Positions 1 through 64,000 of a stretch of DNA of 64,000 nucleotides are shown piece after piece. The stretch comes from a virus. How positions within the stretch are numbered: position 1 is the first letter of the stretch; each line of letters opens with the position of its first letter. A program made the translations under genes and the position numbers. The notes beneath the pieces were generated by a model. The model worked only from the letters and a program-made list of their open reading frames with translations, was not told where the DNA came from and did no database searches. The DNA is taken from the IMG/VR virus record IMGVR_UViG_3300022514_000030, positions 62,001 through 126,000 of that record. One strand, written 5' to 3'.

Positions 1-1818
1 AGGCTTATAGTGCCGGCTTTGTGCGCGTTCCGGAACGAACGGATCGCCCCATATCTCGTTCTCATAGTCACTCATGGCTTTATGAGCTCCAGAACTGCCC
101 GATGTTCCGCCTGTTGTACCAGAACCAGTGCTGGAGCTGCTGCGCGAATTGAGCAGTTCGTTGATCTTTGCCCACGTCTGCGGCCCGACAATGCCGTCTA
201 CCACTAGGCCGTACTTTTTCTGGAATGCCTTGACCGCGGCTTCGGTCTTGGGACCAAATATTCCATCTATGGGCCCCGGATCAAAACCAAGCCGTTTCAG
301 AGCCTCCTGCAGCCTTCTTACATCCTCACCACGAGAACCTCGCTTGAGCAGCGGCATTCGTGTGGATTGCCCTGCAGGCGCCGATGAGCTGAGTAGCTCG
401 TTTATCTTACCCCACGTCTTAGGTCCCACAATACCGTCGACCACCAGGCCGTACCTCTTCTGAAACTCCTTAACTGCAGCCTGAGTCTTGGGGCCGAAAA
501 TGCCGTCTACGGCGCCACAGTTAAACCCCAGCTTGTTCAATGCAGTCTGCAGCCGCTTTACATCCTCGCCGCGGGAACCAAGCTTGAGCAGCGGTGTCGA
601 GGTTGAAGCCGACTGTCCCGCCGAAGACGGCGCCGTCGGCGCTCTTGAACCCAGCAGCTCGTTTATCTTACCCCACGTCTGGGGACCGACAATGCCATCA
701 ACCTTCAATCCATACTTCTTCTGAAAGGCCTTAACAGCAGCCTGAGTCTTGGGACCAAAGATACCGTCGGCCGCACCACAGCTGAAGCCCAACTGGTTTA
801 AAGCGTTTTGCAACCGCTTTACATCTTCACCGCGGGAGCCAAGCTTGAGCAGTGTGGCTTGGATCTGCATCGCCCCGCGACCGCTCATTGATGCTCTGTT
901 CAGCAGTTCACTTAACTTTCCCCACGTCTGAGGACCTACAATGCCGTCGACTTTTAAGCCGTACTGCCGTTGAAATGCTTTAACAGCAGCTTCCGTCCTG
1001 GGCCCAAAGATACCATCGATAGGGCCAGGATCGTGGCCCAGCTGTTTCAAAGCTGTCTGCAACCGCTTGACATCTTCGCCGCGGGAACCACGCTTCAAAA
1101 GCGGGCCAGTACTGGATATCGTTGAGACCGTCTTTGTACCCAGCAGTTCGTTTATCTTACCCCATGTCTGAGGGCCTACAATACCGTCAACTTTCAAGTT
1201 GTGCGCCTTTTGGAACGCTTTCACAGCAGCCTCTGTTTTAGGTCCAAATATACCGTCTATAGGCCCCGGATCGAAACCAAGCTGCTTTAAAGCCGTCTGC
1301 AGTCTTTTAACGTCCTCACCACGGGAGCCCCTTTTCAACAGCACGGTTTTTGAAGGCTGTACTGCTGAAGACTGCACAACCGTCGAAGAAGATTGCACTG
1401 CTGGCTGGCTGCCGGAATTAAGCACGTCCTCTATCGTTCGCAGCGCATCCCTGTGCCATTCCGGTACCGGCTGGTCGCTTAACATATAAGACAATGCAGG
1501 GGCATCGCGATTGCCCCCAAGCTCACCTATATGCTCGAGTACGTTGTAGAGATACCCCGCCTTCCTGAAGGCTATACTAAAGCGGCCCTGTACTAAGCGG
1601 GAACCACGCTTGACAGCGTCGTACGTGTACGAAGCGTAACCATATATGGGCCGCACTTGCTCAACAAGCGTAAACTGGAGGCTGGTGATATCCGCAAGCC
1701 ACACGTCGCCGAAGTATATGACCACATCGGCCCCGCTGAAGAACTCCTCCGGAAAGTGCTGATATTCAATTTGCTGTCTTGTATATGCCACACCGGCCGG
1801 CGTTTCGTGCGAAGCCAT
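1..1818 (-). CDS. Tail protein: tube-like N-terminus plus five peptidoglycan-binding repeats (partial)
   Basis: The frame is open from an ATG at 1818 to the window edge (606 codons), so the C-terminus is missing. AGGAG overlaps the stop of the upstream amidase gene, which suggests translational coupling. Residues about 20-100 (motif FSGADVVIYFGDVWLADI) resemble the tube-like module of the next two genes upstream. Then come five PG_binding_1-type domains, each with a core like VDGIVGPQTWGKINELL, repeating about every 240-260 bp and joined by Ser/Thr-rich linkers. These domains bind peptidoglycan, so the protein probably holds the tail tip or baseplate on the cell wall. The repeat family is clear; the virion role is inferred from position. 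The last visible residues are Asp/Glu-rich and unrecognised. Confidence 0.8.
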   Translation of the reverse strand, partial: MASHETPAGVAYTRQQIEYQHFPEEFFSGADVVIYFGDVWLADITSLQFTLVEQVRPIYGYASYTYDAVKRGSRLVQGRFSIAFRKAGYLYNVLEHIGELGGNRDAPALSYMLSDQPVPEWHRDALRTIEDVLNSGSQPAVQSSSTVVQSSAVQPSKTVLLKRGSRGEDVKRLQTALKQLGFDPGPIDGIFGPKTEAAVKAFQKAHNLKVDGIVGPQTWGKINELLGTKTVSTISSTGPLLKRGSRGEDVKRLQTALKQLGHDPGPIDGIFGPRTEAAVKAFQRQYGLKVDGIVGPQTWGKLSELLNRASMSGRGAMQIQATLLKLGSRGEDVKRLQNALNQLGFSCGAADGIFGPKTQAAVKAFQKKYGLKVDGIVGPQTWGKINELLGSRAPTAPSSAGQSASTSTPLLKLGSRGEDVKRLQTALNKLGFNCGAVDGIFGPKTQAAVKEFQKRYGLVVDGIVGPKTWGKINELLSSSAPAGQSTRMPLLKRGSRGEDVRRLQEALKRLGFDPGPIDGIFGPKTEAAVKAFQKKYGLVVDGIVGPQTWAKINELLNSRSSSSTGSGTTGGTSGSSGAHKAMSDYENEIWGDPFVPERAQSRHYKP

Positions 1819-1832
1819 ACAGCGCAACGCTC

Positions 1833-2960
1833 CTATCGCGAATATTTGTCCTTAAGCTCAGAGATACTGAACTTGAGAAGCTGGGTGGGATTGAGAAATG
1901 TCGTGCTGTTGGTAACCGGAAACATCGGCTCCAACATATAGTCGTTGTACTCGAGCAGGATTATGTCGCGAGCCATGTAGCTCCACACATTCTCCGTGAT
2001 TATATCGTCTATGGACATTACCTTGCCTTCTTCGTACACCGTAGCGCCGTATATGACCAGCCTAGAGGCGCGCCCGTATTCCGAAGCCATGGTGATTATG
2101 ATATCGAAAGGCGGCAGCTCGTCCGTCTTAAGCCTCCCCATCTTGTTCAGGTACTCCACCTGTGCCCTGAGATTGTTCAGCTCGTGCTGCTCAAGGACGG
2201 TGAAGATGATTGTGCCTGCCACGCGCCTTTGTCCGCGTGCATAACCCCTCACGGAGATCCTGCCCAGTGTCCTAACTTCCTGCAGGTCCCTGAGGATGGA
2301 GTAAGAAACGGTAGAGCATTCCCCTACCGTAACCGGCTGTGCACCAGGCAAGAGAATGCTCACGATCATGTCGACACCCGAAAACGAGCCATAACCCGGA
2401 AGTTCTTTATGCACTGCAACTTTACTTGCAGATGAACTCGCAGATGAACTCGTAGTATCAGCATCCCGCACCCTAACCACAATCCCGCTCTGAGGCCCCA
2501 CCCGCCTTGCCGTTAGTATATCGTTGACCATTGTTTTGACCACGGCAAGCGGAAAGTTTCTGCCAGGACAGGCTGTAGCGGCAAGCTCCTTGTGCCCCAC
2601 AATACTGGCACTAGGATACTTTTCCTTGAGGTAGCAGACGAGATCAATCAAAGCAAGCCTTTGCTTCTCACCCATCTGCTCAACCTCAAAGTTGCCTTCA
2701 CAACATACGCCTACAGATACAGTGTTATAGCCCAAGCAGTGGGCCCCCACCGTGTTCTCCGGGCGCAGGCTGTATACGGTGCCGTCCTTGCGAACAAGAT
2801 AATGATATCCTGCACCCGCCCAGCCTTTGGCAAGGTGCCAGCGGTGGATATCCTCCGGACTGCTGACCGAGGCTGCAGCGTGGTGCAGGACAATATACTG
2901 TGTCGCCGACCTTACGTCGAGCTTCTCTCTAAACTGGAGATTAGCATTGATAATTTGCAT
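1833..2960 (-). CDS. Virion N-acetylmuramoyl-L-alanine amidase fused to a tail-tube-like domain
   Basis: This 375-aa protein has an amidase_2 (T7 lysozyme/PGRP-like) domain at residues 20-150, with probable zinc ligands His26 (IVLHHAA), His123 (VGHKE) and Cys131 (ACPG), and the GYHYLV segment near the active site. The family cleaves the amide bond between MurNAc and L-Ala. After a Ser-rich linker, residues about 190-375 match the tail protein encoded next to it: both have SFSG near the start, RVAGT/GISGT, PPFDI and a MARDI/IARRI ending. This therefore looks like a tail-associated wall-piercing enzyme rather than a free endolysin. It lies between the tube gene and the peptidoglycan-binding gene. 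An alternative is an endolysin that gained a virion domain. Confidence 0.85.
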   Translation of the reverse strand: MQIINANLQFREKLDVRSATQYIVLHHAAASVSSPEDIHRWHLAKGWAGAGYHYLVRKDGTVYSLRPENTVGAHCLGYNTVSVGVCCEGNFEVEQMGEKQRLALIDLVCYLKEKYPSASIVGHKELAATACPGRNFPLAVVKTMVNDILTARRVGPQSGIVVRVRDADTTSSSASSSASKVAVHKELPGYGSFSGVDMIVSILLPGAQPVTVGECSTVSYSILRDLQEVRTLGRISVRGYARGQRRVAGTIIFTVLEQHELNNLRAQVEYLNKMGRLKTDELPPFDIIITMASEYGRASRLVIYGATVYEEGKVMSIDDIITENVWSYMARDIILLEYNDYMLEPMFPVTNSTTFLNPTQLLKFSISELKDKYSR

Positions 2961-3014
2961 CTTTGTTTCCCCTACACTGACATGATACTTCCATGGTATG
3001 CCTCATCTTCCATC

Positions 3015-3605
3015 TTACTGTTTCTCGACAATCGGATAGTATGGTTCTAATGAGCCGTCTCCTTTGTACACTCCCCTGATGATTGGCGATATCCTGCGCG
3101 CGATGAATGTGAAGTGACGCTCCATGACGATAGTGTCAACATTGACACCGCTGCCTTCATTGAGCAGCTCAACGTCGTATATCTTCTGGAACGCGGTCTG
3201 GCCATACTCGTTGGCAAATGTCATCATGATGTCAAATGGTGGAATCATGTCTGCGTATATGATGTTTTCAGGCTTAATCAGGTCAAATCCTGGAGGTACA
3301 TGAATTGCCTTGTACTGACGCAGGTCGGATCCAACCGTTGGCGGATTCTTCGCATACTCTGCCGCCGCCTGATTGGCTTTCTTGTTCCACTCAGATATCT
3401 CTAAAGCGCTGAACAGGTCGCTCTGCTGTTTGGTTACCTGCGAAACGTTACCGGCAGCGGTAAACATCGCTGGTGGCGCTATGCTCTGCCATACAGCTTG
3501 GTCCTTAACAAGAGCTTCAATAAGAGCATCCCTGTCAAATACGGCAAATACCAGGGTGCCGCTTATGCCGCGCTTGCCGCGGCTGAAGGATCTTGGATCT
3601 GGGCT
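3015..3605 (-). CDS. Tail-tube-like virion protein, 3' exon
   Basis: This is the second exon of a gene interrupted by a group I intron. A free-standing ORF could start at the ATG at 3611, but that ATG lies within intron sequence. After splicing, AGC at 3605 would follow GGT at 4730, giving a protein of about 244 aa. The exon carries GISGTLVFAVFDRDAL, PPFDIMMTFANEYG and an IARRI ending, all shared with the C-terminal half of the amidase-fusion protein downstream. Its place immediately after the sheath gene is where myoviruses usually carry the tube protein, so tail tube is the best reading, but no named tube family was verified. Confidence 0.72.
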   Translation of the reverse strand, partial: SPDPRSFSRGKRGISGTLVFAVFDRDALIEALVKDQAVWQSIAPPAMFTAAGNVSQVTKQQSDLFSALEISEWNKKANQAAAEYAKNPPTVGSDLRQYKAIHVPPGFDLIKPENIIYADMIPPFDIMMTFANEYGQTAFQKIYDVELLNEGSGVNVDTIVMERHFTFIARRISPIIRGVYKGDGSLEPYYPIVEKQ

Positions 3606-4729
3606 CACCATTCCAACGGTTTCCCATTGGGGTGGACTATATCTTGAGGCCTTACATGAACTGACTGGGTAGCCCTGCTTCGGTCAAAGCTTTTTCCCAA
3701 CTGCCAAATACTGCATTGATAGCCTTAAACGAATAAGTCCCAGGAGTGTAGTTATACAGCACAACAGGAAACTTCTCCGGCCTGCCAATTTGCTCATAGA
3801 ATGATACAAGGTTCTGGATTATGAGCCGCTTATTAATCTCCTTGTCTGCTTTCCTGTTTATCCTGAGGTGGAAGTGGGGCGGTAAACTGTGCGCTTTGTC
3901 CCAGCCCAGGGGAAGTTTGCGCTGCATGCACGGAAGAATATACGGGCTCACTATCTTAAGGAGTTTAATGGCTTCTTCCCGCGGAAAATACACATAGTAG
4001 CACTTCCGCTTCCCCTTACCCCGCCTGGCTATGGAGATGTTTATGTCATAAACATCCCTAAGGTAGTCCCTTATCAAATGGTGCTCCTCAAGAGTAAAGG
4101 AATATGTCGATATCTCAACAGTGTTCCGGTTTATGTGGTAGGAGCCGTCGTCCATATACCACACAGCGAGGGATAGCGGAGTCAACTTTTCCAACCAACC
4201 GGCGGTTATAGCCTTTCTGTTGTCGACGTATATCTCTTCTCTCAGCTCTCTGAAGAAGTCGTCCATTTTGCTGTAGAGGGATAAAGACTTTGACTTAATT
4301 CCGCGGCCGTCGAGGTTGGAATGCCTTTCTCTGAGCCTGGGCCCAACATTGAATATATCCTTCAACTCATCATACAGCCAGTAGACGTATTCGCTGTCCT
4401 CGACGCTATGCTCAACTTCAAACCGGTAGTATGTTGCATAGCCATAATCCAGTTTGGCGATGTATGCATCTCCGAGCAGGGCGCCGTAGATTATCGCCAG
4501 TTGCCTGTCAGTCAGTTTCATGCAGTCGCCTCCCGAGCGTATGATACTGCCTATGACACACACCTGGGTGTGTGGAGACAGTATCTCGGGCGCTCCGCCC
4601 TCAGTCTCTACGGGGAGTTGTCCCCGGCGCATGAGCCGGATGCTCTTCCCTCGGTATTACCCGCGAAGGGCTCCACCGATATAGCTCGGTTTTTCTCAGT
4701 CAATCACTTGACTGAGGGGCAGTCTATCT
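3606..4729 (-). ncRNA. Group I intron in the tail-tube gene
   Basis: About 1,124 nt separate two halves of one protein domain. Near the 3' end the minus strand contains AAGATATAGTCC (3634-3645), the typical P7/S-element sequence of group I introns. The proposed 5' exon ends in ACCATGGGT and the intron begins AGATAGACTGCCCC, whose GCCC can pair with GGGT as a short P1. The proposed 3' junction is ...GGTG|AGC. A LAGLIDADG endonuclease gene lies inside. Junctions are inferred from exon frame and protein homology and may be off by a few bases. Confidence 0.8.
3652..4521 (-). CDS. Intron-encoded LAGLIDADG homing endonuclease
   Basis: The protein has 289 aa from the ATG at 4521, which follows GGGAGG with 7-8 nt spacing. 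An upstream extension to 4632 has no good ribosome site. Two LAGLIDADG helices are visible: IYGALLGDAY (residues 11-20) and WYMDDGSY (121-128). Both carry the acidic residue that binds the catalytic metal, as expected for a monomeric double-motif enzyme. The family cuts intron-less alleles of the host gene and so spreads the intron. It is encoded within the group I intron of the tube gene, so a maturase role is also possible. The stop codon lies just upstream of the P7-like element. Confidence 0.9.
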   Translation of the reverse strand: MKLTDRQLAIIYGALLGDAYIAKLDYGYATYYRFEVEHSVEDSEYVYWLYDELKDIFNVGPRLRERHSNLDGRGIKSKSLSLYSKMDDFFRELREEIYVDNRKAITAGWLEKLTPLSLAVWYMDDGSYHINRNTVEISTYSFTLEEHHLIRDYLRDVYDINISIARRGKGKRKCYYVYFPREEAIKLLKIVSPYILPCMQRKLPLGWDKAHSLPPHFHLRINRKADKEINKRLIIQNLVSFYEQIGRPEKFPVVLYNYTPGTYSFKAINAVFGSWEKALTEAGLPSQFM

Positions 4730-4873
4730 ACCCATGGTATAAACTGGAACTTTCTCTCTGGTAATAGCCCATGTAATCTGCTGGAGCTCTCCGATGACTG
4801 TCTTGCCAAACGAAACAATCAAGTCCGCCCCGGAAAAGCTTGTGAGAGTCCTAGTGTACTCCACTCCTGCCAA
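4730..4873 (-). CDS. Tail-tube-like virion protein, 5' exon
   Basis: This first exon has 48 codons from a TTG at 4873 preceded by AAGGAGGT. It contains SFSGADLIVSFG, matching the opening of the tube-like modules in the amidase fusion (SFSGVDMIV) and in the peptidoglycan-binding protein (FSGADVVIYFG). Without splicing, the reading frame ends one codon into the intron at TAG. Joined to the exon ending at 3015 it restores the domain seen unbroken in the amidase-fusion protein. The start codon is unusual, but the ribosome site is strong. Confidence 0.7.
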
Positions 4874-4926
4874 AGTAGACTACCTCCTTTGTGATATATA
4901 GGTAAAGCCTTACGCCGGAACCGGCG

Positions 4927-6768
4927 TTACAGCTCCGGCGTGAGGCTTACTACCACGGTGATCTGGCGCAATTCGAACGGTGGGACGATGGTCAGCTCTA
5001 TCTTCGCACGTCCCAATACCTGGTCCATAAGCGTGGATATTATGTTGAACCTGTAATCGCTCAAGTCCCCGGCCTCTTTCATCGCAGACAGTCTCTTGTC
5101 TATGGCTGCAGCCATCGCATTCCTGTTGGGTACATTGTTGGGTTCGCCAAGGAATGGGTCGCATGCATCTTTGACCGCATCAACCGCAGCCTTGACTACG
5201 CGAACAGTGGTGGTTCTTGCATAGTCAGAACCGGGCTGAGCACAGGTCATAGCATCCTCTACAGCAATGATAGTGCCATTGTTCTTGGTCTTATAGGTTA
5301 CATACCTTGCAGCGGTCAATCTGTCTCTTTGCGCGTTGCTGTAGTTGAAGCGCAAACCGACAATACCAGGTACGCGCTTGTTGAGCGGTGAAGATCCGGG
5401 CCTCATCGTGCTCATCATAGCAGCGAAGATTACCGCACTGTTTGCAGTGTATGTGCCCAACCTGGTGTTCCGCAATATCACGTCCGGGCCGGCTACCACG
5501 TGGATGAAGCGACCGATGTCGTACGGCTTGCCCTCGGCATCAAGCACAGGATTGCCGTACTTGTCCAGCACGAAGTAGTCGTTCTTGCGAGCGAGCAGCT
5601 TGCTCACATGCTCGTCGATGGACTTCAGATCGGTCGCACGAGCAGGCTTAGTTGAGATTACGCCGTATGTGGTGTGCTGCCTGGTCGAGATATAAGCACA
5701 GGCCATCGCGAGCTCTTGTGCGAAGTTCTTCTTGTTGTCAGGCAGCTCGTCATCAGCATACACACCAAGCGGCACTACCCAGTCAACGGTGTAGTTCTCA
5801 AGCAGCTGATATGCACCGGGTTCGATCAGGTTACCATCTGCATCGCGCTTACCGCTCAGCAGCTCAAACAGCCTTGACTTGGAAAGGTTGAGCTCATCAT
5901 CGCCGCCGGTGAACTGGGTGGTATCCATAAGCTGCAGCAACTCAGGCGACTGCTCCGCTATCTCAGGATCGCATGTAGCAACGAATATGCTGTTTGGATC
6001 ATTGTTTATAGCGTTGACTAACGCCTCAATGGTGAAGTAGTCCGCAGAGCTGTACTCCAGAGGCTGTTCGCCAGGAGCTTTCTTTAAAGCCGGCTTCTCA
6101 AGTATTATCTTCCTGCCCTGGTTGTCTACAATCGTGGTTACAGTAGCCTTGCACTCGTTGTAGAGCGAACCGGCAAACTTGGTCTCAATCTTGATGCTGC
6201 CGTTGATAGTGGTTGTTACATTGGCAAGGTACTTGGCTACAAGCTTTGTGCCAAGCGTGAGCCCCGAAGTGTCAACCATGATGTCCTGGCCATTCAATGT
6301 GACAAGTGAGCTGTCAACAGCTACGTCATCAGCATATACAACCAGTGACCCTTCGATAGGTACATAGTCTAAAGTAGCAGTTATCACGCTGCCGTCTGCA
6401 AGGCCAAGCTCTTCTTCAATCAACTTCTCTTCTGTAACAGTAATTGGTGCACAGGGGATGATTACTGATGCCGGTTTACCGGATATCCTCATCAATCTTA
6501 TGTCACGGCATCCAGCATTCCATGCTTCCTCAAACCCCACCACTAGCGTGGCGCCGTTGGGCCGGCCGTTGCTGTCAACCGCCTTGCCAAACACCAGTTC
6601 AACAGTGGAAGCGTCAACTGCTACCGGTACTCCAACAGGCCCATCAGTAGCAGTACCCAACAGAAGAATACTTTCGGTTTGAGGCGGGTTGGGATCTGTC
6701 CTCAGCTGCAGACCGCCATCCTTAAATTCAGTAAGTATGCCTGGTAAGTTGGGGTACAAGTTAAACAT
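4927..6768 (-). CDS. Tail sheath protein
   Basis: This 613-aa protein is of the phage contractile sheath family. Characteristic stretches are SILLLGTATDGPVGVP near residue 35, the VVAGPDVILRNTRLGTYTA region past the middle, and the VPGIVGLRFNYSNAQRDRL segment before a C-terminal domain ending ITVVVSLTPEL. Sheath subunits wrap the tube and contract to drive it through the envelope, so this gene defines the phage as a myovirus. AGGAGG precedes the ATG at 6768. Downstream is the intron-split tube gene; upstream is a small neck or terminator-like gene. A second sheath-like protein is encoded at 7418-8944. Confidence 0.93.
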   Translation of the reverse strand: MFNLYPNLPGILTEFKDGGLQLRTDPNPPQTESILLLGTATDGPVGVPVAVDASTVELVFGKAVDSNGRPNGATLVVGFEEAWNAGCRDIRLMRISGKPASVIIPCAPITVTEEKLIEEELGLADGSVITATLDYVPIEGSLVVYADDVAVDSSLVTLNGQDIMVDTSGLTLGTKLVAKYLANVTTTINGSIKIETKFAGSLYNECKATVTTIVDNQGRKIILEKPALKKAPGEQPLEYSSADYFTIEALVNAINNDPNSIFVATCDPEIAEQSPELLQLMDTTQFTGGDDELNLSKSRLFELLSGKRDADGNLIEPGAYQLLENYTVDWVVPLGVYADDELPDNKKNFAQELAMACAYISTRQHTTYGVISTKPARATDLKSIDEHVSKLLARKNDYFVLDKYGNPVLDAEGKPYDIGRFIHVVAGPDVILRNTRLGTYTANSAVIFAAMMSTMRPGSSPLNKRVPGIVGLRFNYSNAQRDRLTAARYVTYKTKNNGTIIAVEDAMTCAQPGSDYARTTTVRVVKAAVDAVKDACDPFLGEPNNVPNRNAMAAAIDKRLSAMKEAGDLSDYRFNIISTLMDQVLGRAKIELTIVPPFELRQITVVVSLTPEL

Positions 6769-6792
6769 CGCTTATAGCCTACCTCCTTAATG

Positions 6793-7386
6793 TTAGGTTG
6801 TTGTTTGCTGCTGCTTGACTTGGATGGACAAGTCTTCAAGCAGTTTCCCTCTCACTATCCTTATCTCTTCCACTCGGACAAGGTAGCGCAGCGTTCTCAC
6901 GGCAAGGTTGCCGGTTTGTATGCGGGTGCGCCCAGCTTCCCCTTCGCCGAGGAATATGAGCTCGCTCATCCCATTTTCCTTGAAGTATCCCGCATACGTG
7001 TCTATGAATGCCTCAAGCTTGTTGGTCCAGTATCGCGCCTCCCTGTCCGTGCGCGCGTAGCACAAGAAGTCGACCCTGCAGTCATACCACTTGCGCCATA
7101 CTTCGACGTGATGCCCTTCATACAGTGTGTCAGGCATTGTCTCAAAGAACCTTTTCTTGAGAGGGGTGAGCTCCTTGTTAGGCTCTCTTGATACAAGATG
7201 AAATACAATATATGGCAACTGCATGTTTTCGGGGTCGTCAAAGGTTGTCTCCTCATCTGAGAAGACGCCCCAGCCGGTCCCCCATGCAGCGTCAAGCAAG
7301 CGTCTGAGCGTATCAGCAAAGCTGTTCAGCGTGTCGCATGAATAGCGCTCATGCGTAATACCTGGTATGTCGTATACCCCTGCCAC
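6793..7386 (-). CDS. Putative tail terminator / tail completion protein
   Basis: The product has 197 aa, with a GTG start at 7386. No catalytic motif is visible. It has an alpha/beta composition, a conserved-looking YIVFHLVSREP segment (about residues 58-68) and a Gln/Thr-rich tail. In myovirus gene orders a protein of this size often lies beside the sheath and ends the tail or joins it to the head, so the call rests mainly on its place between two sheath-family genes. Other connector roles are possible. Confidence 0.5.
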   Translation of the reverse strand: MAGVYDIPGITHERYSCDTLNSFADTLRRLLDAAWGTGWGVFSDEETTFDDPENMQLPYIVFHLVSREPNKELTPLKKRFFETMPDTLYEGHHVEVWRKWYDCRVDFLCYARTDREARYWTNKLEAFIDTYAGYFKENGMSELIFLGEGEAGRTRIQTGNLAVRTLRYLVRVEEIRIVRGKLLEDLSIQVKQQQTTT

Positions 7387-7417
7387 ACAGCAAGCCCCCT
7401 TCTGGTTGTTGGGCCCC

Positions 7418-8944
7418 TTAGACGTTAAACACCATGGTGGCCGACATATCCTCTACAGCGTATTTTGCTTTGAAGGTCACATCAATCAGGCAGCCAAACG
7501 AAAAGGCGTCATACTGATACTCCGTCATGTCAAGCGAGTACGACTTTATCACACCTTCTCGCTGTATTGCCTTCATGGTTTCGTCAGCCGCCCGCTTCAC
7601 CATCTCTCTAATAGGTATAATACCGCCAGTGGTGCCTACAAAACTGTCCAGTACATTGCGGAGTCTGGAAATTATATAGTGTCCAGTCCGAACATTGGCT
7701 ATATAGCGCAGCGGTCTTTCGTACGGCGCTGCAGTCACGCCGTTGTACACGGAAAGCCCATTCTTCACCGAGTTGTAGAACACCACCAGCCCGGCTGCGG
7801 AAGCCCACCGCAGCGCCTCATCATCAAGCTCCACCCTCTGTTCGGTTATACTCACAAGCGGCTTGTTTGTGGTGGTCTCAGTACCATAAGCAGCAAGCAG
7901 TGCGGCATACGCTGGAGCACCGGATATATACATCCCATCAAATGCAAGGTCGCCAAACACTATCGAGATGTAGTGCCCAAAATCCGTACCGTCCCGTACA
8001 AACCCGAGACGATTGTTAAGGCACGAGAACTTGATAAAGGATGCTATGTGCTCCGCGTTAAGCACCGGTACACTGTCGGGTATCGGCCGCACGCCAAGAA
8101 CGCCAACAGTTGACACACCTACCGCCGCCTGCCTCCTGCAGAAGTCTATCAGCTGGCCGTGGAACGTGGGCGGCTCGCCATTGCTAAGAGGATATGTATC
8201 GAGAAAATCGGGATCGTCAGAGTACCACATGGTATAGCTCTGATCCGTGTCCCCCTCTTCAAGAAAGAGGGTGTACGACACGTCATTAAAGCGTGCATCA
8301 AGCAAAACCACTATGTCTGTCCTTCTGCCCTCAAGCACGCTATAAGCATCCTCGAGCATTTGATAGAGCTCGTCCTTTGACGGAGCAAGCTCGTCGTTGC
8401 CGCCGTCGAGGTATACCACACTAGTGCCAAGCTCCGCTTTTAAGGCCTCCAGTGCAGCGATAAGCGCATCAGACGCAAAGTCCGGGTCAGTTGCACTGAC
8501 CGATACCGGCACGCTGTCATTGTTTATCGCCTCGACAAGCATGCCAAGTGCCGGGTAGTTACTCAATGCGTAGCTGCCCACAAGCTGGTCACCCTGGTCA
8601 TCGGACAGAAAGAACAAGAGCTGGCCTGCGTCTGCGGCAACCGCTATCCGGTTGCCCACCTCTCCGGCTTCCCTGCTCTTTATCTCGAAAAAGCACTGCC
8701 TGCCGTCAGTATCGGTCAGGACTAAAAGGCGCCGGGCATGCTTGCCGTTTATACGCATCAAACAGTAGGTAGCATTGGGATTGACAGCATAAGCCATGCG
8801 GTATGCGTTATAAAGCGTGCCGCCGTATCCAAACACCGCCGCGGCATGTGCGGGGCTGGTAACCTCAATCGGCTCGAGAACGGGCCCGCCAGCTGCTGTG
8901 CCAAGCATCACGATTACTGACCCTATCGGTGCACTGTCAACCAT
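7418..8944 (-). CDS. Second tail-sheath-like protein
   Basis: This 508-aa protein repeats the sheath layout. Its N-terminus, GSVIVMLGTAAGGPVLEP, aligns with SILLLGTATDGPVGVP of the main sheath. A DGGNDELAPSKDELYQML segment parallels TGGDDELNLSKSRLFELL, and the C-terminus again ends in a beta-rich domain. It is therefore a paralogue of the 4927-6768 protein, shorter by about 100 residues. It could be a sheath cap or neck-proximal adaptor or an alternative sheath subunit; the sequence does not say which. AGGAGG precedes the ATG at 8944, and the first codons overlap the end of the upstream gene. Confidence 0.8.
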   Translation of the reverse strand: MVDSAPIGSVIVMLGTAAGGPVLEPIEVTSPAHAAAVFGYGGTLYNAYRMAYAVNPNATYCLMRINGKHARRLLVLTDTDGRQCFFEIKSREAGEVGNRIAVAADAGQLLFFLSDDQGDQLVGSYALSNYPALGMLVEAINNDSVPVSVSATDPDFASDALIAALEALKAELGTSVVYLDGGNDELAPSKDELYQMLEDAYSVLEGRRTDIVVLLDARFNDVSYTLFLEEGDTDQSYTMWYSDDPDFLDTYPLSNGEPPTFHGQLIDFCRRQAAVGVSTVGVLGVRPIPDSVPVLNAEHIASFIKFSCLNNRLGFVRDGTDFGHYISIVFGDLAFDGMYISGAPAYAALLAAYGTETTTNKPLVSITEQRVELDDEALRWASAAGLVVFYNSVKNGLSVYNGVTAAPYERPLRYIANVRTGHYIISRLRNVLDSFVGTTGGIIPIREMVKRAADETMKAIQREGVIKSYSLDMTEYQYDAFSFGCLIDVTFKAKYAVEDMSATMVFNV

Positions 8945-9470
8945 TGCGCAAAGCCTCCTTTATGCGCGGCAGCATCCCGTTGAACCGCGGCACATCAAAA
9001 GCCCTGAACATCCCAAGCGCATATATGTACTCAACACGCCCGCGAAAGCCAAGGATCTTGTCGCTCCGCACTACGTGGTATACACGCTCTACCCGCACCG
9101 GCACGCCTTTAGCCCAGCGCACGGCAAGTATGTAGTCGCCATCAGAGATGCTGACATCGTGCGGCAGGTAAAACCCTTCTGTGTCATGAAGCTGCGGCGT
9201 GGGGCTTTCCTTGCGCGGCGGCAGTGCAGCGCCCATATATGTCGGTACTGCTTCGCTGGATACCGGCATCTGTACGCGCCTGGCTCTAGCCTTGAATGCG
9301 CGAACCATATAGCCCGTTCCGAGGCACACATCGCAGTCCGAGCGCGGTTCGCGCGTTGCAGAGTCCCAGCACGCAGGACACTTAAAGCGCCGGTCTGCAT
9401 GCAGGATAACCACGTCACTGCCGAAATCCCTCAGAATGTCACCAAACTCTTTCCTTAAATCAAGCAGCAC
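8937..9470 (-). CDS. Neck/connector protein with a four-cysteine metal site
   Basis: The product has 177 aa and a GTG start. Residues about 31-52 hold two CxxC pairs (CPAC and CDVC, followed by LGTGY), a zinc-ribbon-like arrangement. The rest is beta-rich with no catalytic motif recognised. The gene overlaps the sheath-like gene by 8 nt and lies in the connector region between head and tail genes, so a head-tail joining protein stabilised by zinc is likely. I do not recognise the exact family. Confidence 0.5.
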   Translation of the reverse strand: MLLDLRKEFGDILRDFGSDVVILHADRRFKCPACWDSATREPRSDCDVCLGTGYMVRAFKARARRVQMPVSSEAVPTYMGAALPPRKESPTPQLHDTEGFYLPHDVSISDGDYILAVRWAKGVPVRVERVYHVVRSDKILGFRGRVEYIYALGMFRAFDVPRFNGMLPRIKEALRNG

Positions 9471-9476
9471 TGCTTA

Positions 9477-10007
9477 TTACACTCCTCTCGGCGCAAGCGG
9501 ATATGGATATGCCTCGCCGCCACGCACCGCCGAAGCAATGGGATACCGCCCTCTGAGCCGCGCTTCCCAATACGCCACCTCGCGCTCAAGGTTTCTAACG
9601 GCAACCTGCAGCTCGTTTGCCGTAACAGCCGGCCGGCGGTCTACCGCCAAATTGTCCAGCCTTTGCGATACAGACTCGCGCCCCTTATACGTGATACTGC
9701 GCAGGCGCGATATCACCACGTCCAGTGCCGCACGGTAGCGCGTATACTCGCACATCGCCACCGTCGGCCTGTCCGGAATCTCCTGGTTTGTACGCTCAAG
9801 TATGTCATTGCACATGAGGCTTGCACGGTACAGCACGCGCAGGGCGTCAAACTCGTTCAGCTCGTCCGGCGTAAGCCCGGTGTCAAGGAGCAGCTGTTCG
9901 TATGACGAATAAAGCGGCTGACACTTCGTGGCAAACTTGAACTGATACATACCGCCAGTGGTATTAATGCTAAGGTCGTATATCTGGTTTTCCATCAGCA
10001 GCGCCAT
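9477..10007 (-). CDS. Head-tail connector candidate, unknown family
   Basis: The product has 176 aa from the ATG at 10007. That start is chosen because GAGGT lies 7 nt upstream; the frame extends to 10028 without a ribosome site. The C-terminal half is rich in Arg, Glu and Leu and looks helical (ELQVAVRNLEREVAYWEARL). It sits between small neck genes. The stop of the upstream gene lies inside its ribosome site, so the two are probably translationally coupled. No known domain was recognised. Confidence 0.5.
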   Translation of the reverse strand: MALLMENQIYDLSINTTGGMYQFKFATKCQPLYSSYEQLLLDTGLTPDELNEFDALRVLYRASLMCNDILERTNQEIPDRPTVAMCEYTRYRAALDVVISRLRSITYKGRESVSQRLDNLAVDRRPAVTANELQVAVRNLEREVAYWEARLRGRYPIASAVRGGEAYPYPLAPRGV

Positions 10008-10012
10008 GTCCG

Positions 10013-10255
10013 TTACCTCGCAACACACATAATCTCCGCTCGCTCGGGAAGCGGTTCCGACAGCCTTATCGTCTTGGTACCGACAAAGGTATAGTCAATG
10101 CCGGGATATGCCAGAAGGCCGTTAATGTATACCAGCACATGCGTCCTGCCGGGAATATACTCAATATCCGAAAGTGCTATCTCCTGCTGTCCCGCCTCAC
10201 AGATGACATACTCCGTCCGTTCAAAAGCCTTGCCTTTCCTGAAGAGCGCTACCAC
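10013..10255 (-). CDS. Small beta-rich virion protein
   Basis: It has about 80 aa from a GTG at 10255, 6-7 nt after GAGGTGG; an earlier in-frame GTG at 10270 overlaps the previous stop. The core VLVYINGLLAYPGIDYTFVG resembles the repeated 'YxNGxxVxxxEYTVD' unit of the giant protein at 14160-17450 and the VFLNGVLQEEGVNY segment of the fibre at 28283. It may be a single copy of a beta module reused across this virion. Function is unknown. Confidence 0.5.
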   Translation of the reverse strand: MVALFRKGKAFERTEYVICEAGQQEIALSDIEYIPGRTHVLVYINGLLAYPGIDYTFVGTKTIRLSEPLPERAEIMCVAR

Positions 10256-10266
10256 CCAAAACCACC

Positions 10267-11346
10267 TCACGACGTTGAAATCACAAGCGAAAACCTGTGA
10301 TCCGTGGACGGGAAAAACAGCATGTCCTGCGGCCGCTGCACCTTTACCCAGAACGCCGCATAACCCCCGGCTTCAACCTGTGGTATGTACACGCTCTTGT
10401 CGTAATACCCCGGAACACCGCCAACATCAGGCGCAAGCAGCACCCATTTGTCACCATGTGCCGTGTTAAAGTTGGTAGCATACACGGACACGTTTGCTAC
10501 AGCCTCCGTCCCGGGATTGTATATCTCCAGCCGCTTTTCAACCGTCCCATTCATCAAGCCGCCAAGAAACACTTCATCACCCGGCAAAACCTCTACACCG
10601 TCGTTTATGAGCTTAAGGTCCAGTGTGTTGTACCAAAATATGTCCCCGCCAAATATCTCAGTGAGCCCAGTGCTGGCAACCAATACACCGCCGCTGTCGT
10701 AAACGCTTATCTGGCCCTTCACAGCAAGACCGATAAGCCCGATGTTTATCTCGACAGCACCGTTGACAGGAACACTGGATGCAACCGTGGTGCCATACTC
10801 ATTAGTAACTGCGACTGTATAGCCGCTCGGCACATTGCCAACAAATATGGAAGACGCCCTGACCACAACCACCTCTTCCACGGTCACGGGAGATACGCCA
10901 TCGGCATATACGCCCGGCAGCGGGTCCTTCGATATAAACGCAGTGCCCACTACCTCCCATTCATTCCTGCTTGATGAATAGGCATATGCCTCGCACCTTT
11001 CATCCTTCACACAAAACCTAAGCCTGTCATACACCCTGTCCGTCCCAGATACAAGGGAGAGATAAATTGCCTCATCATCGCTGGACCACAGCACAAGGCC
11101 GGCGCTGTCATCCAGGGAAGACGGCAAGTACCGGAGCTTGACTTCAACGGCATACTGATAGTTCAGTCCTCTGCAGGAAAGCAAGGCCAGGACAGAACCA
11201 TCCGGGCTCAATGATGGATCCATCCGGAGCCCTTCCGGTGTCATAGCGTAGTAATCGCCGCTCGGCGACAAAATCCATTCCGCCCCCACTGACTCGAACC
11301 TTGTCCTGTATATAAAGCCGCTGCTTACCAAGTCTATCCTGGCCAT
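10267..11346 (-). CDS. Beta-sandwich virion/adhesin protein
   Basis: This 359-aa protein has a good GGAGG site before the ATG at 11346. The first 130 residues have the look of a concanavalin/laminin-G-like jelly roll (AEWILSPSGDYYAMTPEG; YAVEVKLRYLPSS; AGLVLWSSDDEAIYLSLV), a fold phages use to bind glycans. The remainder is beta-rich with Ig-like segments (VEKRLEIYNPGTEAVANVSV). It probably belongs to the tail-fibre or baseplate set with the two very large proteins upstream. The family call is by pattern only. Confidence 0.5.
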   Translation of the reverse strand: MARIDLVSSGFIYRTRFESVGAEWILSPSGDYYAMTPEGLRMDPSLSPDGSVLALLSCRGLNYQYAVEVKLRYLPSSLDDSAGLVLWSSDDEAIYLSLVSGTDRVYDRLRFCVKDERCEAYAYSSSRNEWEVVGTAFISKDPLPGVYADGVSPVTVEEVVVVRASSIFVGNVPSGYTVAVTNEYGTTVASSVPVNGAVEINIGLIGLAVKGQISVYDSGGVLVASTGLTEIFGGDIFWYNTLDLKLINDGVEVLPGDEVFLGGLMNGTVEKRLEIYNPGTEAVANVSVYATNFNTAHGDKWVLLAPDVGGVPGYYDKSVYIPQVEAGGYAAFWVKVQRPQDMLFFPSTDHRFSLVISTS

Positions 11347-11369
11347 CGCTCAACCTCCAAGCTTACAGC

Positions 11370-11585
11370 TTATCCGAGCGTGAGTACCATCCTCTTGTCT
11401 ATCTTCTTGCAGACCATTATGGAATCGGAGCTCACCTTCTTAATGAGCTCTTCACAGACGCGCTTTGCGTCGTGTATAGAGCGGTATATGCCGTAGACTA
11501 CCCATACGTCATACGTTGTGCTTGATACGTTGTACCCGAGCGTAGCACTCGGTTTCACAAACACTACATACTGGACGTTAGTCAT
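11370..11585 (-). CDS. Small unknown protein
   Basis: It has 71 aa and GGGAGGT before the ATG at 11585. The compact alpha/beta sequence contains the segment YGIYRSIHDAKRVCEELIKK. It lies between two large fibre-like genes on the same strand with short gaps, so it is part of that operon, perhaps as an assembly chaperone. No family was recognised. Confidence 0.45.
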   Translation of the reverse strand: MTNVQYVVFVKPSATLGYNVSSTTYDVWVVYGIYRSIHDAKRVCEELIKKVSSDSIMVCKKIDKRMVLTLG

Positions 11586-11591
11586 GGATTT

Positions 11592-14117
11592 TTACCTCCC
11601 AAGTCTCGGTCTTTTACCTAAGTTGAACAACCTGGTGCCTTTTACCTTCCCCTCATGGTGCAGGTCATAGTACCTCTTAAGCATGCCGATGAGCATATCG
11701 ACAGCCTCGTAGCCGTTCACGTTCTTGGGCGATTCAATGACCTGCGCCGAGCGGAACTTAACATAGTCTACCTTCATCCCGCTCAACTCCATCCGGTCTT
11801 CTTCCGATTCTGTATGAAATTCGAACAGAATGGTGTGGTTACCTTTGGGAAGGTCGGCTTCGGCTCGGGCCAGCGACGCGAGCAGATAGCTCTTGTCCTG
11901 ACCGTCTACCGTCAGCTTTGCAGCTGCAGTGCCCGATGCGTTAGTTATCGCCACCGTGAACTCAAATGTCGTCGGCAGTAGGTTGGCTATGTTTATCTCG
12001 AGCACCGCATCCTTGGCCTGTGTAGCGTACACCAGCTTATCCCTGTCAACCGCCCACCCGTCAGCACGAACTATATACGACCTATCGTCTTTCGGGATGC
12101 CATCCTCAAGGTTGAGCGACTGTTCGTGCGAGATCCACGGTTCGTACTCCCGAACAAGGAAGTAGTTATTGGTCGACACTATCACATACTCGCTGTACCA
12201 GCGTACCATCCTGAATGCTCTCTGGTACTCTTCCCTTTTGTAATCAAACTGCCTCAATTTGTTATATAACCTGTCTATGGCAACACGGACTGCCTCACCA
12301 GGCGGCAGCTTTTCGTAGCTAAATGTATTCTCCTTGAGGTCCCTGTAAAGAAGCAGCATGACGTCCCTTAAGACCCATAGATGGACATTGACTATCTTAA
12401 GCCCCACGTCAGCATATTTACCAACAGGGTGTGAGGCGGGGAACTCTACCATAACTTCCGGTACGTCAGCGGGACTAAGCGGTTTGTACGGCTCCCCGGT
12501 CTTGGGGTCGTAAAGAAGCGCAGTGTCATACTTAAAGTCAACGGGCGGCAGCTGCAGCCTGTCCACCCGCTCGCTGTAGTCTCGAAACAACTCCTCCCAC
12601 AGTGCATCCCATGAAAGGCCGCGCGGAACACATAAAAGCTCTGCACTCGACACCTCGCGCTCTAAACCCATGCCCTCACTTACAGCAGCATCATCGGGAG
12701 CGAGCTCGACCGGCTGTGCAGCACCCGCAGTACCCACTTCTTTGTCCTGCTTAAGAACCGCTGTGCCATCAAGGACTTCACCTGCTAGTGCTCTTGTCTG
12801 CGCATCAACTGCTCCGTCGAGTTCAGCACCGCTGTGCGTCACAGTCTCAACAGGAGCGCTGTCAAGCATACTCCCGGGCAGCGCAATCGTCCGCGCATCA
12901 ACCATTCCGTCAAGCTTGGCGCCATAATTGGCTGCAGTGTTGGTTTGAAAGCCGTCCAGGATTGTTCCGTTCAGCAGCATGCCCTGCGCACCAACTGCTT
13001 TGCCAAGTTCAGTGCCACTGTGTGTCGCAGCACCTGCAGAAACAATATCAAGACTGCTGCCTGCCCCTCTGAACAGCCTGGAAAGCGCAGTCGTGGACTG
13101 AAAAACGTCCACCACCTTGTGTAGCCTGGAAAATGGGATGGATAAATGCATGCCATCCTGAGCAGAAACCTCGGTCAGTTTTCTTGCAGCAGGCGCACTA
13201 TCAGTTAGCCTAACGCCACTGCGAGATACAGCACGCTCCAGTCCCTGCGCATATTTCTGTATGAGAGCGTTAGAAACACTCTTGCTGCCGGTCAGTACAG
13301 AAAACTTACCGCCCCTGGTCCGGTCTCTTTCACCATAACCAGGAGTCAGCTTTGCTGTGCCGCGCACTGCGCCTCTGTCAGCCGAACTATGCTGGACTGC
13401 GAACGCGCCGCCAGCACCGCCTTCCATCGCTCCGGCAACGCACTGGCGGAAAGCCGTCCTGCTGCCCAAATACCTGTATCCAGTAAGCTGACTAATCTCG
13501 GCTTCTCTCGCATAGTAGTACTGCGTGCTGACAGGTGTATGAATTTGGGTAATACCGCGCAGGTCTGTCACGGCGCCCTGCGGCATACAGCTGTGAGCCG
13601 CAGTGAACACATCTCTACTAGCCGACTGATGTGCATGGACATCGGCTTCTCTTGTGCTTGTCCTCTCCGTTTCTCCCTGGACTATAACCTCTGTGCCATT
13701 ACGATTTTCGGTATGCGCTAGCTTATCACGGAACAGCTCAGCCTGCTCACCAATGGCCACGGTCCCGTGCGGCAGCTCATGCTTGTCTGCTGCTCTGGTT
13801 TCACCCCGCACCACAGCAGCCGCATCCAGCTCTCTCACCTCTGTATGAACAGCCGGTTCCATCAGTACCTCGGATAAGGCACTAATACTTCCGGCGCTTT
13901 GTGGAGGCGCAGCCGTGTCCTCTCTATCATCCAAAACACGGGCCGGCTTTCCATTGGCATGCATGCTGAACGCTCGAAGCAAAACCGAGTCGGCGTCCTT
14001 TATAACAGCCGGAACCGGCGCGGGATGTTTACCGGAATCAAATATGCTGTAGGGCAGATACCTTACAGGATACGCTCCAGATGTGTAAATAGGAGACACG
14101 GCGGTATAGGCCGCCAT
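11592..14117 (-). CDS. Large repetitive virion protein (fibre-associated)
   Basis: The product has about 841 aa from the ATG at 14117, chosen for the GAGGGAG upstream; the frame can also start at 14153. The first 450 residues are low-complexity, Ala/Ser/Thr/Glu-rich and contain degenerate repeats around THSGAELDGAVDAQT and ALAGEVLDG (about residues 360-450), consistent with an elongated or disordered stalk. The C-terminal 380 residues look folded, including a segment like TFEFTVAITNASGTAAAKL that resembles a carbohydrate-binding beta domain. It is probably part of the tail fibre or baseplate periphery. No named family was recognised. Confidence 0.55.
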   Translation of the reverse strand: MAAYTAVSPIYTSGAYPVRYLPYSIFDSGKHPAPVPAVIKDADSVLLRAFSMHANGKPARVLDDREDTAAPPQSAGSISALSEVLMEPAVHTEVRELDAAAVVRGETRAADKHELPHGTVAIGEQAELFRDKLAHTENRNGTEVIVQGETERTSTREADVHAHQSASRDVFTAAHSCMPQGAVTDLRGITQIHTPVSTQYYYAREAEISQLTGYRYLGSRTAFRQCVAGAMEGGAGGAFAVQHSSADRGAVRGTAKLTPGYGERDRTRGGKFSVLTGSKSVSNALIQKYAQGLERAVSRSGVRLTDSAPAARKLTEVSAQDGMHLSIPFSRLHKVVDVFQSTTALSRLFRGAGSSLDIVSAGAATHSGTELGKAVGAQGMLLNGTILDGFQTNTAANYGAKLDGMVDARTIALPGSMLDSAPVETVTHSGAELDGAVDAQTRALAGEVLDGTAVLKQDKEVGTAGAAQPVELAPDDAAVSEGMGLEREVSSAELLCVPRGLSWDALWEELFRDYSERVDRLQLPPVDFKYDTALLYDPKTGEPYKPLSPADVPEVMVEFPASHPVGKYADVGLKIVNVHLWVLRDVMLLLYRDLKENTFSYEKLPPGEAVRVAIDRLYNKLRQFDYKREEYQRAFRMVRWYSEYVIVSTNNYFLVREYEPWISHEQSLNLEDGIPKDDRSYIVRADGWAVDRDKLVYATQAKDAVLEINIANLLPTTFEFTVAITNASGTAAAKLTVDGQDKSYLLASLARAEADLPKGNHTILFEFHTESEEDRMELSGMKVDYVKFRSAQVIESPKNVNGYEAVDMLIGMLKRYYDLHHEGKVKGTRLFNLGKRPRLGR

Positions 14118-14159
14118 GTCTCCCTCAGTGCTGAAACGCACGGTACAGTACATATCGCA

Positions 14160-17100
14160 TCACTGCTTCTTTATAGCAATGCCGTAGAAGCTGTTAGCGC
14201 TTGAGGATATGAAGCTGTACGGCGCGTTAATCGCGAAGAACTTATAAACCTCCTCATCAGGCTGACCTTTGTTTACAACCAGTTCGTCAATTGGCGCAAG
14301 GCTGGCGCCGTCAACCGCAACGACACCGTCCAATGTGCCGCGGTAACCATCGAACGGATGCACAACGCTTATGCAGCTGACGTACACCTTGCCTGTGAAG
14401 CTGGATGGATTGAAGCCAATCTTGGTCATAAACTCCTCGGGCGTATGGAAGGCTGCCCTGTGCTGCTGGTAATAAGCCCCGCCGCGGGTGCGGTACATGC
14501 TGATATCGGTCACGCCGGTGGCAGTAGCTGGACCAAAGCTGCTCGGATAGTTTATCTTTGTCACTACTCCGGTCTGTGGATCTCTTACTATCTGGTTGAT
14601 AACATATCCGGTTGGCGACGGCGATTCGTTCTTGAGATTAGTAATGCTGCCGTCATCGATAAATTCCGTGACAGCCACATCTTGCACATAAGCAAGGAGC
14701 TTGTACTTGGTGGTATCTTTTGCTGCAGAAGACAAAGCGCGTTTATCCCATCCTAAAAAGGCGCCCCAGTAATTTGTCTTTCTAGTTGCACTAACCTCGG
14801 TATAGCGGTATATCTTCCAGCCAACAATGTCGTCCCGCTGCGGCAGTGTAACGGAAATCTTAACGCTGTAGTTAGTTCTTTTCTCTGGCGTGACAGTTGA
14901 TTCAAACGTGTCTACATACACCATTTCGCTCGGGGGCGATTCGCCACTGTCAGTTACGAAGGTGATCATGTAGCAGTAATAAGTTGGATTACTGGAAGAG
15001 AAATTACCACTGCCAGGCATAAGCTGTGCGGAGACGATTGTTTTTTCTGTCGGGGGATTTATCCTGTTTGCCGGCACAGTCGCAGAGGTTGTGGTAAGAG
15101 CAAAATTACCAAACGTATCATTGATCCCGCCTTCATACGGCTTAATCCTTCCAATATAGGCAAAGCCAATAATGTAGTTCATGTAATCTACTCCCGGCTC
15201 ACCCATGAGAACCATTACCAGCCTGTCATTGGTCACACTCATCCAGTAACGTATAGCCACTTCCGTCATAGAAGACGGCAAGTTGACAGGCTTTAAATAA
15301 CCACCCCTGCTGATCTGAATCGTGTTTCCACTAGTGCCACCGGAAATGTCATAAACAACAGGCACTTCTTCCCAGTCGCGCAGCCAGGACAGTTTGCTCC
15401 ACGGCGACACGTGGGCGCCTTCGCTTACCAACATACCAGACGAATCATACACATTAGCAGCCGGTTTTTCAGCTACCGCATCCCATTTGTCAAACATCCT
15501 TACCTCGATGTAATGGTGGTTGGCGCCTGTTGGTTGGAACACGCCGTTCGCATCTCTGTAATATGTGGTACAGGTCTCCGGATTGATAATCTTGCTGGAG
15601 CGGTAGAACTCAACATACATCGTGAGCGATGTCATGTTGAGCCTTTCGTCGCTGTAGAGGTTCTGCAGCTTCTGCTCGTCTGTCAGCTCTACTGGCGTTG
15701 TGGTCGTTTTGAGCACAAGCCTGTCTTTTATCGCAGCAATAGCCTCTTCAATACCGTTTGTGTAGTAGCTGTAGTCTATTGTCGCCTGGTCCAAAACGTC
15801 CACCGGCTGGTTAAACACAACTGTACCGTCCTCATAGATTACCTTATACTCACTTGTATCGACGGCTTGACCGTTGATGTAAACAGTCAGCGTATGCTCC
15901 GCGGATATTGGCTTGTTTGCAGTCTTGAACAGCTGGTTGTTAACCGGCACCAGCTCTTCATTCAGGATATCCTCAACAGATGCATAGTACGTGTAGTCTG
16001 CGGTTATATAATCCATCCGCGGGCAGAAGACAAACGATGCTGTAATCACGGCAGACGTATCCTGGATGGTATTGAATACTATATTACCGTTTGTGGTATC
16101 AAGCGTGTATTCGCCCTGCGACACCGTCTGCCCGTTCCTCTTAACAACAAGGTTCTGCGACAGAACGTTTTTAACACCGGTCGAATAGACGATGTAGTTG
16201 GTGGTGGTCAGCCGGACATCCTGCAATGACACAACCGCTTCATAGTAGTAGTAATCAACGGTTATGGCATATGGCGTGCCGTAGTAGGAGTAGTCAACGG
16301 TTATGACAGCAGATGGGTCCTGAGCAGTGTTAAACACTATGCGGTTGTTGTTTGTGTCAACGGTGTATTCCGATGCATCTACAGGCTGTGAATTGCGGTA
16401 CACCACTACAGTGCCGGGTACTATCGGACTCCCAGCAACGGTGTATATCTTGTTGTCCTGTGTCGAAGTAACCTCCTGTGTAACGCTTATAACCCTGCGC
16501 TGAATGTTGTTAAATGTGATCGTGCCGTTTATCCTGTCAACTGTGTACTCGGTTGGCGCCACAACATTACCATCCCTGTACACAACAATCGCATCTTCGA
16601 ACGTGATAGGCTTGTGGGATACCGAATACACTCTGTAGTCAGTGGTACCGGGCGCTTCGCCCAATACGAAGGATACATTGCTCTGCACGGTGTCAAACGT
16701 AATTGTGCCGTTTGCAAGGCCTACGGCATACTCTGATGGTGAAACATAAGTGCCGTTCCTGTACACTTTCAAAAGGTCAGCCGAGACAAGGGCGCCGTTC
16801 TGTGTACTGAAGTTGACACCGTCCGTCGACTTCAAAACCTCGCCCGTTACCGCTGTGGCATTTGAGTAGCATGTATAGTCCGCAGTTATCACGTAGGGCT
16901 CGGACAGGTACTCGTAGCTTGCGGTTATGGCCGCATTCTCGTCCTGATAGAGACGGAACGTTACCTTGCCGTTCTTGGTCTCAAGCACGTACTCCACCGG
17001 GTCAACTTCCGCACCGTTCCTGAACACTTTAAGCGTGCTCGCCACGATCTCCGTATGACCGAGGTCGTACGTCCTATAATCGGTCGTCTGAAGGGAGACG

Positions 17101-17450
17101 TTCTCTACCGCCGCCCTCATCCTCTGCGGCTCTTTAAAGAGTATCGTGCCGTTTTGGTAGTCAACAGTGTATTCCGTCGAGCTGACAAGGCTGCCGTTGC
17201 GGAATACACGCACCACTCTGTTAGGCACGATGGGCTTTCTTGAAGTGTTGTAAAGCAGGTAGTTCTTGGATTCGAGCACTTCCTGCAGCACACGCCTTAT
17301 TGACCTGTACTTCTGCGGAGATGGATATATCAGTTCCCAGTTCTTGCCCGGTATAAGCTCGCCTGCCGCATCTTTGAAGACCGTACAGGCGTTTCTTGCA
17401 ATAGTCTTCAGTATCTCGTTGGACGATGTAAAACCCTCAATCCATGCCAT
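14160..17450 (-). CDS. Giant beta-repeat tail adhesin
   Basis: This 1,096-aa protein has eight to nine copies, between residues about 70 and 560, of a unit like VFRNGSLVSSTEYTVDYQNG followed by TILF and alternating with ITADYTY-type strands. The unit resembles modules seen elsewhere in this virion. The C-terminal half holds other beta domains and a fibronectin-like segment near APVSG-type loops. Length, repeats and position fit a receptor-binding fibre or tail spike. No Shine-Dalgarno sequence is visible before the ATG at 17450: the upstream bases belong to the end of the IsrB element, so that insertion may have displaced the original ribosome site. Confidence 0.6.
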   Translation of the reverse strand: MAWIEGFTSSNEILKTIARNACTVFKDAAGELIPGKNWELIYPSPQKYRSIRRVLQEVLESKNYLLYNTSRKPIVPNRVVRVFRNGSLVSSTEYTVDYQNGTILFKEPQRMRAAVENVSLQTTDYRTYDLGHTEIVASTLKVFRNGAEVDPVEYVLETKNGKVTFRLYQDENAAITASYEYLSEPYVITADYTCYSNATAVTGEVLKSTDGVNFSTQNGALVSADLLKVYRNGTYVSPSEYAVGLANGTITFDTVQSNVSFVLGEAPGTTDYRVYSVSHKPITFEDAIVVYRDGNVVAPTEYTVDRINGTITFNNIQRRVISVTQEVTSTQDNKIYTVAGSPIVPGTVVVYRNSQPVDASEYTVDTNNNRIVFNTAQDPSAVITVDYSYYGTPYAITVDYYYYEAVVSLQDVRLTTTNYIVYSTGVKNVLSQNLVVKRNGQTVSQGEYTLDTTNGNIVFNTIQDTSAVITASFVFCPRMDYITADYTYYASVEDILNEELVPVNNQLFKTANKPISAEHTLTVYINGQAVDTSEYKVIYEDGTVVFNQPVDVLDQATIDYSYYTNGIEEAIAAIKDRLVLKTTTTPVELTDEQKLQNLYSDERLNMTSLTMYVEFYRSSKIINPETCTTYYRDANGVFQPTGANHHYIEVRMFDKWDAVAEKPAANVYDSSGMLVSEGAHVSPWSKLSWLRDWEEVPVVYDISGGTSGNTIQISRGGYLKPVNLPSSMTEVAIRYWMSVTNDRLVMVLMGEPGVDYMNYIIGFAYIGRIKPYEGGINDTFGNFALTTTSATVPANRINPPTEKTIVSAQLMPGSGNFSSSNPTYYCYMITFVTDSGESPPSEMVYVDTFESTVTPEKRTNYSVKISVTLPQRDDIVGWKIYRYTEVSATRKTNYWGAFLGWDKRALSSAAKDTTKYKLLAYVQDVAVTEFIDDGSITNLKNESPSPTGYVINQIVRDPQTGVVTKINYPSSFGPATATGVTDISMYRTRGGAYYQQHRAAFHTPEEFMTKIGFNPSSFTGKVYVSCISVVHPFDGYRGTLDGVVAVDGASLAPIDELVVNKGQPDEEVYKFFAINAPYSFISSSANSFYGIAIKKQ

Positions 17451-17504
17451 ATCAAAACTGCGGCCTGGGGACCCGCCGCCTTTAGGGGGCGGGAGGAAAG
17501 ACCG

Positions 17505-18533
17505 CTAAACTACCTCCTTTCCAGAAATATACTGAGACCGCCAGGAAACAGAGGTTAATACCCGGCAATCCTCGGGTTTCACAGTTCGTGTGACCCTCTT
17601 CCCTGTTTTGATGTCGTGCAGGCTCAGTCGACCGTTTAAGTGGCCGCCAACGTAGCAGAGGCCCCACCGCAGGTGCTTCACCAGTGTGCCGCGCTTGAGC
17701 CCCAGGCTACGAGTACCGCCGTAAGGCCTCCTGATTCCACCCTCCTCCGGCTCCAGGCGGTGCAGCTGGCGGCGGTGGAACCGCAATGGAACCAGGTAGT
17801 AGAGCCCGATGTGGTCGGGGTGTTCGGCGCCCGACACGGAGGCCGCCAACACCCAGGCGTCCACGCAGTGGGAGAAGAAACTCTTCTTTCTTTTGTCGCC
17901 GTTCTTCTTGAGGCCGAACGCTTCCCGGAGCTGTTTCGTCTCGTGACCCTGCCTCAGAACGGGCTCGAACCCCAGCTCTCCCAGCTTCCGGTAGAAGCAT
18001 TCCTTCCCCACCTGGACAGGGGAAAAGCTCCTGTTCCAGCGGCGGCTCCCCTTCTTCATCTCTGCCTTGACGTCCTCCACCACAATGTGGGAGATGGGAA
18101 GTATCCTGAGTAAGTCCCGGATTATCCTCAGCTTCGCCTCCCACCTCGCCCGGGTTGACGGGGGAAGGGTGTTACGCCCACGCAACCTCTCGGGCTTCGT
18201 AACCCGGCGACGGGTCTTGCGGTAACGCCTGGCGCGGCGCATCCGCCTCCTCTGCTCCACGGCCTTTTTCACGTGGGTTACGGCTTCCGACATGATGTTC
18301 AGAACGGTATGCTTTGTGCCCACTACGGAAGTACCCTCGAACTTGCTGCCCGGGTCCTGGCCAAGTGCAAGGATTTGATTTGCAGGCTCCACTTCGTAGG
18401 TGAGTTGGATGTAGAATATGCCCAGCTTGCTCCGCTTTGGAAGCGCTTTACCCCGCTTCAGGAACAACCTCGCCTTGGCCGGATGGCAGGGCATGAGGGG
18501 CCTTCCACCGGCGTCGACGACGGGAATGCGCAT
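17505..18533 (-). CDS. isrB: IsrB-like RNA-guided RuvC nuclease
   Basis: The protein has 342 aa, with AAAAGGAGG before the ATG. The N-terminal PLMP motif (GGRPLMPCHP, residues 10-18) is the hallmark of IscB/IsrB. An arginine-rich bridge helix follows at residues 95-111. RuvC catalytic positions are Asp60 (GQDPGSK), Glu153 (VVEDVK) and His222/Asp225 (FSHCVDAW). Only about 65 residues separate RuvC II from RuvC III, so no HNH domain fits. That and the size (IsrB proteins are about 350 aa; IscB about 400-500) favour IsrB, known to nick DNA guided by an omegaRNA. The RNA candidate lies directly upstream. All catalytic residues are present, so it may be active. Confidence 0.85.
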   Translation of the reverse strand: MRIPVVDAGGRPLMPCHPAKARLFLKRGKALPKRSKLGIFYIQLTYEVEPANQILALGQDPGSKFEGTSVVGTKHTVLNIMSEAVTHVKKAVEQRRRMRRARRYRKTRRRVTKPERLRGRNTLPPSTRARWEAKLRIIRDLLRILPISHIVVEDVKAEMKKGSRRWNRSFSPVQVGKECFYRKLGELGFEPVLRQGHETKQLREAFGLKKNGDKRKKSFFSHCVDAWVLAASVSGAEHPDHIGLYYLVPLRFHRRQLHRLEPEEGGIRRPYGGTRSLGLKRGTLVKHLRWGLCYVGGHLNGRLSLHDIKTGKRVTRTVKPEDCRVLTSVSWRSQYISGKEVV

Positions 18534-18540
18534 CTCAATT

Positions 18541-18838
18541 TCCTCCTTTTCCCGCTTGTACGGGAGAGCTATTCGCTCGGCTCCGGGTCAAAGCCCGGGT
18601 GAAATTCCCCTTCGGCAATGCCCGACAGGCATAGCGCGGTTTTAAACCACGCGCGGCATTCAGCGGTTCTGCCGGAAGGGACCGGACTAGGGGGGCATCC
18701 GGGCTTCCTTCGTAGCCCACCGGGCGTAGGGCTAACTGAGGAAGGAAGTCCTTCCGTCTTGTTGCCCTGAGCCTAGTGCACGGGTTACCCTCGGGCCCGC
18801 CAACCCAAGCCCTACGCCTGAAGGCGTAGGGTCCGTGA
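18541..18838 (-). ncRNA. omegaRNA (HEARO-like) of the IsrB element
   Basis: About 300 nt immediately upstream of isrB are GC-rich and full of inverted pairs. The 5' part has CCCTACGCC/GGCGTAGGG, followed by a second CCCTACGCCC segment, and nearer the gene CCCGGGCTTTG/ACCCGG and CTCTCCCGTACAAGCGGGA. Size and position match the omegaRNA of IscB/IsrB elements. By family knowledge the guide would lie at its 5' end, reading into the end of the 18839-19282 gene. A 107-codon ORF across it is taken to be spurious. Confidence 0.75.
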
Positions 18839-19282
18839 CTAAGTAGTCCCTCCTGCAATGGCGAAATTCATGTCTATCCACGCCACCTTGGATGTGCCGC
18901 TGGCGTTGTTGAACACAAACCTGAGCACATCGCCAGCCTTAAGCTTGACAGCACCAAAGCTCTTAACCTGTGCCACCTCTTTGCAGTATATCGTCTCACA
19001 GACAACTTCACCGTTGATGTAGAACGACCAGTAATCAACGTCCATGTATCCCGTACAGCCTACTTCTATGGACAGCAGCTCGGCATCCTGCGGCAGCGTG
19101 TATTCAATGGGGTACTCTCCAGGTGCAGCAGGCATTTCTACTCTAAACCCTTTAATGAAAGGCTTTTGGTATGTTGCAAACAGATGTGGAGGCAGGACAA
19201 CCTGAACAGGGGCCCCTATGCCGTCTATCTTTCTTACCCTGTCTATAAGCCCACCAACAGAGTAGTTTACATTAAAGCTCAA
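18839..19282 (-). CDS. Small beta-rich virion protein
   Basis: It has 147 aa from a TTG at 19282, after GGAGGGAGG. The sequence is beta-strand-rich with aromatic-flanked segments (YMDVDYWSFYINGE; LKAGDVLRFVFNNASG), like a small jelly roll or head/tail decoration domain. Its start overlaps the stop of the Ig-domain gene by 4 nt, so the two are coupled. The stop lies at the junction with the IsrB element, and its end supplies the expected guide sequence of that element. Confidence 0.5.
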   Translation of the reverse strand: MSFNVNYSVGGLIDRVRKIDGIGAPVQVVLPPHLFATYQKPFIKGFRVEMPAAPGEYPIEYTLPQDAELLSIEVGCTGYMDVDYWSFYINGEVVCETIYCKEVAQVKSFGAVKLKAGDVLRFVFNNASGTSKVAWIDMNFAIAGGTT

Positions 19283-20205
19283 CTGCCTCCCTCCTCTTTA
19301 GCGCGGATACGGACAATGCATCCGCCGTCCGTCTGCTCAATGACATAATCCACTTTGACAATGCCGTGGTCATCTCCGGGCATCCCGGTAACGCTCTTGC
19401 CTATTAGCCGTATGCCGAGTATGTCGCTCTCGGTTAGATATAGCGGCAAGAACACGGCTATCTCGTTCGCTGTAGGATCAACAGCAGTAAGTTCAGATTC
19501 AAACAGAAGATGGGGTTCGTTGTTGGGTGGGGATGATGTCTCCTCTTCTTCTGTCACGTACTGCTGCCCCACTGAAAATACGTAGACCGCCGACCATAAG
19601 CCAGTATTCCCGCTGGCATCAAGCGCTCGCACACGCCAGAAATAGTTGCCGTCATCCAAAGTAACGGCCGGCACCACACTTGTCTCCACCGTTGTGGTGC
19701 TCCACAGCAGCGGGTCCATCTCCGGTACAGCAGCCAGCTGTACCTCGTACAGCGCCGCACCACTGACGGATGCCCAGCTGAACTGGACAGTACCTGTAAC
19801 AGCGGTCATGTTGACGGGAGACAGCAGCCTGGGCGCCTCAAGCAGAGCTGCAGCAGTGGTGGTAAAAGAAAACACGTGCATGCCTGCCATTGGGTAGCCC
19901 AGAATGGACTTGACACCATCCTGTCTGCCGTCATCAAGATCGGCATCGCCAACAACTATAACATTGTATGTAGTAGCGCCCTCTAACGGGGCGTTAGGTT
20001 TAAATACAGCTTTGCGGTCTGCATATGTTATAGCCCCGACAACCTTCTCCCCACCTGAAGCCTTTTGGACAATGATGTTGCCCACCAGGCTCTGGGGATC
20101 CATATCAGTGCTGAAAACAATAGTTATGTCCGTGGAGACAGGGACGTCCACGGACATATTCGCTGGATTCGTACTGACAACGAAAGGCATGAAGACGTAA
20201 CTCAT
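19279..20205 (-). CDS. Ig-like/fibronectin-domain virion decoration protein
   Basis: The product has 308 aa. Residues 8-115 match the SbsA/Big_5-type Ig fold (STNPANMSVDVPVSTDITIVF; MDPQSL; THNVIV-like strand; VFSFTT end). Residues about 120-215 look like a fibronectin type III domain (FSWASVSGAALYEVQLA; YFWRVRALDASGNTGLWS). A Glu-rich linker and a further beta domain follow. Such domains decorate phage heads and tails and bind sugars weakly. It lies two genes from the capsid gene, so head decoration is plausible. Confidence 0.65.
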   Translation of the reverse strand: MSYVFMPFVVSTNPANMSVDVPVSTDITIVFSTDMDPQSLVGNIIVQKASGGEKVVGAITYADRKAVFKPNAPLEGATTYNVIVVGDADLDDGRQDGVKSILGYPMAGMHVFSFTTTAAALLEAPRLLSPVNMTAVTGTVQFSWASVSGAALYEVQLAAVPEMDPLLWSTTTVETSVVPAVTLDDGNYFWRVRALDASGNTGLWSAVYVFSVGQQYVTEEEETSSPPNNEPHLLFESELTAVDPTANEIAVFLPLYLTESDILGIRLIGKSVTGMPGDDHGIVKVDYVIEQTDGGCIVRIRAKEEGGS

Positions 20206-20211
20206 GGAAGA

Positions 20212-20604
20212 TTACCGCCTCTTTTTACGAACAGGCTTCTTATCCTCCCCAGTCTCAACAGGCTCTACTACCTCTTCCTCTGCAGCAGACTCCTGCACAT
20301 CCACCACGTCCTGCTCGGCCGCTGGGGTCTCCTCTTTCTGTTTGATTTCTTCAGCAGGAGTGGCCGCCTGCTCAACGACAGCTTCTTTTCCCTGGGGTTG
20401 CGCCTGTCCATTTTCATCAGCAAAAACAGTACCGTTTACGTCAATCAATTCTCCGTACCGCACCGCCCGCTTGATATTGGTCAGGTCTGCGCCAAACGGC
20501 AGCTCACCAACCACCTTCTGCGGATATGTTAGGAATAACCCCGAGACGGGGTCGCGGAAGTACACCCGCCTCGGGGCTAGCTTCAAAATATGCTTATCAG
20601 CCAT
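20212..20604 (-). CDS. Small acidic-tailed protein after the capsid gene
   Basis: It has 130 aa. The first 60 residues look folded (RVYFRDPVSGLFLTYPQ). The rest is a Glu/Ala/Val/Pro-rich acidic stretch that ends in a basic KKPVRKKRR tail. Position directly downstream of the capsid gene suggests a head accessory or head-tail joining role. No known domain was recognised. Confidence 0.45.
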   Translation of the reverse strand: MADKHILKLAPRRVYFRDPVSGLFLTYPQKVVGELPFGADLTNIKRAVRYGELIDVNGTVFADENGQAQPQGKEAVVEQAATPAEEIKQKEETPAAEQDVVDVQESAAEEEVVEPVETGEDKKPVRKKRR

Positions 20605-20621
20605 TCTGGCTCACCCTAACC

Positions 20622-21707
20622 TTATACTGTCTTAATACGGGGCGGTTCGGGCCAGCTGGCATCAAGCGTAATGTTCTTAGCAACGGCTATAGCACGTCCC
20701 TTGTGCAGTATTCCAATACCATACCTCTCAGTGAGCTTGATGTCCCTTATGTCGCGGGCAGGATTGTCAAACTCCTGAGTCCTTATATCCTCTCTTACGA
20801 GCAGAATACCGACGTTGTCCCTGTCTACACAGTACATGTCAAACTTCTTGGCTTCTTTGTCGAATGGCACGAATGGCGACAGCAGCACTTCAAGCCCGAA
20901 TGGTATCCTACCCTGTATGCTCTCGGGCCCTATCTCAAACTTCTGCGGCATCTCAGGGCTGCCGAAATACCATTTAGCACCGAAGGTCAAGAGCCCAGCA
21001 ATCTCAGACTTGGCAAACGCAGACCATGTGAGCGGATGCATTATAATGGTCGTCGGAGTAAACTCGTTTGCCATAACAGCGAGTATCAGATCCAGGAAGT
21101 CCTCCAGGGACATCGTTCCGTTCGGATTGCCGTCCTTGCCGAGGCCGGTGGTGTGTGCTTCGGGATACTGCTCTGCGGGGAGGCTGTTGTCGAAGACAGT
21201 CCAGCCATGCTTGCTGAATTCCCTGAATATCTTCTGCTCCTTGTGCCGTGCGAGAGCTCTTCCAGCCTCTTCAAGCATCATAGCCACGATATCCCACATG
21301 CTGTCCTCGATGAGCTCTCTGGTTACCTGCACCCTTACGCCGGCCTTCCCGATGCGGACCTCGAGAGTGCCTTCGTAGGTCTGCACATCTACAGACTCGG
21401 CAGGGATTTCTTGCCCTTCGGCCACATCATACGCTCTGATAGGCCCAATTGCAGGGAATACATATACCTGACCGGAATTCTTGGTCCTCACGGTTTTGAG
21501 AAGCTTCTTGCCCAGGTATATAGGCTCGGCCGCCCTGCGTACAGCTCCAATTATGACCTTGGGGAGCAGAATTTGCGCAGAGGGCAATGCGGTAAACTCC
21601 TGGATAGTGGGCACGTCGCTTACCGCTTCGCCCCTCATCGCAGCATTAACTCTCTCTATCAAATCAACCTCTTCCTGAGTGAGTGTGTAATTCTCAATGT
21701 CTTCCAT
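20622..21707 (-). CDS. Major capsid protein (HK97-fold type)
   Basis: It has 361 aa from the ATG at 21707, preceded by AGGAG with 4 nt spacing; a GTG/ATG pair six codons upstream lacks a ribosome site. The layout is that of HK97-like capsids: an N-terminal helix, an E-loop-like region with VYVFPAIGPIRAYDVAEGQ, a spine helix (RELIEDSMWDIVAMMLEEAG), P-domain strands and a C-terminal DIRDIKLTERYGIGILHKGR segment. It follows portal, protease and scaffold in canonical order. A small hairpin (GGCAT...ATGCC) lies just upstream and may tune its expression. Confidence 0.85.
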   Translation of the reverse strand: MEDIENYTLTQEEVDLIERVNAAMRGEAVSDVPTIQEFTALPSAQILLPKVIIGAVRRAAEPIYLGKKLLKTVRTKNSGQVYVFPAIGPIRAYDVAEGQEIPAESVDVQTYEGTLEVRIGKAGVRVQVTRELIEDSMWDIVAMMLEEAGRALARHKEQKIFREFSKHGWTVFDNSLPAEQYPEAHTTGLGKDGNPNGTMSLEDFLDLILAVMANEFTPTTIIMHPLTWSAFAKSEIAGLLTFGAKWYFGSPEMPQKFEIGPESIQGRIPFGLEVLLSPFVPFDKEAKKFDMYCVDRDNVGILLVREDIRTQEFDNPARDIRDIKLTERYGIGILHKGRAIAVAKNITLDASWPEPPRIKTV

Positions 21708-21795
21708 GAATCTCCTGTTCATCACTGCCCGGCATTTGCTGTATCAAAACAGCTATGCCACTTCCTCCTTTCCTCGTTCTGGTCTCATGCTTGGT

Positions 21796-22842
21796 TTAGA
21801 ATATCAGTATTCTTGCAACACCAGCAGCACCGACATAGTCCCAACCGGGAGGTGTGCCAAGATAGTCAGTGCTGGTCTGAGCTATGACATATCCGTTGAG
21901 GTCCTGTCCAGCAGGCCATGGCAATGTAATAGTCACAGTCGCTTTTTCGTAATCAACGCTGAACTGGCTGGATGGCAGTTCCATACCAGCTACATACACT
22001 TTCACAAGGCCGTTGAACACAATGCTTCCAAGATTGACAGTATAAGTCGTCTGGCCCATTGGAATAGTGAACGGCACCCTTGTGGAGCCTCTGTAGGCGC
22101 CATCAGTCAGACCGGGCATCCCCACAGGTGTATACTTGCTCGCCTCTACGCCGTCTCTGTAGCGCGGATCATATGGATACCCGTTTTCACCGGGTACAGC
22201 GTTTTGTGCAAAGTCAGGTTCAGGATAGAGCTCTTTCTTGGTCGCATCATCGAACATTACCCACTTGAACAAGCCCCATGGCTCTTTCTCGTCCTCAATT
22301 GCGATTACCTGGCCAACAACTGTCAGTGGATTGGTACCATCATACTTGGTGAGGTGCCCTTTGTTGGCAGGATCCTTGGATACCATTACGTAGTCGCCAA
22401 CGTTGAGACGGTTGTTTTCATCAATGTCATGTATTGCGCCGTACTTCACCAAAGCACAGTCGTCAGCCTTGGGGATATAGGGCAGCTCGATGTATGCCTG
22501 ACGTATGAAGCTGGGCTCGTTGCCCACCATCTGATCAGGATACTTCTTGCAGATATTGTAGGGAGCAATTCCCACGTATGGCTTGTTGCCGTCAGCAATC
22601 GTAAGAACGGTCTTCTTAATGCCTGTCTCAGGATCGACCGTTCTACCGTTTATAGCGACGGCTGTACCTTTGGGAATCACTACTTCCCTGTAACCAGGGA
22701 ATCCGAATGGGTTTTCAAACAGAACAGGTAAGCTGGGGTCGGCTATGAAGCTTTCAGCGGGACTCTCGATCCCTGATACAACAAGCCTCGCGTTAGCCGT
22801 CCTGTCTTTAAGCCGATAGTCCATTTTGGGCATCAGTGCCAT
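21796..22842 (-). CDS. Putative head decoration/minor capsid protein
   Basis: The product has 348 aa, with AAGGAGG before the ATG. It starts with MALMPKMDYR and has beta-rich blocks (KGTAVAINGRTVDPETG; LNVGDYVMVSKDPANKGHL). The C-terminal third carries VKVYVAGMELPSSQFSVDYEKA, another version of the beta unit in the fibres of this phage. It is encoded between scaffold and major capsid, where decoration or head-fibre proteins are often found. No catalytic motif is seen. Confidence 0.5.
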   Translation of the reverse strand: MALMPKMDYRLKDRTANARLVVSGIESPAESFIADPSLPVLFENPFGFPGYREVVIPKGTAVAINGRTVDPETGIKKTVLTIADGNKPYVGIAPYNICKKYPDQMVGNEPSFIRQAYIELPYIPKADDCALVKYGAIHDIDENNRLNVGDYVMVSKDPANKGHLTKYDGTNPLTVVGQVIAIEDEKEPWGLFKWVMFDDATKKELYPEPDFAQNAVPGENGYPYDPRYRDGVEASKYTPVGMPGLTDGAYRGSTRVPFTIPMGQTTYTVNLGSIVFNGLVKVYVAGMELPSSQFSVDYEKATVTITLPWPAGQDLNGYVIAQTSTDYLGTPPGWDYVGAAGVARILIF

Positions 22843-22880
22843 TTCCGTTACTCCTCCTTATCTTGAGTGTTCATAGATGT

Positions 22881-23405
22881 TTATCTGCTGCTAAGCAGCT
22901 TTAAGAGTGCAGCTTCTAGGTCCTTAATGGTATACTTGTTTTCGTCTTGGGCTGCAGCCTTTTCCTCGACTACACCCTCGCCACCCGGGCACTGTACAGA
23001 CTCGGTCTGCCGCGGTTCCGTGTGAAGCTTGGCTGAAAGCTTCAGTATCTCACCGCGCAGCTCTTTGGCGCTCATTTCAGCAGCCTTTTGCTCAGCCTCA
23101 TCAGCTGTGCCGCAAAGCCCGGATGCAACAGCAAGGTCTGCATAGTGGTGCACAAGCTCTTCACGCAGGATCCTGGCAAGCTCAACGCTCTGCTCAACAA
23201 CGGCAGTCAGTTTGCCCTGTGATTCCTCAACTGCCGCTTTCACTGCTTCAAGCTGCTGCTTCAGCTCTTCAATCTGACCCTTGAGCTCACCTACAGCGTC
23301 CTGCGTCTCCTCATTAGCCTGTACAACCTCCGTGCTCTCCTCCTTGTTCTCCACTGGTTCCTCAAAGGCCTCAACAATCTCTTCAATGAGTTCCATCTTT
23401 TCCAT
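22881..23405 (-). CDS. Nested scaffold protein from an internal start
   Basis: Inside the protease-scaffold gene an ATG at 23405 is preceded by GGGGAGGTTGCA, a very strong ribosome site with suitable spacing. Translation from it gives 174 aa beginning MEKMELIEEIVEAFEEP, exactly the acidic coiled-coil scaffold region. This matches the known arrangement of overlapping protease and scaffold genes, such as lambda C/Nu3. Expression of the separate product is inferred. Confidence 0.6.
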   Translation of the reverse strand: MEKMELIEEIVEAFEEPVENKEESTEVVQANEETQDAVGELKGQIEELKQQLEAVKAAVEESQGKLTAVVEQSVELARILREELVHHYADLAVASGLCGTADEAEQKAAEMSAKELRGEILKLSAKLHTEPRQTESVQCPGGEGVVEEKAAAQDENKYTIKDLEAALLKLLSSR

Positions 23406-23978
23406 TGCAACCTCCCCATTTCTCCTATTACATATACTACCGGCATCGCTGAGTTTTACAGCATCCATACTTTCCTGCGTTTTCTCCTCCGCAGTTTTAA
23501 TGTCTATGATCTGCGCGTATGGATCTGCCGGGTAGTTGACGAACGACACTTCAACATGCTCGCCAATCTTTGCTATCCAGTAACAGAGCTTGCCGTCATA
23601 TACACGGCCTTTCCTGTGCTCGCACGGTGTGCCCTGCGCCCAGTCATTCTTACAGATAGAGCACACGGCACTGGTTATCGTGGTGCCAATACTCAGGGTG
23701 TGGTACCGCCCGTCCTCTATCTTCTTTTGCGCATCAGGGTCGGTTATATTCAGCGTTAGCTCGGCGCAGTAGCTGTTCATCTTGAGGGAGCTCTTTCTAA
23801 AGCGCGCTCCAACAACCCTTCCCACGGGCTCGCTGTCAAGGTTGTGATGCGTCAGCACGGGCTTATTGTACGGCTCAGTCCAGGTGCTAAGTGCACGCTC
23901 AAGCTCTGCACGTGGATAGAAGTTGAAGTTTCCCGTCATGCCGGAATGAATGGCCTCAGCAACCACAATCAGCGCCAT
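22881..23978 (-). CDS. Prohead protease-scaffold fusion
   Basis: The product has 365 aa from the ATG at 23978, chosen because GGAGAGG lies 7 nt upstream; an earlier start at 24062 would overlap the portal gene by 107 nt. The N-terminal 170 residues fit a phage prohead serine protease, with a His region (KPVLTHHNLD...VGRV) and a Ser region (HTLSIGT). An unusual cysteine cluster (CSIC-x8-CEH) follows, perhaps binding metal. The C-terminal 175 residues are Glu/Gln-rich coiled coil, the usual scaffold composition. Protease action would remove the scaffold during head maturation. Confidence 0.78.
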   Translation of the reverse strand: MALIVVAEAIHSGMTGNFNFYPRAELERALSTWTEPYNKPVLTHHNLDSEPVGRVVGARFRKSSLKMNSYCAELTLNITDPDAQKKIEDGRYHTLSIGTTITSAVCSICKNDWAQGTPCEHRKGRVYDGKLCYWIAKIGEHVEVSFVNYPADPYAQIIDIKTAEEKTQESMDAVKLSDAGSICNRRNGEVAMEKMELIEEIVEAFEEPVENKEESTEVVQANEETQDAVGELKGQIEELKQQLEAVKAAVEESQGKLTAVVEQSVELARILREELVHHYADLAVASGLCGTADEAEQKAAEMSAKELRGEILKLSAKLHTEPRQTESVQCPGGEGVVEEKAAAQDENKYTIKDLEAALLKLLSSR

Positions 23979-25593
23979 GCGGAATCCCTCTCCTTTCTCC
24001 GGCAACCTTTTTATACGCCGCCTCAACTGCGGTATCGATATCCATACCTTCTCCTTTGACAAGGGACTCTATCAGTACAAGGGCTGCTTCTTTAGCAACC
24101 TCAGGCGCATCGTCACCGTAAACGCTCGCCCGCTCGCACACGTCAATCATCAGCTCTGCAGGCGATACGGCTTCTTCCGCCTTGCCCTTTCTGCCCGGCT
24201 TGCCAGGAGCGCTGGGCGTGGTCTGCGGCTGCGTCCGTGTAACCACATCGCTGGGCGATACAGCCACCTTCTTGCCCGTAGACTGGGCGACGGGTATCGT
24301 CACCAGGTTGTAGAACAGCTTTGCACGGTCAGTTATCGGATCCCGGCCCAGCTCTGCGCGCATCTCGTCTTCGGTGATACAGTTGGTAATGTACTGGTAT
24401 ATGATGTGGTTCTCGTACTTGATCTTCATGTCAAGGTCTATCTCGCGGAACCTGAAATAGACAGCGTCCTTGGGATTGAGCAGCGGGTCATATCCGCCCT
24501 CCATAAGCAGTTCCTTGATGATAAACTCGTTGATGAACGATTCCATAACCCTCTGCATTGCTTTGACGGTCTCGCGCAGGTCAAAATACTGCGACTCGGC
24601 CGTTGCACGGCTGGCGGAACCGCTGCGTCCCATAACCGTCTCGGAAACACCCAGCCCGGTAAATACCCTCTGTTCGAAATACCTCAGGTAATTGTTAGCG
24701 TCTATCACGTTGTCAAGAGCTATGGGTACTATCTTGTGCCTTTCCGTAGTGACCAGGCCCGCTTCAAGGTCCATGTTCTCTATCATCTGCTTGGCTGCCT
24801 GTACCTCTTCATCCGTACCGCCATACCCCTCACGGTCAAGCCCTATAATGTGATGCAGGAACGGGTAGAGGTTGCGGTATATCAGCTTGAGGACATTCTC
24901 TTCAACCTGCCTTAAGGCGTTGATGTCCTCAATAACGGATACAAGGTACGGCATTGCAAAGACCTGGTTTTTGTCACGCTTGTAGTAAAAGTGGACAACG
25001 TCTTCAGGTTTCAGCTCAAGCGGTTTGGTATTACCCGGGAAATTGACCACCCATTTGTACACGTTTCCCGCGCTATCACGCTCAATCTGGACATAGTTCA
25101 GATTAACAGGGAAGTAGCCAACAACCGGCTGCTTGCCATTGATGCCGCGAACCACAAGCCCTTTAGGCCAGGTAATGTTCTTCCTGACCTTTATCACAAC
25201 GGCGTTTGAATACTTGACAAGATCCTCGGCTATCTCAACAAACAGCTGGTTGGTAGGGATCCTGGTCATTTCAGCTATCAGCTTGAGCCGCTTGTTGATA
25301 TAATCCACTATCCGTGGATTGTCGCCTATGAAATCCCAGCCGGCCTTGAACATCAGCTCTATGTGCTTGTCAACCGCCCGACGCACAAACGCCTCGTTCT
25401 TGTACAAAGCGTCAATCCTGGCTATATCAAAGTCTACCGGGGTGAGCTCGCGGTCAAAGTCCTGCTTGCGCCCCGGAATCAGCTCGATCCGCGCTATCGG
25501 GTCACGCTGCGTTTTCTTCGGCTCAGGAGCCGGCTGTTCGTGTACTCTAACATCCCTATTCAAGAACGCTTTAATCGCATTAGCTATCCTCAA
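23956..25593 (-). CDS. Portal protein
   Basis: This 545-aa protein has the portal family pattern: a conserved YKNEAFVRRAVDKHIELMF helix, a central KPEDVVHFYYKRD strand, a NLYPFLHHIIGLD region and the SETVMGRSGSASRATAESQ loop before the long stem helix. A Gly/Pro/Ala linker then leads to a C-terminal helical extension ending HGADCGC. The portal forms the dodecameric DNA gate at one capsid vertex and binds the terminase. It lies upstream of the protease gene and overlaps its start slightly, indicating coupling. Confidence 0.9.
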   Translation of the reverse strand: MRIANAIKAFLNRDVRVHEQPAPEPKKTQRDPIARIELIPGRKQDFDRELTPVDFDIARIDALYKNEAFVRRAVDKHIELMFKAGWDFIGDNPRIVDYINKRLKLIAEMTRIPTNQLFVEIAEDLVKYSNAVVIKVRKNITWPKGLVVRGINGKQPVVGYFPVNLNYVQIERDSAGNVYKWVVNFPGNTKPLELKPEDVVHFYYKRDKNQVFAMPYLVSVIEDINALRQVEENVLKLIYRNLYPFLHHIIGLDREGYGGTDEEVQAAKQMIENMDLEAGLVTTERHKIVPIALDNVIDANNYLRYFEQRVFTGLGVSETVMGRSGSASRATAESQYFDLRETVKAMQRVMESFINEFIIKELLMEGGYDPLLNPKDAVYFRFREIDLDMKIKYENHIIYQYITNCITEDEMRAELGRDPITDRAKLFYNLVTIPVAQSTGKKVAVSPSDVVTRTQPQTTPSAPGKPGRKGKAEEAVSPAELMIDVCERASVYGDDAPEVAKEAALVLIESLVKGEGMDIDTAVEAAYKKVAGERRGIPHGADCGC

Positions 25594-25673
25594 CGCAATC
25601 GCCGCCCTTCTTGTCCGGCTATTCCCTCCTCCCCAGCCCCTGCCGTACTGCCCTCAGTCGGAGAAGGTACGCT

Positions 25674-25991
25674 CTACTGTTTGTTCTCGATCTTCTGACG
25701 CAGGAGCTTGTAGAAGTCGTGCACAAAGTTGGAACCACGGCTCACCACAAGCACGGCAACCAAATTCATAAGCAGGTTGTATCTATCATTGTCAAAGGGC
25801 CTAAGCGGTGATACAACAACGAACAAGAGCACGCTTACTACAAGCGCAATGAGCCTTTTGGCATCCGCATTGAGCTGGGCACGCACTTTCTCCGGTAAGT
25901 TTTCCTTGATTATCTCGGTGACTATCTCAACGATGAACGCTGCAAGAACAAGGTACGAAGAGTAGTCTAACAGAACGGAAAAGTCAAACAT
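25674..25991 (-). CDS. Holin-like membrane protein
   Basis: It has 105 aa. Three hydrophobic stretches are visible (about residues 8-25, 47-62 and 70-86), separated by short charged loops, with a charged C-terminus (LLRQKIENKQ). Size, topology and the adjacent second small membrane gene fit a class I holin. The amidase homologue in this window is virion-linked, so the matching endolysin may lie elsewhere. A structural membrane role cannot be excluded. Confidence 0.55.
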   Translation of the reverse strand: MFDFSVLLDYSSYLVLAAFIVEIVTEIIKENLPEKVRAQLNADAKRLIALVVSVLLFVVVSPLRPFDNDRYNLLMNLVAVLVVSRGSNFVHDFYKLLRQKIENKQ

Positions 25992-26005
25992 CTATGTGCG
26001 CCTCC

Positions 26006-26323
26006 TTATTCCCTCTCTGACATAATAGGCTCTTCAGTCGGAATACTATCAACAGATGTTCTCTTGCGTCCGCCCGCCCACGGCAGCGGTAGATGCCCAA
26101 TCGCCTTACCGCCAACCGCGATCAACAGCGGATAGCTCAGTACCGTGAAAAAGTCAACCTGCACCGGACTTAGACTTTCCGACAGCGCCAGCCTAATAGC
26201 TACATACATCCAAACAGGGAGGATGAGTATAACAACAACGTCGGCTAGGCTGAGACCGTCGTCGTCCGCCCAAAAACCCTTCTCAATAACCGACATTGCC
26301 TTGTGTGTAAACATCTTAAGCAT
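26006..26323 (-). CDS. Small two-helix membrane protein, possible holin or antiholin
   Basis: It has 105 aa with hydrophobic segments near residues 28-45 and 55-75, and a polar C-terminal tail (SIPTEEPIMSERE). It overlaps the end of speD by 8 nt and lies directly upstream of another small membrane gene; paired small membrane proteins are typical of holin/antiholin sets. No family signature was recognised. Confidence 0.5.
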   Translation of the reverse strand: MLKMFTHKAMSVIEKGFWADDDGLSLADVVVILILPVWMYVAIRLALSESLSPVQVDFFTVLSYPLLIAVGGKAIGHLPLPWAGGRKRTSVDSIPTEEPIMSERE

Positions 26324-26693
26324 TAGAGCAGCACCCCAAGGAAACAGGTATAGGTCTTTTGATGTGCACCATGTTCGCTATGCAGTCATCACCCAACTTT
26401 GAAATGATATAGCTACATGCGGCAACTGGATCGCAGTGCCTGCCGCATGTAAAACAGTCTACAGCTGCATAGCCGTACTCGGGATATGTATGGATCGAGA
26501 TATGGCTTTCGGACAAAAGCAGTACGACTGAAACGCCTTGCGGCTCAAACTTCTCGTAGGCCTCACCCCGAATGGTGGCCCCGGCAGCCTGAGCCGCACA
26601 CCGTAATATGTCCCTTATCATGTCTAGATTGTCCAGTATCGCAGGATCCGCATTGTATATCTCACAGATGGAGTGTTTGCCGTGAACCTCCAT
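26316..26693 (-). CDS. speD: S-adenosylmethionine decarboxylase proenzyme
   Basis: The protein has 125 aa, the usual size of bacterial class 1B SpeD. The self-cleavage site is intact: LSESHISIHTYPEYGYAAVD with Glu62-Ser63, plus His68 and Cys83 (FTCG), the residues known to be needed for processing and catalysis. Cleavage makes a pyruvoyl cofactor, and the enzyme decarboxylates S-adenosylmethionine to supply the aminopropyl donor for spermidine. No spermidine synthase is seen here, so the phage probably boosts host polyamine production, perhaps for DNA condensation. The gene lies between virion and membrane-protein genes, with GGGGAGG upstream. Confidence 0.95.
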   Translation of the reverse strand: MEVHGKHSICEIYNADPAILDNLDMIRDILRCAAQAAGATIRGEAYEKFEPQGVSVVLLLSESHISIHTYPEYGYAAVDCFTCGRHCDPVAACSYIISKLGDDCIANMVHIKRPIPVSLGCCSNA

Positions 26694-26734
26694 TCGGAGC
26701 TACACCTCCCCATGCTACGTTTCCATCAATTGTA

Positions 26735-26800
26735 TTCAAAGGCCCACCGCCTTGCGGTTCGGGTAAAGGCCGAACAGCAAAGGACAGGTGAGCGCGATCC
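26735..26800 (-). ncRNA. Structured leader upstream of speD (weak candidate)
   Basis: On the minus strand, GTTCGG-CCTTTAC-CCGAAC forms a 6-bp hairpin directly followed by CCGC-AAG-GCGG. This sits 40-100 nt before the speD start, in a 133-nt stretch without a gene. It could be a regulatory leader or a processing site. I do not recognise a known riboswitch. Confidence 0.3.
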
Positions 26801-26826
26801 ACTCTGTATGTACATGCGCTAGTTAA

Positions 26827-27030
26827 CTAGCAGCACACGTTTGCTACGTACTCTACACCGTCCTCGTCCTGGTCTATGCTAAAGATGATCCAATCCTTGT
26901 CAGCTAATACAGTGTGCACATCATATCGTACTTCGGGGTTAGCAAGGCAAACGAATTCGCTGCCTTGCAGTTCAAACACCAGCACAGCGTCACGCCTAAC
27001 GTCTCCAACATAGATTGCTCTGGTTCGCAC
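26827..27030 (-). CDS. Small unknown protein
   Basis: It has 67 aa from a GTG at 27030, with AGGGTGAT upstream. It is rich in Val and Asp and has the segments GDVRRDAVLVFEL and DWIIFSIDQDEDG. It lies between the tRNA-like RNA and speD on the same strand. No domain was recognised. Confidence 0.4.
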   Translation of the reverse strand: MRTRAIYVGDVRRDAVLVFELQGSEFVCLANPEVRYDVHTVLADKDWIIFSIDQDEDGVEYVANVCC

Positions 27031-27050
27031 GATAGATCACCCTGGTATGA

Positions 27051-27180
27051 CGAGGCAGGCTGGGATTTGCACCCAGCATGGTGGCCTTTCCGCTGCCACC
27101 TCGGGGCTTATACCAAGCAGTGGGCAGGAGCCTTGCGGTCCTCCACATCCCTAGCGTTTACCTATTCCGCCACTGCCTCG
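27051..27180 (-). ncRNA. Unusual 130-nt tRNA-like RNA
   Basis: The ends pair over 8 bp (CGAGGCAG/CTGCCTCG). The start TGGCGGAATAGGTAAACGC is a near-perfect tRNA-Leu D-arm sequence, and the 3' part has a T-arm (CTGGG-TGCAAAT-CCCAG). Instead of a 7-nt anticodon loop, CTAGG and CTTGG enclose a 32-nt insert forming a hairpin (GTGG-AGGA...TCCT-CCAC) capped by GCAA. A second arm GGTGGC...GCCACC takes the variable-arm place. No anticodon can be assigned, and no CCA is encoded. It could be a degenerate tRNA, a tRNA with an insertion, or a tRNA mimic. Confidence 0.65.
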
Positions 27181-27257
27181 AAAGTTTGCTTTAAGAAGCA
27201 TTAAAGCCGGCCCCGGAATACCGTGACCGTGAACTCCTTCTACACATGGTAGATGAG

Positions 27258-28187
27258 CTATTTCCCGCATAAAGCCGCGGACGGATATGCGGTTACAAAT
27301 CCATATCCAGTGTATCTATCAAGCCCTGTTTTCCCTATGTCAACGGTCATAAGCCTTGTAATAGTCTTAAGCTCGCCGGCTGTAGGCTTGCGTCCTGTGC
27401 GCTTCACGAACTTCTCTATTACGCACGCTGCAAAGGCCGCCACATGCGGACAGGCCATAGATGTGCCGCTCATGTTTGCATAACTGGAGTTGATATAGGT
27501 TGATACAATGTCTTCACCCGGTGCGGCTACCTCTACGTGGTCGTTTGTGTTTGTGAAATAGCACGCTGCAAAGTTGTGCTTTATCGCACCAACGGAAAGC
27601 GTCTCGGGATACGCCGCCGGATAGTCAAGCTCAATAGTGCTGTCATTGCCATCACCGGAATTTCCTGCTGCACACACAACAAGCATGCCGCTTGCAAAGG
27701 CCTTTCTCACAGCAGCGGCAAGCAAAGGATGATGATCAGGCCCGCCAAGGCTCATGTTTATAACATCCACCTTTTCGCCGTTAGGCCCGCGCCAGTTGAC
27801 AGCATAGTCAAGCGCACGAATCACCCTGTCGGTACTGCACTGGCCACTGGCGTCAAACACCTTGATTATGAGCAGCTTGGCGTCCGGCGCGCCACCTCTG
27901 ATCCGTCCGTTTGCGGCTATTATCCCCGCAACGTGCGTTCCGTGTCCGTTCTCGTCCCTGATATCCGATATGCTCTGTCCATCCACCAGGTTCATACCAC
28001 CAATGATATTGGCCTTTAGATCGGGATGGTTCACATCACAGCCGGAGTCTATAACCGCTACTACTACGCCTTTGCCGCTGCACTCCTTCCACAGGTGCTG
28101 GAACCCCATGAGCTTTATGTTGTCGAAGGTGCTGTTCACTGCCTCGAAAACGGTAAGCTCATGCGCTTGTACGTCAAAAAGCTGCAT
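27258..28187 (-). CDS. Subtilisin-family serine protease (intracellular type)
   Basis: The product has about 309 aa, with GGAGGG before the ATG at 28187. The S8 catalytic triad is complete: Asp in VIDSGCD (about residue 47), His in NGHGTHVAG (82) and Ser in SGTSMACPH (243), with the oxyanion Asn in AAGNSG (176). There is no signal peptide, and the short N-terminus resembles intracellular subtilisins, so it probably acts in the host cytoplasm or is packaged in the virion. It sits among tail and head genes, between the coiled-coil fibre and the tRNA-like RNA. It could process virion proteins or degrade host proteins. Confidence 0.9.
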   Translation of the reverse strand: MQLFDVQAHELTVFEAVNSTFDNIKLMGFQHLWKECSGKGVVVAVIDSGCDVNHPDLKANIIGGMNLVDGQSISDIRDENGHGTHVAGIIAANGRIRGGAPDAKLLIIKVFDASGQCSTDRVIRALDYAVNWRGPNGEKVDVINMSLGGPDHHPLLAAAVRKAFASGMLVVCAAGNSGDGNDSTIELDYPAAYPETLSVGAIKHNFAACYFTNTNDHVEVAAPGEDIVSTYINSSYANMSGTSMACPHVAAFAACVIEKFVKRTGRKPTAGELKTITRLMTVDIGKTGLDRYTGYGFVTAYPSAALCGK

Positions 28188-28236
28188 CACTATGTACCCT
28201 CCAAACCCCAGCCTGCTAGTGAGAAGAAGTTAACAA

Positions 28237-28266
28237 CCAGCCATGCAGCATTAGCTGCATGGCTGG
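28237..28266 (-). terminator. Perfect 12-bp hairpin after the tail-fibre gene
   Basis: CCAGCCATGCAG and CTGCATGGCTGG form a perfect stem with a 6-nt loop, 17 nt beyond the fibre stop. On the minus strand it is followed by TTGTTAACTTCTTC, a weak T-run, so it may end or attenuate transcription before the protease gene. Confidence 0.55.
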
Positions 28267-28282
28267 CCGCTGTAAGCTATTA

Positions 28283-29683
28283 TCAGGCGTTAATGTAGTA
28301 CCAGAATGTCACTTTGTCGCCGGGCTGCAGAACTTCAGGAGTGAAGTCTACACCGCGACCGTCAGGCAGCTCAGCGTAGTTGACGCCTTCCTCCTGCAGT
28401 ACACCGTTGAGGAACACACAGAGGCTTCCGTTGCCAGGAGTAAATGCAGGTTTTTCTGCCGGTATGTTGACAACAGAGGATTCTGCATCGATAGGGACGG
28501 TAAACTTGTAGAAAGACCACTTGTGGGCATTGTAGTCGGCAGTTAAAGCATTGATCTGGTTCTGGAGGTTCTGGTCAGCAGCCTGGCGAGCAGAAGCTTC
28601 GCTGTCAATAGCAGCCTGCAGGTCAGCTTCAGCTTGCTGTGCACGGGATGTTTCCGCAGCTATAGCAGCATCTATTGCATCAAGCCTTGCATCGAGGTTT
28701 GCATATTCGCCGCGTGCAGTCGCTATTTCAGCTTCAACAGCATCCAGTCTCGCATCTAACGATGCAAGGCTGAGCCCGCTGTCGCCACCCCCGACAAGGT
28801 TGGCTATGTCATTCTTCAATTCGAGCAGTGCGGCTTCAACAGTGGTTGCCTGGAACTTACCTTCTACGTCAGCTATACCAATGAGCGATGCGCCTTTTCC
28901 TGCCTCATTGGATGCAAGATCCGCATACAGGTTGGTTATGGCTTGCTGACGAGCATTAGCCTCAGCGTCTATTCTGTCGCCTAATGCCTCTTCAGCAGCA
29001 GTGGCCCTTGTTATCTCCTCAGCCAACTGCTCGACCAGGGATTTGCTCAGGTTGGCGTTTCCGTCGCGATCAAGGCTGTACCCTGGACCGTAGAGGTCTT
29101 TGGCGAGCTGGACAATGTTCAGGTGAGCGGTAATATCAGCCGCGCCTTCGACGAACTTCTCGTTTGCTGCAAAAAGCTCGTCGACATCAGCCAAGTTAAA
29201 CCTTCTTGCGTACTGGAAATCAATCTGTACGTCGGCAGCTGGTGCAAATGCTACCTCGGCCTGACTGTCAAAGTAGAAAAGCTGCAACTTGAACGCATTA
29301 GCGCTTTCGTCGAATATTACGCGCCCATATACCTCTTCACCGTTTGGGCCGTAAAGCGGCTCCCCCGTCTCAGCATTCCTTACCGCTGCCTTGTTCTTTG
29401 GGGCGTCGATTATGACACCTTCGACGTTGATGTCATTAGACCCGGTCTTGGGATCGGATGCAGGAATTATCCCTACAGCAGTGAGGTTTACTTCGCTTGC
29501 CCCTGCAGCAACGGTTACACCGCTTACCTGCACGAAGTCAATGAGCTTCCTGGTCTTCAGCGCTTCGTTGTAGTGTGCCGCCCAGTTGATGTCCAGGTTG
29601 TTTTCAACGATCTTTTCACCGATGTGCCTGTTGAGTATCACACCGTCTTTGAGTTGTTCACCACGAAGTTTCATCAATGGCAT
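28283..29683 (-). CDS. Tail fibre with trimeric coiled-coil stalk
   Basis: This 466-aa protein begins LRGEQLKDGVILNRHIGEKI, typical of phage fibre attachment regions. Residues about 215-385 are Ala/Glu/Asp-rich heptads (DARLDAIDAAIAAETSRAQQ and similar), expected to form a trimeric coiled coil. The C-terminal domain (about 390-466) contains VFLNGVLQEEGVNY, the beta unit found in other virion proteins here. The protein may reach the host surface or form part of the baseplate. A strong hairpin follows the gene. Confidence 0.7.
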   Translation of the reverse strand: MPLMKLRGEQLKDGVILNRHIGEKIVENNLDINWAAHYNEALKTRKLIDFVQVSGVTVAAGASEVNLTAVGIIPASDPKTGSNDINVEGVIIDAPKNKAAVRNAETGEPLYGPNGEEVYGRVIFDESANAFKLQLFYFDSQAEVAFAPAADVQIDFQYARRFNLADVDELFAANEKFVEGAADITAHLNIVQLAKDLYGPGYSLDRDGNANLSKSLVEQLAEEITRATAAEEALGDRIDAEANARQQAITNLYADLASNEAGKGASLIGIADVEGKFQATTVEAALLELKNDIANLVGGGDSGLSLASLDARLDAVEAEIATARGEYANLDARLDAIDAAIAAETSRAQQAEADLQAAIDSEASARQAADQNLQNQINALTADYNAHKWSFYKFTVPIDAESSVVNIPAEKPAFTPGNGSLCVFLNGVLQEEGVNYAELPDGRGVDFTPEVLQPGDKVTFWYYINA

Positions 29684-29735
29684 ACTTCAATCATCCTCCC
29701 TGTTCTCGATAGTATCTACTCTTGACAAACCCGGC

Positions 29736-30536
29736 TTAGAACTTCACATCTACCACCTTTACCTGGCTGTACAGGTCTATCTTCACAAGACCCGTACGAA
29801 CAGGAGGCATAGCCATCATGTCGGCGTATGACTCGGGCCAGTCAAGTAGGCTTCCTGTAATGATATAATACCTGCATGCCGTCTTTACGCTATCATCGGT
29901 GTCGTCTATCGTATAGACAGCTTCCTTGTGTACTTGACGGTCGTGCAGGTGCCCCATCATGTAAATGTCCGCTTGAACAATGTCCCTTAGGTTGCGCAGT
30001 GCATTGAGCCTGCCGGATGGACTCCGCGCCGCGGAACGTCCATGCACCGTCAAAACCTTGTAGGTGACATCGCCCACCACCCACTTGTGGAAGGCAGTAT
30101 AGCCCAGGTACGGCACGCAAAGCGATTTGGCAAGCATGTAAACAGGGTCCATGCCCGTGGCAAGCGTTGCACGCATCTCATGGTTTCCGGTGTGCAGGCC
30201 GAGCAGTTTGCCCGCCTGCGCAAGCGGGCGCAGCATCTCCTCAAGCCTCTCATACTGCTGCGGGAAATGGATGTCTTCCTCGTACATGCCAAGCCCAACA
30301 GAAGTGCGTGTAGCGTTCTCCATATAGTCGCCAAGACCGATTGCATAGCAGTCTGGTGTGTTCATGATGTACGAGAGATACTGCCTTAAGAGAGGTGCGT
30401 TATGCTTGCGCGCACCGTAATGCAAATCCGTGATAGGCACTATGGATATCTTGTCGCTGTTGGTTTTGAATACCCGCACATTAAGCTGGGGCGCCTGAGT
30501 ATGGGAGCCTAAAAACAGCTCAAGCTCTGTCTGCAT
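29736..30536 (-). CDS. Calcineurin-like metallophosphoesterase
   Basis: The product has 266 aa from the ATG at 30536. The ATG shares its A with the upstream stop (TGATG) and is preceded by AAGGAGA, so it is translationally coupled. Metal-binding motifs occur in order: DLHYG (D37, H39), GLGDYMEN (D70), TGNHE (117-120), a histidine in VHGRS, and MGHLHD. The family hydrolyses phosphodiesters or phosphomonoesters with two metals. Substrate is not evident; DNA end processing or a nucleotide signal is possible. It is encoded within the packaging and head block. Confidence 0.85.
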   Translation of the reverse strand: MQTELELFLGSHTQAPQLNVRVFKTNSDKISIVPITDLHYGARKHNAPLLRQYLSYIMNTPDCYAIGLGDYMENATRTSVGLGMYEEDIHFPQQYERLEEMLRPLAQAGKLLGLHTGNHEMRATLATGMDPVYMLAKSLCVPYLGYTAFHKWVVGDVTYKVLTVHGRSAARSPSGRLNALRNLRDIVQADIYMMGHLHDRQVHKEAVYTIDDTDDSVKTACRYYIITGSLLDWPESYADMMAMPPVRTGLVKIDLYSQVKVVDVKF

Positions 30537-31732
30537 CAGCACACGTCTCCTTTCTTGCTTCCCATTATTGCGCCCACCATCCTGCACTGAGCTTTTCTCT
30601 GTTCCTCCGTCCCCGAAAAGTCCACCGCCGCAGCTACGGCCTTGGCAAGCGTGACAAACTGCCTGATTCGCTTGCGCTGTAGTATGTTATCAAGCCGCTC
30701 CTGCAGCAGCAGTTCCTCCATCTTCTGCATCTTGTAAAGGTCAAGTATGGTCGTATCAAGCCCGACACTGATGCTCTCCAGCCCGTCAAGAAGGCACTCT
30801 GCTATAAACCTACCGGGCGACTCTAGATCGTTCGCGTCAATGGCATTGAGAAAACCGGCTGCTGAGGACACAGCCTTGCTTCGCAGTTCAAACAGCGCCA
30901 TGGCTGACTGCTGCAGGCGCTTACAGGACTCCACACTGTCTATCCTCGCCTCACGCGCCATAATAGCCAGCCCTTTATCCGCCAGCTCGCCAAACGCGAC
31001 ACCAAGCGTGGTGATAATGTGCTGCACGGCATCAGCGCCACCGGACGCAAAACCCGCAGCCACGTGTCCCGCATCGCCGCCACATGAATCATCGATGGTA
31101 AGCCTAAAGACCTCCATGCCCTGCTCAACCGCATCCGCAAAAGCAAGCATGCGCTTGGTAATCTGAAACTTAAGCTGCGCTTCGTATGCCAGCGACAGCC
31201 TGTCTATCGAGCCGGGGTTTGTATACTCCATGTATGCCAGATTGGAGTAGTGCTCCTCTTCTTTCTCAGCAAGCCTTTGGGTATTGCCGCTGGTATCAAA
31301 AGCGGGGGCTATATTCTTCTGCACAAACTCCCTGAGCCACTCGGTCCGTCTCTTGATATCCTTAAGCAGGGCATATATTTCGGCGCCGCTCGAGCCTGAT
31401 AGGTCGGCGCAGTTAAACTCCTCAAAGCGGTACACCGTCTCGTAATCCCCGCTTTCAACCGCCCTGTCATAGTCCTCAACAGACAATCCGTCAAACATCT
31501 TTCCCTTCAAACAGGAACGGATCTCTGCTGTGCCTTCGTCAATGAGGTCACAAAGCCAGTCCGCCATCGCAAGCAAATCGCTTGCGAGCACTGCGGACGC
31601 GTCAACCAGCTCTGACGGTAGCTCCACCTGGTCTACAGCCCTGCCTTTTTCTACCTGAACGCGGTACTCAAGCGCACGCTTGATGTCAAACCGCGGTGAG
31701 TATCGTATGTAATCATTTTCGTCGAACAACAA
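30536..31732 (-). CDS. Helical protein of unknown function
   Basis: The product has 398 aa from a TTG at 31732, after GAGGAG. It is predicted to be mostly helical, with Glu/Leu/Ala-rich segments and few aromatic residues (LLLQERLDNILQRKRIRQFV near the C-terminus). It lies between the large terminase and the phosphoesterase. A head-assembly or packaging accessory role is inferred only from position. No family was recognised. Confidence 0.5.
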   Translation of the reverse strand: MLFDENDYIRYSPRFDIKRALEYRVQVEKGRAVDQVELPSELVDASAVLASDLLAMADWLCDLIDEGTAEIRSCLKGKMFDGLSVEDYDRAVESGDYETVYRFEEFNCADLSGSSGAEIYALLKDIKRRTEWLREFVQKNIAPAFDTSGNTQRLAEKEEEHYSNLAYMEYTNPGSIDRLSLAYEAQLKFQITKRMLAFADAVEQGMEVFRLTIDDSCGGDAGHVAAGFASGGADAVQHIITTLGVAFGELADKGLAIMAREARIDSVESCKRLQQSAMALFELRSKAVSSAAGFLNAIDANDLESPGRFIAECLLDGLESISVGLDTTILDLYKMQKMEELLLQERLDNILQRKRIRQFVTLAKAVAAAVDFSGTEEQRKAQCRMVGAIMGSKKGDVC

Positions 31733-31745
31733 GCATCAACTCCTC

Positions 31746-32447
31746 TTAGAACCGTCTGCGCGGTGACGGCCCGCCTATATAGCGCCCAAATGTAGAAGGA
31801 CCGCCTACCCCGCCCATCTTCGGTCTGCGCTTGGGAACAAAGCTCTTTGTCGGCTCAGCCAATACGTTCTTCACTACCGCTATCTTCCGCCCAACGTTGA
31901 CCTTGCATATGTCCGAGAAGTGCATCAAAAGACCGTGCACAGCAAGGCCTACGGCGTCAATGATGTGCTCGTCCTCATCGCTGTACACAGGCTCGCCACT
32001 TGCCGCATAGCTTACAACACGGTAGTTGAAGAACTGCCTGATCATGGCTCTGTCATCAGGCGGCAGGGCTATCTGCCCTCTTTCAAACAGGATCTGGAGG
32101 TTGTTCACTATCCAGTGCTTGAGGCGCTTCTTGGAGGGCTCCTTGGTGAACGGGTCCAGTATCTTCACACCATCGGAAAACGTGACGCCTTTGACTTTGT
32201 CAGCAAGACCGGTTTCGGGATGCTCAAGCCCGTACTTGTGCAGCGTCTCCACTTGATACTCACCTGCACCGCGGTCGACGTATATGTAGTCAAGGTCATA
32301 GGTCTCGTTGAGGGATATGATCTTGTTGACGGCGTTATCAAAAGTGAATTTGGAGCGCGGGATCTCGACACGCAAAATAGGCTTGTAAATGCCTTTCTCG
32401 ACGTCGAATTCCACAATCACCATGTTTGTGGCCGCACCGTATTTCAC
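31746..32447 (-). CDS. terL: Terminase large subunit, 3' exon (nuclease domain)
   Basis: It encodes the RNase H-like nuclease half of TerL: YGAATNMVIVEF continues the FGVDWD catalytic strand of the first exon, YIYVDRGAGEYQVE carries the second acidic site, and DEDEHIIDAVGLAVHGLL the third. The nuclease cuts concatemeric DNA at the start and end of packaging. A GTG at 32447 opens the frame, but the true N-terminal continuation comes from the upstream exon by splicing. The C-terminus is basic and Gly/Pro-rich (PSPRRRF). Confidence 0.85.
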   Translation of the reverse strand: MKYGAATNMVIVEFDVEKGIYKPILRVEIPRSKFTFDNAVNKIISLNETYDLDYIYVDRGAGEYQVETLHKYGLEHPETGLADKVKGVTFSDGVKILDPFTKEPSKKRLKHWIVNNLQILFERGQIALPPDDRAMIRQFFNYRVVSYAASGEPVYSDEDEHIIDAVGLAVHGLLMHFSDICKVNVGRKIAVVKNVLAEPTKSFVPKRRPKMGGVGGPSTFGRYIGGPSPRRRF

Positions 32448-32776
32448 GTTGTTACTCCATGCTTATATACATGGGGCCAGGTCATTTCTGCCTGGCTCTC
32501 ACGGCTTTCCCGTGAGGTCGGACCATATCTTGCGCCAGAGTTCCTGGCGACGGCACGCCACCTTTAACCGTTGCCGGCCAAAGGCCCTACTTACATCCCG
32601 GAGGGATGCGTTCGGTGGTCTCTGAACCTTCCTCTGCCTTGCGACAGAGGCTTGGCTGCTGATTGCCCATTGTTGCATCGGCTTGATTTTCAAGCCATCG
32701 CGCCCGCGGTCGCCCGCCACGCTGTGGCTCAAGCCGCTTTAGGGGTTCCCAGCAGTTCGTGCCGTAGGGACAAATA
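32445..32776 (-). ncRNA. Short group I intron in the large terminase gene
   Basis: About 330 nt split TerL between the conserved FGVDWD and YGAAT segments of one catalytic strand. Near the 3' end the minus strand reads AAGATATGGTCC (32520-32531), the P7-type element also seen in the tube-gene intron. The rest is rich in short inverted pairs (GGCTTGAAAATCAAGCC; CCTCACGGGAAAGCCGTGAG; GGCCAGGTCATT...CCTGGCC). No endonuclease gene is inside. The splice sites are approximate. Confidence 0.75.
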
Positions 32777-33673
32777 CCGCTTATCCCAGTCCACACCAAA
32801 CACACGCGGCCCTGCTTTCTCATTGCTGCCGGTCTCGTACTTCAAGCCTATATCCCTGCCGAGCTGGATCGCATGCTCTACATGCTGCCGTATAAACACG
32901 CTCGATGACTCACTGGTGAACTCGGCAGCAACCTCAAGCGCATAAGCATCGCCCGGGAATTCTTCCCTAAGCTGCGCCTCCATCTCGGCATTCCAGTTGG
33001 GATTGACCCACGTGGGATAGTGAAACTCCTGCCAGCCCAGCTCCTTGTTCACGCACCATCTCCTGAAATGGTTGTCGCCGCCTATCGGAGTGGACGCGGC
33101 AACCACCCTTATCCTGTTCGGGTCCTCGAGCTGTAAGGCAAGGAGCGTATTGACGTCCTGCGAAGTAAGATACGCCGCCTCGTCAAGTATCAGCAGATCC
33201 GCCCACTGGCCACGAATATTGGCCGCACCCTTGCCCGTACGGGAGCCGGCACTCATACCCTTGATAACAGACCCGTTGGCAAATTCTATCTCGTGCGGAT
33301 TCCTCACGTCCCTCACAACAGAGGCGGATACATTCTCGCTGTTCGATATAAGCTCGCGGACACGCGTGAAGAACTCGTTGACCTGCGACTCATACGGGGC
33401 TACATAGAGGACCCTGTACGACGGCTTCTGTCCCTTGTTGGGCTGCAGGTAGGCGTGATAGATTGCCATGACGCACGTTACATCGGTTTTACCTGTTCTA
33501 CGCCCCGCCCTTATCACTATCTTCCTCGCTTTGCTCCTCAATATCTCCGCCTGGTACCAGCGCGCATCCCACTTAAGCTCAAGCTTGGCCCACAGGGCAG
33601 GGTCGGATAAGATCCTGAGGAGCCCGAGCTCCTCAGGACTGAGCTGGACATTAGAAGGAGTCGAAGTAGCCAC
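32729..33673 (-). CDS. terL: Terminase large subunit, 5' exon (ATPase domain)
   Basis: The frame starts with GTG at 33673 after AGGAGG. It contains the packaging ATPase: IRAGRRTGKTDV (Walker A, about residues 54-65), LLILDEAAYL (Walker B with the catalytic Glu, about 163-172) and a VVAASTP coupling motif. It ends with GPRVFGVDWDK, the first strand of the nuclease fold. The true exon probably ends near 32774-32777; the remaining codons to the stop at 32729 are intron-derived. Together with the 31746-32447 exon it makes a normal TerL of about 540 aa. Confidence 0.9.
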   Translation of the reverse strand: MATSTPSNVQLSPEELGLLRILSDPALWAKLELKWDARWYQAEILRSKARKIVIRAGRRTGKTDVTCVMAIYHAYLQPNKGQKPSYRVLYVAPYESQVNEFFTRVRELISNSENVSASVVRDVRNPHEIEFANGSVIKGMSAGSRTGKGAANIRGQWADLLILDEAAYLTSQDVNTLLALQLEDPNRIRVVAASTPIGGDNHFRRWCVNKELGWQEFHYPTWVNPNWNAEMEAQLREEFPGDAYALEVAAEFTSESSSVFIRQHVEHAIQLGRDIGLKYETGSNEKAGPRVFGVDWDKRYLSLRHELLGTPKAA

Positions 33674-34142
33674 GGCTTATCCTCCTAGCCTCGCTGCCAA
33701 GCGCAAAGTTAACGGCCATCTTCGATTCCTGCATCGCAGCAACCGCCCTGCGCCTTGCAGTAGCCTTTGCAGCATTGTCAAAGAACCCGCGGCCTATTGA
33801 GTTGCCATTTCTGACACCGGGCGTTGGTCTGTACGTAAACGCTCTTTGCCCCAGTATACCGCCCAGGGTGTAAGCAAGCTGACCGAATGATAACCCCCAC
33901 ATCACCGGACTGGCAACCTTCCACAGTAGCAAATCGAAGGCGGCGCGGCCAGCTGCGCCCACCAGCCCTTCCTTGGGATTTTCCTTCATGCGATTTGCTA
34001 CGTCCCAGGCCGTCAGTCCCACGGTGAGCACGGTGCCGAAGCCTATACCGTGCGGAATAACCGCCTGCTTCAGAAGGTACCCGCCAGCTCTGACATTGTT
34101 GACAGCATTGTTGATAAAGGTAGATGCCTTAAAACCAGGCAA
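33651..34142 (-). CDS. Small protein with hydrophobic helices, upstream of terL
   Basis: The product has 163 aa from a TTG at 34142, after GGGGAG. The central region has Gly/Ala-rich hydrophobic stretches (GIGFGTVLTVGLTAWDVA; SPVMWGLSFGQLAYTLGGILG), followed by an Arg/Ala-rich tail. It overlaps terL by 23 nt. Two further Gly/Ala-rich genes with similar make-up lie upstream, so the three may form a set, perhaps ejected or internal virion proteins. No family was recognised. Confidence 0.45.
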   Translation of the reverse strand: MPGFKASTFINNAVNNVRAGGYLLKQAVIPHGIGFGTVLTVGLTAWDVANRMKENPKEGLVGAAGRAAFDLLLWKVASPVMWGLSFGQLAYTLGGILGQRAFTYRPTPGVRNGNSIGRGFFDNAAKATARRRAVAAMQESKMAVNFALGSEARRISRGYFDSF

Positions 34143-34158
34143 CGACGATCACTCCCCT

Positions 34159-34575
34159 TTAGCCGTTGCGCAACGCATGCAGCGCAAGCGCCAGCTCGCC
34201 ATCAGCCCCCAGATGGTCAAGGAACCCACCTGTTTGTATCTGCTTTTTCTGCAGGTTGGGCGTCCTGGTCTCTCCGGTGAGCGATTCTACATCACCAACG
34301 TTGACGAGCCCCACACTGGCGCGAACCGGACCAGTAGCCAGGCCAACAGCGAACGCGCCGCCCAATACCGTTGGCGTTACCCATCTCCTGTATGCAAAGC
34401 CCAAAGCGTTGTCAGCAGGCTTGATGAACAACGGCTTAACACGCGTCGCGACATTCAATACGTCGTCTGCTACACTGGTCGTATCTTTGAATACGTCACC
34501 AAGAAAACGCCGCGCACCGGATGCGGTATCAAAGATCTTGTCCAGCGTCCGCCCAATCGCAGCACCAGCACCCAT
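34159..34575 (-). CDS. Small Gly/Ala-rich protein
   Basis: It has 138 aa, with GAAGGAGTGG before the ATG. It has one moderately hydrophobic stretch (WVTPTVLGGAFAVGLATGPV) and an N-terminal GAGAAIGRTLDKIF helix. It is similar in composition to its two neighbours, and an internal virion or membrane-interacting role is possible. No family was recognised. Confidence 0.45.
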   Translation of the reverse strand: MGAGAAIGRTLDKIFDTASGARRFLGDVFKDTTSVADDVLNVATRVKPLFIKPADNALGFAYRRWVTPTVLGGAFAVGLATGPVRASVGLVNVGDVESLTGETRTPNLQKKQIQTGGFLDHLGADGELALALHALRNG

Positions 34576-34599
34576 TTAAACCACTCCTTCAGTCAACAA

Positions 34600-35244
34600 T
34601 TACACAAACGGTATACCAGCTATATCAAATTCACCTTCTCTGTTGTGGAACATACCGCCACCACCGGTTATCGCCCTGCCAAGAGTGCCTAACCCCATAA
34701 GACCTCCAGCAGTTATACCCATTCTGATACCCCAAGCACCCCAGTCACGATGACGCGTAACAGGATCCACCATCTTGGGCGAAAACCATGCTTTGGCACC
34801 TGCGCCTAAACTGCTGCGTATCGCCTTTACCCGCTGTGCAGCAGCGGCATTAGCAGCAGCAGTTGCTTGAGAAATGTTATCCTTCAACACGTCGGCAAAA
34901 TACTCAAGAGTGTCAATGTCGCCAGGGCCATAAGTCCTGCCCAGCAACTCAATGGCGTCTGTGCCACCCTTTTTGAAGTAATCAATAGCGTTTTGAAAGT
35001 ACTTGAGCAGCCCTTTATCTTCGCCCAGCTTTTCTATGCTCTTCTTTAGCTGCTCTCCCGCTATCTTTCCGCCCTGCTTCTGCCACGCCTGTGCTACGTT
35101 GTCGGCTACGTCACCAAACACTCTGCGAAACTTGTCATTGCTGGCAATCTCATGAGGCAACCCTTTAAGATCGTCAGCAACCGCCCTCGCCATACGTTGA
35201 GCCCTTGCAAAGCTGTTAGCAGCTATTGTTCCTATTCGCGCCAT
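34600..35244 (-). CDS. Helical protein with Gly-rich C-terminus
   Basis: The product has 214 aa from the ATG at 35244, preceded by GGAGGGG; a longer frame to 35304 lacks a ribosome site. The N-terminal 130 residues are helical and basic (NSFARAQRMARAVADDLKG), then an Ala-rich segment, then GITAGGLMGLGTLGRAITGG, a glycine-zipper-like hydrophobic stretch. It resembles ejection or internal virion proteins that insert into membranes. That is inference only. Confidence 0.45.
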   Translation of the reverse strand: MARIGTIAANSFARAQRMARAVADDLKGLPHEIASNDKFRRVFGDVADNVAQAWQKQGGKIAGEQLKKSIEKLGEDKGLLKYFQNAIDYFKKGGTDAIELLGRTYGPGDIDTLEYFADVLKDNISQATAAANAAAAQRVKAIRSSLGAGAKAWFSPKMVDPVTRHRDWGAWGIRMGITAGGLMGLGTLGRAITGGGGMFHNREGEFDIAGIPFV

Positions 35245-35266
35245 ATCGTCCCCTCCACACGCATAG

Positions 35267-35938
35267 TTAGTTTGACTGCACGTCAATGATGTTAAAAAGC
35301 CCAAGCTCCTTAGCCTTGGCTATAACATCCGCAGCAACGGAGCTGGGGTCTTTGCCCCTGAATGATGCGTTCTTGTCCTTCCTGGTTGAGTTCAAAAGCT
35401 GCAGTATCCTGTGCCGCTCCTTCCTGAGCTTTTCCTTGTACTCTACAGCACGGGCTATCTCCGGTTTCGTAAACTCCATGCCGTCCTCGGTAACAAATAC
35501 CGGAACCTCTTCAACAAACTCCGGCCGCGCAGCCATGTAGTGATCGGCCCGCATAAGCTGTATGTCAAGGTCGATAAGCTCCTTGATAAGCGTGAGATCC
35601 ACTATATCTTCTTCGGTTATCTCAAGGTGCTTGCAGTATTTGTCAAACAGAACGATGATTGTGGCTATTTCTATTGGACAGCGGCCGCGCTGCTGCGGCC
35701 TGTCATCCGGTGCAATATAGCACGTCTCCACATATGGACATTTCTCACCGCGGCATATCATAGGCACCTGCGCTAGTATGCCATGCTTCACGCGGGTTAT
35801 GGCACCCGCTTTGTTTATGCCGCGCTTTGATGCCTCGTCTATCCCCCACACCTCTGCTATAAGAGCGGCATTGGGACTGCTCAGCGCTTTCATCGTTTCG
35901 TCACTGAGAGGTACCAAGTCTTCAGCCAAATCTGTCAC
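35267..35938 (-). CDS. Small-terminase candidate with a four-cysteine cluster
   Basis: The product has 223 aa with a GTG start. Cys62, Cys67, Cys73 and Cys87 (spacing 4, 5 and 13) suggest a metal or Fe-S site (ICRGEKCPYVETCY). The C-terminal half is helical and charged. The gene lies upstream of terL with three small genes between, where the DNA-recognition subunit is usually encoded. The cysteine cluster is unusual for TerS, so this is a positional guess. Confidence 0.4.
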   Translation of the reverse strand: MTDLAEDLVPLSDETMKALSSPNAALIAEVWGIDEASKRGINKAGAITRVKHGILAQVPMICRGEKCPYVETCYIAPDDRPQQRGRCPIEIATIIVLFDKYCKHLEITEEDIVDLTLIKELIDLDIQLMRADHYMAARPEFVEEVPVFVTEDGMEFTKPEIARAVEYKEKLRKERHRILQLLNSTRKDKNASFRGKDPSSVAADVIAKAKELGLFNIIDVQSN

Positions 35939-35941
35939 CCC

Positions 35942-37189
35942 TTACAACCGCACTTCCTTGCGTATAGACATCCTGCTTATGCGGTTCCGATCGTCATACT
36001 CATATGTAGTCGTTATAACAAGGTTGCCCTCCGTCTCAATCTCGGCCACCCTGTTCCCTTTTTCGTCATACAGGAACTCGATTGTCTTGTTTATCTGACC
36101 AGACCACGTCTCACGTATCACGCGGTCGTTTTCGTCATACTCAATCATGATGTCCACATTACAGTCAGCAAGCCGAGAGTTGAGCCTGTGTGAAAGAGAG
36201 GTGTAACCACCAGCACAAGCAGCGCTCTCGATGTCCACGCCATCCACAATAAAGTGGATCCGCTCTCCACCAAGGAACGGATCGTTAAACTGTACGGTGT
36301 ACTCGTCCACCTCTACGTAGTCGTTGTCGCTGCCCGGTGTGTAAAGCACGCCGTTAACAAAAACCCTGAGCCTGCCGGTACCATACGGATACGGATAAGC
36401 AAGATGGAATACCGTCTGCTCAGGTTCGGCTGTGTGTACCTCGGTAAAACCCATGCCAGGAACGGCATTCTCTACCAGAAACCGGACCACAGCACCCTGG
36501 GGAAGCGGATAGTTAAAACGGACCGTGTGCGCGTCCACTTCCACATAGTCATCCTGCTCGCCGCATCCCATGAGAAGACCGTCAACAAAGACGCGCAGCT
36601 TGCCAGCGCCAACCGGATACTTGTGCTGCAGGACAAATTCCTGCTGGCCTTCCTGCGCTACGTATACCTCGCTAAACGTGTATCCGATCGCTCCTGCTTC
36701 GATGGCATCCAGCCTTTGCCCTAGAGAGTCATACGCTCCCCGCGCCTCGTATATCTCCTTGGTCACGCCACCCTTCTGAAGAAAAGGGCGCATGTCCTCA
36801 ATACTTACAGAACCAGCTGAACACGATACCCTGCCAAGAAGCAGCTTGTCCGCAGCATCAAGAGGAGCATCGCTGTAAGAAACTACACCATCTTCACCAA
36901 GGTATATGTAATACCATTGCCCGTCAGCCGCGCCGTCTATCCTGAGAACAACATCGCTCCTCGTCAGGACAGGCGTCTCGTTGATAAAAGCCAGCCCCGG
37001 CGCAATGGTTACAACTATGCCGCCATTATCAAGCACTGCTTCCGTTATCTTGTAGTCAGCAAGCAGATTGCTCCCTATATCGTCAAGGCGCGCCTTGAGC
37101 GTGCTGTACTGCCCGCGCGCCTCCACTACCTCGTTATAAACACTATCCAGTTTGGGGCTGTTGAGCTGAAACTCTCCTATCCTGCGCAT
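35942..37189 (-). CDS. Tail-fibre-like protein with YD-type C-terminal repeats
   Basis: The product has 415 aa from the ATG at 37189, with AGGGG upstream. Short coiled-coil segments near residues 15-40 and 145-165 (YSTLKARLDDIGSNLL; GAYDSLGQRLDAIE) link to two copies of a beta module (KLRVFVDGLLMG and RLRVFVNGVLYT, each about 75 residues). The last 75 residues contain three degenerate Rhs/YD-like units (IEYDENDRVIRE, FLYDEKGNRVAE, YEYDDRNRISRM). It is probably a host-contact fibre. It is the first gene of the left block; its start lies just inside the divergent intergenic region. Confidence 0.6.
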   Translation of the reverse strand: MRRIGEFQLNSPKLDSVYNEVVEARGQYSTLKARLDDIGSNLLADYKITEAVLDNGGIVVTIAPGLAFINETPVLTRSDVVLRIDGAADGQWYYIYLGEDGVVSYSDAPLDAADKLLLGRVSCSAGSVSIEDMRPFLQKGGVTKEIYEARGAYDSLGQRLDAIEAGAIGYTFSEVYVAQEGQQEFVLQHKYPVGAGKLRVFVDGLLMGCGEQDDYVEVDAHTVRFNYPLPQGAVVRFLVENAVPGMGFTEVHTAEPEQTVFHLAYPYPYGTGRLRVFVNGVLYTPGSDNDYVEVDEYTVQFNDPFLGGERIHFIVDGVDIESAACAGGYTSLSHRLNSRLADCNVDIMIEYDENDRVIRETWSGQINKTIEFLYDEKGNRVAEIETEGNLVITTTYEYDDRNRISRMSIRKEVRL

Positions 37190-37254
37190 TACGGCACCCC
37201 TGCTTTGCAATAGCCTCTCTTATACGTATATACCTGCTCATGCACAGGCGAATG

Positions 37255-37284
37255 TTGCCGTGACGGCTTATTTGATGGTATAAT
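37255..37284 (+). promoter_or_regulatory. Sigma-70-type promoter
   Basis: TTGCCG (37255-37260), an 18-nt spacer and a perfect TATAAT (37279-37284) lie on the plus strand in the gap between the left block and the cargo region. The transcript would end at the terminator at 37502-37540. Confidence 0.6.
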
Positions 37285-37315
37285 ATGACTGTGAAACACA
37301 TAGAATCAGGGAGTG

Positions 37316-37492
37316 ATGCGAAGAGATTGCATTCTGCCCCGATAGCGACCTGCCCACCGCCCAATAGACGACCTGCTCGACGCCGTCTACTCGCTCACCG
37401 GCCGGCGCTACACATGGTACTACGACCCGCCAACTAATACGCTGTACATCAACTCCACAGCCGGCGGCCTGCCGCTCTTCCAGGGCAGGTGA
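37316..37492 (+). pseudogene. Short broken gene or small RNA between promoter and terminator
   Basis: From the ATG at 37316 the frame hits TAG after nine codons, then stays open for 48 codons ending PLFQGR (TDA at 37490-37492, read as TGA). The downstream part looks protein-like (SLTGRRYTWYYDPPTNTLYI). Another frame gives a plausible N-terminal stretch (CEEIAFCPDSDLPTAQ) joining it by a shift near 37366. A decayed gene is likely. Since a good promoter and strong terminator enclose it, a roughly 250-nt RNA may still be made. Confidence 0.4.
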
Positions 37493-37501
37493 AAGACACA
37501 C

Positions 37502-37540
37502 AAAAAGCCCCCGGGAGAAACTCCTCCCGGGGGCTTTTTT
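37502..37540 (+). terminator. Strong bidirectional rho-independent terminator
   Basis: A 12-bp stem AGCCCCCGGGAG / CTCCCGGGGGCT (with one extra base in the right arm) has A5 before it and T6 after it, so it can act in both directions. Confidence 0.85.
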
Positions 37541-37560
37541 GTGCGCGCCCGGCATGGGCG

Positions 37561-37803
37561 ATGAGGAAGGACTGAACGTCAGGAGACTACGGTACGTACG
37601 GTATACAGCAGTTCGTTAGGATTGATGTACTACTTGATATCTCGCACATCATTTCTTCCATCTCCTGACGCCGTTGATACACTATGCGCTTCCACTGTTT
37701 CTTGTGATTTCATCTCTTCCTTCAGCGGTTCAACTAGTGGTTCCAACTAGCAAGCCTACAGCGGACTTTCACCGCCTAGTTATCACTCATGCCGGACGCA
37801 CAC
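37561..37803 (-). mobile_element. Group IIC intron remnant
   Basis: The minus strand begins GTGTGCGTCCGGCATGAG, close to the 5' end of known IIC introns (such as the Oceanobacillus intron starting GUGUGCCCGGCAUG), followed by GGCGGTGAAAGTCCGC. Near the other end, CTGTATACCGTACGTACC resembles domain 5. The boundary falls a few bases beyond the flagellin terminator hairpin, the target type IIC introns use. At about 243 nt, without a reverse transcriptase, most internal domains are lost. The 3' end is approximate. Confidence 0.7.
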
Positions 37804-37839
37804 GAAATAGGCCAGAGGGTTTTCCTCTGGCCCTTTCTC
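37804..37839 (-). terminator. Flagellin gene terminator
   Basis: GGCCAGAGG (37810-37818) pairs with CCTCTGGCC (37824-37832) around a 5-nt loop, just beyond the flagellin stop. On the minus strand TATTTC follows, and then the intron remnant begins. On the plus strand CTTTCTCTTTT follows, so it can also stop rightward transcripts. Confidence 0.8.
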
Positions 37840-37847
37840 TTTTATGC

Positions 37848-39086
37848 TTACCTGAGTAACTGCAGTACCGCCTGAGGTAGCTGATTGGCCTGGGCAAGCA
37901 TGGCCGTTGCAGCTTGCTGCAGGATACTCTGCTTGGTGAATTCCATCATTTCCTTTGCCATGTCTACGTCGCGGATGCGGGACTCGGCTGCGGTCAGGTT
38001 TTCGGCTGCTACGGATAGGTTGTTGATGGTATGTTCGAGGCGGTTCTGGTATGCACCAAGTTTGGAACGTTCTGCAGATACCGTATCAATTGCAGCTTGA
38101 ATTTTAGTAACCGCATTAGCGGCGTTGGTGGCATTGCTTACATCTAAAGCGTACTCTACAGCTGTATTATTTGTTCCGTTAGTTACAGTCATGCTTGAAG
38201 TAAACCCACTACTACCCGTGTTGCTACTAATGCCCAAGGCAGACGCCCGCATGTCAGATAGATCCAGAGTCATAGTCTGGTTTTCATTAGCACCGATTTG
38301 CATTATAAAAGAAGAAGATTTAGCAGGAGTCGGGTTATAAATACCTGGTGTTAAACCTATTGCTGATAGACTACCTGAGGTAGGAGTTTTAATTTCAATG
38401 CTGTCGGTAGTATTGCTTGCGGTAATCACTAACGCATTGCCGCTCTTAGTAACAGTTGCGGCACCCGATAAGGCTGTATTTAGATCGGTGACCAAGGTAT
38501 CAATGGTATTAGTTGACCCATCATAATTCTTGTTCAAGGCAACGGTCTTTGTTGTACCGCCTATAACAACATCAAAAACCAAGTTTGTAGTAGAAAAATC
38601 TGTACTTGTGCCCAAAGTGATGGTAGTACCAGTTACAGTAGCCGCTGTTCCCGCTGTTACCGTACCTGCCGTAGCATTAAGAAGTTTCTGGGTGTTAAAT
38701 TCTGTAGTATTGGCTATGCGGTTGATTTCAGATGTAAGTTGGTTAATTTCCTTCTGGATTTCTGCACGGTCTTTATCGGTATTGGTATCATTACCAGCCT
38801 GGATAGCCAATTCCCTCATACGTTGGAGAATGCTGTGGACTTCGTTCAGCGCACCTTCGGCAGTCTGTATCATAGAAATAGCATCTTGGGCATTTCGTAC
38901 CGATTGATTTAAACCTCTAATCTGAGCGCGCATCTTCTCGCTTATCGCCAGACCTGCCGCATCATCGCCGGCACGATTAATCCTGAGGCCCGATGAGAGT
39001 TTCTCCAGCGACTTCTGAAGTGAAGAGTTGTTGATGGAAAGCTGCCTGTACGCATTAAGCGCACTTATGTTTTGGTTAATCCTCAT
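37848..39086 (-). CDS. hag: Flagellin
   Basis: The gene encodes a complete 412-aa flagellin. The N-terminal D0/D1 region starts MRINQNISALNAYRQL, with GLRINRAGDDAAGLAISEKM at about residues 33-52. The C-terminal D1/D0 region ends SILQQAATAMLAQANQLPQA and LQLLR. A Thr/Ser/Gly-rich central domain of about 160 residues is exposed in filaments. There is no signal peptide, as expected for type III export. It is preceded by AAGGAGG, a sigma-28 promoter and CsrA-type sites, and csrA lies just upstream, the order seen in Firmicutes flagellar operons but without fliW or hook genes. No frameshift or truncation is visible. Confidence 0.97.
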   Translation of the reverse strand: MRINQNISALNAYRQLSINNSSLQKSLEKLSSGLRINRAGDDAAGLAISEKMRAQIRGLNQSVRNAQDAISMIQTAEGALNEVHSILQRMRELAIQAGNDTNTDKDRAEIQKEINQLTSEINRIANTTEFNTQKLLNATAGTVTAGTAATVTGTTITLGTSTDFSTTNLVFDVVIGGTTKTVALNKNYDGSTNTIDTLVTDLNTALSGAATVTKSGNALVITASNTTDSIEIKTPTSGSLSAIGLTPGIYNPTPAKSSSFIMQIGANENQTMTLDLSDMRASALGISSNTGSSGFTSSMTVTNGTNNTAVEYALDVSNATNAANAVTKIQAAIDTVSAERSKLGAYQNRLEHTINNLSVAAENLTAAESRIRDVDMAKEMMEFTKQSILQQAATAMLAQANQLPQAVLQLLR

Positions 39087-39132
39087 GAATCATACCTCCT
39101 TGTATTATTGTTCTCCCCGGTCCTTCGGGGAG
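39087..39132 (-). promoter_or_regulatory. CsrA-binding leader of the flagellin mRNA
   Basis: In the mRNA sense, CTCCCCG-AAGGAC-CGGGGAG (39113-39132) is a 7-bp hairpin whose hexaloop holds AGGA, the preferred CsrA site. Downstream, ATACAAGGAGGT overlaps the ribosome site and matches 11 of 12 positions of the CsrA consensus RUACARGGAUGU. This two-site layout is that of Bacillus subtilis hag, where CsrA blocks translation. Confidence 0.8.
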
Positions 39133-39181
39133 TAGTTTTGTTTGACAATCAGACCGGTCTGAATTGTCTTTTCACCATAAT

Positions 39182-39208
39182 ATATCGGCATACAGAGAGA
39201 TAACTTTA
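39182..39208 (-). promoter_or_regulatory. Sigma-28 (SigD/FliA) flagellar promoter
   Basis: TAAA (39205-39208), a 15-nt spacer and GCCGATAT (39182-39189) match the flagellar consensus TAAA-N15-GCCGATAA at all but the last base. The predicted leader is about 90 nt long. Confidence 0.85.
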
Positions 39209-39310
39209 GGGCCACTCGATCAAATTGACCACCGTTTTTGACGCTGACAGCCGAATATCCCCACAAATGTGCTGCTTTTCGTCGACTTTCAGCTTTTTTC
39301 GCGCAAATAC

Positions 39311-39472
39311 TTACTCCTCTTCGTATTCGTCCAGTTCAAGCCGGAGGACCTTTACATTGGGCGGTGCTTCAATACCGATCTTGACCTTGCTGCCGTCGAT
39401 TTCGACTATTCGCACGATAACGTCTTTACCAATGCGGACGCCTTCGTCCACCCTCCTCGTGACCACAAGCAT
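39311..39472 (-). CDS. csrA: Carbon storage regulator / translational repressor CsrA
   Basis: It encodes 53 aa with GGGAGGGG upstream of the ATG at 39472. It starts MLVVTRRVDEGVRIGKDV and has VKIGIEAPPNVKVLR, the two strands that form the RNA-binding faces of the CsrA dimer. Leu4 and the arginine in VLRLE, equivalent to the essential Leu4 and Arg44, are present. CsrA binds ANGGA hairpins and blocks translation; the flagellin leader 180 nt downstream has two such sites. FliW, the usual protein antagonist in Gram-positives, is not encoded nearby. The acidic tail DEYEEE is slightly unusual. Confidence 0.93.
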   Translation of the reverse strand: MLVVTRRVDEGVRIGKDVIVRIVEIDGSKVKIGIEAPPNVKVLRLELDEYEEE

Positions 39473-39550
39473 GTGTATACCCCTCCCTGGTTAGATTGCT
39501 ATATTACTTCTACATTCGTCGACAAATTCCTCCCTGATACGTAAACAAAG

Positions 39551-39682
39551 TCACGCCACATGCATAATCTTCAAGCGACGTGCTTCTTCAAACAAGCGCT
39601 GTTCAATAGCGCGCCTGTATTCCTCAGGCATGGGCGGCAGGTCTTTCCTCCTACTCGATTTTTGGCCCACCTCAGCAAGCAC
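39551..39682 (-). CDS. Small basic protein upstream of csrA (tentative)
   Basis: It has 43 codons from a GTG at 39682, which overlaps the end of the preceding tiny ORF by 11 nt. The sequence has a charged helix (EEYRRAIEQRLFEEARRLK). An AGGAGG before an internal ATG would give only 25 aa. Its placement between the restriction gene and csrA, and its helical pattern, make it plausible but unproven. Confidence 0.35.
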   Translation of the reverse strand: MLAEVGQKSSRRKDLPPMPEEYRRAIEQRLFEEARRLKIMHVA

Positions 39683-39770
39683 TAAGCTCAACAGCGCCGC
39701 TCTTTAGCCATTCCAAAACTCTGTGCGCCGCCTCATCAGTTAAGCCATAGTGGCCTGATATGCTTATCAT
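39672..39770 (-). CDS. Tiny ORF, possibly frameshifted
   Basis: It has 32 codons from an ATG at 39770 (SGHYGLTDEAAHRVLEWLKS). A strong GGAGG lies about 50 nt upstream before a GTG that opens another frame and stops after seven codons. A single-base shift would join the two into one 43-residue reading frame, so this may be a damaged small gene. Confidence 0.3.
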   Translation of the reverse strand: MISISGHYGLTDEAAHRVLEWLKSGAVELSAC

Positions 39771-39827
39771 CCTGCCTATGTAAGTAATTCGACGTCCACG
39801 CTAATTTTCCTCCTTCAACTAGGAGCT

Positions 39828-42800
39828 TTAAGCGATATCTAATGGTGGCAATCCTTCTATAATCTTCATTGTTTCAACACTTACTCGTACAAGCCGCTTG
39901 ATAAGATCGATTATATAGCGCGGGTTGTCTTGCTCCTCAAGCCATTTATTTGGGTCGTTGATAATGCCGCTTTTTCTATCCCTAGAAACCTGGTAGCGTT
40001 CCATAACCCACTCGATTGCCGGTTTTCCGTTGACTACATATTCGTAGGCTTCAAGCGGAATCCCGCTAAGGGTAATGTTTTCATTGTAGATGATTGTTGT
40101 CTTGTCATCCTGGCGATCTCGTGTTTTTCTGAAGCGCATCTTAGAAACCTTGTATGTAACCAAGTCATTAGGATCGCCCTTGATTTCTTCCTTCAGCGGC
40201 CACGGCTCAACTGTTTCGTAGTTAAGATGGAGTTCTGCAAGTCTGCGTCCAGCATTACTGAATGCCCAGAAGTCCCCTGCCGAAGATACGAACGGAATCC
40301 GGGGAAGCACCTTCTTTAGATCATTTCTGTAGCGTTCACGGTACTCGGAGGAGTGCAGGAGACCGTAGATGTAGTAGAAGATATCCTCTTTTGTTACATC
40401 TCCGCCGTAGCGCTTACGGTATTCCTCCAGCGCCCAATCAGTGATGTTCTCATTGCGGATGTAGCGATTCCCGGAAGGTGTAGTTATAACTTCGCTATCT
40501 GGATGGTTGTCAAAAATGCTAATGTTTTGGTTGGTGGATTCAGTGACTCTTTCGTATATATAGAGTGGGAATACTTGAATATCACCAATAAGATGTAAAT
40601 CAGGAATGTGGTTGACAATTAATGTAGAAAACTCTTTTGAACTTCCTGGTGCTCTTACAGTAATCGCGATGTTTTCGATGCCAGGTTCTGGGAAAATCTT
40701 ATGTTGCGAAGACGTTCGATCATTAAATATACGACTAAAGTAAATGTTTATTTTAACAAATGGCCGATATACAGCGTTTCTAATTTCACCAGCCTCTTGA
40801 AAAGTATACTTCTTTCGTCTAAAAATTGCTGATTTTAAACTGCTTGACCAAGCAATTCTTCTATGATCATTGTTAATCATTGATTCTAAATTTTCACGTG
40901 TAATTAATCCGGAAATAACAAGATCAACATGCCGGTTAAATTCTTCGATTGTTCGCATCATGTTTTCTTTAAGAACTTCTTGCGAAAAATTATATGCCCA
41001 CGTATCTCTGCTTGTACTTACTCCAGTGGAATACTCTATGAAAATAACGTTTTTTGCTCTTGGAGATGAATCCTTACTTCTAATCTCTGGGAATGTCTCA
41101 AAGTCTTCACTCCGCTGATTGATCCAGTCATGTACCGAATTTGGCACAATGCGTTTCCATGCCACTCCGCGGATGTCCCCGTATGCCTGCAGGCGCGCCA
41201 GTTTTTCCTCCCGGCTCAGGTAGTCACCGATGTCGTGGTAATAAATCTCCGCTTGACCCGTTTTGGACTTATCTTTAACAAGAATGAGCAATGCCACACC
41301 CGCACGGCTGCCTTGACCAAAAATTTTACCGCCTTCTCTACGCCAGGCTTCACCAGAAAGACGTGCGTTCCCGCGAAGATTAAGGACATAAATCTTCGCA
41401 AACTCATCAGCCAGGCACTTGCGGAGACCGTTGGCAGCAGCGCCGTCGAGAAAACCGCTGTTGGTTACAAAAGCGATAATACCCTTATCTTCAATGCGGT
41501 CGGTAGCCATTCGAATAGCGCGGATGTAAGAATCATATAGAGCAATCTTAAGACGAGCTGCCGAATGTGCAGCATAGGTTTGACGTATTTTTCTATCCAA
41601 TCTAGGATATTTAACTGCTTTATTCCCGAGGTTTTCATCCTCTTGCCATGCAAACCATGGCGGATTTGAGATAATCACGTTTATCCGCGCTTTTTTCTGC
41701 TTCTCCATTAGTTCTGTATACTGCTCTGGGAAAATCGATATTTGCACAGCACTTCTAGACTCCATAAGCTGGAAAGAGTCAACTAAAAGTAAATTGCGGA
41801 ACGGCACGTGCTCTCCCGTCAATTCATAATACGTGCTTTCAATATTGGCAAGGGCAATATAATAAGGCAAAAGCAGAATCTCGTTTCCCCAGATTTCACC
41901 AGCACAGTATTTCCTAACAAGAGCTTCAGGCGCGATCTGGTACAGCTGATACATAAGCCGCACAAGGAAAGTCCCTGTTCCAGCAAATGGTTCAAGTATA
42001 ACTACATTTTCGTCTGAAAGACTTGTGCCAAATTCAGCCTGTAAAACTGCTTCGGTACTTTTCACAAGGAAGTCTACAACCTCTACAGGAGTATAAACAA
42101 TTCCTAAACGGTCGGCTGTCTTCGGGAAAGCGATTTTGAAGAAAGTGTCGTAGAGCTGACGCAGAAAGTCCTGCCGCTCGGCTTCTTTATCCAGTCCTCT
42201 AGCCCGCACCTTTATAAGCCGGTAAAATTCCTTCAAGGCTTGAGTCTCTCTATCGACGAATACTTCAAAAATACTGGCTAAGCTATCAAAACTGCGGGCA
42301 ATGGGATTTTCTTTTAGGAATTCGTATTCATCAAAGATCGCGTCAAAGATTGGTTTTGTGACTATGTGCTGCACCAGCATACCGCGAGCTTCTTCTTCGG
42401 TAATGGAAGGATTGATAATGCTGCGGAGCGCAGCCAAAAAGCCGGCAAACGCCTCACGGGTCTTTCTGCCGTATTCGCCGTCATGCTGCAATGCATCTGC
42501 GATATGTCGTTCAAGGCGAGCTGTTGCTGAAGCAACGTCCTTGGCCCACGTCTCTAGATAAGCACGTTCACCCACACGCTCAACCATCCTGCCGAGAATA
42601 GCATCGTAAAGCTCATCCTCAAAGTCAAAAGATAACTGCTCACCCCCGCTGGCTATAACAATGACATCATCGTCTGTGTATATCGTCTGGTCTCTTCCTC
42701 CTTTATTATGCGTCCGCCGGATATGCAGTTCTCTAACCATGGCATCAAAGCGGTCATCAATGGAACGCAGAGCACCCAAAACCTCCCATACAGTGCGGAA

Positions 42801-44594
42801 TTCCTCGTTTTTATCGAGCTGTTCTGCCGCATCGCGCTTAGGGTCTACTATAATGGGAAGTATAACATAACCGTAACGTTTCCCGGGAGCTTTCCGCATA
42901 ACACGACCAACAGCCTGTACGACGTCAACCACACTTCTGCGAGGCTTGAGGAAAACTACAGCATCAAGAGCAGGCACATCAATTCCCTCTGTAAGCACTT
43001 TTGCATTAGAAAGCACACGCGTCTCGCCAGGTCCAGGCTCGTCCCTTAGCCAGTCCAGATACGCCTTACGCTGCGTCGCACTCATGGAACCGTCAATATG
43101 GCGCACTTCAAACCTGCGAAATTCGCCTTCACTACCAGTGGCCTCATAGTAGGCCTCAGTAGTCTTTACGAAGTATTCGGAGAACTTTTTTGAGTCAGCA
43201 ATGCGCCCTGCAAAAACCACCGCTCTTTTCAGTGGAGGAATGGATTCATTCTTAATGCGCCCGCTTAGAGCGTTCCATACACCGACTATCTTAGCTGCCC
43301 ATTCGAGTTGCGGCGCATCTTCGTAGTTAAGGAAATCAAAAAGCCTCCGCTGTACCGCGGCTTCATTGATTGTAAAGACTACGACCTTGTAATCACTAAG
43401 TACATTGTCATCTACAGCCTGCCCAAAGCCGTAACGGAAAAACTCCTCCCCGTATGTCCTTTCATCATCCATTGTGAAGTATTTATAACCTAGTTCTTCC
43501 AATCTCTCCCTAATCCGAGGCACAAATACCCGTGGAGTAGCCGTCATATAAAGCCTTTTTGCTCCCCGTATTATTTCATTATCATGCACTTTGTGGTAGT
43601 ATGATGCTTCCTCGTCCTGCATTACACCGGTGGTGCGGTGAGCCTCATCAGCAATGATAAGGTTAAATTCAGGCAGCCCCAGTTTCTGCGCCTCCGCAAC
43701 CACGTCAATGGAGTGATACGTGGAAACAATTACTGTCATCTTGCCCTGGCTGGGTTTCCCGGCATCAGCAGCAAGTATAGCAGGATCGGTCGTCGGAGGA
43801 ATTGAAAGCACCGTCGTTTGGTCGATAGAATCTTCATCGCGGCCTACCGTATAATCGGAGGTAACAGCGTAAACACGTAACGGCAATTCTGTATCCATAA
43901 GCCATGCTCTAAGCGTTTGTTCTACTAAGGCAATGGATGGAGCAAGAAACAGCACATACCCACCTGACCCAACAAGTCTTTCTGCTATCTTTAAGGCTAC
44001 GAAAGTCTTGCCAGAACCGGGAGGCATAATAAGCTTGCCGCGGTCACTACGGCTGAACCCTTTTATTACCGCTTCAACGGCGTTCTGTTGATAAGGACGT
44101 AACTCTTTCTTCGGCAAGAGAGGAAGCTCTTCGGGGTTATTCCAGTCAAATTTGTCCCAGTCAATAGAACTCTCTAGCATAGTTGATAAAGATACAATAA
44201 CTACAGGCTTTTCCTGATGCTCTAATGCCTGCTCTGCAGTACTGCTTAGAGGAGCTGTGGTAACAATCATACGATAACTGAACTCTCTACGTCCCGAAAG
44301 AGCAAGAAACGTAGATATGTCTTGAAAGCTAATTTGCTTGCTATGAAACTTCGCTTGAATGGCCCATAAAGCGCCGCTCTCACGTTCTTCTGCTACAAGG
44401 TCAATGCCGGAATCAATCTCACTACCACGTCCAGGCCATTCAGACCAGCGCCATACATTTGAGAACAACTGGCCGTAGTAGCTGTCACGACGAAGATACG
44501 CCGCAACAAAACGCTCAAAAAGCTCGCCTTGTTCACGTTTAGTCTTTGCAACTGTCCGTAGACGGGAAAGAATCTTCTCGATACTACCACTCAT
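39828..44594 (-). CDS. Type ISP-like single-polypeptide restriction-modification enzyme
   Basis: The protein has 1,588 aa, close to LlaGI/LlaBIII-type enzymes. Domains in order: an Mrr-like nuclease (SGIDLV with D65, and AIQAKF with Q80/K82); a superfamily 2 translocase with MPPGSGKT (190-197), ADEAHR and YMTATP, ending with QAVGRVMRK; a helical coupler; a gamma-class adenine methyltransferase with EPFAGTGTF and SNPPW; and a C-terminal target-recognition region. Such enzymes methylate adenine in a non-palindromic site and cut after converging translocation on unmethylated DNA. AGGAGG precedes the ATG. No frameshift is seen, so it may defend the carrier against other phages. GC content is lower than in the virion genes. 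Confidence 0.92.
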   Translation of the reverse strand: MSGSIEKILSRLRTVAKTKREQGELFERFVAAYLRRDSYYGQLFSNVWRWSEWPGRGSEIDSGIDLVAEERESGALWAIQAKFHSKQISFQDISTFLALSGRREFSYRMIVTTAPLSSTAEQALEHQEKPVVIVSLSTMLESSIDWDKFDWNNPEELPLLPKKELRPYQQNAVEAVIKGFSRSDRGKLIMPPGSGKTFVALKIAERLVGSGGYVLFLAPSIALVEQTLRAWLMDTELPLRVYAVTSDYTVGRDEDSIDQTTVLSIPPTTDPAILAADAGKPSQGKMTVIVSTYHSIDVVAEAQKLGLPEFNLIIADEAHRTTGVMQDEEASYYHKVHDNEIIRGAKRLYMTATPRVFVPRIRERLEELGYKYFTMDDERTYGEEFFRYGFGQAVDDNVLSDYKVVVFTINEAAVQRRLFDFLNYEDAPQLEWAAKIVGVWNALSGRIKNESIPPLKRAVVFAGRIADSKKFSEYFVKTTEAYYEATGSEGEFRRFEVRHIDGSMSATQRKAYLDWLRDEPGPGETRVLSNAKVLTEGIDVPALDAVVFLKPRRSVVDVVQAVGRVMRKAPGKRYGYVILPIIVDPKRDAAEQLDKNEEFRTVWEVLGALRSIDDRFDAMVRELHIRRTHNKGGRDQTIYTDDDVIVIASGGEQLSFDFEDELYDAILGRMVERVGERAYLETWAKDVASATARLERHIADALQHDGEYGRKTREAFAGFLAALRSIINPSITEEEARGMLVQHIVTKPIFDAIFDEYEFLKENPIARSFDSLASIFEVFVDRETQALKEFYRLIKVRARGLDKEAERQDFLRQLYDTFFKIAFPKTADRLGIVYTPVEVVDFLVKSTEAVLQAEFGTSLSDENVVILEPFAGTGTFLVRLMYQLYQIAPEALVRKYCAGEIWGNEILLLPYYIALANIESTYYELTGEHVPFRNLLLVDSFQLMESRSAVQISIFPEQYTELMEKQKKARINVIISNPPWFAWQEDENLGNKAVKYPRLDRKIRQTYAAHSAARLKIALYDSYIRAIRMATDRIEDKGIIAFVTNSGFLDGAAANGLRKCLADEFAKIYVLNLRGNARLSGEAWRREGGKIFGQGSRAGVALLILVKDKSKTGQAEIYYHDIGDYLSREEKLARLQAYGDIRGVAWKRIVPNSVHDWINQRSEDFETFPEIRSKDSSPRAKNVIFIEYSTGVSTSRDTWAYNFSQEVLKENMMRTIEEFNRHVDLVISGLITRENLESMINNDHRRIAWSSSLKSAIFRRKKYTFQEAGEIRNAVYRPFVKINIYFSRIFNDRTSSQHKIFPEPGIENIAITVRAPGSSKEFSTLIVNHIPDLHLIGDIQVFPLYIYERVTESTNQNISIFDNHPDSEVITTPSGNRYIRNENITDWALEEYRKRYGGDVTKEDIFYYIYGLLHSSEYRERYRNDLKKVLPRIPFVSSAGDFWAFSNAGRRLAELHLNYETVEPWPLKEEIKGDPNDLVTYKVSKMRFRKTRDRQDDKTTIIYNENITLSGIPLEAYEYVVNGKPAIEWVMERYQVSRDRKSGIINDPNKWLEEQDNPRYIIDLIKRLVRVSVETMKIIEGLPPLDIA

Positions 44595-44612
44595 AAAAAT
44601 ACCTCCTGCTTC

Positions 44613-45014
44613 TTAAAACATCAGGGTGCTTTTATAAACTCTATCTTGCCTATAGTCATCGTCCCATTGAACTTCTATTTCAAATGGCGGACTACAATCA
44701 TGTGAGATTCCCAAAGGGAAACTCACTTGCGAAGTAGGTCCAATATACGAAGGGATGGTCATCCCCTTCAAAAACGCACAATGATCTTCGATTGGCACCC
44801 CGTTTAGTTTAATTCGAATATTACGCGCTTCCGCTTTACCGGAATTAACTAAGAGCAGTCGATCGCTTTTGCCCACTTTTATCAGTATCGCATATAAATT
44901 TGCTTGAAGCAATTCAATTCTCCTATCGCGTTCTCGCTTCCAGAATGCAATAATGGAAACAACTAAGGTACAAAATGAAATCAGCAAACTGCCCCACGAA
45001 ACAAAGTCACTCAT
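44613..45014 (-). CDS. Small membrane protein upstream of the restriction gene
   Basis: It has 133 aa, with GAGGAGG before the ATG. A single N-terminal membrane helix (about residues 7-25, LLISFCTLVVSIIAFW) precedes a short coil and a beta-rich domain (IRIKLNGVPIEDH; EIEVQWDDDYRQD), an arrangement common in small proteins of defence islands. It lies 18 nt before the restriction-modification gene in the same direction and is probably co-transcribed. Function is unknown. Confidence 0.5.
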   Translation of the reverse strand: MSDFVSWGSLLISFCTLVVSIIAFWKRERDRRIELLQANLYAILIKVGKSDRLLLVNSGKAEARNIRIKLNGVPIEDHCAFLKGMTIPSYIGPTSQVSFPLGISHDCSPPFEIEVQWDDDYRQDRVYKSTLMF

Positions 45015-45055
45015 TAGTTTGCCTCCTCTACAATCTTCTAGGCTTTTTCAGGTCA

Positions 45056-45976
45056 TTACGGCTTACACACCTTACATGGCTCATATCCCGCCTTTATTGC
45101 TTCCTCACGTGACTTAAAGTATACTCTATTCCCTGGCGCTATCTTTTTGGCCCACTGACAGTCCGGGAAATGAAACTTCTTGCTGTTTTTATTCCCTATA
45201 TAAGAGGCCGATGCTTTGTTGGAAGACTCAGACTCTTCTTTTATCTCCAACCCCCAGAGCCCCGCATTTTTCTCCCTAGCTTCTTGCTGATATGTCCTGA
45301 AATACTCAGCATACTTCACATTCGGCGGCACCGTCATGACCTGTGCATAACCTTCCAGCAGAAGCATCGCATTAAACATCTTTGTCCTTACTTCTTCGTC
45401 GCTTTCCTTTATTGGCGGCGAAAGCCATATGTACGCTAAAAGCCTGCCATACTTGTCTCTCTCCTGCACGTCAAGTTCGAGCCACACATCCTTGTTAAGG
45501 AGTTTTGATTTCGTATAAGCAGCTGCTTCCTTGCCGTAGGGCTCTACCTGTGTGGTACTTTCCGGTGTGTCTACACCGATGAACCGTACCTTTTCTTCTT
45601 TGCCATTCTCTAGCTTGATGTATACAGTGTCACCATCTACTACTTTCATTACTCTAGCCTTGATAAGATTAACTCCTGTATTCTTAGTATTTCCTGCTGT
45701 TGAAGAAGGCACGGTTTTACTTTCTTCCTTTGAGTTTGCTCCATCCTTTGCTGTAGGCTGCTGGATAGGCGCCGAAAATGAAACCGCATCATTCTGATGG
45801 TTGGATTCGGAGATTACTGCAGTACTACTCCGCTGAACGGATTCCTCCAGCTCCGCCGCTTTGTCATTTGCGGAAGCAGAGGGCGGCACTGTTCCGCTAC
45901 TGCTACATCCTGCAAGCGCCAGGATTATTATTAGAACCAACAGAACGGTTATATTACCAGTATTCGCCTTATTCAC
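45056..45976 (-). CDS. Thermonuclease-family lipoprotein with Ada-like C-terminus
   Basis: It has about 306 aa from a GTG at 45976 (a TTG at 45982 is possible; the longer frame to 46090 would bury the signal). A lipoprotein signal, VLLVLIIILALAGC, is followed by a Ser/Thr-rich linker. The staphylococcal nuclease fold follows, with VVDGDTVYIKL (metal-binding Asp) and RFIGVDTPES (catalytic Arg, Asp, Glu), and a later ERDKYGRLLAYIW. The last 45 residues hold FHFPDCQWAKK...CKVC, an Ada-type metal-binding finger common at the end of these proteins. It probably degrades nucleic acid outside the membrane; exclusion of incoming phage DNA is possible. Confidence 0.85.
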   Translation of the reverse strand: MNKANTGNITVLLVLIIILALAGCSSSGTVPPSASANDKAAELEESVQRSSTAVISESNHQNDAVSFSAPIQQPTAKDGANSKEESKTVPSSTAGNTKNTGVNLIKARVMKVVDGDTVYIKLENGKEEKVRFIGVDTPESTTQVEPYGKEAAAYTKSKLLNKDVWLELDVQERDKYGRLLAYIWLSPPIKESDEEVRTKMFNAMLLLEGYAQVMTVPPNVKYAEYFRTYQQEAREKNAGLWGLEIKEESESSNKASASYIGNKNSKKFHFPDCQWAKKIAPGNRVYFKSREEAIKAGYEPCKVCKP

Positions 45977-46245
45977 CCTCAAGGCCTTCCTCCCCCCTCC
46001 TTCTAGAGCACTAAAGAACTTCTCACCGTACACTACGCAACTTGCCTCTTCGTGTTCAGAAATCTTTCCCACACTCTTCATACACTTCATCGCCCCATAT
46101 GCCCCGCCATTTATCTAAATACTCCTTTATCCAACCTTGCAAACCAACTGATCTCGTCATCCCAGCGGTATGGTCAAAAATACTTATTCCTCATAATCCA
46201 TTCTCCTTTCTACGGGCCTTAAGTATCATTAAACAGTCGCCTCTT

Positions 46246-47808
46246 TTAACCTGCGCCCGGGGTTCTGCTTTTATCGAAAGAAAACCGTCTCGGGCCCGGT
46301 AGTTGAGGCGTTACCTCTTTTACTTCTATCGCAGGTTGTGCGCCTCTACCGCTAAAAATCCTCTCGATAAAGCTAGAAACTTTAACTACCGCGTTAACTG
46401 CAGCGTTTAAAATAGCCTTGCCAAGTGTATTCTCCTTCATATCTAACCCAAGCTTATAGGCTTCTGCCTTAAGCTTTTCGGCACATTCGTTCGCCCTTTT
46501 CATAGCTGCTATCAGCGGCGGATAATTGAATGGGTTTTTACTCAACCACATGCAATACTCCATTCCAGGCTTGTAAAACCCGTTTTCCCATCCTTCCCTT
46601 CTGTAATACTTCTCCATTACCTGTTTGGCCCGTTCAATCTCGCTCAGTAAGTTCTTACGCATCTCCTCTGCACGCCTGCGTATTTCCTCGTATAAAAGTC
46701 TCCGCCTGGTCGGCCATAACCAGTTCCAGAAACTGATCTTCAACTTCCGCCTTGCCCGTTCTGCCTTTCTGTCAATCGCTTTTATCCTCTCATTAATGGC
46801 ATCCGGCACAACGCTTACTACCTTGAACACTGCTTCATTGAACTCTCTTTTTGCCTCTTCAAATGCTGCCATACGCATACGTCTTGCCAACCCTCTCCCC
46901 GCCTTGGCACCAAAGAAAGCTCCTAAAACAGCTCCTACAGCCGCACCAAATGGACCAAGAACTGCCCCTCCCAAGGCTACACCAATCTTACTTCCTATAT
47001 ATCCGCCTCCTCCAACGGCTATTGTGTCACGCATCACATTGACAGCTGCCTCGCCTACGCTAATGCGCCCGTTTAACAACAGATTGCCTTCCCGGATAGC
47101 TGCTAAAGCAAGGGTTACCAGAGGGATGTGAATACCGCCATCACCGAGTCTGTCTACCCCATGAATAGTATCCTTTACATGCCTTGCTACTTCATCATGG
47201 TGCAGATCGTGATCCACTATGACATTATCATTGCCATCAAAATAGTGTGCCATTTCCGCATTTACAATTACAGGTATGTCATGAAACTTGTCCAAATGTT
47301 CCCGAATAAGATCAGGATCCATAACACATTTTACCTGGACCGGATGTCCGTCAACCAATATATCCCATCCTTCTTGATTGGGAATATCAGCAAACTCTAC
47401 TATATGCCCCTGAGCAGCAAGATGGGCCGCTACAATCCTTTCCGCCGTATATCCCTCTAATCGTTCCATGGCGCCAGCAATAGACGCCTCTGCCCCTGAT
47501 AGAAAATGGTCATGCACGTATCTGCTTATTTCGTTAAAAGTATCCAAATCAAGCTTGCTGGAAAAGTCCATTGCCTCCAGCACACTATCATCTATCATAG
47601 CCAGAGCGTGAAACATGTCATAGGCCGTAACCACTCCGGCAGCAACAGCATCAACATCGCCAACCTGCTTGATAAGAGAGTTAAAGCTCTTGCTTACCTC
47701 ATCCCCCACTTTAATCTCTGTTCTCAACTCCCTATCAAGCACCCGCCAGCGCCATCGCCTTATTACTGCAAACACTACAATAGACCCTGCAAGTAGCAAA
47801 AGAACCAC
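46246..47808 (-). CDS. Membrane-anchored protein with nuclease-like motif and glycine zipper
   Basis: The product has 520 aa from a GTG after GGGAGGGGG. An N-terminal membrane helix (residues 1-16, LLLLAGSIVVFAV) is followed by a helical region. EGWDILVDGHPVQVKC near residues 145-160 has the D...QxK pattern of restriction-like (PD-(D/E)XK) nucleases. Residues about 270-310 form a Gly/Ala-rich hydrophobic zipper (GGAVLGPFGAAVGAVLGAFF), able to enter membranes. A long basic coiled region follows. This combination suggests an effector or toxin rather than a virion protein, and its place in the cargo block beside the restriction enzyme fits defence. I do not recognise the family. Confidence 0.6.
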   Translation of the reverse strand: MVLLLLAGSIVVFAVIRRWRWRVLDRELRTEIKVGDEVSKSFNSLIKQVGDVDAVAAGVVTAYDMFHALAMIDDSVLEAMDFSSKLDLDTFNEISRYVHDHFLSGAEASIAGAMERLEGYTAERIVAAHLAAQGHIVEFADIPNQEGWDILVDGHPVQVKCVMDPDLIREHLDKFHDIPVIVNAEMAHYFDGNDNVIVDHDLHHDEVARHVKDTIHGVDRLGDGGIHIPLVTLALAAIREGNLLLNGRISVGEAAVNVMRDTIAVGGGGYIGSKIGVALGGAVLGPFGAAVGAVLGAFFGAKAGRGLARRMRMAAFEEAKREFNEAVFKVVSVVPDAINERIKAIDRKAERARRKLKISFWNWLWPTRRRLLYEEIRRRAEEMRKNLLSEIERAKQVMEKYYRREGWENGFYKPGMEYCMWLSKNPFNYPPLIAAMKRANECAEKLKAEAYKLGLDMKENTLGKAILNAAVNAVVKVSSFIERIFSGRGAQPAIEVKEVTPQLPGPRRFSFDKSRTPGAG

Positions 47809-47910
47809 ACATATACCCCCTCCCGGATCCTAATGTGGTACATTACATTATTCTACACTGATAGTCATTTTCCTCCTGTTCAGAACAGAATTCGGAATGA
47901 ACACAAGACA

Positions 47911-48105
47911 GCGTAAAAGTGAACTTGTATGAGCGAAATCATGAAGAACCGGAAAGCTAGAGGTGGCAGGACTTAAAGTGCGTATAAACCCTGCAGAACA
48001 TGGAAGTCACGCCTAAAGGATAATTTGTGCGGGAGAAATCCCGAAGGGCAGGATGCTGAAGACAGCAGCGCGCTAAAGGGGATTTTGCACGGACGAAATC
48101 CTGAG
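47911..48105 (+). repeat. Three imperfect hairpin repeats
   Basis: Copies at 47911-47946, 48011-48046 and 48071-48105 share the pattern CCTAAAGG-(A/G)ATTTTG and then a small hairpin with a GAAA-type loop (such as GGGAGAAATCCC). Spacing is about 100 and 60 nt. They lie in the 496-nt gap between the divergent cargo and right blocks. They could be protein-binding sites or RNA hairpins. The rest of this gap shows no gene. Confidence 0.5.
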
Positions 48106-48304
48106 GGGGCCACCTCTCTCATCACATCGTTTCTCGCCCGTTTTGGCCCCCTCCCCCTTTGTTACCCCTCCCTCCCTGCTTCCACCTTCCTCCTCCTCGC
48201 ACCACCGCTCCGCTCCCTCTAGTTGTGTGGGTGCAATAAATCATCCCCCGTTGACAGTCCGTTGAGCCGTGCGGCGGGCCGAGGGGGCAGAGGAGGTGGT
48301 TAGC

Positions 48305-48809
48305 ATGGCAGTCAGGTTTTCAGCTGTTGTTAGTGAGTTGAGGGAGGCAGGGTACATACCCGAGGGCATCGAGGTGTTTGTGGGGTCTCCGTGGGGCCCA
48401 TCGGCGGTGCTGCCCCTGGAGTGCACCCGGGAGGAAAGAGAGTTTATGGAGCTCCAGGTGGGGATTCACCTGCCGGATGAGCTGGACCCCGAGGGCTGGG
48501 GGGGAAGACGCGCAGTTGGAGCTGCAGCTCCTCCGCGACAAGCTTACCCAAGCCGGTCTACCCGATGACGACCTAGCGTTAGCCAGGTTCTTCGTGCTCC
48601 ACGAGGTTGGCCACTGGGTCCACTTCATACAGGAAGGCGAGCTTCCCTTTGCAGAGGACCTTATCCTCCGCCTTGGGCTCCTCGTCGATGCAGAGGAGCA
48701 GGGCTGGAGCGATGAAGAGGCGGCCCGTCAGTATAGGCAGCTGCCAGTGGAGGTGCGGGCAGGCGCCTATACCTTGGAACAACTGAAACAGCTGTACGGG
48801 CGGAGCTGA
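48305..48809 (+). pseudogene. HExxH metallopeptidase-like gene, frameshifted at a G7 tract
   Basis: The frame from the ATG at 48305 (after GAGGAGGTGG) reads MAVRFSAVVSELREAGYIP and onward to DELDPEGWGG, then diverges at seven G's (48498-48504). The next frame continues EDAQLELQLLRDKLTQAG and encodes FFVLHEVGHWVHF, an HExxH zinc-protease motif, ending at 48809. With one G fewer the whole gives a coherent protein of about 168 aa. The shift may be a sequencing error, a mutation, slippage or phase variation. Both halves keep coding character, so recent damage or functional slippage is likely. Confidence 0.65.
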
Positions 48810-48830
48810 AACAAGGCTCCGCCTTTTCTT
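48799..48830 (+). terminator. Hairpin terminator after the HExxH gene
   Basis: GGCGGAGC (overlapping the stop codon) pairs with GCTCCGCC, followed by TTTTCTTGTTTT. The same hairpin plus TTTTCTTG ending is reused after several later genes. Confidence 0.7.
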
Positions 48831-48913
48831 GTTTTGCTGGTGAAATAAAACAACCCCGATGAAAGCTCACTCTAGCATGCGGTGAGCTGAGGGGATGTAA
48901 GGAGGTGATTAGC

Positions 48914-49282
48914 ATGCTGAAGATGATTCCTGATGTCGATACAAAAGCGCTGGAGGCGGTTATTGTCCGTCTCGCAGCTAGGATCAAACAGAAAGGAGAT
49001 TGGCCGGTAGAGCCGACTATTGCCGAGTGGAAAGGCTTCCGGCTCTGGGCGGGAGTCACGCCGAGGCAGGGGTTCCGGCGGGTCGTTATTACCCCGTCCG
49101 GCAAGGCGTCCTGGGCGGTCACGTTAATCGACGCCAACCCCGCCAAAGTAAGGCAAGCCGAACACAAGGTCATGGTGTACCTCACCATTGGCCTGAGGCA
49201 GGTCGTCGGCCAGGTCGACTTCAGCGGCCGGCGCCCCCTGCTCAGATGGTTCGGAGATCGAAAGGAGGTGAAAGCATGCTGA
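48914..49282 (+). CDS. Unknown protein of the right block
   Basis: The product has 122 aa from an ATG after AAGGAGGTGATTAGC. It has an alpha/beta sequence with a Trp/Arg-rich middle (EWKGFRLWAGVTPRQGFRRV) and no recognised motif. The stop overlaps the start of the next small membrane gene (ATGCTGA). The 80-nt leader carries a nested hairpin (ACCCC...GGGG enclosing AGCTCAC...GTGAGCT) of the type repeated before other genes here. Confidence 0.5.
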   Translation: MLKMIPDVDTKALEAVIVRLAARIKQKGDWPVEPTIAEWKGFRLWAGVTPRQGFRRVVITPSGKASWAVTLIDANPAKVRQAEHKVMVYLTIGLRQVVGQVDFSGRRPLLRWFGDRKEVKAC

Positions 49283-49434
49283 AGAAGTACACGATCAGAA
49301 AGGGCAGCCTGGCCTGGTGGATCTCCAAGCTGCTGCCCTGGCTCGGATTGGCGCTCTTCCTCGTGGTCCTGGGGCTTATCGGCCACGAGGAGCTGAGCAT
49401 TTATTGTCAGCGGCATTACCTGCCACTGCCGTAA
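49276..49434 (+). CDS. Small single-pass membrane protein
   Basis: It has 52 aa from the ATG at 49276, preceded by AAAGGAGGTG. A positively charged start (MLKKYTIRKG) is followed by one hydrophobic helix (LLPWLGLALFLVVLGLIG) and a short polar end. It overlaps the previous gene by 7 nt, so it is coupled to it. Function is unknown; small phage membrane proteins often affect host membranes or exclusion. Confidence 0.5.
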   Translation: MLKKYTIRKGSLAWWISKLLPWLGLALFLVVLGLIGHEELSIYCQRHYLPLP

Positions 49435-49470
49435 GGGAGGGGACGCACTGTCTCCTCCCTTTTCTTGTTT
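49433..49470 (+). terminator. Hairpin terminator
   Basis: AAGGGAGG...CCTCCCTT spans the stop codon region and is followed by TTCTTGTTTG. Confidence 0.6.
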
Positions 49471-49592
49471 GTCACACAGAAGAGCTGAATGGGACCGGCC
49501 GCTGCTCCGCATCCCCCTAGCTCTCCGGGTGAATAAACTGCCCCGTCCCGCTTCCCCATGCGGCGGCACGGGGAATGAAGGAGGTGACAAGC

Positions 49593-50084
49593 ATGGGTTG
49601 CTTTGAAGCGCGCATGTGGCTTCAGCAGTTCTGGGACCGGCATGGCCGGCTCCCACAGACTCAAGAGGTACCCATCGAGCACAGCCGGTACCTCCGCGGT
49701 TTCAAGGTCGTCCCGGTCGGCTGGGAGTTCGAGCTCCGGCTTGCCAGTGCCCTTGCCGACCTAGGGCTGTATGTCTACCCCTACAGCCCCGAACAGGACA
49801 GACAGGGGGTAGATATCTCGTTCGAGCTGGGCGACTACATCGTCGACCTCCAGCTCAAAGCATGCAGGCCGTACCTCAATGTCGAGCTCCTTGGCTGGCA
49901 CTGGCGCTCCCCATATGTGTTGGTCGAGGCACCCTACCGCGGTGGCGAGCTCCTCACCGCAGAGGTGGAAGCAATCGTAGGCCGCCTACTACGACTGCTC
50001 GACCTCGACTACACAGTCGTGCCAGCCTGGGCTCCCAAAACCGTCCTCTGCCGCTCGTGCCGTTCCTACCGCCGTTCTCGTTAG
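49593..50084 (+). CDS. Unknown protein with a nuclease-like acidic/QLK motif
   Basis: The product has 163 aa from an ATG after AAGGAGGTGACAAGC. The middle has GVDISFELGDYIVDLQLK, in which the Asp...Asp-x-Gln-x-Lys order resembles the active site of restriction-like nuclease folds. The C-terminus is Cys/Arg/Ser-rich (VLCRSCRSYRRSR). A 14-bp terminator hairpin follows. Without fold prediction the nuclease reading is tentative. Confidence 0.45.
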   Translation: MGCFEARMWLQQFWDRHGRLPQTQEVPIEHSRYLRGFKVVPVGWEFELRLASALADLGLYVYPYSPEQDRQGVDISFELGDYIVDLQLKACRPYLNVELLGWHWRSPYVLVEAPYRGGELLTAEVEAIVGRLLRLLDLDYTVVPAWAPKTVLCRSCRSYRRSR

Positions 50085-50095
50085 TTATTGTACCA

Positions 50096-50144
50096 CAGGG
50101 GAGACAGGAAGTCAAGCCCCCCTCCTGTCTCCCCTGTTCTTTTT
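50096..50144 (+). terminator. Strong rho-independent terminator
   Basis: A perfect 14-bp stem (CAGGGGAGACAGGA / TCCTGTCTCCCCTG) is followed by TTCTTTTT. Confidence 0.85.
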
Positions 50145-50391
50145 GCCTCCACTGCTCCGCACTGATTTGTTGTTTGGGTGAATTTAGTCTCCGAGCCGCG
50201 CCGGTTGGTTGGATGAGCTGGCACCGGGAATACATAAGCCGGGCCGTAAGTCATGACGTCGCCAGCCGGTCACCTCCTCTTGCGCCGGGAGAGGAGGGAG
50301 CGACTCCCTGTAACCCCTTTTGCCAGAAGGGACGCAGGGAGGGTAATAGCCACGACGGAGAATCAAACAGGCATGAAAGGAGGAGATAACG

Positions 50392-50727
50392 ATGCTGAAG
50401 AAAGTGTGGGGCCTGCTCAAGCAAGGTGCCCTCGCCGTGGCTAAGGCAGTCATGAAAGTTGCTGCTTTCCTGTACAGCCTTGCAACCGCCTTGAAAGCCC
50501 GGCTGGCTACCGTCCACCCGCTGCTGCCGGTAGCCACAGCACCCGGTGTGGCTTACGCAGCCTATAAGGGCGCCCAGCTGTTTATGGCCTTCTGGGCTAT
50601 CCTGCTTGCGCTGCCGTTCGGCCTCCTGGGTGCCCAGGGGCTCGTGAACGCTGTGGTCTTTGTGACCATGCTGCTTGTTCCGTTCACAGTAGCCGGCCTC
50701 TTCTTCACCCTGGTGGAGCAGAAGTGA
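50392..50727 (+). CDS. Multi-pass membrane protein
   Basis: It has 111 aa from an ATG after AAAGGAGGAG. A basic amphipathic start is followed by two or three hydrophobic stretches (LFMAFWAILLALPFGLLG; VVFVTMLLVPFTVAGLFF). Size and topology would allow a holin, but it is far from the other lysis-like genes. A 230-nt leader with several GC-rich hairpins precedes it. Confidence 0.5.
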   Translation: MLKKVWGLLKQGALAVAKAVMKVAAFLYSLATALKARLATVHPLLPVATAPGVAYAAYKGAQLFMAFWAILLALPFGLLGAQGLVNAVVFVTMLLVPFTVAGLFFTLVEQK

Positions 50728-50742
50728 TCCACTAGGGTGAAG

Positions 50743-50927
50743 GTGGAACGAACCATACTATGGCTAGATATAGCAGTATGGTATGGTACATCCACATACG
50801 TGGAACGAACCAATACTATACTGCTATATCTAGATCCCTGTTCTGTTAGAAGGGTATATAGAGTACCGTAAGCTAAGAAGCTCATATGAGCTATATAGCT
50901 TACGGTATGTTTAGTATGGTTCGTTCC
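50743..50927 (+). repeat. Palindrome cluster, candidate origin or regulatory site
   Basis: The 16-mer GGAACGAACCATACTA (50745-50760) recurs inverted at 50912-50927, and its first part recurs directly at 50800-50811. CTAGATATAGCAGTAT (50764-50779) faces its exact reverse complement at 50818-50833. ACCGTAAGCTA (50865-50875) faces its complement at 50896-50906, enclosing the palindrome AGCTCATATGAGCT. The stretch is AT-rich within GC-rich surroundings and has no gene. Confidence 0.7.
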
Positions 50928-51046
50928 AGGCCAGCTTTATTCTATACCCTCGCTCCGCTCGGTTTAGCTGTTTAGGTGACTCTGCCGGACCCGGTGAGGC
51001 CGTGTGCGGCCGGTGGAGGCGTCCGGCACAGAAAGGAGGTGTTAGT

Positions 51047-51583
51047 GTGAATCGGATTGCTATTATTGGCACCCGGCATCCCGCGCCGGAGGCAGCGGAG
51101 CTTATCGTCCGGATCGCCCGCGCCTTCCGTGACCTGGGCTGGACCTTGGTCACAGGCAATGCGGACGGCGTGGACAGCCTGGCGCGGGATGCGTGGAACG
51201 AGACAGCGCCGGAGCGCGTGCTGCTGTTCCTGCCGTGGCGCGGGTACAATGCAGCATACATCCACCCCCGGAACCGCGTGATCGTGTTTGACCCGCAGGT
51301 GCACCGGGTGTGGCACGACTCAGTGGCTGTTTACCATCCCGCTGCTGAGCGCCTCTCCCCTGGCGCGGTCAAGCTCCACGCCCGCAACTATGGGATCGTG
51401 GAGGCGGCCGACGTTGTCATCGCCCTGCCCAACGACAGTATCGAGGGCGGTGGGACTGGCCAGGGGATCCGGGTGGCTCGGGCGATGGGCAAACCGCTGT
51501 TTGTCCTGCCCGGCGACCTGGAGGCGCTCAGACAGTTTTACCGCCGGGCTCGGGGACTAGCTTTCGTGCCGCACCGGGGCTAG
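51047..51583 (+). CDS. SLOG-fold (DprA/LOG-like) protein
   Basis: The product has 178 aa from a GTG after AAAGGAGGTG. It has an N-terminal Rossmann-like start (IAIIGTRHPAPEAAELIV), then VTGNADGVDSLARDA (Gly-x-Ala-x-Gly-x-Asp, about residues 38-52) and a later GGGTGQGIRVARAMGKPLFVL segment, the pattern of SLOG/LOG/DprA nucleotide-binding proteins. These bind or act on nucleotides, and some sense nucleotide signals in defence. There is no clear DNA-binding DprA extension. It ends with its own terminator. Confidence 0.7.
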   Translation: MNRIAIIGTRHPAPEAAELIVRIARAFRDLGWTLVTGNADGVDSLARDAWNETAPERVLLFLPWRGYNAAYIHPRNRVIVFDPQVHRVWHDSVAVYHPAAERLSPGAVKLHARNYGIVEAADVVIALPNDSIEGGGTGQGIRVARAMGKPLFVLPGDLEALRQFYRRARGLAFVPHRG

Positions 51584-51644
51584 TCTCCTCTCGTAAAGCC
51601 CAGTGCCCCCACGGGTGTCTCTACTGCTATTGGAAGGCGTAGAG

Positions 51645-51665
51645 GCCCCGTCGGGGCTTTTTTGT
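51645..51665 (+). terminator. Rho-independent terminator
   Basis: GCCCCG-TC-GGGGC is followed by T7, downstream of the SLOG gene. Confidence 0.8.
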
Positions 51666-51681
51666 TGTACTCCCCTCTCCC

Positions 51682-51930
51682 TTATACCCTCTCCTCTTTC
51701 TCCTCCCCTCCTTTCTCCCTGCAGCAGTGATGATCCGCCCGCCGCAGTCGCCGCGCCCGCCTCAGCTCCTCATACATCTCCTCCCTACCCCTCTCATATC
51801 CCTGTTCGTACACATACCTCACCAGAGCTTCTACCGTCAGCGCCTCAAGCCGTCCATCACGCAGCATGTTGTATACCGTAGCCCTGCTCACGCCGAGCAG
51901 CTTTGCAGCCATCGTCGCACTTACCTCCAT
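51682..51930 (-). CDS. Small helix-turn-helix protein (excisionase/MerR-like)
   Basis: It has 82 aa from the ATG at 51930, with GAAGGGG upstream; the frame extends to 52071 without a ribosome site. The N-terminal segment SATMAAKLLGVSRATVYNML (residues 4-23) is an excisionase-type winged HTH that reads DNA to repress or bend it. The C-terminal half is a charged helix. It is the only minus-strand gene in this block. Two 51-bp palindromic repeats lie upstream of it and could be its operators. Confidence 0.7.
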   Translation of the reverse strand: MEVSATMAAKLLGVSRATVYNMLRDGRLEALTVEALVRYVYEQGYERGREEMYEELRRARRLRRADHHCCREKGGEEKEERV

Positions 51931-51944
51931 CGTGATACCCCTTC

Positions 51945-51995
51945 TGTCTAAAAGTGTCACATTAGTCCACTGGATTAACATCACTTCTTTAGACA
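51945..51995 (+). repeat. 51-bp palindromic repeat, copy A
   Basis: It begins TGTCTAAAAGTG and ends CACTTCTTTAGACA (outer arms TGTCTAAA/TTTAGACA), with an inner pair flanking the centre (TTAGTCC-ACT-GGATTAA). Copy B at 52081 is nearly identical. It lies just upstream of the HTH gene start. Confidence 0.75.
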
Positions 51996-52080
51996 CCTCT
52001 ATTCCGTATATTACCCCCGATCTCAAAATGCCGCATCCCATCGCCGTTTTCGCTCCCGCTCTATACCGCATACCTCTCTC

Positions 52081-52131
52081 TGTCTAAAAGTGTCGCCTTA
52101 ATCCACTGGATTAACACCGCTTCTTTAGACA
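52081..52131 (+). repeat. 51-bp palindromic repeat, copy B
   Basis: It has the same outer arms as copy A, and its inner arms TTAATCC-ACT-GGATTAA are perfect. The 85 bp between the copies could hold the HTH gene promoter (minus-strand TTGAGA, 17 nt, AATAGA). An operator pair or a recombination site are both possible. Downstream, 52132-52419 holds only a long GC-rich leader with hairpins. Confidence 0.75.
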
Positions 52132-52419
52132 CACAGCTCCCCTCCGCTGGCTGTAGTGTGATTTAACCAGCCTCCGGCTTACTTTAGTCCCCTTGAGTGA
52201 AGCTGCGGAGCCGGTAAACTACTCCTCCCCGGGTGGGGTGCTATGGTGGTTGCAAAAACGCCCGCGGGACGGTAGGTCGCGACACGGGCGGCACGACCCC
52301 TCTTCGCTTCCCGTTGCCGCCAGCGCTCCGCGCTCCGTAGTCTGAACAGCAAAATTACGCAGCGGCAATCGGGATATATACCCGCACACCGGTTGTCGTT
52401 GCTGTAGGAGGTGAGAGAT

Positions 52420-53295
52420 ATGTGCGGGAGAGCTCCAAGAGATAACCATCTGATGGGGGTTGAGCCCCCGGTGACGGCGATGGTGGTGGTCGCCGCAGAC
52501 TTGCGGCTGCCGGGTGCACCGGTGCGTACTTGGCAGTTGGCGAAGGGAGGTGAGTTGGTAATTGGCGTGGCACCGGTGGAATTCAGGAATAGGACAACCG
52601 TTGGGTATATCACCACGGTTGATCATATAGGGGAAATTCGATGGCGAATCGAGGCCGGCCCGATGGGGGTATATGCCACCCAGAGTGTTATGCCCGGCCA
52701 AGAGTGGAGTCACTTCCTGGACCCGCTTGGGAGAGATGTTAGTCCGTATGTGCACGCTGCCGTGGCCCGGGCGGCGGCGGAGCTGCTGCGGCTGGATCCG
52801 GGTAAGCCCCTTGGGGACAGTAGGTTTAGTGGCGTAAGTCAGTGCGTGGCGTGTCATGCGTTTAGGATCTTGCCGCAGGGCGATCAGGTTTTAGGAGACG
52901 CCGAGGGATGGGTGCGCACGCCCAGTACTGGTGATCTCCGCGACAGGGGGTTATGGCAGGCTGAAAGGTACTATTGCGTTGTCCGCCATGAGACGCCCGA
53001 GGATATAGAGCGTCTTGTGGCGAAGGCCAATGCGGAATACACGAGGGGATGGAGCGCCCCCATCCTTCCCCTCCATTATGCGGGAGAGGAGTGTCCGTAC
53101 TTCCTCCCGAAGGGAGCCGGGCGCCGCGGTGGTTTCCCGGCTTGGGAAGTCCCCGGTGGCCAGATCTCGAGCGATAATGTCGACATCGTTGACCGGGATG
53201 GCGTCAGGACTCTGCGTGTGCGAGCAGGGTTCTGGCAGGTTGAGGTGCCAGTGAAAAAGAATACCCCGTGCGCACACACGGGGCAAAAACAGTAA
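52420..53295 (+). CDS. Unknown protein
   Basis: The product has 291 aa from the ATG at 52420, after GGAGGTGAGAG. The fold is not recognised. It has a cysteine pair in GVSQCVACHAF (about residues 140-150) that could bind metal, and beta-rich surroundings. A 290-nt GC-rich leader with several hairpins precedes it. The next gene starts 16 nt after its stop. Confidence 0.45.
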   Translation: MCGRAPRDNHLMGVEPPVTAMVVVAADLRLPGAPVRTWQLAKGGELVIGVAPVEFRNRTTVGYITTVDHIGEIRWRIEAGPMGVYATQSVMPGQEWSHFLDPLGRDVSPYVHAAVARAAAELLRLDPGKPLGDSRFSGVSQCVACHAFRILPQGDQVLGDAEGWVRTPSTGDLRDRGLWQAERYYCVVRHETPEDIERLVAKANAEYTRGWSAPILPLHYAGEECPYFLPKGAGRRGGFPAWEVPGGQISSDNVDIVDRDGVRTLRVRAGFWQVEVPVKKNTPCAHTGQKQ

Positions 53296-53311
53296 AAGGA
53301 GGTCGATAGTT

Positions 53312-54418
53312 ATGCTGAAAGCATTCATTCTCACAGATGATTATACTGCGATCCTGTTTGACGATCAAGGGGAGGAGACCATCATCGGACGGCTCCTACC
53401 CGGCCTCCAGGAGGTTATTGCAGAGGAGTTTGGCCAGGCGGTTCCCGAAGTTGACGAGGTGGTTGACGAGGTTGCTGATGAACCTATCGAGGCCTGTCTG
53501 ATAGACGAGGATATTGAGTTCGAGGGTGTCGCCGACCTCGAGCTCCTCGGGGACGACGGAGACCCCGGGGATCGTATACTCCCGGAGGAGTTTATCCGGT
53601 CCGGCGACCCGGTGGAGGACGAAGGCCTCACTCCACTGGACGCCGAGGAACTCATTCCAACCGGCGTGCTTTCCCAGGTAGCGGCTCCGCAGGATCTCTA
53701 TGTTGCATATTTTGTCAATATCCAGCGGAGCGCGGAGAATCCGTGGGGTTCCCGCGACTCCTTCGCTGGGATCGACGCTATCGCTGCTGCCGGAAGCTCC
53801 CTCCGCAGCTTACCGTACTTCTTCCAGGTTGTTGCTGTACTCCCCCGACAGCCGCGGGGAGAGTTCAGGAATTTTATAGGCCGCGACGGCCGTGTCCACA
53901 CAGTCCAGATGAAGGACCGGCCGTACGTGGTGGTTCGAGCTGGCGACATCGACGAAAACGGGAACTTCGTCCCCGGGATCGTCGATGAGGAGACTAGTGA
54001 GAGGAGGGAGCGGTACTTTGTTATCGCAGCCTGGAGCCTGTATAACATTCGAACAGGCGAGCGGTTCCAGTACACGGAGCCGACAGCTCCAGTGCGGCTT
54101 AACGAGGAATTCCGGCGGCGTGTGTTCCAAGTTTGCTGCGAGCGGTATCCCCACCTCTTCCAGAAGGTGCTTCACCCGAGGAAACACCTCGGTGTGAAGT
54201 ACTGGCGGGTTGAGGTGCCGACCGAGGGAGACGGTGAGGCCTACGTCTCCTTCAGGTTCTGGGATGGCCGCTATACCAGAGAGGTTGTGCAAGTCTCCGG
54301 TTCTCAGCCCGTGCTTCCCGCTGCTCCAATTTCCCAGCTCCGGCTCTTTGCTCTACAGGCCGTCGCGTGGCGGCTTGTAGAGCAGGAGCTGGCTGGCGGA
54401 AAGGAGGTGAGTGAGTGA
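53312..54418 (+). CDS. Unknown protein with a highly acidic N-terminal region
   Basis: The product has 368 aa after AAAAGGAGGTCG. Residues about 40-120 are very rich in Asp/Glu (VDEVVDEVADEP; IDEDIEFEGVADLELL) and probably disordered or DNA-mimicking. Residues 125-350 look folded (YVAYFVNIQRSAENPWGSRD; HPRKHLGVKYWRVEVP). The stop overlaps the next start (TGATG). An inhibitor or DNA-mimic role is a guess from charge only. Confidence 0.45.
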   Translation: MLKAFILTDDYTAILFDDQGEETIIGRLLPGLQEVIAEEFGQAVPEVDEVVDEVADEPIEACLIDEDIEFEGVADLELLGDDGDPGDRILPEEFIRSGDPVEDEGLTPLDAEELIPTGVLSQVAAPQDLYVAYFVNIQRSAENPWGSRDSFAGIDAIAAAGSSLRSLPYFFQVVAVLPRQPRGEFRNFIGRDGRVHTVQMKDRPYVVVRAGDIDENGNFVPGIVDEETSERRERYFVIAAWSLYNIRTGERFQYTEPTAPVRLNEEFRRRVFQVCCERYPHLFQKVLHPRKHLGVKYWRVEVPTEGDGEAYVSFRFWDGRYTREVVQVSGSQPVLPAAPISQLRLFALQAVAWRLVEQELAGGKEVSE

Positions 54419-54642
54419 TGGCTCACCTCTCCCGCCAAGCGATGGAGCAGCAGCTTCTCCAGTGGAATCCACACTGGAAGCGAACTACCGTAGAGAGTTG
54501 GCATGATCGCCAGCTCTATGCGGTCTACATGCGCTGCTTGGAGCAGCAGCGTCAGCGCCAGTGGGTGCAGCAGCGACGGACAGTACAATACTCCACACAG
54601 AGAGCCGTCCAGCTCTCTCTGTTTGACATCATCCAGGGGTGA
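54418..54642 (+). CDS. Small Gln/Arg-rich protein
   Basis: It has 74 aa and overlaps the upstream stop by one base. It is Gln/Arg/Trp-rich (CLEQQRQRQWVQQRRTVQY) and ends QLSLFDIIQG, which resembles a sliding-clamp-binding motif (QLSLF). That motif match could mean clamp interaction but is common by chance. A terminator overlaps its stop. Confidence 0.45.
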   Translation: MAHLSRQAMEQQLLQWNPHWKRTTVESWHDRQLYAVYMRCLEQQRQRQWVQQRRTVQYSTQRAVQLSLFDIIQG

Positions 54643-54673
54643 GCCCGGACCTTACCGGGTTCACCCCTTTTTT
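54636..54673 (+). terminator. Rho-independent terminator
   Basis: GGGGTGAGCCCGG / CCGGGTTCACCCC, with one mismatch, is followed by T6. Confidence 0.85.
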
Positions 54674-54825
54674 GCTTGCAATACACCGCTTCCTTGGATA
54701 CAGCTTCTGGCTTGTCTTTACTTCTTACGGTGAATTACCTCTCTTAAAGGTGATTCAACTAATAGCCTGAACTTGGGACAAAAGCGCTCCGTCCAGGGTT
54801 CAGTGCCTTGCAAGGAGGTGAAAGC

Positions 54826-54978
54826 GTGTTCAAGCAAATTCTTCTTGACCTCCTCCAGCTTGGTATTACCGATACCGAGCTGGAGGACGGCACGGAGGTA
54901 CGCAACCTCCGTGTCGAGCCCGGCAGGTATCCCTGCGCCTGCCGTGGTTATGTGGTGGCCGAGGTTAATGGCCGCTAG
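54826..54978 (+). CDS. Small protein with own ribosome site
   Basis: It has 50 aa from a GTG after AAGGAGGTGAAAGC. It starts MFKQILLDLLQLGITD and has a CACRGY segment. The upstream 100 nt contain a nested hairpin leader (CTGAAC...GTTCAG enclosing GGAC...GTCC). Function is unknown, but the strong ribosome site supports it. Confidence 0.5.
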   Translation: MFKQILLDLLQLGITDTELEDGTEVRNLRVEPGRYPCACRGYVVAEVNGR

Positions 54979-55024
54979 GTGCGCTACCGCTATGCACTCC
55001 CCTGCCAGGAGTGCGGCGGTTGCC

Positions 55025-55073
55025 ACTAACAGCAGGGAAATCACCTTACCAGGCACCCGGGTAAGGTGATTCA
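55025..55073 (+). promoter_or_regulatory. Strong hairpin upstream of ssb
   Basis: AATCACCTTACC pairs with GGTAAGGTGATT around a short loop, about 50 nt before the ssb start. No T-run follows, so it is more likely a leader structure than a terminator. Confidence 0.5.
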
Positions 55074-55118
55074 AACAACAGGGTGCAAATAATAACATCT
55101 TAAGGAGGTTGATAGTTT

Positions 55119-55643
55119 ATGATCATTTCGTTAGTAGGTAACGTGGGCAATGTAAGAGTGTTTACAGGGGAGGACGGCAAGAAGGCTGTCTTGTTCTCCG
55201 TCGCGGTTGACCAGAAGGCCGCGAACGGGGAAAAAGCAGCTCCAATATGGTACAGTTTCAGAGCGGTAAACGGCTTAGCTGAGACGCTAAGCCAGTACTT
55301 GACAAAGGGGCGGCTTGTGTATGTCGCGGGGACCTCCCCACGGATACGCCAGTACGAGGTTGAGCGCACGCTCAACGTCGCTGGCGTGGGGACGGTGAAA
55401 TTCAAGGACATTCGCCAGGAGGTTGAATACCTTCTGACGGACTTCAGATTCCTTGATGCGCCTGCTACTCAGGCTGCCCCGCAGGTTATCGAAGCTCAGG
55501 TTGTTGCTCCTGCTGCTCAGGCTGCTACCGCACAGGCTGCTCCTCAAGCTACTCCGCAGACGGTCGCCCAGGCCTCCCTGAAGGCTTCGGCTGTTCAGGT
55601 CGCTCAGGCTGCTCAGGCCATTCCTGAAGACTTGCCGTTCTGA
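55119..55643 (+). CDS. ssb: Single-stranded DNA-binding protein
   Basis: The product has 174 aa. An N-terminal OB fold of the bacterial SSB type (MIISLVGNVGNVRVFTGED; VLFSVAVDQKA; IWYSFRAVNG) covers residues 1-110, then a long Ala/Gln-rich linker, then the acidic tip PEDLPF, equivalent to the DDIPF tail that recruits replication partners. It coats single-stranded DNA in replication and repair. AAGGAGG precedes the ATG. It is followed by two terminator hairpins and the promoter of the helicase gene. Confidence 0.92.
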   Translation: MIISLVGNVGNVRVFTGEDGKKAVLFSVAVDQKAANGEKAAPIWYSFRAVNGLAETLSQYLTKGRLVYVAGTSPRIRQYEVERTLNVAGVGTVKFKDIRQEVEYLLTDFRFLDAPATQAAPQVIEAQVVAPAAQAATAQAAPQATPQTVAQASLKASAVQVAQAAQAIPEDLPF

Positions 55644-55647
55644 AAGC

Positions 55648-55682
55648 AAGGCAGCGCTGGACCTCCCGGTGCTGCCTTTTCT
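55648..55682 (+). terminator. Terminator after ssb
   Basis: AGGCAGC...GCTGCCT with a 15-nt loop, followed by TTTCTTGTT. Confidence 0.65.
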
Positions 55683-55772
55683 TGTTCAGCTTTGCCTGGT
55701 GCTTGGCCGGCACAGACCAGCGGTAGGCGGCTGAATGATTTCGCTTAAAGGTGCAAGTAGAGTGCCTCTCTA

Positions 55773-55806
55773 GGCAGCAACACAAACCTGTTGCTGCCTT
55801 TTCTTG
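55773..55806 (+). terminator. Terminator before the helicase promoter
   Basis: A perfect 10-bp stem GGCAGCAACA / TGTTGCTGCC is followed by TTTTCTTG. The helicase -35 box starts two bases later. Confidence 0.75.
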
Positions 55807-55807
55807 T

Positions 55808-55836
55808 TTGACTTTGTGTCTCGCATATGGTACAAT
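55808..55836 (+). promoter_or_regulatory. Sigma-70 promoter of the helicase gene
   Basis: TTGACT (55808-55813), a 17-nt spacer and TACAAT (55831-55836), close to consensus. Confidence 0.8.
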
Positions 55837-55862
55837 GTGTCTGAAAGGAGGTGCCTAGTGTC

Positions 55863-58583
55863 ATGGTGAAGTACGAGGTTCGCGGTAATGTTGCTGTTGT
55901 CACGTTCAACTATGACCCGGACTATGTTACTAGGATAAAGCAGGTGCCGGGTGCTAGATGGAATCCCGAGGAGAAGGCCTGGCAGATACCGGCACAGCAC
56001 ATAGAGACGTTCCGGCGGCTGTTCGATGGCGAGATAATTGAAGACCGGCTGCCGGATTTTCATGCAGACATTGTCAAACAGGAAGTCGGCACAGCCGTGC
56101 CACTCTATGAGTTCCAGAAGTTCGGGGCGTCGTTCCTAGCTCAGAGGGCGGCACAGAACGGCTTTGCGTTCTTGTGTGACGCAACAGGCATTGGGAAGGG
56201 TCATCCTGTAGACACTAATATTCTTACCCCCGCTGGATGGCGTCGGATAGGAGATCTGCGAGTAGGTGACAAAGTCATAGGATCAAATGGGCAGGCGGTA
56301 ACGGTAACAGGTGTATTTAGGCGTGGTATATTGCCAGTGTATCGTGTTACCTTTAACGACGGTTGCTCTATTCTTGTCGATGCTGACCATGTCTGGGCTG
56401 TTCGCACGGGTAGTGATCAGCACCGTGGGCGCAACTTCTACCTGAAGACAACTCGTGAACTTATGAACGACCTTACTTATAGCAATGGTTACTGTAAGTG
56501 GCGTATTCCACTGGTAGCACCGGTTCAGTTCCAAGATAGCGGTGAGAGGCCTATAGATCCATATGTCCTTGGTGTTCTATTGGCAGACGGATGTTTTAGT
56601 GGGCATACTGTACGATTTACACCTGGTGACAAACATGTTGCAGAAGAGGTGGCCTCATTACTACCTCCAGGACTTAGCTTGACAAAAGAGCGAGGTAGTC
56701 GATCTAGCTCTACCACATATTGTATATCTTCTGGTAAACCTGGAGCATCCAACCCCGTACTTGATGCACTAAGGCAACTAGGGCTTATGGGGTTGCGCTC
56801 TCACGAACGCTTCGTGCCTCGGTCTTATCTTTTTGCACCTGTTGAGGATCGGATAGCATTGCTCCAAGGTTTATTAGATTCAGACGGCGAATTTTATGTG
56901 GGCACTAACCATGTTGGGTTCTGTACTACCTCTCTCCACCTGGCGGAGGCTGTTACATTTTTGGTCCAAAGTTTCGGCGGTGTAGTGTGGCAAACGATAA
57001 AACGATCCCCAAAGTATAGACATAACGGAGAGCTTCGTGTTGGGAAACAAGCTTACTTGCTCTCTATTCGCCTGCCCGACTCTATTACACCCTTCCGTAT
57101 AAGGAAACTGCCACCTCTTAAGAGGCCCAGAAAGTACTTGCCTAACCGAATCATACGCTCCATTGAACCGGCTGGTCAAGCTGAAGTGATATGTATTGCT
57201 GTCGATGCTCCTGATCAGCTCTACGTTACCGAACACTTCATAGTTACTCATAATACACCGCAGTCCCTCGGTGCCTGGCTGCTCCTTAAGGACATGCTCG
57301 GCACCGAGTCCCTACCTACTCTTGTTGTCACGCCTGCCGCCGTGCGGCACCAGTGGGTGGTTGACGCCATCCCCAAGTTCCTGGGGAGCGACACCGACGT
57401 GGTTGAGGTGGTCGGTACGCAGCAGCAGCGGCTTGCGCTTTACGGCACGGCGGAGATAACCGTGGTTAACTACGAGGCGCTCATGCGCGATGCCGAGCTC
57501 ATCCCCAAGGATACTAAGTTTGCCTTGTTCGTCTTCGATGAGTGCCAGAGACTCAAGAATAAGAGCGGCGTTACATATAGGGCTGTCAAGAAGTTGCTTA
57601 AGCGGATGCCGGGTGCGTTTAAGTTCTTCCTGACGGCCACACCGCTCATGAACAACCTGGACGAGCTTTATGCCCTGTTCGAATTGGCTCAGCCTGGCTT
57701 CTTCGGCAAGTACAGTCAGTTCAAACAGGAGCATATGAAGTTCGTCTGGACTGGCAAGTACCCCAAGCTTGTCGGCTATAAGAAGCTTGGTATGATTGCC
57801 CAGAAGATTGCCCCACATATCCTCCGCCGTACAGCAGAGCATCCGGAAGTTGCCACTGCGCTGCCGGAGTTTGTTGAGCAGGTGCTGTACGTGGAGCCGT
57901 CCCCCCTACAGCGGCAGCTGCATGACCTCATATACGACGACTGGCTCAAAACGCAGCAGGAGCTTGCCAAGCTTGAAGGTCCGGCACGTGAGCAGGCCGA
58001 GGTGCGCTGCCGCGGCCAGATTGTGCTTATGCAGGGTGCGGCGGATGACCCGCGGCTCTTCACTATGAGCAGCTCAAGGCAGACGGAGTACTACCTGGAG
58101 CACGTGGGAAACATTCCTGATTCTCCTTCCCCGAAGCTCCAGGCATTGTGCGAGCTTGTTAACGACCTTGTACCCGATGGCAAGGTCGTCATATTCACCT
58201 GCTTTGAACGCATGGCGCGTCTTATCCACGGCGCACTGCAGCAATACAATCCGGCCTTGTTCACGGGTAAGAACAAGGACGAGCGCGAGGTCGAGCTTAA
58301 GCGCTTCTGGCAGGATCCGTCCTGTAAGGTTATTGTCATGACTGACGCTGGAGGAGTGGGGTTGAACGTCCAAATCGCCAGGTTCCTCATTAACTTCGAC
58401 CTCCCATGGAGCCCCGGCCAACTGGAACAGCGGTACGGCCGCATCAAACGCTTCGGCTCACAGTACCGCTCTGTTGTCGTTTTCAACATGCTTACGCTGG
58501 GCACCATCGACCAGCGCGTTATGCAGGCACTCCAGCGCAAGCAGGAGGTGTTTACAGCGCTCATCTATGCATACCCCGTGTGA
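55863..58583 (+). CDS. SNF2/HARP-like DNA helicase with an embedded intein
   Basis: The ATG at 55863 is preferred over a GTG at 55851 that abuts the ribosome site. The N-terminal 50 residues (YDPDYVTRIKQVPGARW...EEKAWQIP) match the HARP-like domain of SMARCAL1-type annealing helicases. SNF2 motifs: TGIGK interrupted by an intein and resuming with T (Walker A); VFDECQRLKN (DEAQ-type box); FLTATPLMNN (III); TDAGGVGLNVQIA and QLEQRYGRIKRFG (V-VI). The mature protein is about 554 aa. It remodels or rewinds forked DNA using ATP, probably in phage replication next to SSB. Activity depends on splicing, since the intein splits the ATP-binding loop. Confidence 0.93.
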   Translation: MVKYEVRGNVAVVTFNYDPDYVTRIKQVPGARWNPEEKAWQIPAQHIETFRRLFDGEIIEDRLPDFHADIVKQEVGTAVPLYEFQKFGASFLAQRAAQNGFAFLCDATGIGKGHPVDTNILTPAGWRRIGDLRVGDKVIGSNGQAVTVTGVFRRGILPVYRVTFNDGCSILVDADHVWAVRTGSDQHRGRNFYLKTTRELMNDLTYSNGYCKWRIPLVAPVQFQDSGERPIDPYVLGVLLADGCFSGHTVRFTPGDKHVAEEVASLLPPGLSLTKERGSRSSSTTYCISSGKPGASNPVLDALRQLGLMGLRSHERFVPRSYLFAPVEDRIALLQGLLDSDGEFYVGTNHVGFCTTSLHLAEAVTFLVQSFGGVVWQTIKRSPKYRHNGELRVGKQAYLLSIRLPDSITPFRIRKLPPLKRPRKYLPNRIIRSIEPAGQAEVICIAVDAPDQLYVTEHFIVTHNTPQSLGAWLLLKDMLGTESLPTLVVTPAAVRHQWVVDAIPKFLGSDTDVVEVVGTQQQRLALYGTAEITVVNYEALMRDAELIPKDTKFALFVFDECQRLKNKSGVTYRAVKKLLKRMPGAFKFFLTATPLMNNLDELYALFELAQPGFFGKYSQFKQEHMKFVWTGKYPKLVGYKKLGMIAQKIAPHILRRTAEHPEVATALPEFVEQVLYVEPSPLQRQLHDLIYDDWLKTQQELAKLEGPAREQAEVRCRGQIVLMQGAADDPRLFTMSSSRQTEYYLEHVGNIPDSPSPKLQALCELVNDLVPDGKVVIFTCFERMARLIHGALQQYNPALFTGKNKDEREVELKRFWQDPSCKVIVMTDAGGVGLNVQIARFLINFDLPWSPGQLEQRYGRIKRFGSQYRSVVVFNMLTLGTIDQRVMQALQRKQEVFTALIYAYPV
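56199..57254 (+). mobile_element. Class 3-like intein with LAGLIDADG domain
   Basis: 352 aa lie exactly between Lys and Thr of GxGKT. It starts GHPVDTNILTPAGW rather than with Cys/Ser and ends VTHN, with Thr as the next residue. A Trp in block B (DADHVWAV), a Cys where block F usually has Asp (EVICIAVDAP) and the +1 Thr make the Trp-Cys-Thr set of class 3 inteins, a group of proposed phage origin. Two LAGLIDADG helices (YVLGVLLADGCF; LLQGLLDSDGEF) form a homing endonuclease. Confidence 0.85.
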
Positions 58584-58653
58584 TTTAGCTTAGGTGTGAG
58601 CCGGAGAGAAAAAAGCTCCGGTTTGCAAACAAGCACACGGGAGGTTGAAAGCT

Positions 58654-58851
58654 ATGCAGTCTTCTTCTGTTTACTTCGATGAGGTTAAGGAACGTACACT
58701 GCTTGCGCGTACGTCAAGGAAACACAGGATTAAGCGCGTTAGCTGGTGCACGTCGCCTATGGATGTCATCGATAGGCGGCGCCATCCGGAGTACCGCGCC
58801 AGCCGCGTGAAAGTGTATCACATTGACGCGCTTAAACTTCAACACGCCTAA
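58654..58851 (+). CDS. Small basic protein
   Basis: It has 65 aa from the ATG at 58654, with GGGAGGTTG upstream. It is rich in Arg/His/Lys (RKHRIKRVSW; DRRRHPEYRASRVKVYH). The leader contains a GCCGGAG...CTCCGGT hairpin enclosed by GTGTG/CACAC. Function is unknown. Confidence 0.45.
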   Translation: MQSSSVYFDEVKERTLLARTSRKHRIKRVSWCTSPMDVIDRRRHPEYRASRVKVYHIDALKLQHA

Positions 58852-58946
58852 TCCTCTCTGTTGGAACAATTACCGCCAGCCCGAGGTCGCGGGGCGACTA
58901 ACAAATACCGCGGCACCCCACCGGGGGAGGGTTAAAGGAGGTTAAC

Positions 58947-59522
58947 ATGTCGTTTAAGGTTGATTCGATTCGTGTCCAGTACAAGGAAGTCGATGGTACC
59001 CGCTTCTACTATGCTGACGTAGGCTCTGAAGTCCATGGACGCTATAGTTTTAGGCTTTGGATCTCCGGTCGTCTTGTTAAGCAGGTTGTAGACAAGGATG
59101 GCAATGTTACTTACCTGGTCACGTTCCCGGTGAAGGATGCAGCAATCGTGCGGACGGAAAAAGGCACTCTTGTCCTGCGTCCAGTGCCCGGCAAGGTCAC
59201 TCACAACATTCTGGTGCCATGTGGCTATCGCGGCACATCGTCTATACAGGTCGATGACATGGCAGGCGTAGAGGTGTATACTTATTACGTGTACGAGTCT
59301 CCACGCGGGAACCTTGGTATCAGCACTGGCGCACTCATCGTTGCTAATGACGTACCGGTGTTTGTCAACTGGTCGCGCTCCGGCAGGCTGTACGGTGTCC
59401 CGGACAAGGGTGTGCTTATCCTCTATCCGGACGGGGACACATACGAGCGCGAGGCGTGCGAGTGCCTCGATGGACTGCCGGACCGTGAGGAGCTCGAGGA
59501 GCTTAAGGAACTTCTCTCCTAG
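58947..59522 (+). CDS. Unknown protein of the right block
   Basis: The product has 191 aa after AAAGGAGGTTAAC. It is beta-rich with a Val/Tyr/Gly pattern (YYADVGSEVHGRYSFRLWI; AGVEVYTYYVYESPRGN) and an acidic C-terminal helix (LPDREELEELKELLS). No motif was recognised. It is followed closely by a DUF2628-like membrane gene. Confidence 0.45.
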   Translation: MSFKVDSIRVQYKEVDGTRFYYADVGSEVHGRYSFRLWISGRLVKQVVDKDGNVTYLVTFPVKDAAIVRTEKGTLVLRPVPGKVTHNILVPCGYRGTSSIQVDDMAGVEVYTYYVYESPRGNLGISTGALIVANDVPVFVNWSRSGRLYGVPDKGVLILYPDGDTYEREACECLDGLPDREELEELKELLS

Positions 59523-59534
59523 GGGGTGATAAGA

Positions 59535-59879
59535 GTGTCGGCACAGCTGGAGCGCATTGTAGACCACCGTATCCTCAAGCATCCCCAGACGGGTCACATT
59601 GTCTATGTTAAGACAGGCTTTAACTGGTATGCTTTTCTGTTCGGCCCGTTCTGGTATATCTTCAATGATCTAGTCTTCCAAGGTCTGGCTTGGTTTGCTG
59701 TTAGTGCCGCTGCTACATCTCTCTTTAACATCGTCGGCTTAGTCCTTGTTTGGACTATTGCCGGCTTCACTGCTTATGATGCCAAGTACAAGCAGCTTTT
59801 GAAGAAGGGCTATGTCGACATTACTGCCGAGCTGCTTGAGCGCTGGCATACGGAGTCTGATCAGAGCCAAGCTAACTAA
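59535..59879 (+). CDS. DUF2628-like membrane protein
   Basis: It has 114 aa from a GTG after GGGGGTGATAAGA. HPQTGHIVYVKTGFNWYAFL and FGPFWYIFND (residues about 16-46) match the DUF2628 signature (a Gly-Phe-Asn-Trp segment before the first helix). Two hydrophobic helices follow, then YDAKYKQLLKKGYV. The family is of unknown function and common in bacteria and some phages. Confidence 0.7.
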   Translation: MSAQLERIVDHRILKHPQTGHIVYVKTGFNWYAFLFGPFWYIFNDLVFQGLAWFAVSAAATSLFNIVGLVLVWTIAGFTAYDAKYKQLLKKGYVDITAELLERWHTESDQSQAN

Positions 59880-59958
59880 ATGCTACTACAGGCAGGAGGA
59901 GGCTGAATGTGATTCGGTTAAATCCTGCCTAAATCATATCACAGGAGGGGATAGCATT

Positions 59959-60339
59959 ATGGCTTTGTGTGCACGTAAATTTCTCCCACACGAGGATGGG
60001 GTTATCATCAACTGCATTATAGGCGCGCCTTCTTTGCATGATGGTCTACAAAAGGCTGCTACTCAGCTAGGTAGATCGTTCCGTAGTGTTGAGAGCCGTT
60101 ATAGGAGACTCAAGAGCAAAGGTCTTGTATCCGCTTCGGCGCAGAGCACAGCGCCGTCTTGTAAGGTGCATCAAACTTTTGCATCTGCACAGTCGGCAGC
60201 GAATTCTAACATGAACCGTGTCATCCAGCGCCTGCTGGACAATGCCGATGCGGTTGTCATCTATACAGGGGACTATGAGTGTCGAATTGTGCGTACCAAG
60301 CGCGTTCAGCTTGCGGCTGTCAAGCAGAGCACCGGCTGA
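59959..60339 (+). CDS. Myb/SANT-like DNA-binding protein
   Basis: The product has 126 aa after ACAGGAGGGG. Residues 7-53 (FLPHEDGVIINCI...GLQKAATQLGRSFRSVESRY) fit a Myb/SANT helix set like that of RsfA-type bacterial regulators: an acidic start, an AxxLGR turn, a VxxRYxxL third helix. A Ser/Ala linker leads to a short second domain ending with RTKRVQLAAVKQ. It may regulate phage transcription. Confidence 0.6.
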   Translation: MALCARKFLPHEDGVIINCIIGAPSLHDGLQKAATQLGRSFRSVESRYRRLKSKGLVSASAQSTAPSCKVHQTFASAQSAANSNMNRVIQRLLDNADAVVIYTGDYECRIVRTKRVQLAAVKQSTG

Positions 60340-60372
60340 CAGCCGGTATATGGCAGCCAGGACAAGTCCTAG

Positions 60373-60401
60373 TTGTATTCACCTTCCGCCGGTGTTATAA
60401 T
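60373..60401 (+). promoter_or_regulatory. Sigma-70 promoter
   Basis: TTGTAT (60373-60378), a 17-nt spacer and TATAAT (60396-60401), upstream of the gene at 60438. Confidence 0.7.
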
Positions 60402-60437
60402 GTGTGCAGGAGTTCCTGTGCAGGGAGGTGAGAGCTG

Positions 60438-60968
60438 GTGTCACAAACTACTCAACAGTCATCATCACCAGGGTCACACAGGGCGCGTGCATTCATAGCA
60501 TTTATCATCGCTGGCATCATGTTACTAGAGTTTATCTATCTTTACATCCCCCTGTTCCCCAGCTCCAGGAATACTTACCATTTCTACCTATACACCCTGT
60601 TTAGCGTGCTAAGTCCTATGAAAGCCCAGTTGGAGACGCTGATACAGACTGATCCTAGCTTTCCATCTGAGTACCGCACTGACGAGTACATTCGGCTTCT
60701 GGACGGCCTTATCCGCCGATCCTACTTTGTGCTCATCGCTCTCCACTTGCGTTGTCCACCACTGGGCTACTGGAAGATGCATCGCTCCTACATAGAGGTC
60801 GCCAAGTTCTACATACGTTACTTCAAGACGGCTAAGCACTATGTTCAGGATCCGCTTGACCCCAATGTAGAGGCTGAGTGTATGTTTCTACTGTACGAAA
60901 TAGACCGTCTTAACAACGAACTATACCTAGAGGACCCGCTCACTGGTATAGTACCACTGCCCTACTAG
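60438..60968 (+). CDS. Membrane protein, unknown
   Basis: The product has 176 aa from a GTG after GGGAGGTGAGAG. One membrane helix near residues 18-38 (AFIAFIIAGIMLLEFIYLYI) precedes a helical cytoplasmic or extracytoplasmic domain rich in Tyr/Leu/Arg. A strong terminator follows the stop. No family was recognised. Confidence 0.5.
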   Translation: MSQTTQQSSSPGSHRARAFIAFIIAGIMLLEFIYLYIPLFPSSRNTYHFYLYTLFSVLSPMKAQLETLIQTDPSFPSEYRTDEYIRLLDGLIRRSYFVLIALHLRCPPLGYWKMHRSYIEVAKFYIRYFKTAKHYVQDPLDPNVEAECMFLLYEIDRLNNELYLEDPLTGIVPLPY

Positions 60969-60999
60969 AGGGACGAGTATTTGTGCTCGTCCCTTTTTC
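60969..60999 (+). terminator. Rho-independent terminator
   Basis: AGGGACGAG (60969-60977) pairs with CTCGTCCCT (60986-60994), followed by TTTTCTT. Confidence 0.85.
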
Positions 61000-61021
61000 T
61001 TACTTGTTGTGTCTCGTAATA

Positions 61022-61050
61022 TTGACGCCGTGATGCTTATATGTTATCCT
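61022..61050 (+). promoter_or_regulatory. Sigma-70 promoter
   Basis: TTGACG (61022-61027), a 17-nt spacer and TATCCT (61045-61050), 21 nt before the start of the next gene. Confidence 0.7.
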
Positions 61051-61071
61051 AGTATCGGAGGTGATACGAGT

Positions 61072-61941
61072 ATGCCGTACTTTTCACACTGCGTTCCGTG
61101 TCTTCTAGCAGTTTGTACGGAGAAGTTCGACATGCCGGCGGATCTTGCCAACATGCTTGCGGCACAGGACGAGCGCGGACTGACGCTTTTGGAGCGTGTT
61201 ATCCACTCTGACCACTTACTGCACAGCGCTCTTATGTCCTGTTCTGCGCGCACTCCTTGCGTTCCGGATACTCCTCAGTTCCTGTTTTCCCACGTTATGT
61301 CAGCCGTTGTATCATGTCCTGTAGTTGAGCCCGCCGTGGCAGACCGAGTCCTGGAGTATGCCAGTCAAATTGAGCATGAGATCCGGCACTGGACATTTAC
61401 GCGGTTTATCAGGGCACGCTCGCCAGCACAGACTGAGCGCTATCTCTCTCCTATGTACATTGAACAGTACTACGGCCTGCACACTCTGCGTGGACCGGAC
61501 CGTGCATACGTTCTCTGCCTGATTGGTAATCTACTGGTTACTGCACTTGGCGTTCCGGGGTTTCAGCCAAGCACGACGGCCACGCTTGTCGACTACTTTG
61601 TCATGTTGTGCCACGAGTGTCCGGCTATCCTTGATTTTGCTTCCCTTTCCTCTTTGTTGTCCAAACGAAATGGCAATCTCACGCAGGAACAAAGGGAACG
61701 CATATTCCAGCTTTTGCTTGATTATCCGTACTCAAGCGCTACCTACAGCGTGATTTCAACTATCGACTGCCCTAGTTGTTTTGTTAGAGCCTTAGCAGAC
61801 ATCCTGCTGAGTGACCGGGACGCTCCCGAGATGTTGCGTCTGCAGCGTGCCACGGCTCTGCTGGACCGCCAGGCTTGGCACCTTGATGAGCATATTGCGG
61901 TTGCTCTTGGGCTGCTCTGCAGCAGCTGTCCCACTAATTAG
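61072..61941 (+). CDS. Unknown helical protein
   Basis: The product has 289 aa from the ATG at 61072, after GGAGGTGATACG. It is Cys/His-containing and mostly helical (HCVPCLLAVCTEKF near the N-terminus; DCPSCFVRALADILL later). Several CxxC pairs could bind metal. It shares its Cys-rich, Leu/Arg-rich style with neighbouring unknown genes. Function is not recognisable. Confidence 0.45.
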   Translation: MPYFSHCVPCLLAVCTEKFDMPADLANMLAAQDERGLTLLERVIHSDHLLHSALMSCSARTPCVPDTPQFLFSHVMSAVVSCPVVEPAVADRVLEYASQIEHEIRHWTFTRFIRARSPAQTERYLSPMYIEQYYGLHTLRGPDRAYVLCLIGNLLVTALGVPGFQPSTTATLVDYFVMLCHECPAILDFASLSSLLSKRNGNLTQEQRERIFQLLLDYPYSSATYSVISTIDCPSCFVRALADILLSDRDAPEMLRLQRATALLDRQAWHLDEHIAVALGLLCSSCPTN

Positions 61942-61957
61942 ACAGGAGGTGGTCAGT

Positions 61958-62320
61958 GTGGGCTACTATTCTGAAGTGATCATCGTAATTGCGAAGGATG
62001 CGCATGAGGCCTTCCTCAATGCGCTTGCAGCTCGAGCGTTTGAGCTGCAGTGTATCGGTGAATGCAGCCCGGCAGAACTGCTTGCGGCTGCAGAAAAGGA
62101 GGAACATCCTGATGCGGTTGTCTACCACTGGCCGTTCGTCAAGTGGTACGATAACTATGACCCTGACGTGATGGCCATAAGGGATGCACTCAAAGAGCTT
62201 GACTCTGACTGCTACAAGTTCTACCGCCTTGGTGAGGAGTACGGCGACTTTGAGGAAGATGGTAACTATCTTGGCGATCCACAGTTCTATATGGTGCACA
62301 GGCTTGAGATGCTGTCGTAA
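61958..62320 (+). CDS. Unknown protein
   Basis: The product has 120 aa from a GTG at 61958, after AGGAGGTGGTCA. It opens with a beta-alpha unit (GYYSEVIIVIAKDAHEAFLN) and ends in an acidic half (YRLGEEYGDFEEDGNYLGDP). It may be a small alpha/beta fold. It follows the previous gene by 16 nt, so it is in the same operon. Confidence 0.45.
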   Translation: MGYYSEVIIVIAKDAHEAFLNALAARAFELQCIGECSPAELLAAAEKEEHPDAVVYHWPFVKWYDNYDPDVMAIRDALKELDSDCYKFYRLGEEYGDFEEDGNYLGDPQFYMVHRLEMLS

Positions 62321-62401
62321 AGGAGTTGGCCGTGTTTTGCTTCATTACCGCCAGCCGGGCGGCGGACAGTAAATAGCCCGGCTATCTGAAAGGAGGTAAT
62401 T

Positions 62402-62758
62402 ATGGAACTGGCAAACAGACTTATGGCACTGCTGAGCGTGCTACCTCAGAGGATCGAAGAAGCGGAAAAGGAGGTTGTCAGCGCAACCAATGCCCTCAAG
62501 GAAGCTGAAGATGCCCTGGCGATGAAGGAAGCCACACTCATAATGGAAGGCAGGATCAACGGCAGGAATGAGACTGAGCGGAAAGCGCAGTTGCTCGCCC
62601 TCACTACCGATGAGCGCCGTGCTGTAACCGAGGCTCAGGAGCGGTTGTCGCTTGCCAAGCTCAGCTACAACAGGTTAGTCAACGAATTCAAAGCAGCCCG
62701 CTCCATTGCTCTTGTCATAGCTCAGCTGTCGGAATTCCAGGAAGCCCAGGAGGTATAG
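62402..62758 (+). CDS. Coiled-coil protein
   Basis: The product has 118 aa after AAAGGAGGTAA. Nearly the whole sequence is charged heptads (RIEEAEKEVVSATNALKEAE; RRAVTEAQERLSLAKLSY), predicting a long helical hairpin. A structural or scaffolding role is likely. The leader has an AGCCGGGC...GCCCGGCT hairpin. Confidence 0.5.
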   Translation: MELANRLMALLSVLPQRIEEAEKEVVSATNALKEAEDALAMKEATLIMEGRINGRNETERKAQLLALTTDERRAVTEAQERLSLAKLSYNRLVNEFKAARSIALVIAQLSEFQEAQEV

Positions 62759-62769
62759 GGGGTGTGTCT

Positions 62770-62946
62770 ATGGATCCTTTGAAGGAACTGCTTTTGTTTG
62801 TCCAGGAACAGGAGGAGTTCTATTATCACCTGATGTGGGATGAGATGGCAAAGGGCAATATGGTTGGTATGGTTGCTATGCAGTGCCAGGCTGCAGCATT
62901 CCATAAGGTCCGCTGCAAGATCGAAGCTATGCTTGAAGAAGAGTAG
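62770..62946 (+). CDS. Small acidic helical protein
   Basis: It has 58 aa from an ATG after GGGGGTG. It is helical, Glu/Met-rich (ELLLFVQEQEEFYYHLMWDE) and acidic at the end (IEAMLEEE). It directly follows the coiled-coil gene and may partner it. Function is unknown. Confidence 0.4.
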   Translation: MDPLKELLLFVQEQEEFYYHLMWDEMAKGNMVGMVAMQCQAAAFHKVRCKIEAMLEEE

Positions 62947-62961
62947 AGGGAGGTGAATGTT

Positions 62962-64000
62962 TTGACTGCTGCTATTGATGCCAGTACTATGACTTTAGAT
63001 CAGATTATGGCCGTTCTCCAGCTTTCAACTAATCTACCGCGCTTTAAGTGCCGCCACTGCGGGAGGCATCATAGCTATGGCTGGCGACGCTGCTATGAAC
63101 AGATAGGGGCACCGTTTGCGGATTTATCTCTTGCGTGCAATAGAGCATTTATCCACGCTGCCACTTTGTATGCGGAGGAGCTAGATGGTGGTACTCTTCT
63201 TCACCTGCCGGCCGTTCGTGTCTCAATCCCGCGTGTCATTCCGTACAAGGTCGTGTTCTACAAACAGGAGGAAGCTTTATCGCTGCTTGAGCAGTACGTT
63301 GAAATACGCAATGCCATCCCGGAGCCACCACCCATTACTCTGTTTGAAAAGCGTGTTCCGCTCTCCCTTATGCTCACACCACAGCAATACCGGGAACTGG
63401 TTTGTCGGCTGATGGACTCCCCTGCGTACAATGAGTACACGGAGTGGCTTAAGAGCTTTGTACAGCAGGTTGTGAACTTTGTCACTGCACACCCTGTACT
63501 GTTTGTACCATCTGTACCGGTACAGACCAAGCTCTGGTTTGGTAGACAGTGTTCGGGGATACCAGGTCCATTCATGCCCGATGTCTACGTGCTTCCATCT
63601 GGGCATGACCAACCTCTCAGTCTCAACTCTATATTCTCACGCTTGGACGTGCTTAGTGCCCACCTTGTGCGGGCGGTATACAGCTTTCATGACTTCGGTT
63701 TTCTGGACCCACCACGTGCTGCCGTGCTTAATGGTATGCTGTTGCTCTCTCCTGCTGGTACACACGAGTATACCGATGCGCAGTACTTATGCAAGACTAC
63801 TCTCCTTCCCCTGGTCAATGGTTTCCAGTTCTCATTCCGCGTCAATACATTATCCAAGAATGGGCCACTAAACCATATTGACTGCAGTGATGGGATCACC
63901 GCCCGTCTTTCTGCATTATGCCACGAGCTTGACGCCATCACCCGCCCTGCCTTTAAGGCCATGTTCAGGACGTATCTTGCTGACATGGGGCGCGCTATTT
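62962..64000 (+). CDS. Unknown protein with N-terminal zinc-finger-like motif (partial)
   Basis: The frame is open from a TTG at 62962 (after GGGAGGTGA) to the window end, 346 codons. Residues about 30-45 hold FKCRHCGRHHSYGWRRC, a Cys/His cluster likely to bind zinc. The rest is a mixed fold with no clear signature; the C-terminus lies outside the window. The gene continues the plus-strand operon. Confidence 0.5.
   Translation, partial: MTAAIDASTMTLDQIMAVLQLSTNLPRFKCRHCGRHHSYGWRRCYEQIGAPFADLSLACNRAFIHAATLYAEELDGGTLLHLPAVRVSIPRVIPYKVVFYKQEEALSLLEQYVEIRNAIPEPPPITLFEKRVPLSLMLTPQQYRELVCRLMDSPAYNEYTEWLKSFVQQVVNFVTAHPVLFVPSVPVQTKLWFGRQCSGIPGPFMPDVYVLPSGHDQPLSLNSIFSRLDVLSAHLVRAVYSFHDFGFLDPPRAAVLNGMLLLSPAGTHEYTDAQYLCKTTLLPLVNGFQFSFRVNTLSKNGPLNHIDCSDGITARLSALCHELDAITRPAFKAMFRTYLADMGRAI

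What the first reader, a model, noticed from the sequence alone, without database searches (positions are those of the whole stretch)
17460..18860. IsrB RNA-guided nuclease element inserted in the virion operon
A compact IscB-family protein with PLMP motif, bridge helix and all RuvC residues but no room for HNH lies behind a structured leader of about 300 nt. That fits IsrB plus omegaRNA. Its guide should come from the end of the 18839-19282 gene, and no tnpA is present, so it depends on a helper. An intact element between essential phage genes is notable as a natural nickase.
Basis: partly seen in the sequence, partly recalled or inferred. Interest (0 to 1): 0.85.

Follow-up and report, generated by a model that had tools for sequence, protein, structure and literature searches.

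The report
RNA-guided nickase element in phage
A small mobile element carrying the RNA-guided DNA nickase IsrB sits exactly at the start codon of a phage structural gene, and a nearly identical phage without it shows the exact empty site that the element's own guide RNA should recognise.

Summary
The finding holds. Window 17505-18533(-) encodes a typical IsrB: best PDB match DtIsrB (E 6e-51; model TM-score 0.78-0.81), RuvC residues intact, no HNH domain. Upstream is a full-length HEARO/omegaRNA match (57 bits, E 1.8e-10, below Rfam's 83-bit cut-off; a sister element passes it). A 97%-identical viral contig (L004) carries the empty site. This fixes the element at 17451-18839 (1389 bp, no target duplication), the guide at 18840-18859 and the TAM as ATGG, which is also the start codon of the next virion gene. 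The protein has Arg316 where DtIsrB has Gln326, the residue that reads TAM base 4; among relatives Arg/Lys there goes with NTGG and Gln with NTGA. New here: across relatives the TAM ATG usually opens a downstream gene, and the element's 3' end carries a Shine-Dalgarno motif plus a hairpin that would bring it near that ATG, apparently replacing the ribosome site the insertion cuts off. In this copy the spacing (about 17 nt) is longer than usual. Likely function (inferred): nicking element-free copies so that recombination restores or spreads the element. No tnpA was found in the 172,670-base record. It is a new member of a known family.

The parts
17451..18839 (-). whole IsrB element, 1389 bp, limits set by the empty site
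   Evidence: L004 reads ...GGGACTACTTA|ATGGCATGG; window reads ...GGGACTACTTA|GTCACGG...TTTTGAT|ATGGCATGG
17505..18533 (-). isrB, 342 aa, RuvC nickase without HNH
18599..18839 (-). omegaRNA scaffold (HEARO RF02033 match, model 1-211 of 211); the leader continues to the isrB start at 18533
   Evidence: 57.2 bits, E 1.8e-10; fold z -3.8; compensatory pairs in relatives
18840..18859 (-). guide ATTGCAGGAGGGACTACTTA, from the 3' end of the upstream virion gene
   Evidence: directly 5' of the omegaRNA; identical in the empty allele, followed there by ATGG; length of 20 nt taken from DtIsrB
17447..17450 (-). TAM ATGG, also the start codon of the downstream virion gene
   Evidence: empty site; matches Arg316
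18810..18831 (-). subterminal hairpin at the guide-side end
   Evidence: CCCTACGCCTTCAGGCGTAGGG
17460..17505 (-). two-part subterminal hairpin at the other end of the element
   Evidence: same architecture in relatives
17512..17520 (-). Shine-Dalgarno AAAGGAGGT at the end of isrB, possible replacement ribosome site for the downstream gene
   Evidence: motif 5' of the hairpin in 31 of 40 elements against 7% of controls; here 63 nt from ATG, about 17 nt outside the hairpin
18848..18854 (-). native Shine-Dalgarno AGGAGGG of the downstream gene, separated from its start codon by the insertion
   Evidence: read from the sequence; 8 nt before ATG in the empty allele
18839..19282 (-). upstream virion gene; its stop codon TAG uses the first base of the element
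   Evidence: PHROG 5955 virion structural protein, E 2e-32
14160..17450 (-). downstream virion gene, 1096 aa, coding sequence intact
   Evidence: PHROG 11431 virion structural protein, E 1e-40

Best explanation
This is a non-autonomous IS200/IS605-type element carrying IsrB and its omegaRNA, inserted between two phage virion genes exactly before an ATGG. SHOWN: it is a precise insertion; the sequence just 5' of the element is the guide; the unoccupied allele has a perfect protospacer followed by ATGG; in the occupied allele the TAM position reads GTCA, so the element's own copy should be spared. INFERRED: the guide is transcribed with the virion operon; IsrB-omegaRNA nicks the non-target strand of element-free copies about 8-11 nt from the TAM; during multi-copy phage replication or co-infection the nick starts recombination with an occupied copy, restoring or spreading the element, so that it acts as an RNA-guided nicking homing factor. 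Moves to new sites would need a TnpA supplied from elsewhere. The insertion is tolerated because the TAM is a start codon, so both coding sequences stay whole, and probably because the element's 3' end carries a Shine-Dalgarno and a hairpin that can serve the downstream start codon.
For: Protein family, fold and catalytic residues. omegaRNA covariance match; close relatives score 56-88 bits, one above the Rfam cut-off; compensatory pairs. Exact empty site in a 97% identical contig. TAM ATGG agrees with Arg316 at the place of DtIsrB Gln326: the published Q326R mutant acts on TTGG/ATGG, and DsIsrB and BbIsrB were assayed on ATGG (PMC9581776). In relatives Arg/Lys316 goes with G (5 of 6 by automatic calling; the sixth is the window itself, which the empty site corrects to ATGG) and Gln with A (38 of 41): p 2e-4 as called, 8e-6 corrected. 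TAM ATG opens an ORF of 60 aa or more in 34 of 40 against 33% of control sites. Shine-Dalgarno 5' of the terminal hairpin in 31 of 40 against 7%, 18 of 26 after clustering; median distance to ATG 52 nt linear, 8 nt outside the folded hairpin. Precedents: PMC11237433, PMC11870625.
Against: No activity, transcription or homing data. The HEARO score is below Rfam's gathering cut-off. One empty allele only, and it could be a secondary excision rather than the ancestral state. In this window the Shine-Dalgarno to ATG spacing outside the hairpin is about 17 nt, longer than the usual 7-10, and the local RNA fold is no better than shuffles (z 0.31). The virus record may be incomplete, so a tnpA could have been missed.
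Confidence: 0.7

Rival explanations
1. An immobile passenger: the element arrived once by a helper transposase and is now a bystander with an active but irrelevant IsrB; no homing or retention takes place.
For: No tnpA in the record; only 7 of 50 viral records with IsrB relatives hold a Y1 transposase over the cut-off; a single copy in this virus.
Against: The ORF, catalytic residues, omegaRNA and both ends are all intact, and the guide still matches the empty allele perfectly with a fitting TAM. A bystander in a compact virion operon should decay.
Confidence: 0.17
2. A weapon or immunity device of the phage: it nicks the virion junction of element-free competitor phages in co-infection to lower their output, with conversion as a side effect.
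For: The guide targets a junction of virion genes in a 97% identical relative.
Against: Only alleles of the same site are matched; a nick alone is a weak weapon; the same facts are explained by homing.
Confidence: 0.08
3. A domesticated RNA-guided regulator (as with TnpB-derived repressors) that binds rather than nicks.
For: Location inside an operon and a stable guide.
Against: All RuvC residues are intact; no second genomic match to the guide within 3 mismatches, so there is nothing in this genome to regulate.
Confidence: 0.03
4. An IscB that lost its HNH domain by deletion at this site.
For: Only that IscB and IsrB are related.
Against: Colinear with DtIsrB over the whole length, better matched by fold to IsrB than to IscB, grouped with HNH-less proteins.
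Confidence: 0.01

Closest known systems
IsrB (OMEGA nickase), e.g. DtIsrB of Desulfovirgula thermocuniculi (PDB 8dmb; PMC9581776)
   Same: About 340-350 aa, PLMP domain, bridge helix, RuvC without HNH, C-terminal TAM-interacting domain, adjacent omegaRNA of about 300 nt with the guide at its 5' end
   Different: About 34% identical; Arg instead of Gln at the residue reading TAM base 4, and genomic TAM ATGG instead of TTGA/NTGA; resides in a phage virion operon
IsrB-like insertion into cyanophage Mic1 (PMC11237433)
   Same: An IsrB-like element moved into a phage genome at an ATGA motif
   Different: There it disrupted a TnpB-like phage gene and came from the host; here it lies at a start codon and leaves both genes whole
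IS200/IS605 TnpB acting as a gene drive in plasmids (PMC11870625)
   Same: RNA-guided nuclease directed at the element-free site in a multi-copy replicon
   Different: TnpB cleaves the target; IsrB is expected only to nick; no TnpA was found here
Split ribosome-binding sites of T4 genes 25 and 38 (PMC3014915)
   Same: A hairpin between Shine-Dalgarno and AUG shortens the effective spacing (27 to 11 nt and 22 to 5 nt)
   Different: Here the arrangement would be brought by a mobile element for the gene that it displaces; untested

Membership tests
IsrB | N-terminal PLMP/RRXRR domain | tested here: met
   PF14239 E 1e-36; PLMP at residues 12-15
IsrB | RuvC catalytic residues and Arg-rich bridge helix | tested here: met
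   D60, E153, H222, D225 and R99/R102/R103/R105 invariant in the alignments
IsrB | No HNH domain; fold of IsrB | tested here: met
   8dmb is the best hit by sequence (6e-51) and by fold (TM 0.78/0.81)
IsrB | Adjacent upstream omegaRNA whose 5' guide comes from the element's flank | tested here: met
   Full-length HEARO match starting exactly at the element boundary set by the empty site
IsrB | Known IsrB-type TAM (NTGA or ATGG) next to the target | tested here: met
   ATGG in the empty allele; orthologues assayed on ATGG are published
IsrB | RNA-guided nicking of the non-target strand | not testable with these tools
   Needs biochemistry
HEARO RNA (Rfam RF02033) | Score at or above the gathering cut-off of 83 bits | tested here: not met
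   57.2 bits, E 1.8e-10, full model length; relative L025 scores 88.5. Described here as a HEARO-like omegaRNA, not as a curated Rfam member
IS200/IS605 element | Precise insertion without target duplication, subterminal hairpins | tested here: met
IS200/IS605 element | Own TnpA transposase | tested here: not met
   None in the 172,670-base record. So it is at most a non-autonomous derivative; few HEARO elements carry TnpA (PMC9755519)
IscB | HNH domain between RuvC segments | tested here: not met
Nuclease-dead RNA-guided regulators (TldR-like) | Inactivated RuvC | tested here: not met
   Catalytic residues intact
Homing endonuclease genes | Inserted in the allele that it targets, which protects that allele | tested here: met
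   Empty allele has protospacer plus ATGG; occupied allele has GTCA in the TAM position
Homing endonuclease genes | Biased inheritance in mixed infection | not testable with these tools
   Needs phage crosses

The most novel reading that the evidence does not exclude
IsrB elements are built to be tolerated: their TAM (ATGA/ATGG) is a start codon, so they slip between a gene and its ribosome-binding site, and their 3' end carries a Shine-Dalgarno and a bridging hairpin that re-create a split ribosome-binding site for the displaced gene, while the nickase spreads the element through element-free phage copies.
Probability: 0.5. Interest if true: 0.7.

Novelty: new member of a known kind. Interest (0 to 1): 0.58.

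Why it matters
What IsrB does in nature as a nickase is not established. This locus gives a matched occupied/empty pair in two near-identical viruses, with guide, target and TAM all read from sequence, so the homing/retention idea becomes directly testable. It also links one residue (316 here, 326 in DtIsrB) to TAM choice among natural elements. And it suggests that these elements restore translation of the gene they displace, which would explain how they can live inside packed phage operons.

Tried and rejected
The default Rfam scan of the whole window found nothing; only the E-value search of the short stretch showed HEARO. A single-sequence search of viral contigs found only IscB loci; an alignment query was needed. 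A first automatic caller of element ends was poor. The second called 60 of 107 elements, still miscalled the window (TTGA three bases inside the true end) and a few others; eight rows were removed by eye, and rows without a TAM dropped, before the ORF and Shine-Dalgarno tests. Conservation of the Shine-Dalgarno as a by-product of Trp-Arg codons was considered: the motif persists in 16 of 25 elements where those codons do not make it, and Arg332 uses AGG in 36 of 78 against 12.6% of other Arg codons. The effective-spacing result alone is weak: placing the motif at random in the same stretch gives a median of 11 nt, quartiles 8-15. Searches for further empty sites by two right flanks found only the elements themselves. 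HNH deletion from IscB was rejected.

Full report
OBSERVATION. The ORF at window 17505-18533(-) encodes 342 aa. Pfam gives RRXRR (E 1e-36); NCBIfam gives IscB only below its cut-off and only over the N-terminal half, as expected for a protein without HNH. The best PDB match is DtIsrB, 8dmb (E 6e-51; profile search 1e-79 over profile positions 2-330). The AlphaFold2 model (pLDDT 85.5) matches 8dmb at TM-score 0.78/0.81, ahead of IscBs. D60, E153, H222 and D225 are invariant among relatives.

OMEGA RNA. The 5' leader folds well (z -3.8). An E-value search gives a full-length HEARO match at 18839-18599(-), 57.2 bits, E 1.8e-10. This is under the 83-bit gathering score, so the default scan missed it. 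The nearest relatives behave alike: L025 88.5, L014 76.2, L061 73, L011 63.3, L012 56.5 bits. Aligning the six leaders gives 44 predicted pairs, 27 of them with at least one compensatory change.

EMPTY SITE. Searches with both flanking genes led to the same contig, L004. Its first 5.9 kb are 97% identical to the window and it lacks the element. L004 reads ...GCAGGAGGGACTACTTA|ATGGCATGG...; the window's minus strand reads ...GCAGGAGGGACTACTTA|GTCACGG ... TTTTGAT|ATGGCATGG.... The insert is therefore 17451-18839, 1389 bp, with unambiguous ends and no duplication. Its G+C is 61% against 49-52% in the flanks. The HEARO match starts exactly at the boundary, so the 20 nt before it (18840-18859) are the guide, and the empty allele has the protospacer followed by ATGG. 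In the occupied allele the TAM position reads GTCA. No other copy of the guide sequence, allowing 3 mismatches, lies in the virus record.

TAM LOGIC. In DtIsrB, R323 reads TAM base 3 and Q326 base 4; Q326R opens TTGG/ATGG, and DsIsrB and BbIsrB were tested on ATGG targets (PMC9581776). The 8dmb chain numbering is offset by 150 (N265, R323 and Q326 then all fall on the right letters), which aligns R323/Q326 with window R313/R316. Arg316 thus predicts G, as the empty site shows. Among elements with an automatically called 3' end and TAM, Arg/Lys316 goes with G in 5 of 6 and Gln with A in 38 of 41 (p 2e-4). The one Arg exception is the window, miscalled by three bases; corrected, p is 8e-6. Some Arg/Lys cases sit next to Gln relatives in the tree (L065 beside L062), so the association is not one inherited event.

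START CODONS AND RIBOSOME SITES. In a curated set of 40 elements the TAM ATG/GTG opens an ORF of at least 60 aa in 34, against 33% of control sites. Insertion therefore lies between genes and splits the native Shine-Dalgarno from its start codon; here AGGAGGG (18848-18854) is left inside the guide. At the other end of the element a GGAGG/AGGAG lies just 5' of the conserved terminal hairpin in 31 of 40, against 7% of control windows, and in 18 of 26 clusters. Taking the folded hairpin out, the median distance to ATG falls from 52 to 8 nt. T4 genes 25 and 38 work this way (PMC3014915). In the window the motif is AAAGGAGGT (17512-17520), 63 nt from ATG and about 17 nt outside the hairpin, so its use here is less sure, and the local fold is not unusually stable. 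That the motif is conserved for translation rather than for some DNA-level role of the element end is an inference.

KIN AND CONTEXT. Neighbouring genes are virion structural proteins, major head protein, head maturation protease and portal. The protein's nearest kin are in a viral contig, a WOR-3 bacterium, Methanocalculus and ANME-1 type archaea. 78 viral-contig loci encode relatives, though IMG/VR contigs may include host DNA. Y1 transposase is absent from this record and over the cut-off in only 7 of 50 viral records checked. An IsrB-like element entering a phage at ATGA has been reported (PMC11237433), and TnpB has been shown to drive its element through plasmid copies (PMC11870625).

MECHANISM. 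Shown: identity, exact insertion, guide, target, TAM, and loss of the TAM in the occupied allele. Inferred: transcription of the guide, nicking about 8-11 nt from the TAM (from DtIsrB), recombination from occupied copies, helper TnpA, and the replacement ribosome site. Confidence in identity is about 0.97, in the homing/retention role about 0.65, and in the ribosome-site role about 0.5 for the family and less for this copy.

Noticed in passing
L143 541-1920 (virus record G000:C1 near 130,600, outside the window): A 459-aa ORF with weak TnpB-type matches (Cas12f1-like TNB, HTH_OrfB_IS605, both below cut-off), so the same virus may carry a divergent or decayed TnpB.
   Followed up: partly
L004 5944-8606 against window 14160-17450: Identity is about 97% upstream of the insertion and falls to 80-90% and lower from about 100 bp downstream of it: a recombination break, co-conversion limit, or simply a fast-evolving virion protein.
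   Followed up: partly
L119, L123, L126, L128 (contig IMGVR_UViG_3300023213_000432, 327 kb): Several IsrB copies with similar ends at different ATGA sites in one large viral contig, with a Y1 transposase elsewhere in it.
   Followed up: partly
L006 2995-4092 and Microcystis phages LMM01 and MaMV-DC: Genes annotated as hypothetical or RRXRR proteins are IsrB-like (33-37% identical); L006 has a weak HEARO match upstream.
   Followed up: partly
L010 2915-3001: In a Dolichospermum plasmid an IsrB-like gene begins 9 nt after a group II intron 3' end, with a second copy of the intron end upstream and no HEARO match.
   Followed up: no
L003 5173-8564: Two tandem IscB genes (445 and 450 aa) in a 167-kb viral contig.
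   Followed up: no

Follow-up and report, generated by a model that had tools for sequence, protein, structure and literature searches.

The window analyzed here is the whole 64,000-nucleotide stretch; in its parent virus record, which is 172,670 bases long, it runs from base 62001 to base 126000. Within it, a 564-nt gap upstream of the portal gene, between genes for a subtilisin-family (S8) protease (27258-28190; Pfam PF00082, E 3.2e-59) and an S-adenosylmethionine decarboxylase (26316-26693), houses a 130-nt tRNA-like RNA. All three genes lie on the minus strand, as does the RNA, which a covariance model and its sequence place at 27051-27180 with its 5' end at 27180; an earlier note on this DNA had put such an RNA at the same positions but had left the strand unstated. 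The protease is the upstream neighbor, and about 20 nt downstream of the RNA lies a small minus-strand ORF of 67 aa (26827-27030), which is a mechanical call and has not been shown to be a gene. The decarboxylase and protease of this phage adjoin its portal and head genes. ARAGORN found zero tRNAs over the window, Rfam returned nothing at 27051-27180 even with relaxed thresholds, and the phage record encodes one ordinary tRNA-Trp. A search beside the RNA for a sigma-70 promoter or terminator gave nothing convincing.

The acceptor stem pairs a 5' strand, CGAGGCAG (27173-27180), with a 3' strand, CUGCCUCG (27051-27058), that encodes no CCA. Its canonical 7-bp portion is 27173-27179, one extra pair brings it to 8 bp, and the discriminator, G73 rather than A73, is paired inside it. 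U8, G9 and the D arm follow (UGGCGGAAUAGGUAAACGC, 27154-27172, the D arm itself reading GGCGGAAUAGGUAAACGC), and the T arm (27059-27077) has a 6-bp stem, GCUGGG/CCCAGC, closed by a UGCAAAU loop. No anticodon stem-loop (5 bp, 7 nt) was found in the window copy, either in the sequence or in its folds. The anticodon arm and variable region are instead replaced by a 76-nt exchangeable head that ends in a conserved AU (27078-27153). Both minimum-free-energy and constrained folding place a GCAA-capped hairpin, GUGGAGGACC-GCAA-GGCUCCUGCCCAC, at 27120-27146; a second small hairpin, GCUUGGUAUAAGC (27106-27118), comes from constrained folding of the single sequence only, and a variable-arm-like stem-loop, GGUGGC-AGCGGAAAG-GCCACC, is predicted by folding at 27080-27100. 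The earlier note had described each of these main parts, namely the 8-bp acceptor, the tRNA-Leu-like D arm, the T arm, the GCAA-capped hairpin in the anticodon region and the long variable arm, and all of them are present. Its inference that the RNA is not a standard decoding tRNA also holds, since the loss of the anticodon arm excludes ordinary decoding. As none of 257 copies of the class described below has a head similar to this one, its internal fold rests on one sequence.

The minus-strand fold of the window copy reached -58.5 kcal/mol, compared with -48.7 ± 3.7 kcal/mol for shuffles (z -2.6, with 3 of 200 shuffles as good), while the plus strand folded no better than its shuffles (z -0.6). 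The comparative evidence is much stronger than this single-sequence fold. The earlier note had proposed a covariance-model search as a check, and a model built from 60 copies, with the window copy left out, recovered exactly 27180-27051 at 70.6 bits (E 3e-17) and had no other match in the 172.7-kb phage record (eight stretches). The covariation analysis across homologues that it also called for was performed on 103 distinct copies and 17 pairs (8 in the acceptor, 3 in the D stem and 6 in the T stem). These pairs were formed in 95.5% of cases (98.5% for the T stem), and the covariation score was 0.654, versus 0.165 ± 0.009 for shuffled alignments and 0.07-0.14 when the partners were slid; the acceptor was among the covarying elements. 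Over 138 copies, acceptor pairs were formed in 91-98% and T-stem pairs in 96-100%. Two-sided changes occurred in 12 of the 17 pairs. Decay of a tRNA gene, which the earlier note had named as the result that would refute it, could account for the absent anticodon and for the failure of tRNA finders to detect the RNA, but it is refuted by such strong covariation over many copies.

Either half of the body also leads to the other. A scan of IMG/VR with the D arm alone returned 26 loci, and most of those with the D loop AAUAGG ran on to a matching T arm (UGCAAAU) and an acceptor complement, with no anticodon arm between. Conversely, among the matches listed from a scan with the T arm alone, 83 of the 94 copies examined showed a recognizable D arm following a matching acceptor strand upstream; the D arm of the window copy was recovered in this way too. 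Because scans with one arm recover the other half, the D half and T half predict each other. When both arms were required together, at least 120 stretches matched in IMG/VR, and a set of 84,980 prokaryote species yielded 71. Part of the apparent constancy of the D arm and T loop across the class comes from these search patterns, and recombination there may contribute; scans that left one of the two free revealed some variation.

Reading 257 copies defined a common body: an acceptor of 7-8 bp, U8, a D arm of the form GGCGGAAUAGGUARACGC with G18-G19, the head, AU, the T arm and the returning acceptor strand. The conserved U that precedes the T stem is inferred, from its position, to act as base 48. 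The T stem has 6 bp, one more than in tRNA, which gives a 13-bp acceptor-T stack (7+6), and the sixth pair covaries (G-C, A-U and C-G). In a tabulation of 254 copies, the UG-type T loop went with a 6-bp T stem and A17 in 244 of the 244 copies scored, and UUC-type T loops accompanied a 5-bp stem. The window copy has every class hallmark: the UGCAAAU loop, the 6-bp T stem, A17 and AU before the T stem.

With tRNA-Leu, a class II tRNA with a long variable arm, the class shares the D arm UGGCGGAAU.GGUARACGC, U8, A14, G18-G19, C56, A58 and a 7-bp acceptor. It departs from tRNA-Leu in lacking an anticodon arm, in having G55 for U55, a 6-bp T stem and no CCA, and in bearing a head of 44-109 nt. The Leu-type D arm and acceptor would suit a tRNA-Leu that decodes once an intron or insertion has been spliced from it, and the earlier note had listed a tRNA with a small insertion among its options. 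We give this idea very little credence: no remnant of a split anticodon arm stands on either side of the head, Rfam gave no group I or group II intron match, and the class is set apart by its T loop and by the length of its T stem. Genuine tRNA-Leu genes in these phages differ as well, with a UUC loop, a 5-bp T stem and an encoded CCA, which is present in only 2 of the 257 class copies. The discriminator is A73 in 138/257 copies (54%), and in the window copy it is a paired G; leucylation is therefore unlikely for many copies.

Two variations on this body were seen. In one sub-group, the D loop is itself enlarged by another structured insert (~50-115 nt) that separates AAUAG from GUAGACGC and often takes the form of a hairpin followed by GGUAAA (L042 at ~3578, L148, L236, L311, two in L312, L327, L331, L337, L345, L352, L365, L388, L395, L398 and L100). 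The inserts of L042, L312, L331 and L352 contain the block CCTGCGG..AGTAGATAAGG.CGTG..CACCTGA..ACAGGGGCGCAGGTCACGG or close variants of it. A parallel type, found in L030, L033, L037, L039, L040, L049 and L051, some of which are tRNA-rich phages, combines a D loop AAUUGG with an ordinary UUC T loop and a 5-bp T stem, again with no anticodon arm. Its paralogues in L030 and L051 have a common acceptor, AGUCAGG, and different middles.

We compared the class with known families and systems. Canonical tRNA (Rfam RF00005) was ruled out by the lack of a 5-bp/7-nt anticodon stem-loop, by the failure of both the tRNA covariance model and ARAGORN to detect the RNA, by a stack of 7 (8) + 6 bp rather than 7+5 and by a UGCAAAU loop in place of UUCRANN. 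A tRNA-Leu that serves as a LeuRS substrate was rejected for the window copy, which does not meet A73, and a tRNA with a group I intron was rejected because Rfam scans found no intron family and the head is only 76 nt. tRNA-Sec has a 13-bp acceptor-T stack (8+5) and a long variable arm. The class resembles it in both stack length and long variable arm but divides the stack as 7+6 and has a Leu-type D stem of 3 bp rather than a long one; with neither a UCA anticodon nor an anticodon arm, it is not tRNA-Sec. Like tmRNA, it combines tRNA-like ends with a structured insert, sometimes with a pseudoknot, but it has a normal D arm and no evident tag reading frame and is usually only ~100-130 nt, and neither ARAGORN nor Rfam gave a tmRNA match. 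The tRNA-Other of Bacillus cereus is likewise a tRNA-like RNA outside translation, although it keeps its anticodon.

Of the known RNAs, T4 species 1 RNA (rnaC) comes closest in kind: a small stable phage RNA that also lies beside a tRNA cluster, it has a tRNA-like 3' part without an anticodon arm. That 3' part (L245:1109-1247) folds into an acceptor, CGGAACG/CGUUUCG, a hairpin of 9-10 bp and a T arm, which is why rnaC may be a distant analogue. Unlike the class, rnaC has an ordinary UUCGAAU T loop on a 5-bp stem, its D region differs and it has additional 5' sequence; homology was rejected: with filters off, the class model scored it at only 8.1 bits (E 0.21 on 3.2 kb). Species 1 RNA is late and Northern-confirmed, and its function has been described as unknown (PMC9697503). 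The 3' tRNA-like structures of plant viruses are described as viral RNAs that imitate the tRNA body (PMC5723415), but they are parts of RNA genomes, whereas the class consists of internal genes of DNA phages. No description of the class was found in Rfam 15 or in the open-access literature, and preprints or subscription journals could hold one. Every known family tested was excluded by at least one of its defining features. Both the tRNA mimic and the novel phage RNA suggested in the earlier note are supported, though for a class that numbers hundreds of copies and not for a lone gene.

Copies come mostly from phages and prophages of Bacillota. Members among Bacillus phages include SPP1 (between genes 9 and 11), phi3T, BUCT082 and Goe3; others are found in Listeria phage B025 and in phages of Brochothrix, Weissella, Leuconostoc, Lactobacillus, Paenibacillus and Enterococcus. 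The class model confirmed the RNA in 13 of 16 named records and gave no match in whole T4 or in two portal relatives of the window phage, Moorella MTATph1 and Bacillus KLEB27-3. The subtilase relatives of the window protease had zero copies, and a portal search found a single contig, whose identity extends over part of the portal gene. Among 299 genomes drawn from the taxonomic class to which a Fictibacillus genome belongs, 6 carried a copy, the seed included; in two other genome groups drawn only the seed did. No annotated RNA feature covers the copies in the named phage records listed, and in Goe3 a hypothetical protein overlaps the copy. The revised SPP1 annotation nowhere mentions a tRNA (PMC6316719). 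Directly downstream of the SPP1 copy, in the gap between genes 9 and 11 (L169, ~3118-3162), we noted an apparent 45-nt mini tRNA-like element, ACGGAC...GCGGGUUCAAUUCCCGG..GUCCGU, that consists of nothing but an acceptor, a D-like arm and a T arm. A 1.3-kb unannotated gap in Lactobacillus phage LpeD (L290:1147-2480) contains a class member and might harbor additional RNAs.

Several records hold more than one copy; one of 48.6 kb has five model matches, one of which is a true tRNA-Leu. The neighboring gene was co-directional in 133 of 173 cases upstream and 125 of 169 downstream, and as neighbors are mostly co-directional, we favor a transcribed RNA over a DNA element. No constant partner gene was found; the Pfam assignments of 124 downstream and 124 upstream neighbors were scattered, the commonest being HNH (7), HNH_3 (4) and DUF722 and DUF1492 (3 each). 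This setting bears on whether the RNA is punctuation acting in cis, its tRNA-like fold allowing RNase P and RNase Z to cut polycistronic messages and its head being incidental. Such a role would fit the position of most copies between co-directional genes, a position that in several siphophages is where the late regulator meets the terminase or HNH genes. However, an acceptor-T stack would suffice for cutting, yet heads of 44-109 nt are kept, folded and exchanged; copies also sit amid tRNA genes, as in EFDG1, Lenus and Goe3, and both neighbors are co-directional in only 88 of 157 cases. We consider punctuation an improbable account.

The heads themselves are highly variable, with 196 families in 257 copies, and the span from D arm to T arm measures roughly 41 to 110 nt. 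The only sequence motif that stands out as common to them is the 3' end, (C)AU, with a weaker trend toward TAAG-type words 5-12 nt into the head. A stem that stops directly before the AU occurs in 56 of 105 copies, compared with 13.1 ± 3.4 in shuffles. Of those 56, 18 could form at least five Watson-Crick pairs between the segment at the anticodon position and the inside of the variable-arm stem, versus 8.9 ± 2.6 when segments were swapped between copies, which makes a pseudoknot probable in part of the class, though it is not proven. The amount of folding matters for the possibility that the RNA is a guide, whose body gives only processing and stability and whose head base-pairs with specific host or phage transcripts. 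A constant scaffold, a variable insert and several paralogues per phage are what a guide RNA might look like, but heads folded this strongly leave little single strand. Nor was a significant target found in the phage's own genome, where the longest antisense match to the window RNA, 15 nt, was equaled by 2 of 30 shuffles and so was not beyond chance. We regard a guide function as unlikely, without dismissing it.

Head variation also arises by wholesale replacement. Among 102 pairs of copies with shared flanks, 65 had heads that blastn could not align. Because tandem copies from a single contig, for which flank sharing is trivial, account for some of these pairs and a few of the pairs may be distant homologues, we relied on re-tested cases from separate genomes. 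phi3T and BUCT082 have identical 5' halves and flanks that match at 92% and 90%, but unrelated heads. In Leuconostoc phage Ln-9 and contig L397, the flanks are 95% identical on both sides and the tRNA-like halves differ only in the last base, while the heads (73 and 44 nt) are unrelated. The same was seen for L059 and L081 (flanks 89% and 99.6%) and for L102 and L367, whose flanks match at 98% and whose heads measure 61 and 105 nt. In the opposite configuration, the 44-nt head of L397 recurs with 100% identity in L384/L389, where neither the flanks nor the acceptor are related. Unrelated heads on near-identical flanks and halves, together with one head on unrelated bodies, indicate that heads move as cassettes between bodies. 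Mismatched, chimera-like T stems of two known types were observed in L056 (2473-2575), L105 (2107-2216) and L071 (492-606); in L056 the 5' strand is of one type and the 3' strand of another. These few cases suggest, by inference, that crossovers occur within the conserved T loop.

Cassette movement between identical halves is also what a recombination or cassette site would produce if the element acted as DNA and its inverted repeats merely resembled a tRNA. That explanation leaves unaccounted for the full tRNA elbow sequence, the tolerance of G-U pairs and the bias in transcription orientation, and no recombinase is constantly nearby; we judge it very unlikely.

Our observations thus comprise the fold and its covariation, a wide distribution, the absence of an anticodon arm, a separate elbow type and the exchange of heads between phages. 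We think it probable, if well short of certain, that the window RNA belongs to a separate and widely distributed class of phage RNA in which a tRNA(Leu)-like body carries a folded, exchangeable head, and that the RNA is stable, non-decoding and trans-acting, although no expression data were found and no partner is known. RNase P and other tRNA enzymes recognize the elbow and the acceptor-T stack. As both are conserved here, processing to a stable RNA is likely but unproven. Under this reading, the RNA would be co-transcribed with neighboring phage genes or tRNAs and excised by the host's RNase P together with the enzymes of tRNA 3' processing, which measure the acceptor-T stack, and it would then persist as a stable, non-decoding molecule. 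On weaker grounds, the head may be the working part, binding a partner that is not the same in every host or competitor; the likeliest candidate is some protein or RNA of the host that the phage must block or decoy, such as tRNA-acting defense factors. Variation in the partner would explain why heads are replaced wholesale on a constant body. For this untested role, our leading guess, and no more than a guess, is that the RNA decoys or inhibits host factors acting on tRNA. More tentatively still, and with rather less than even confidence, we propose that these RNAs are modular phage effectors, with a constant body processed by host tRNA enzymes and interchangeable heads, each directed against a different host or rival target and exchanged by recombination in the conserved halves during an arms race.

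The class represents a common structured RNA gene of phage genomes, including those of SPP1 and phi3T, that has been passed over by tRNA finders, Rfam and annotators alike. A tRNA body that stays constant while the heads on it are swapped shows modular diversification of a non-coding RNA directly, which is rare. The class may also shed light on the T4 stable RNAs, long a puzzle and still without a known function, and SPP1 or phi3T in Bacillus subtilis provides a ready test bed for the purpose of phage tRNA mimicry.
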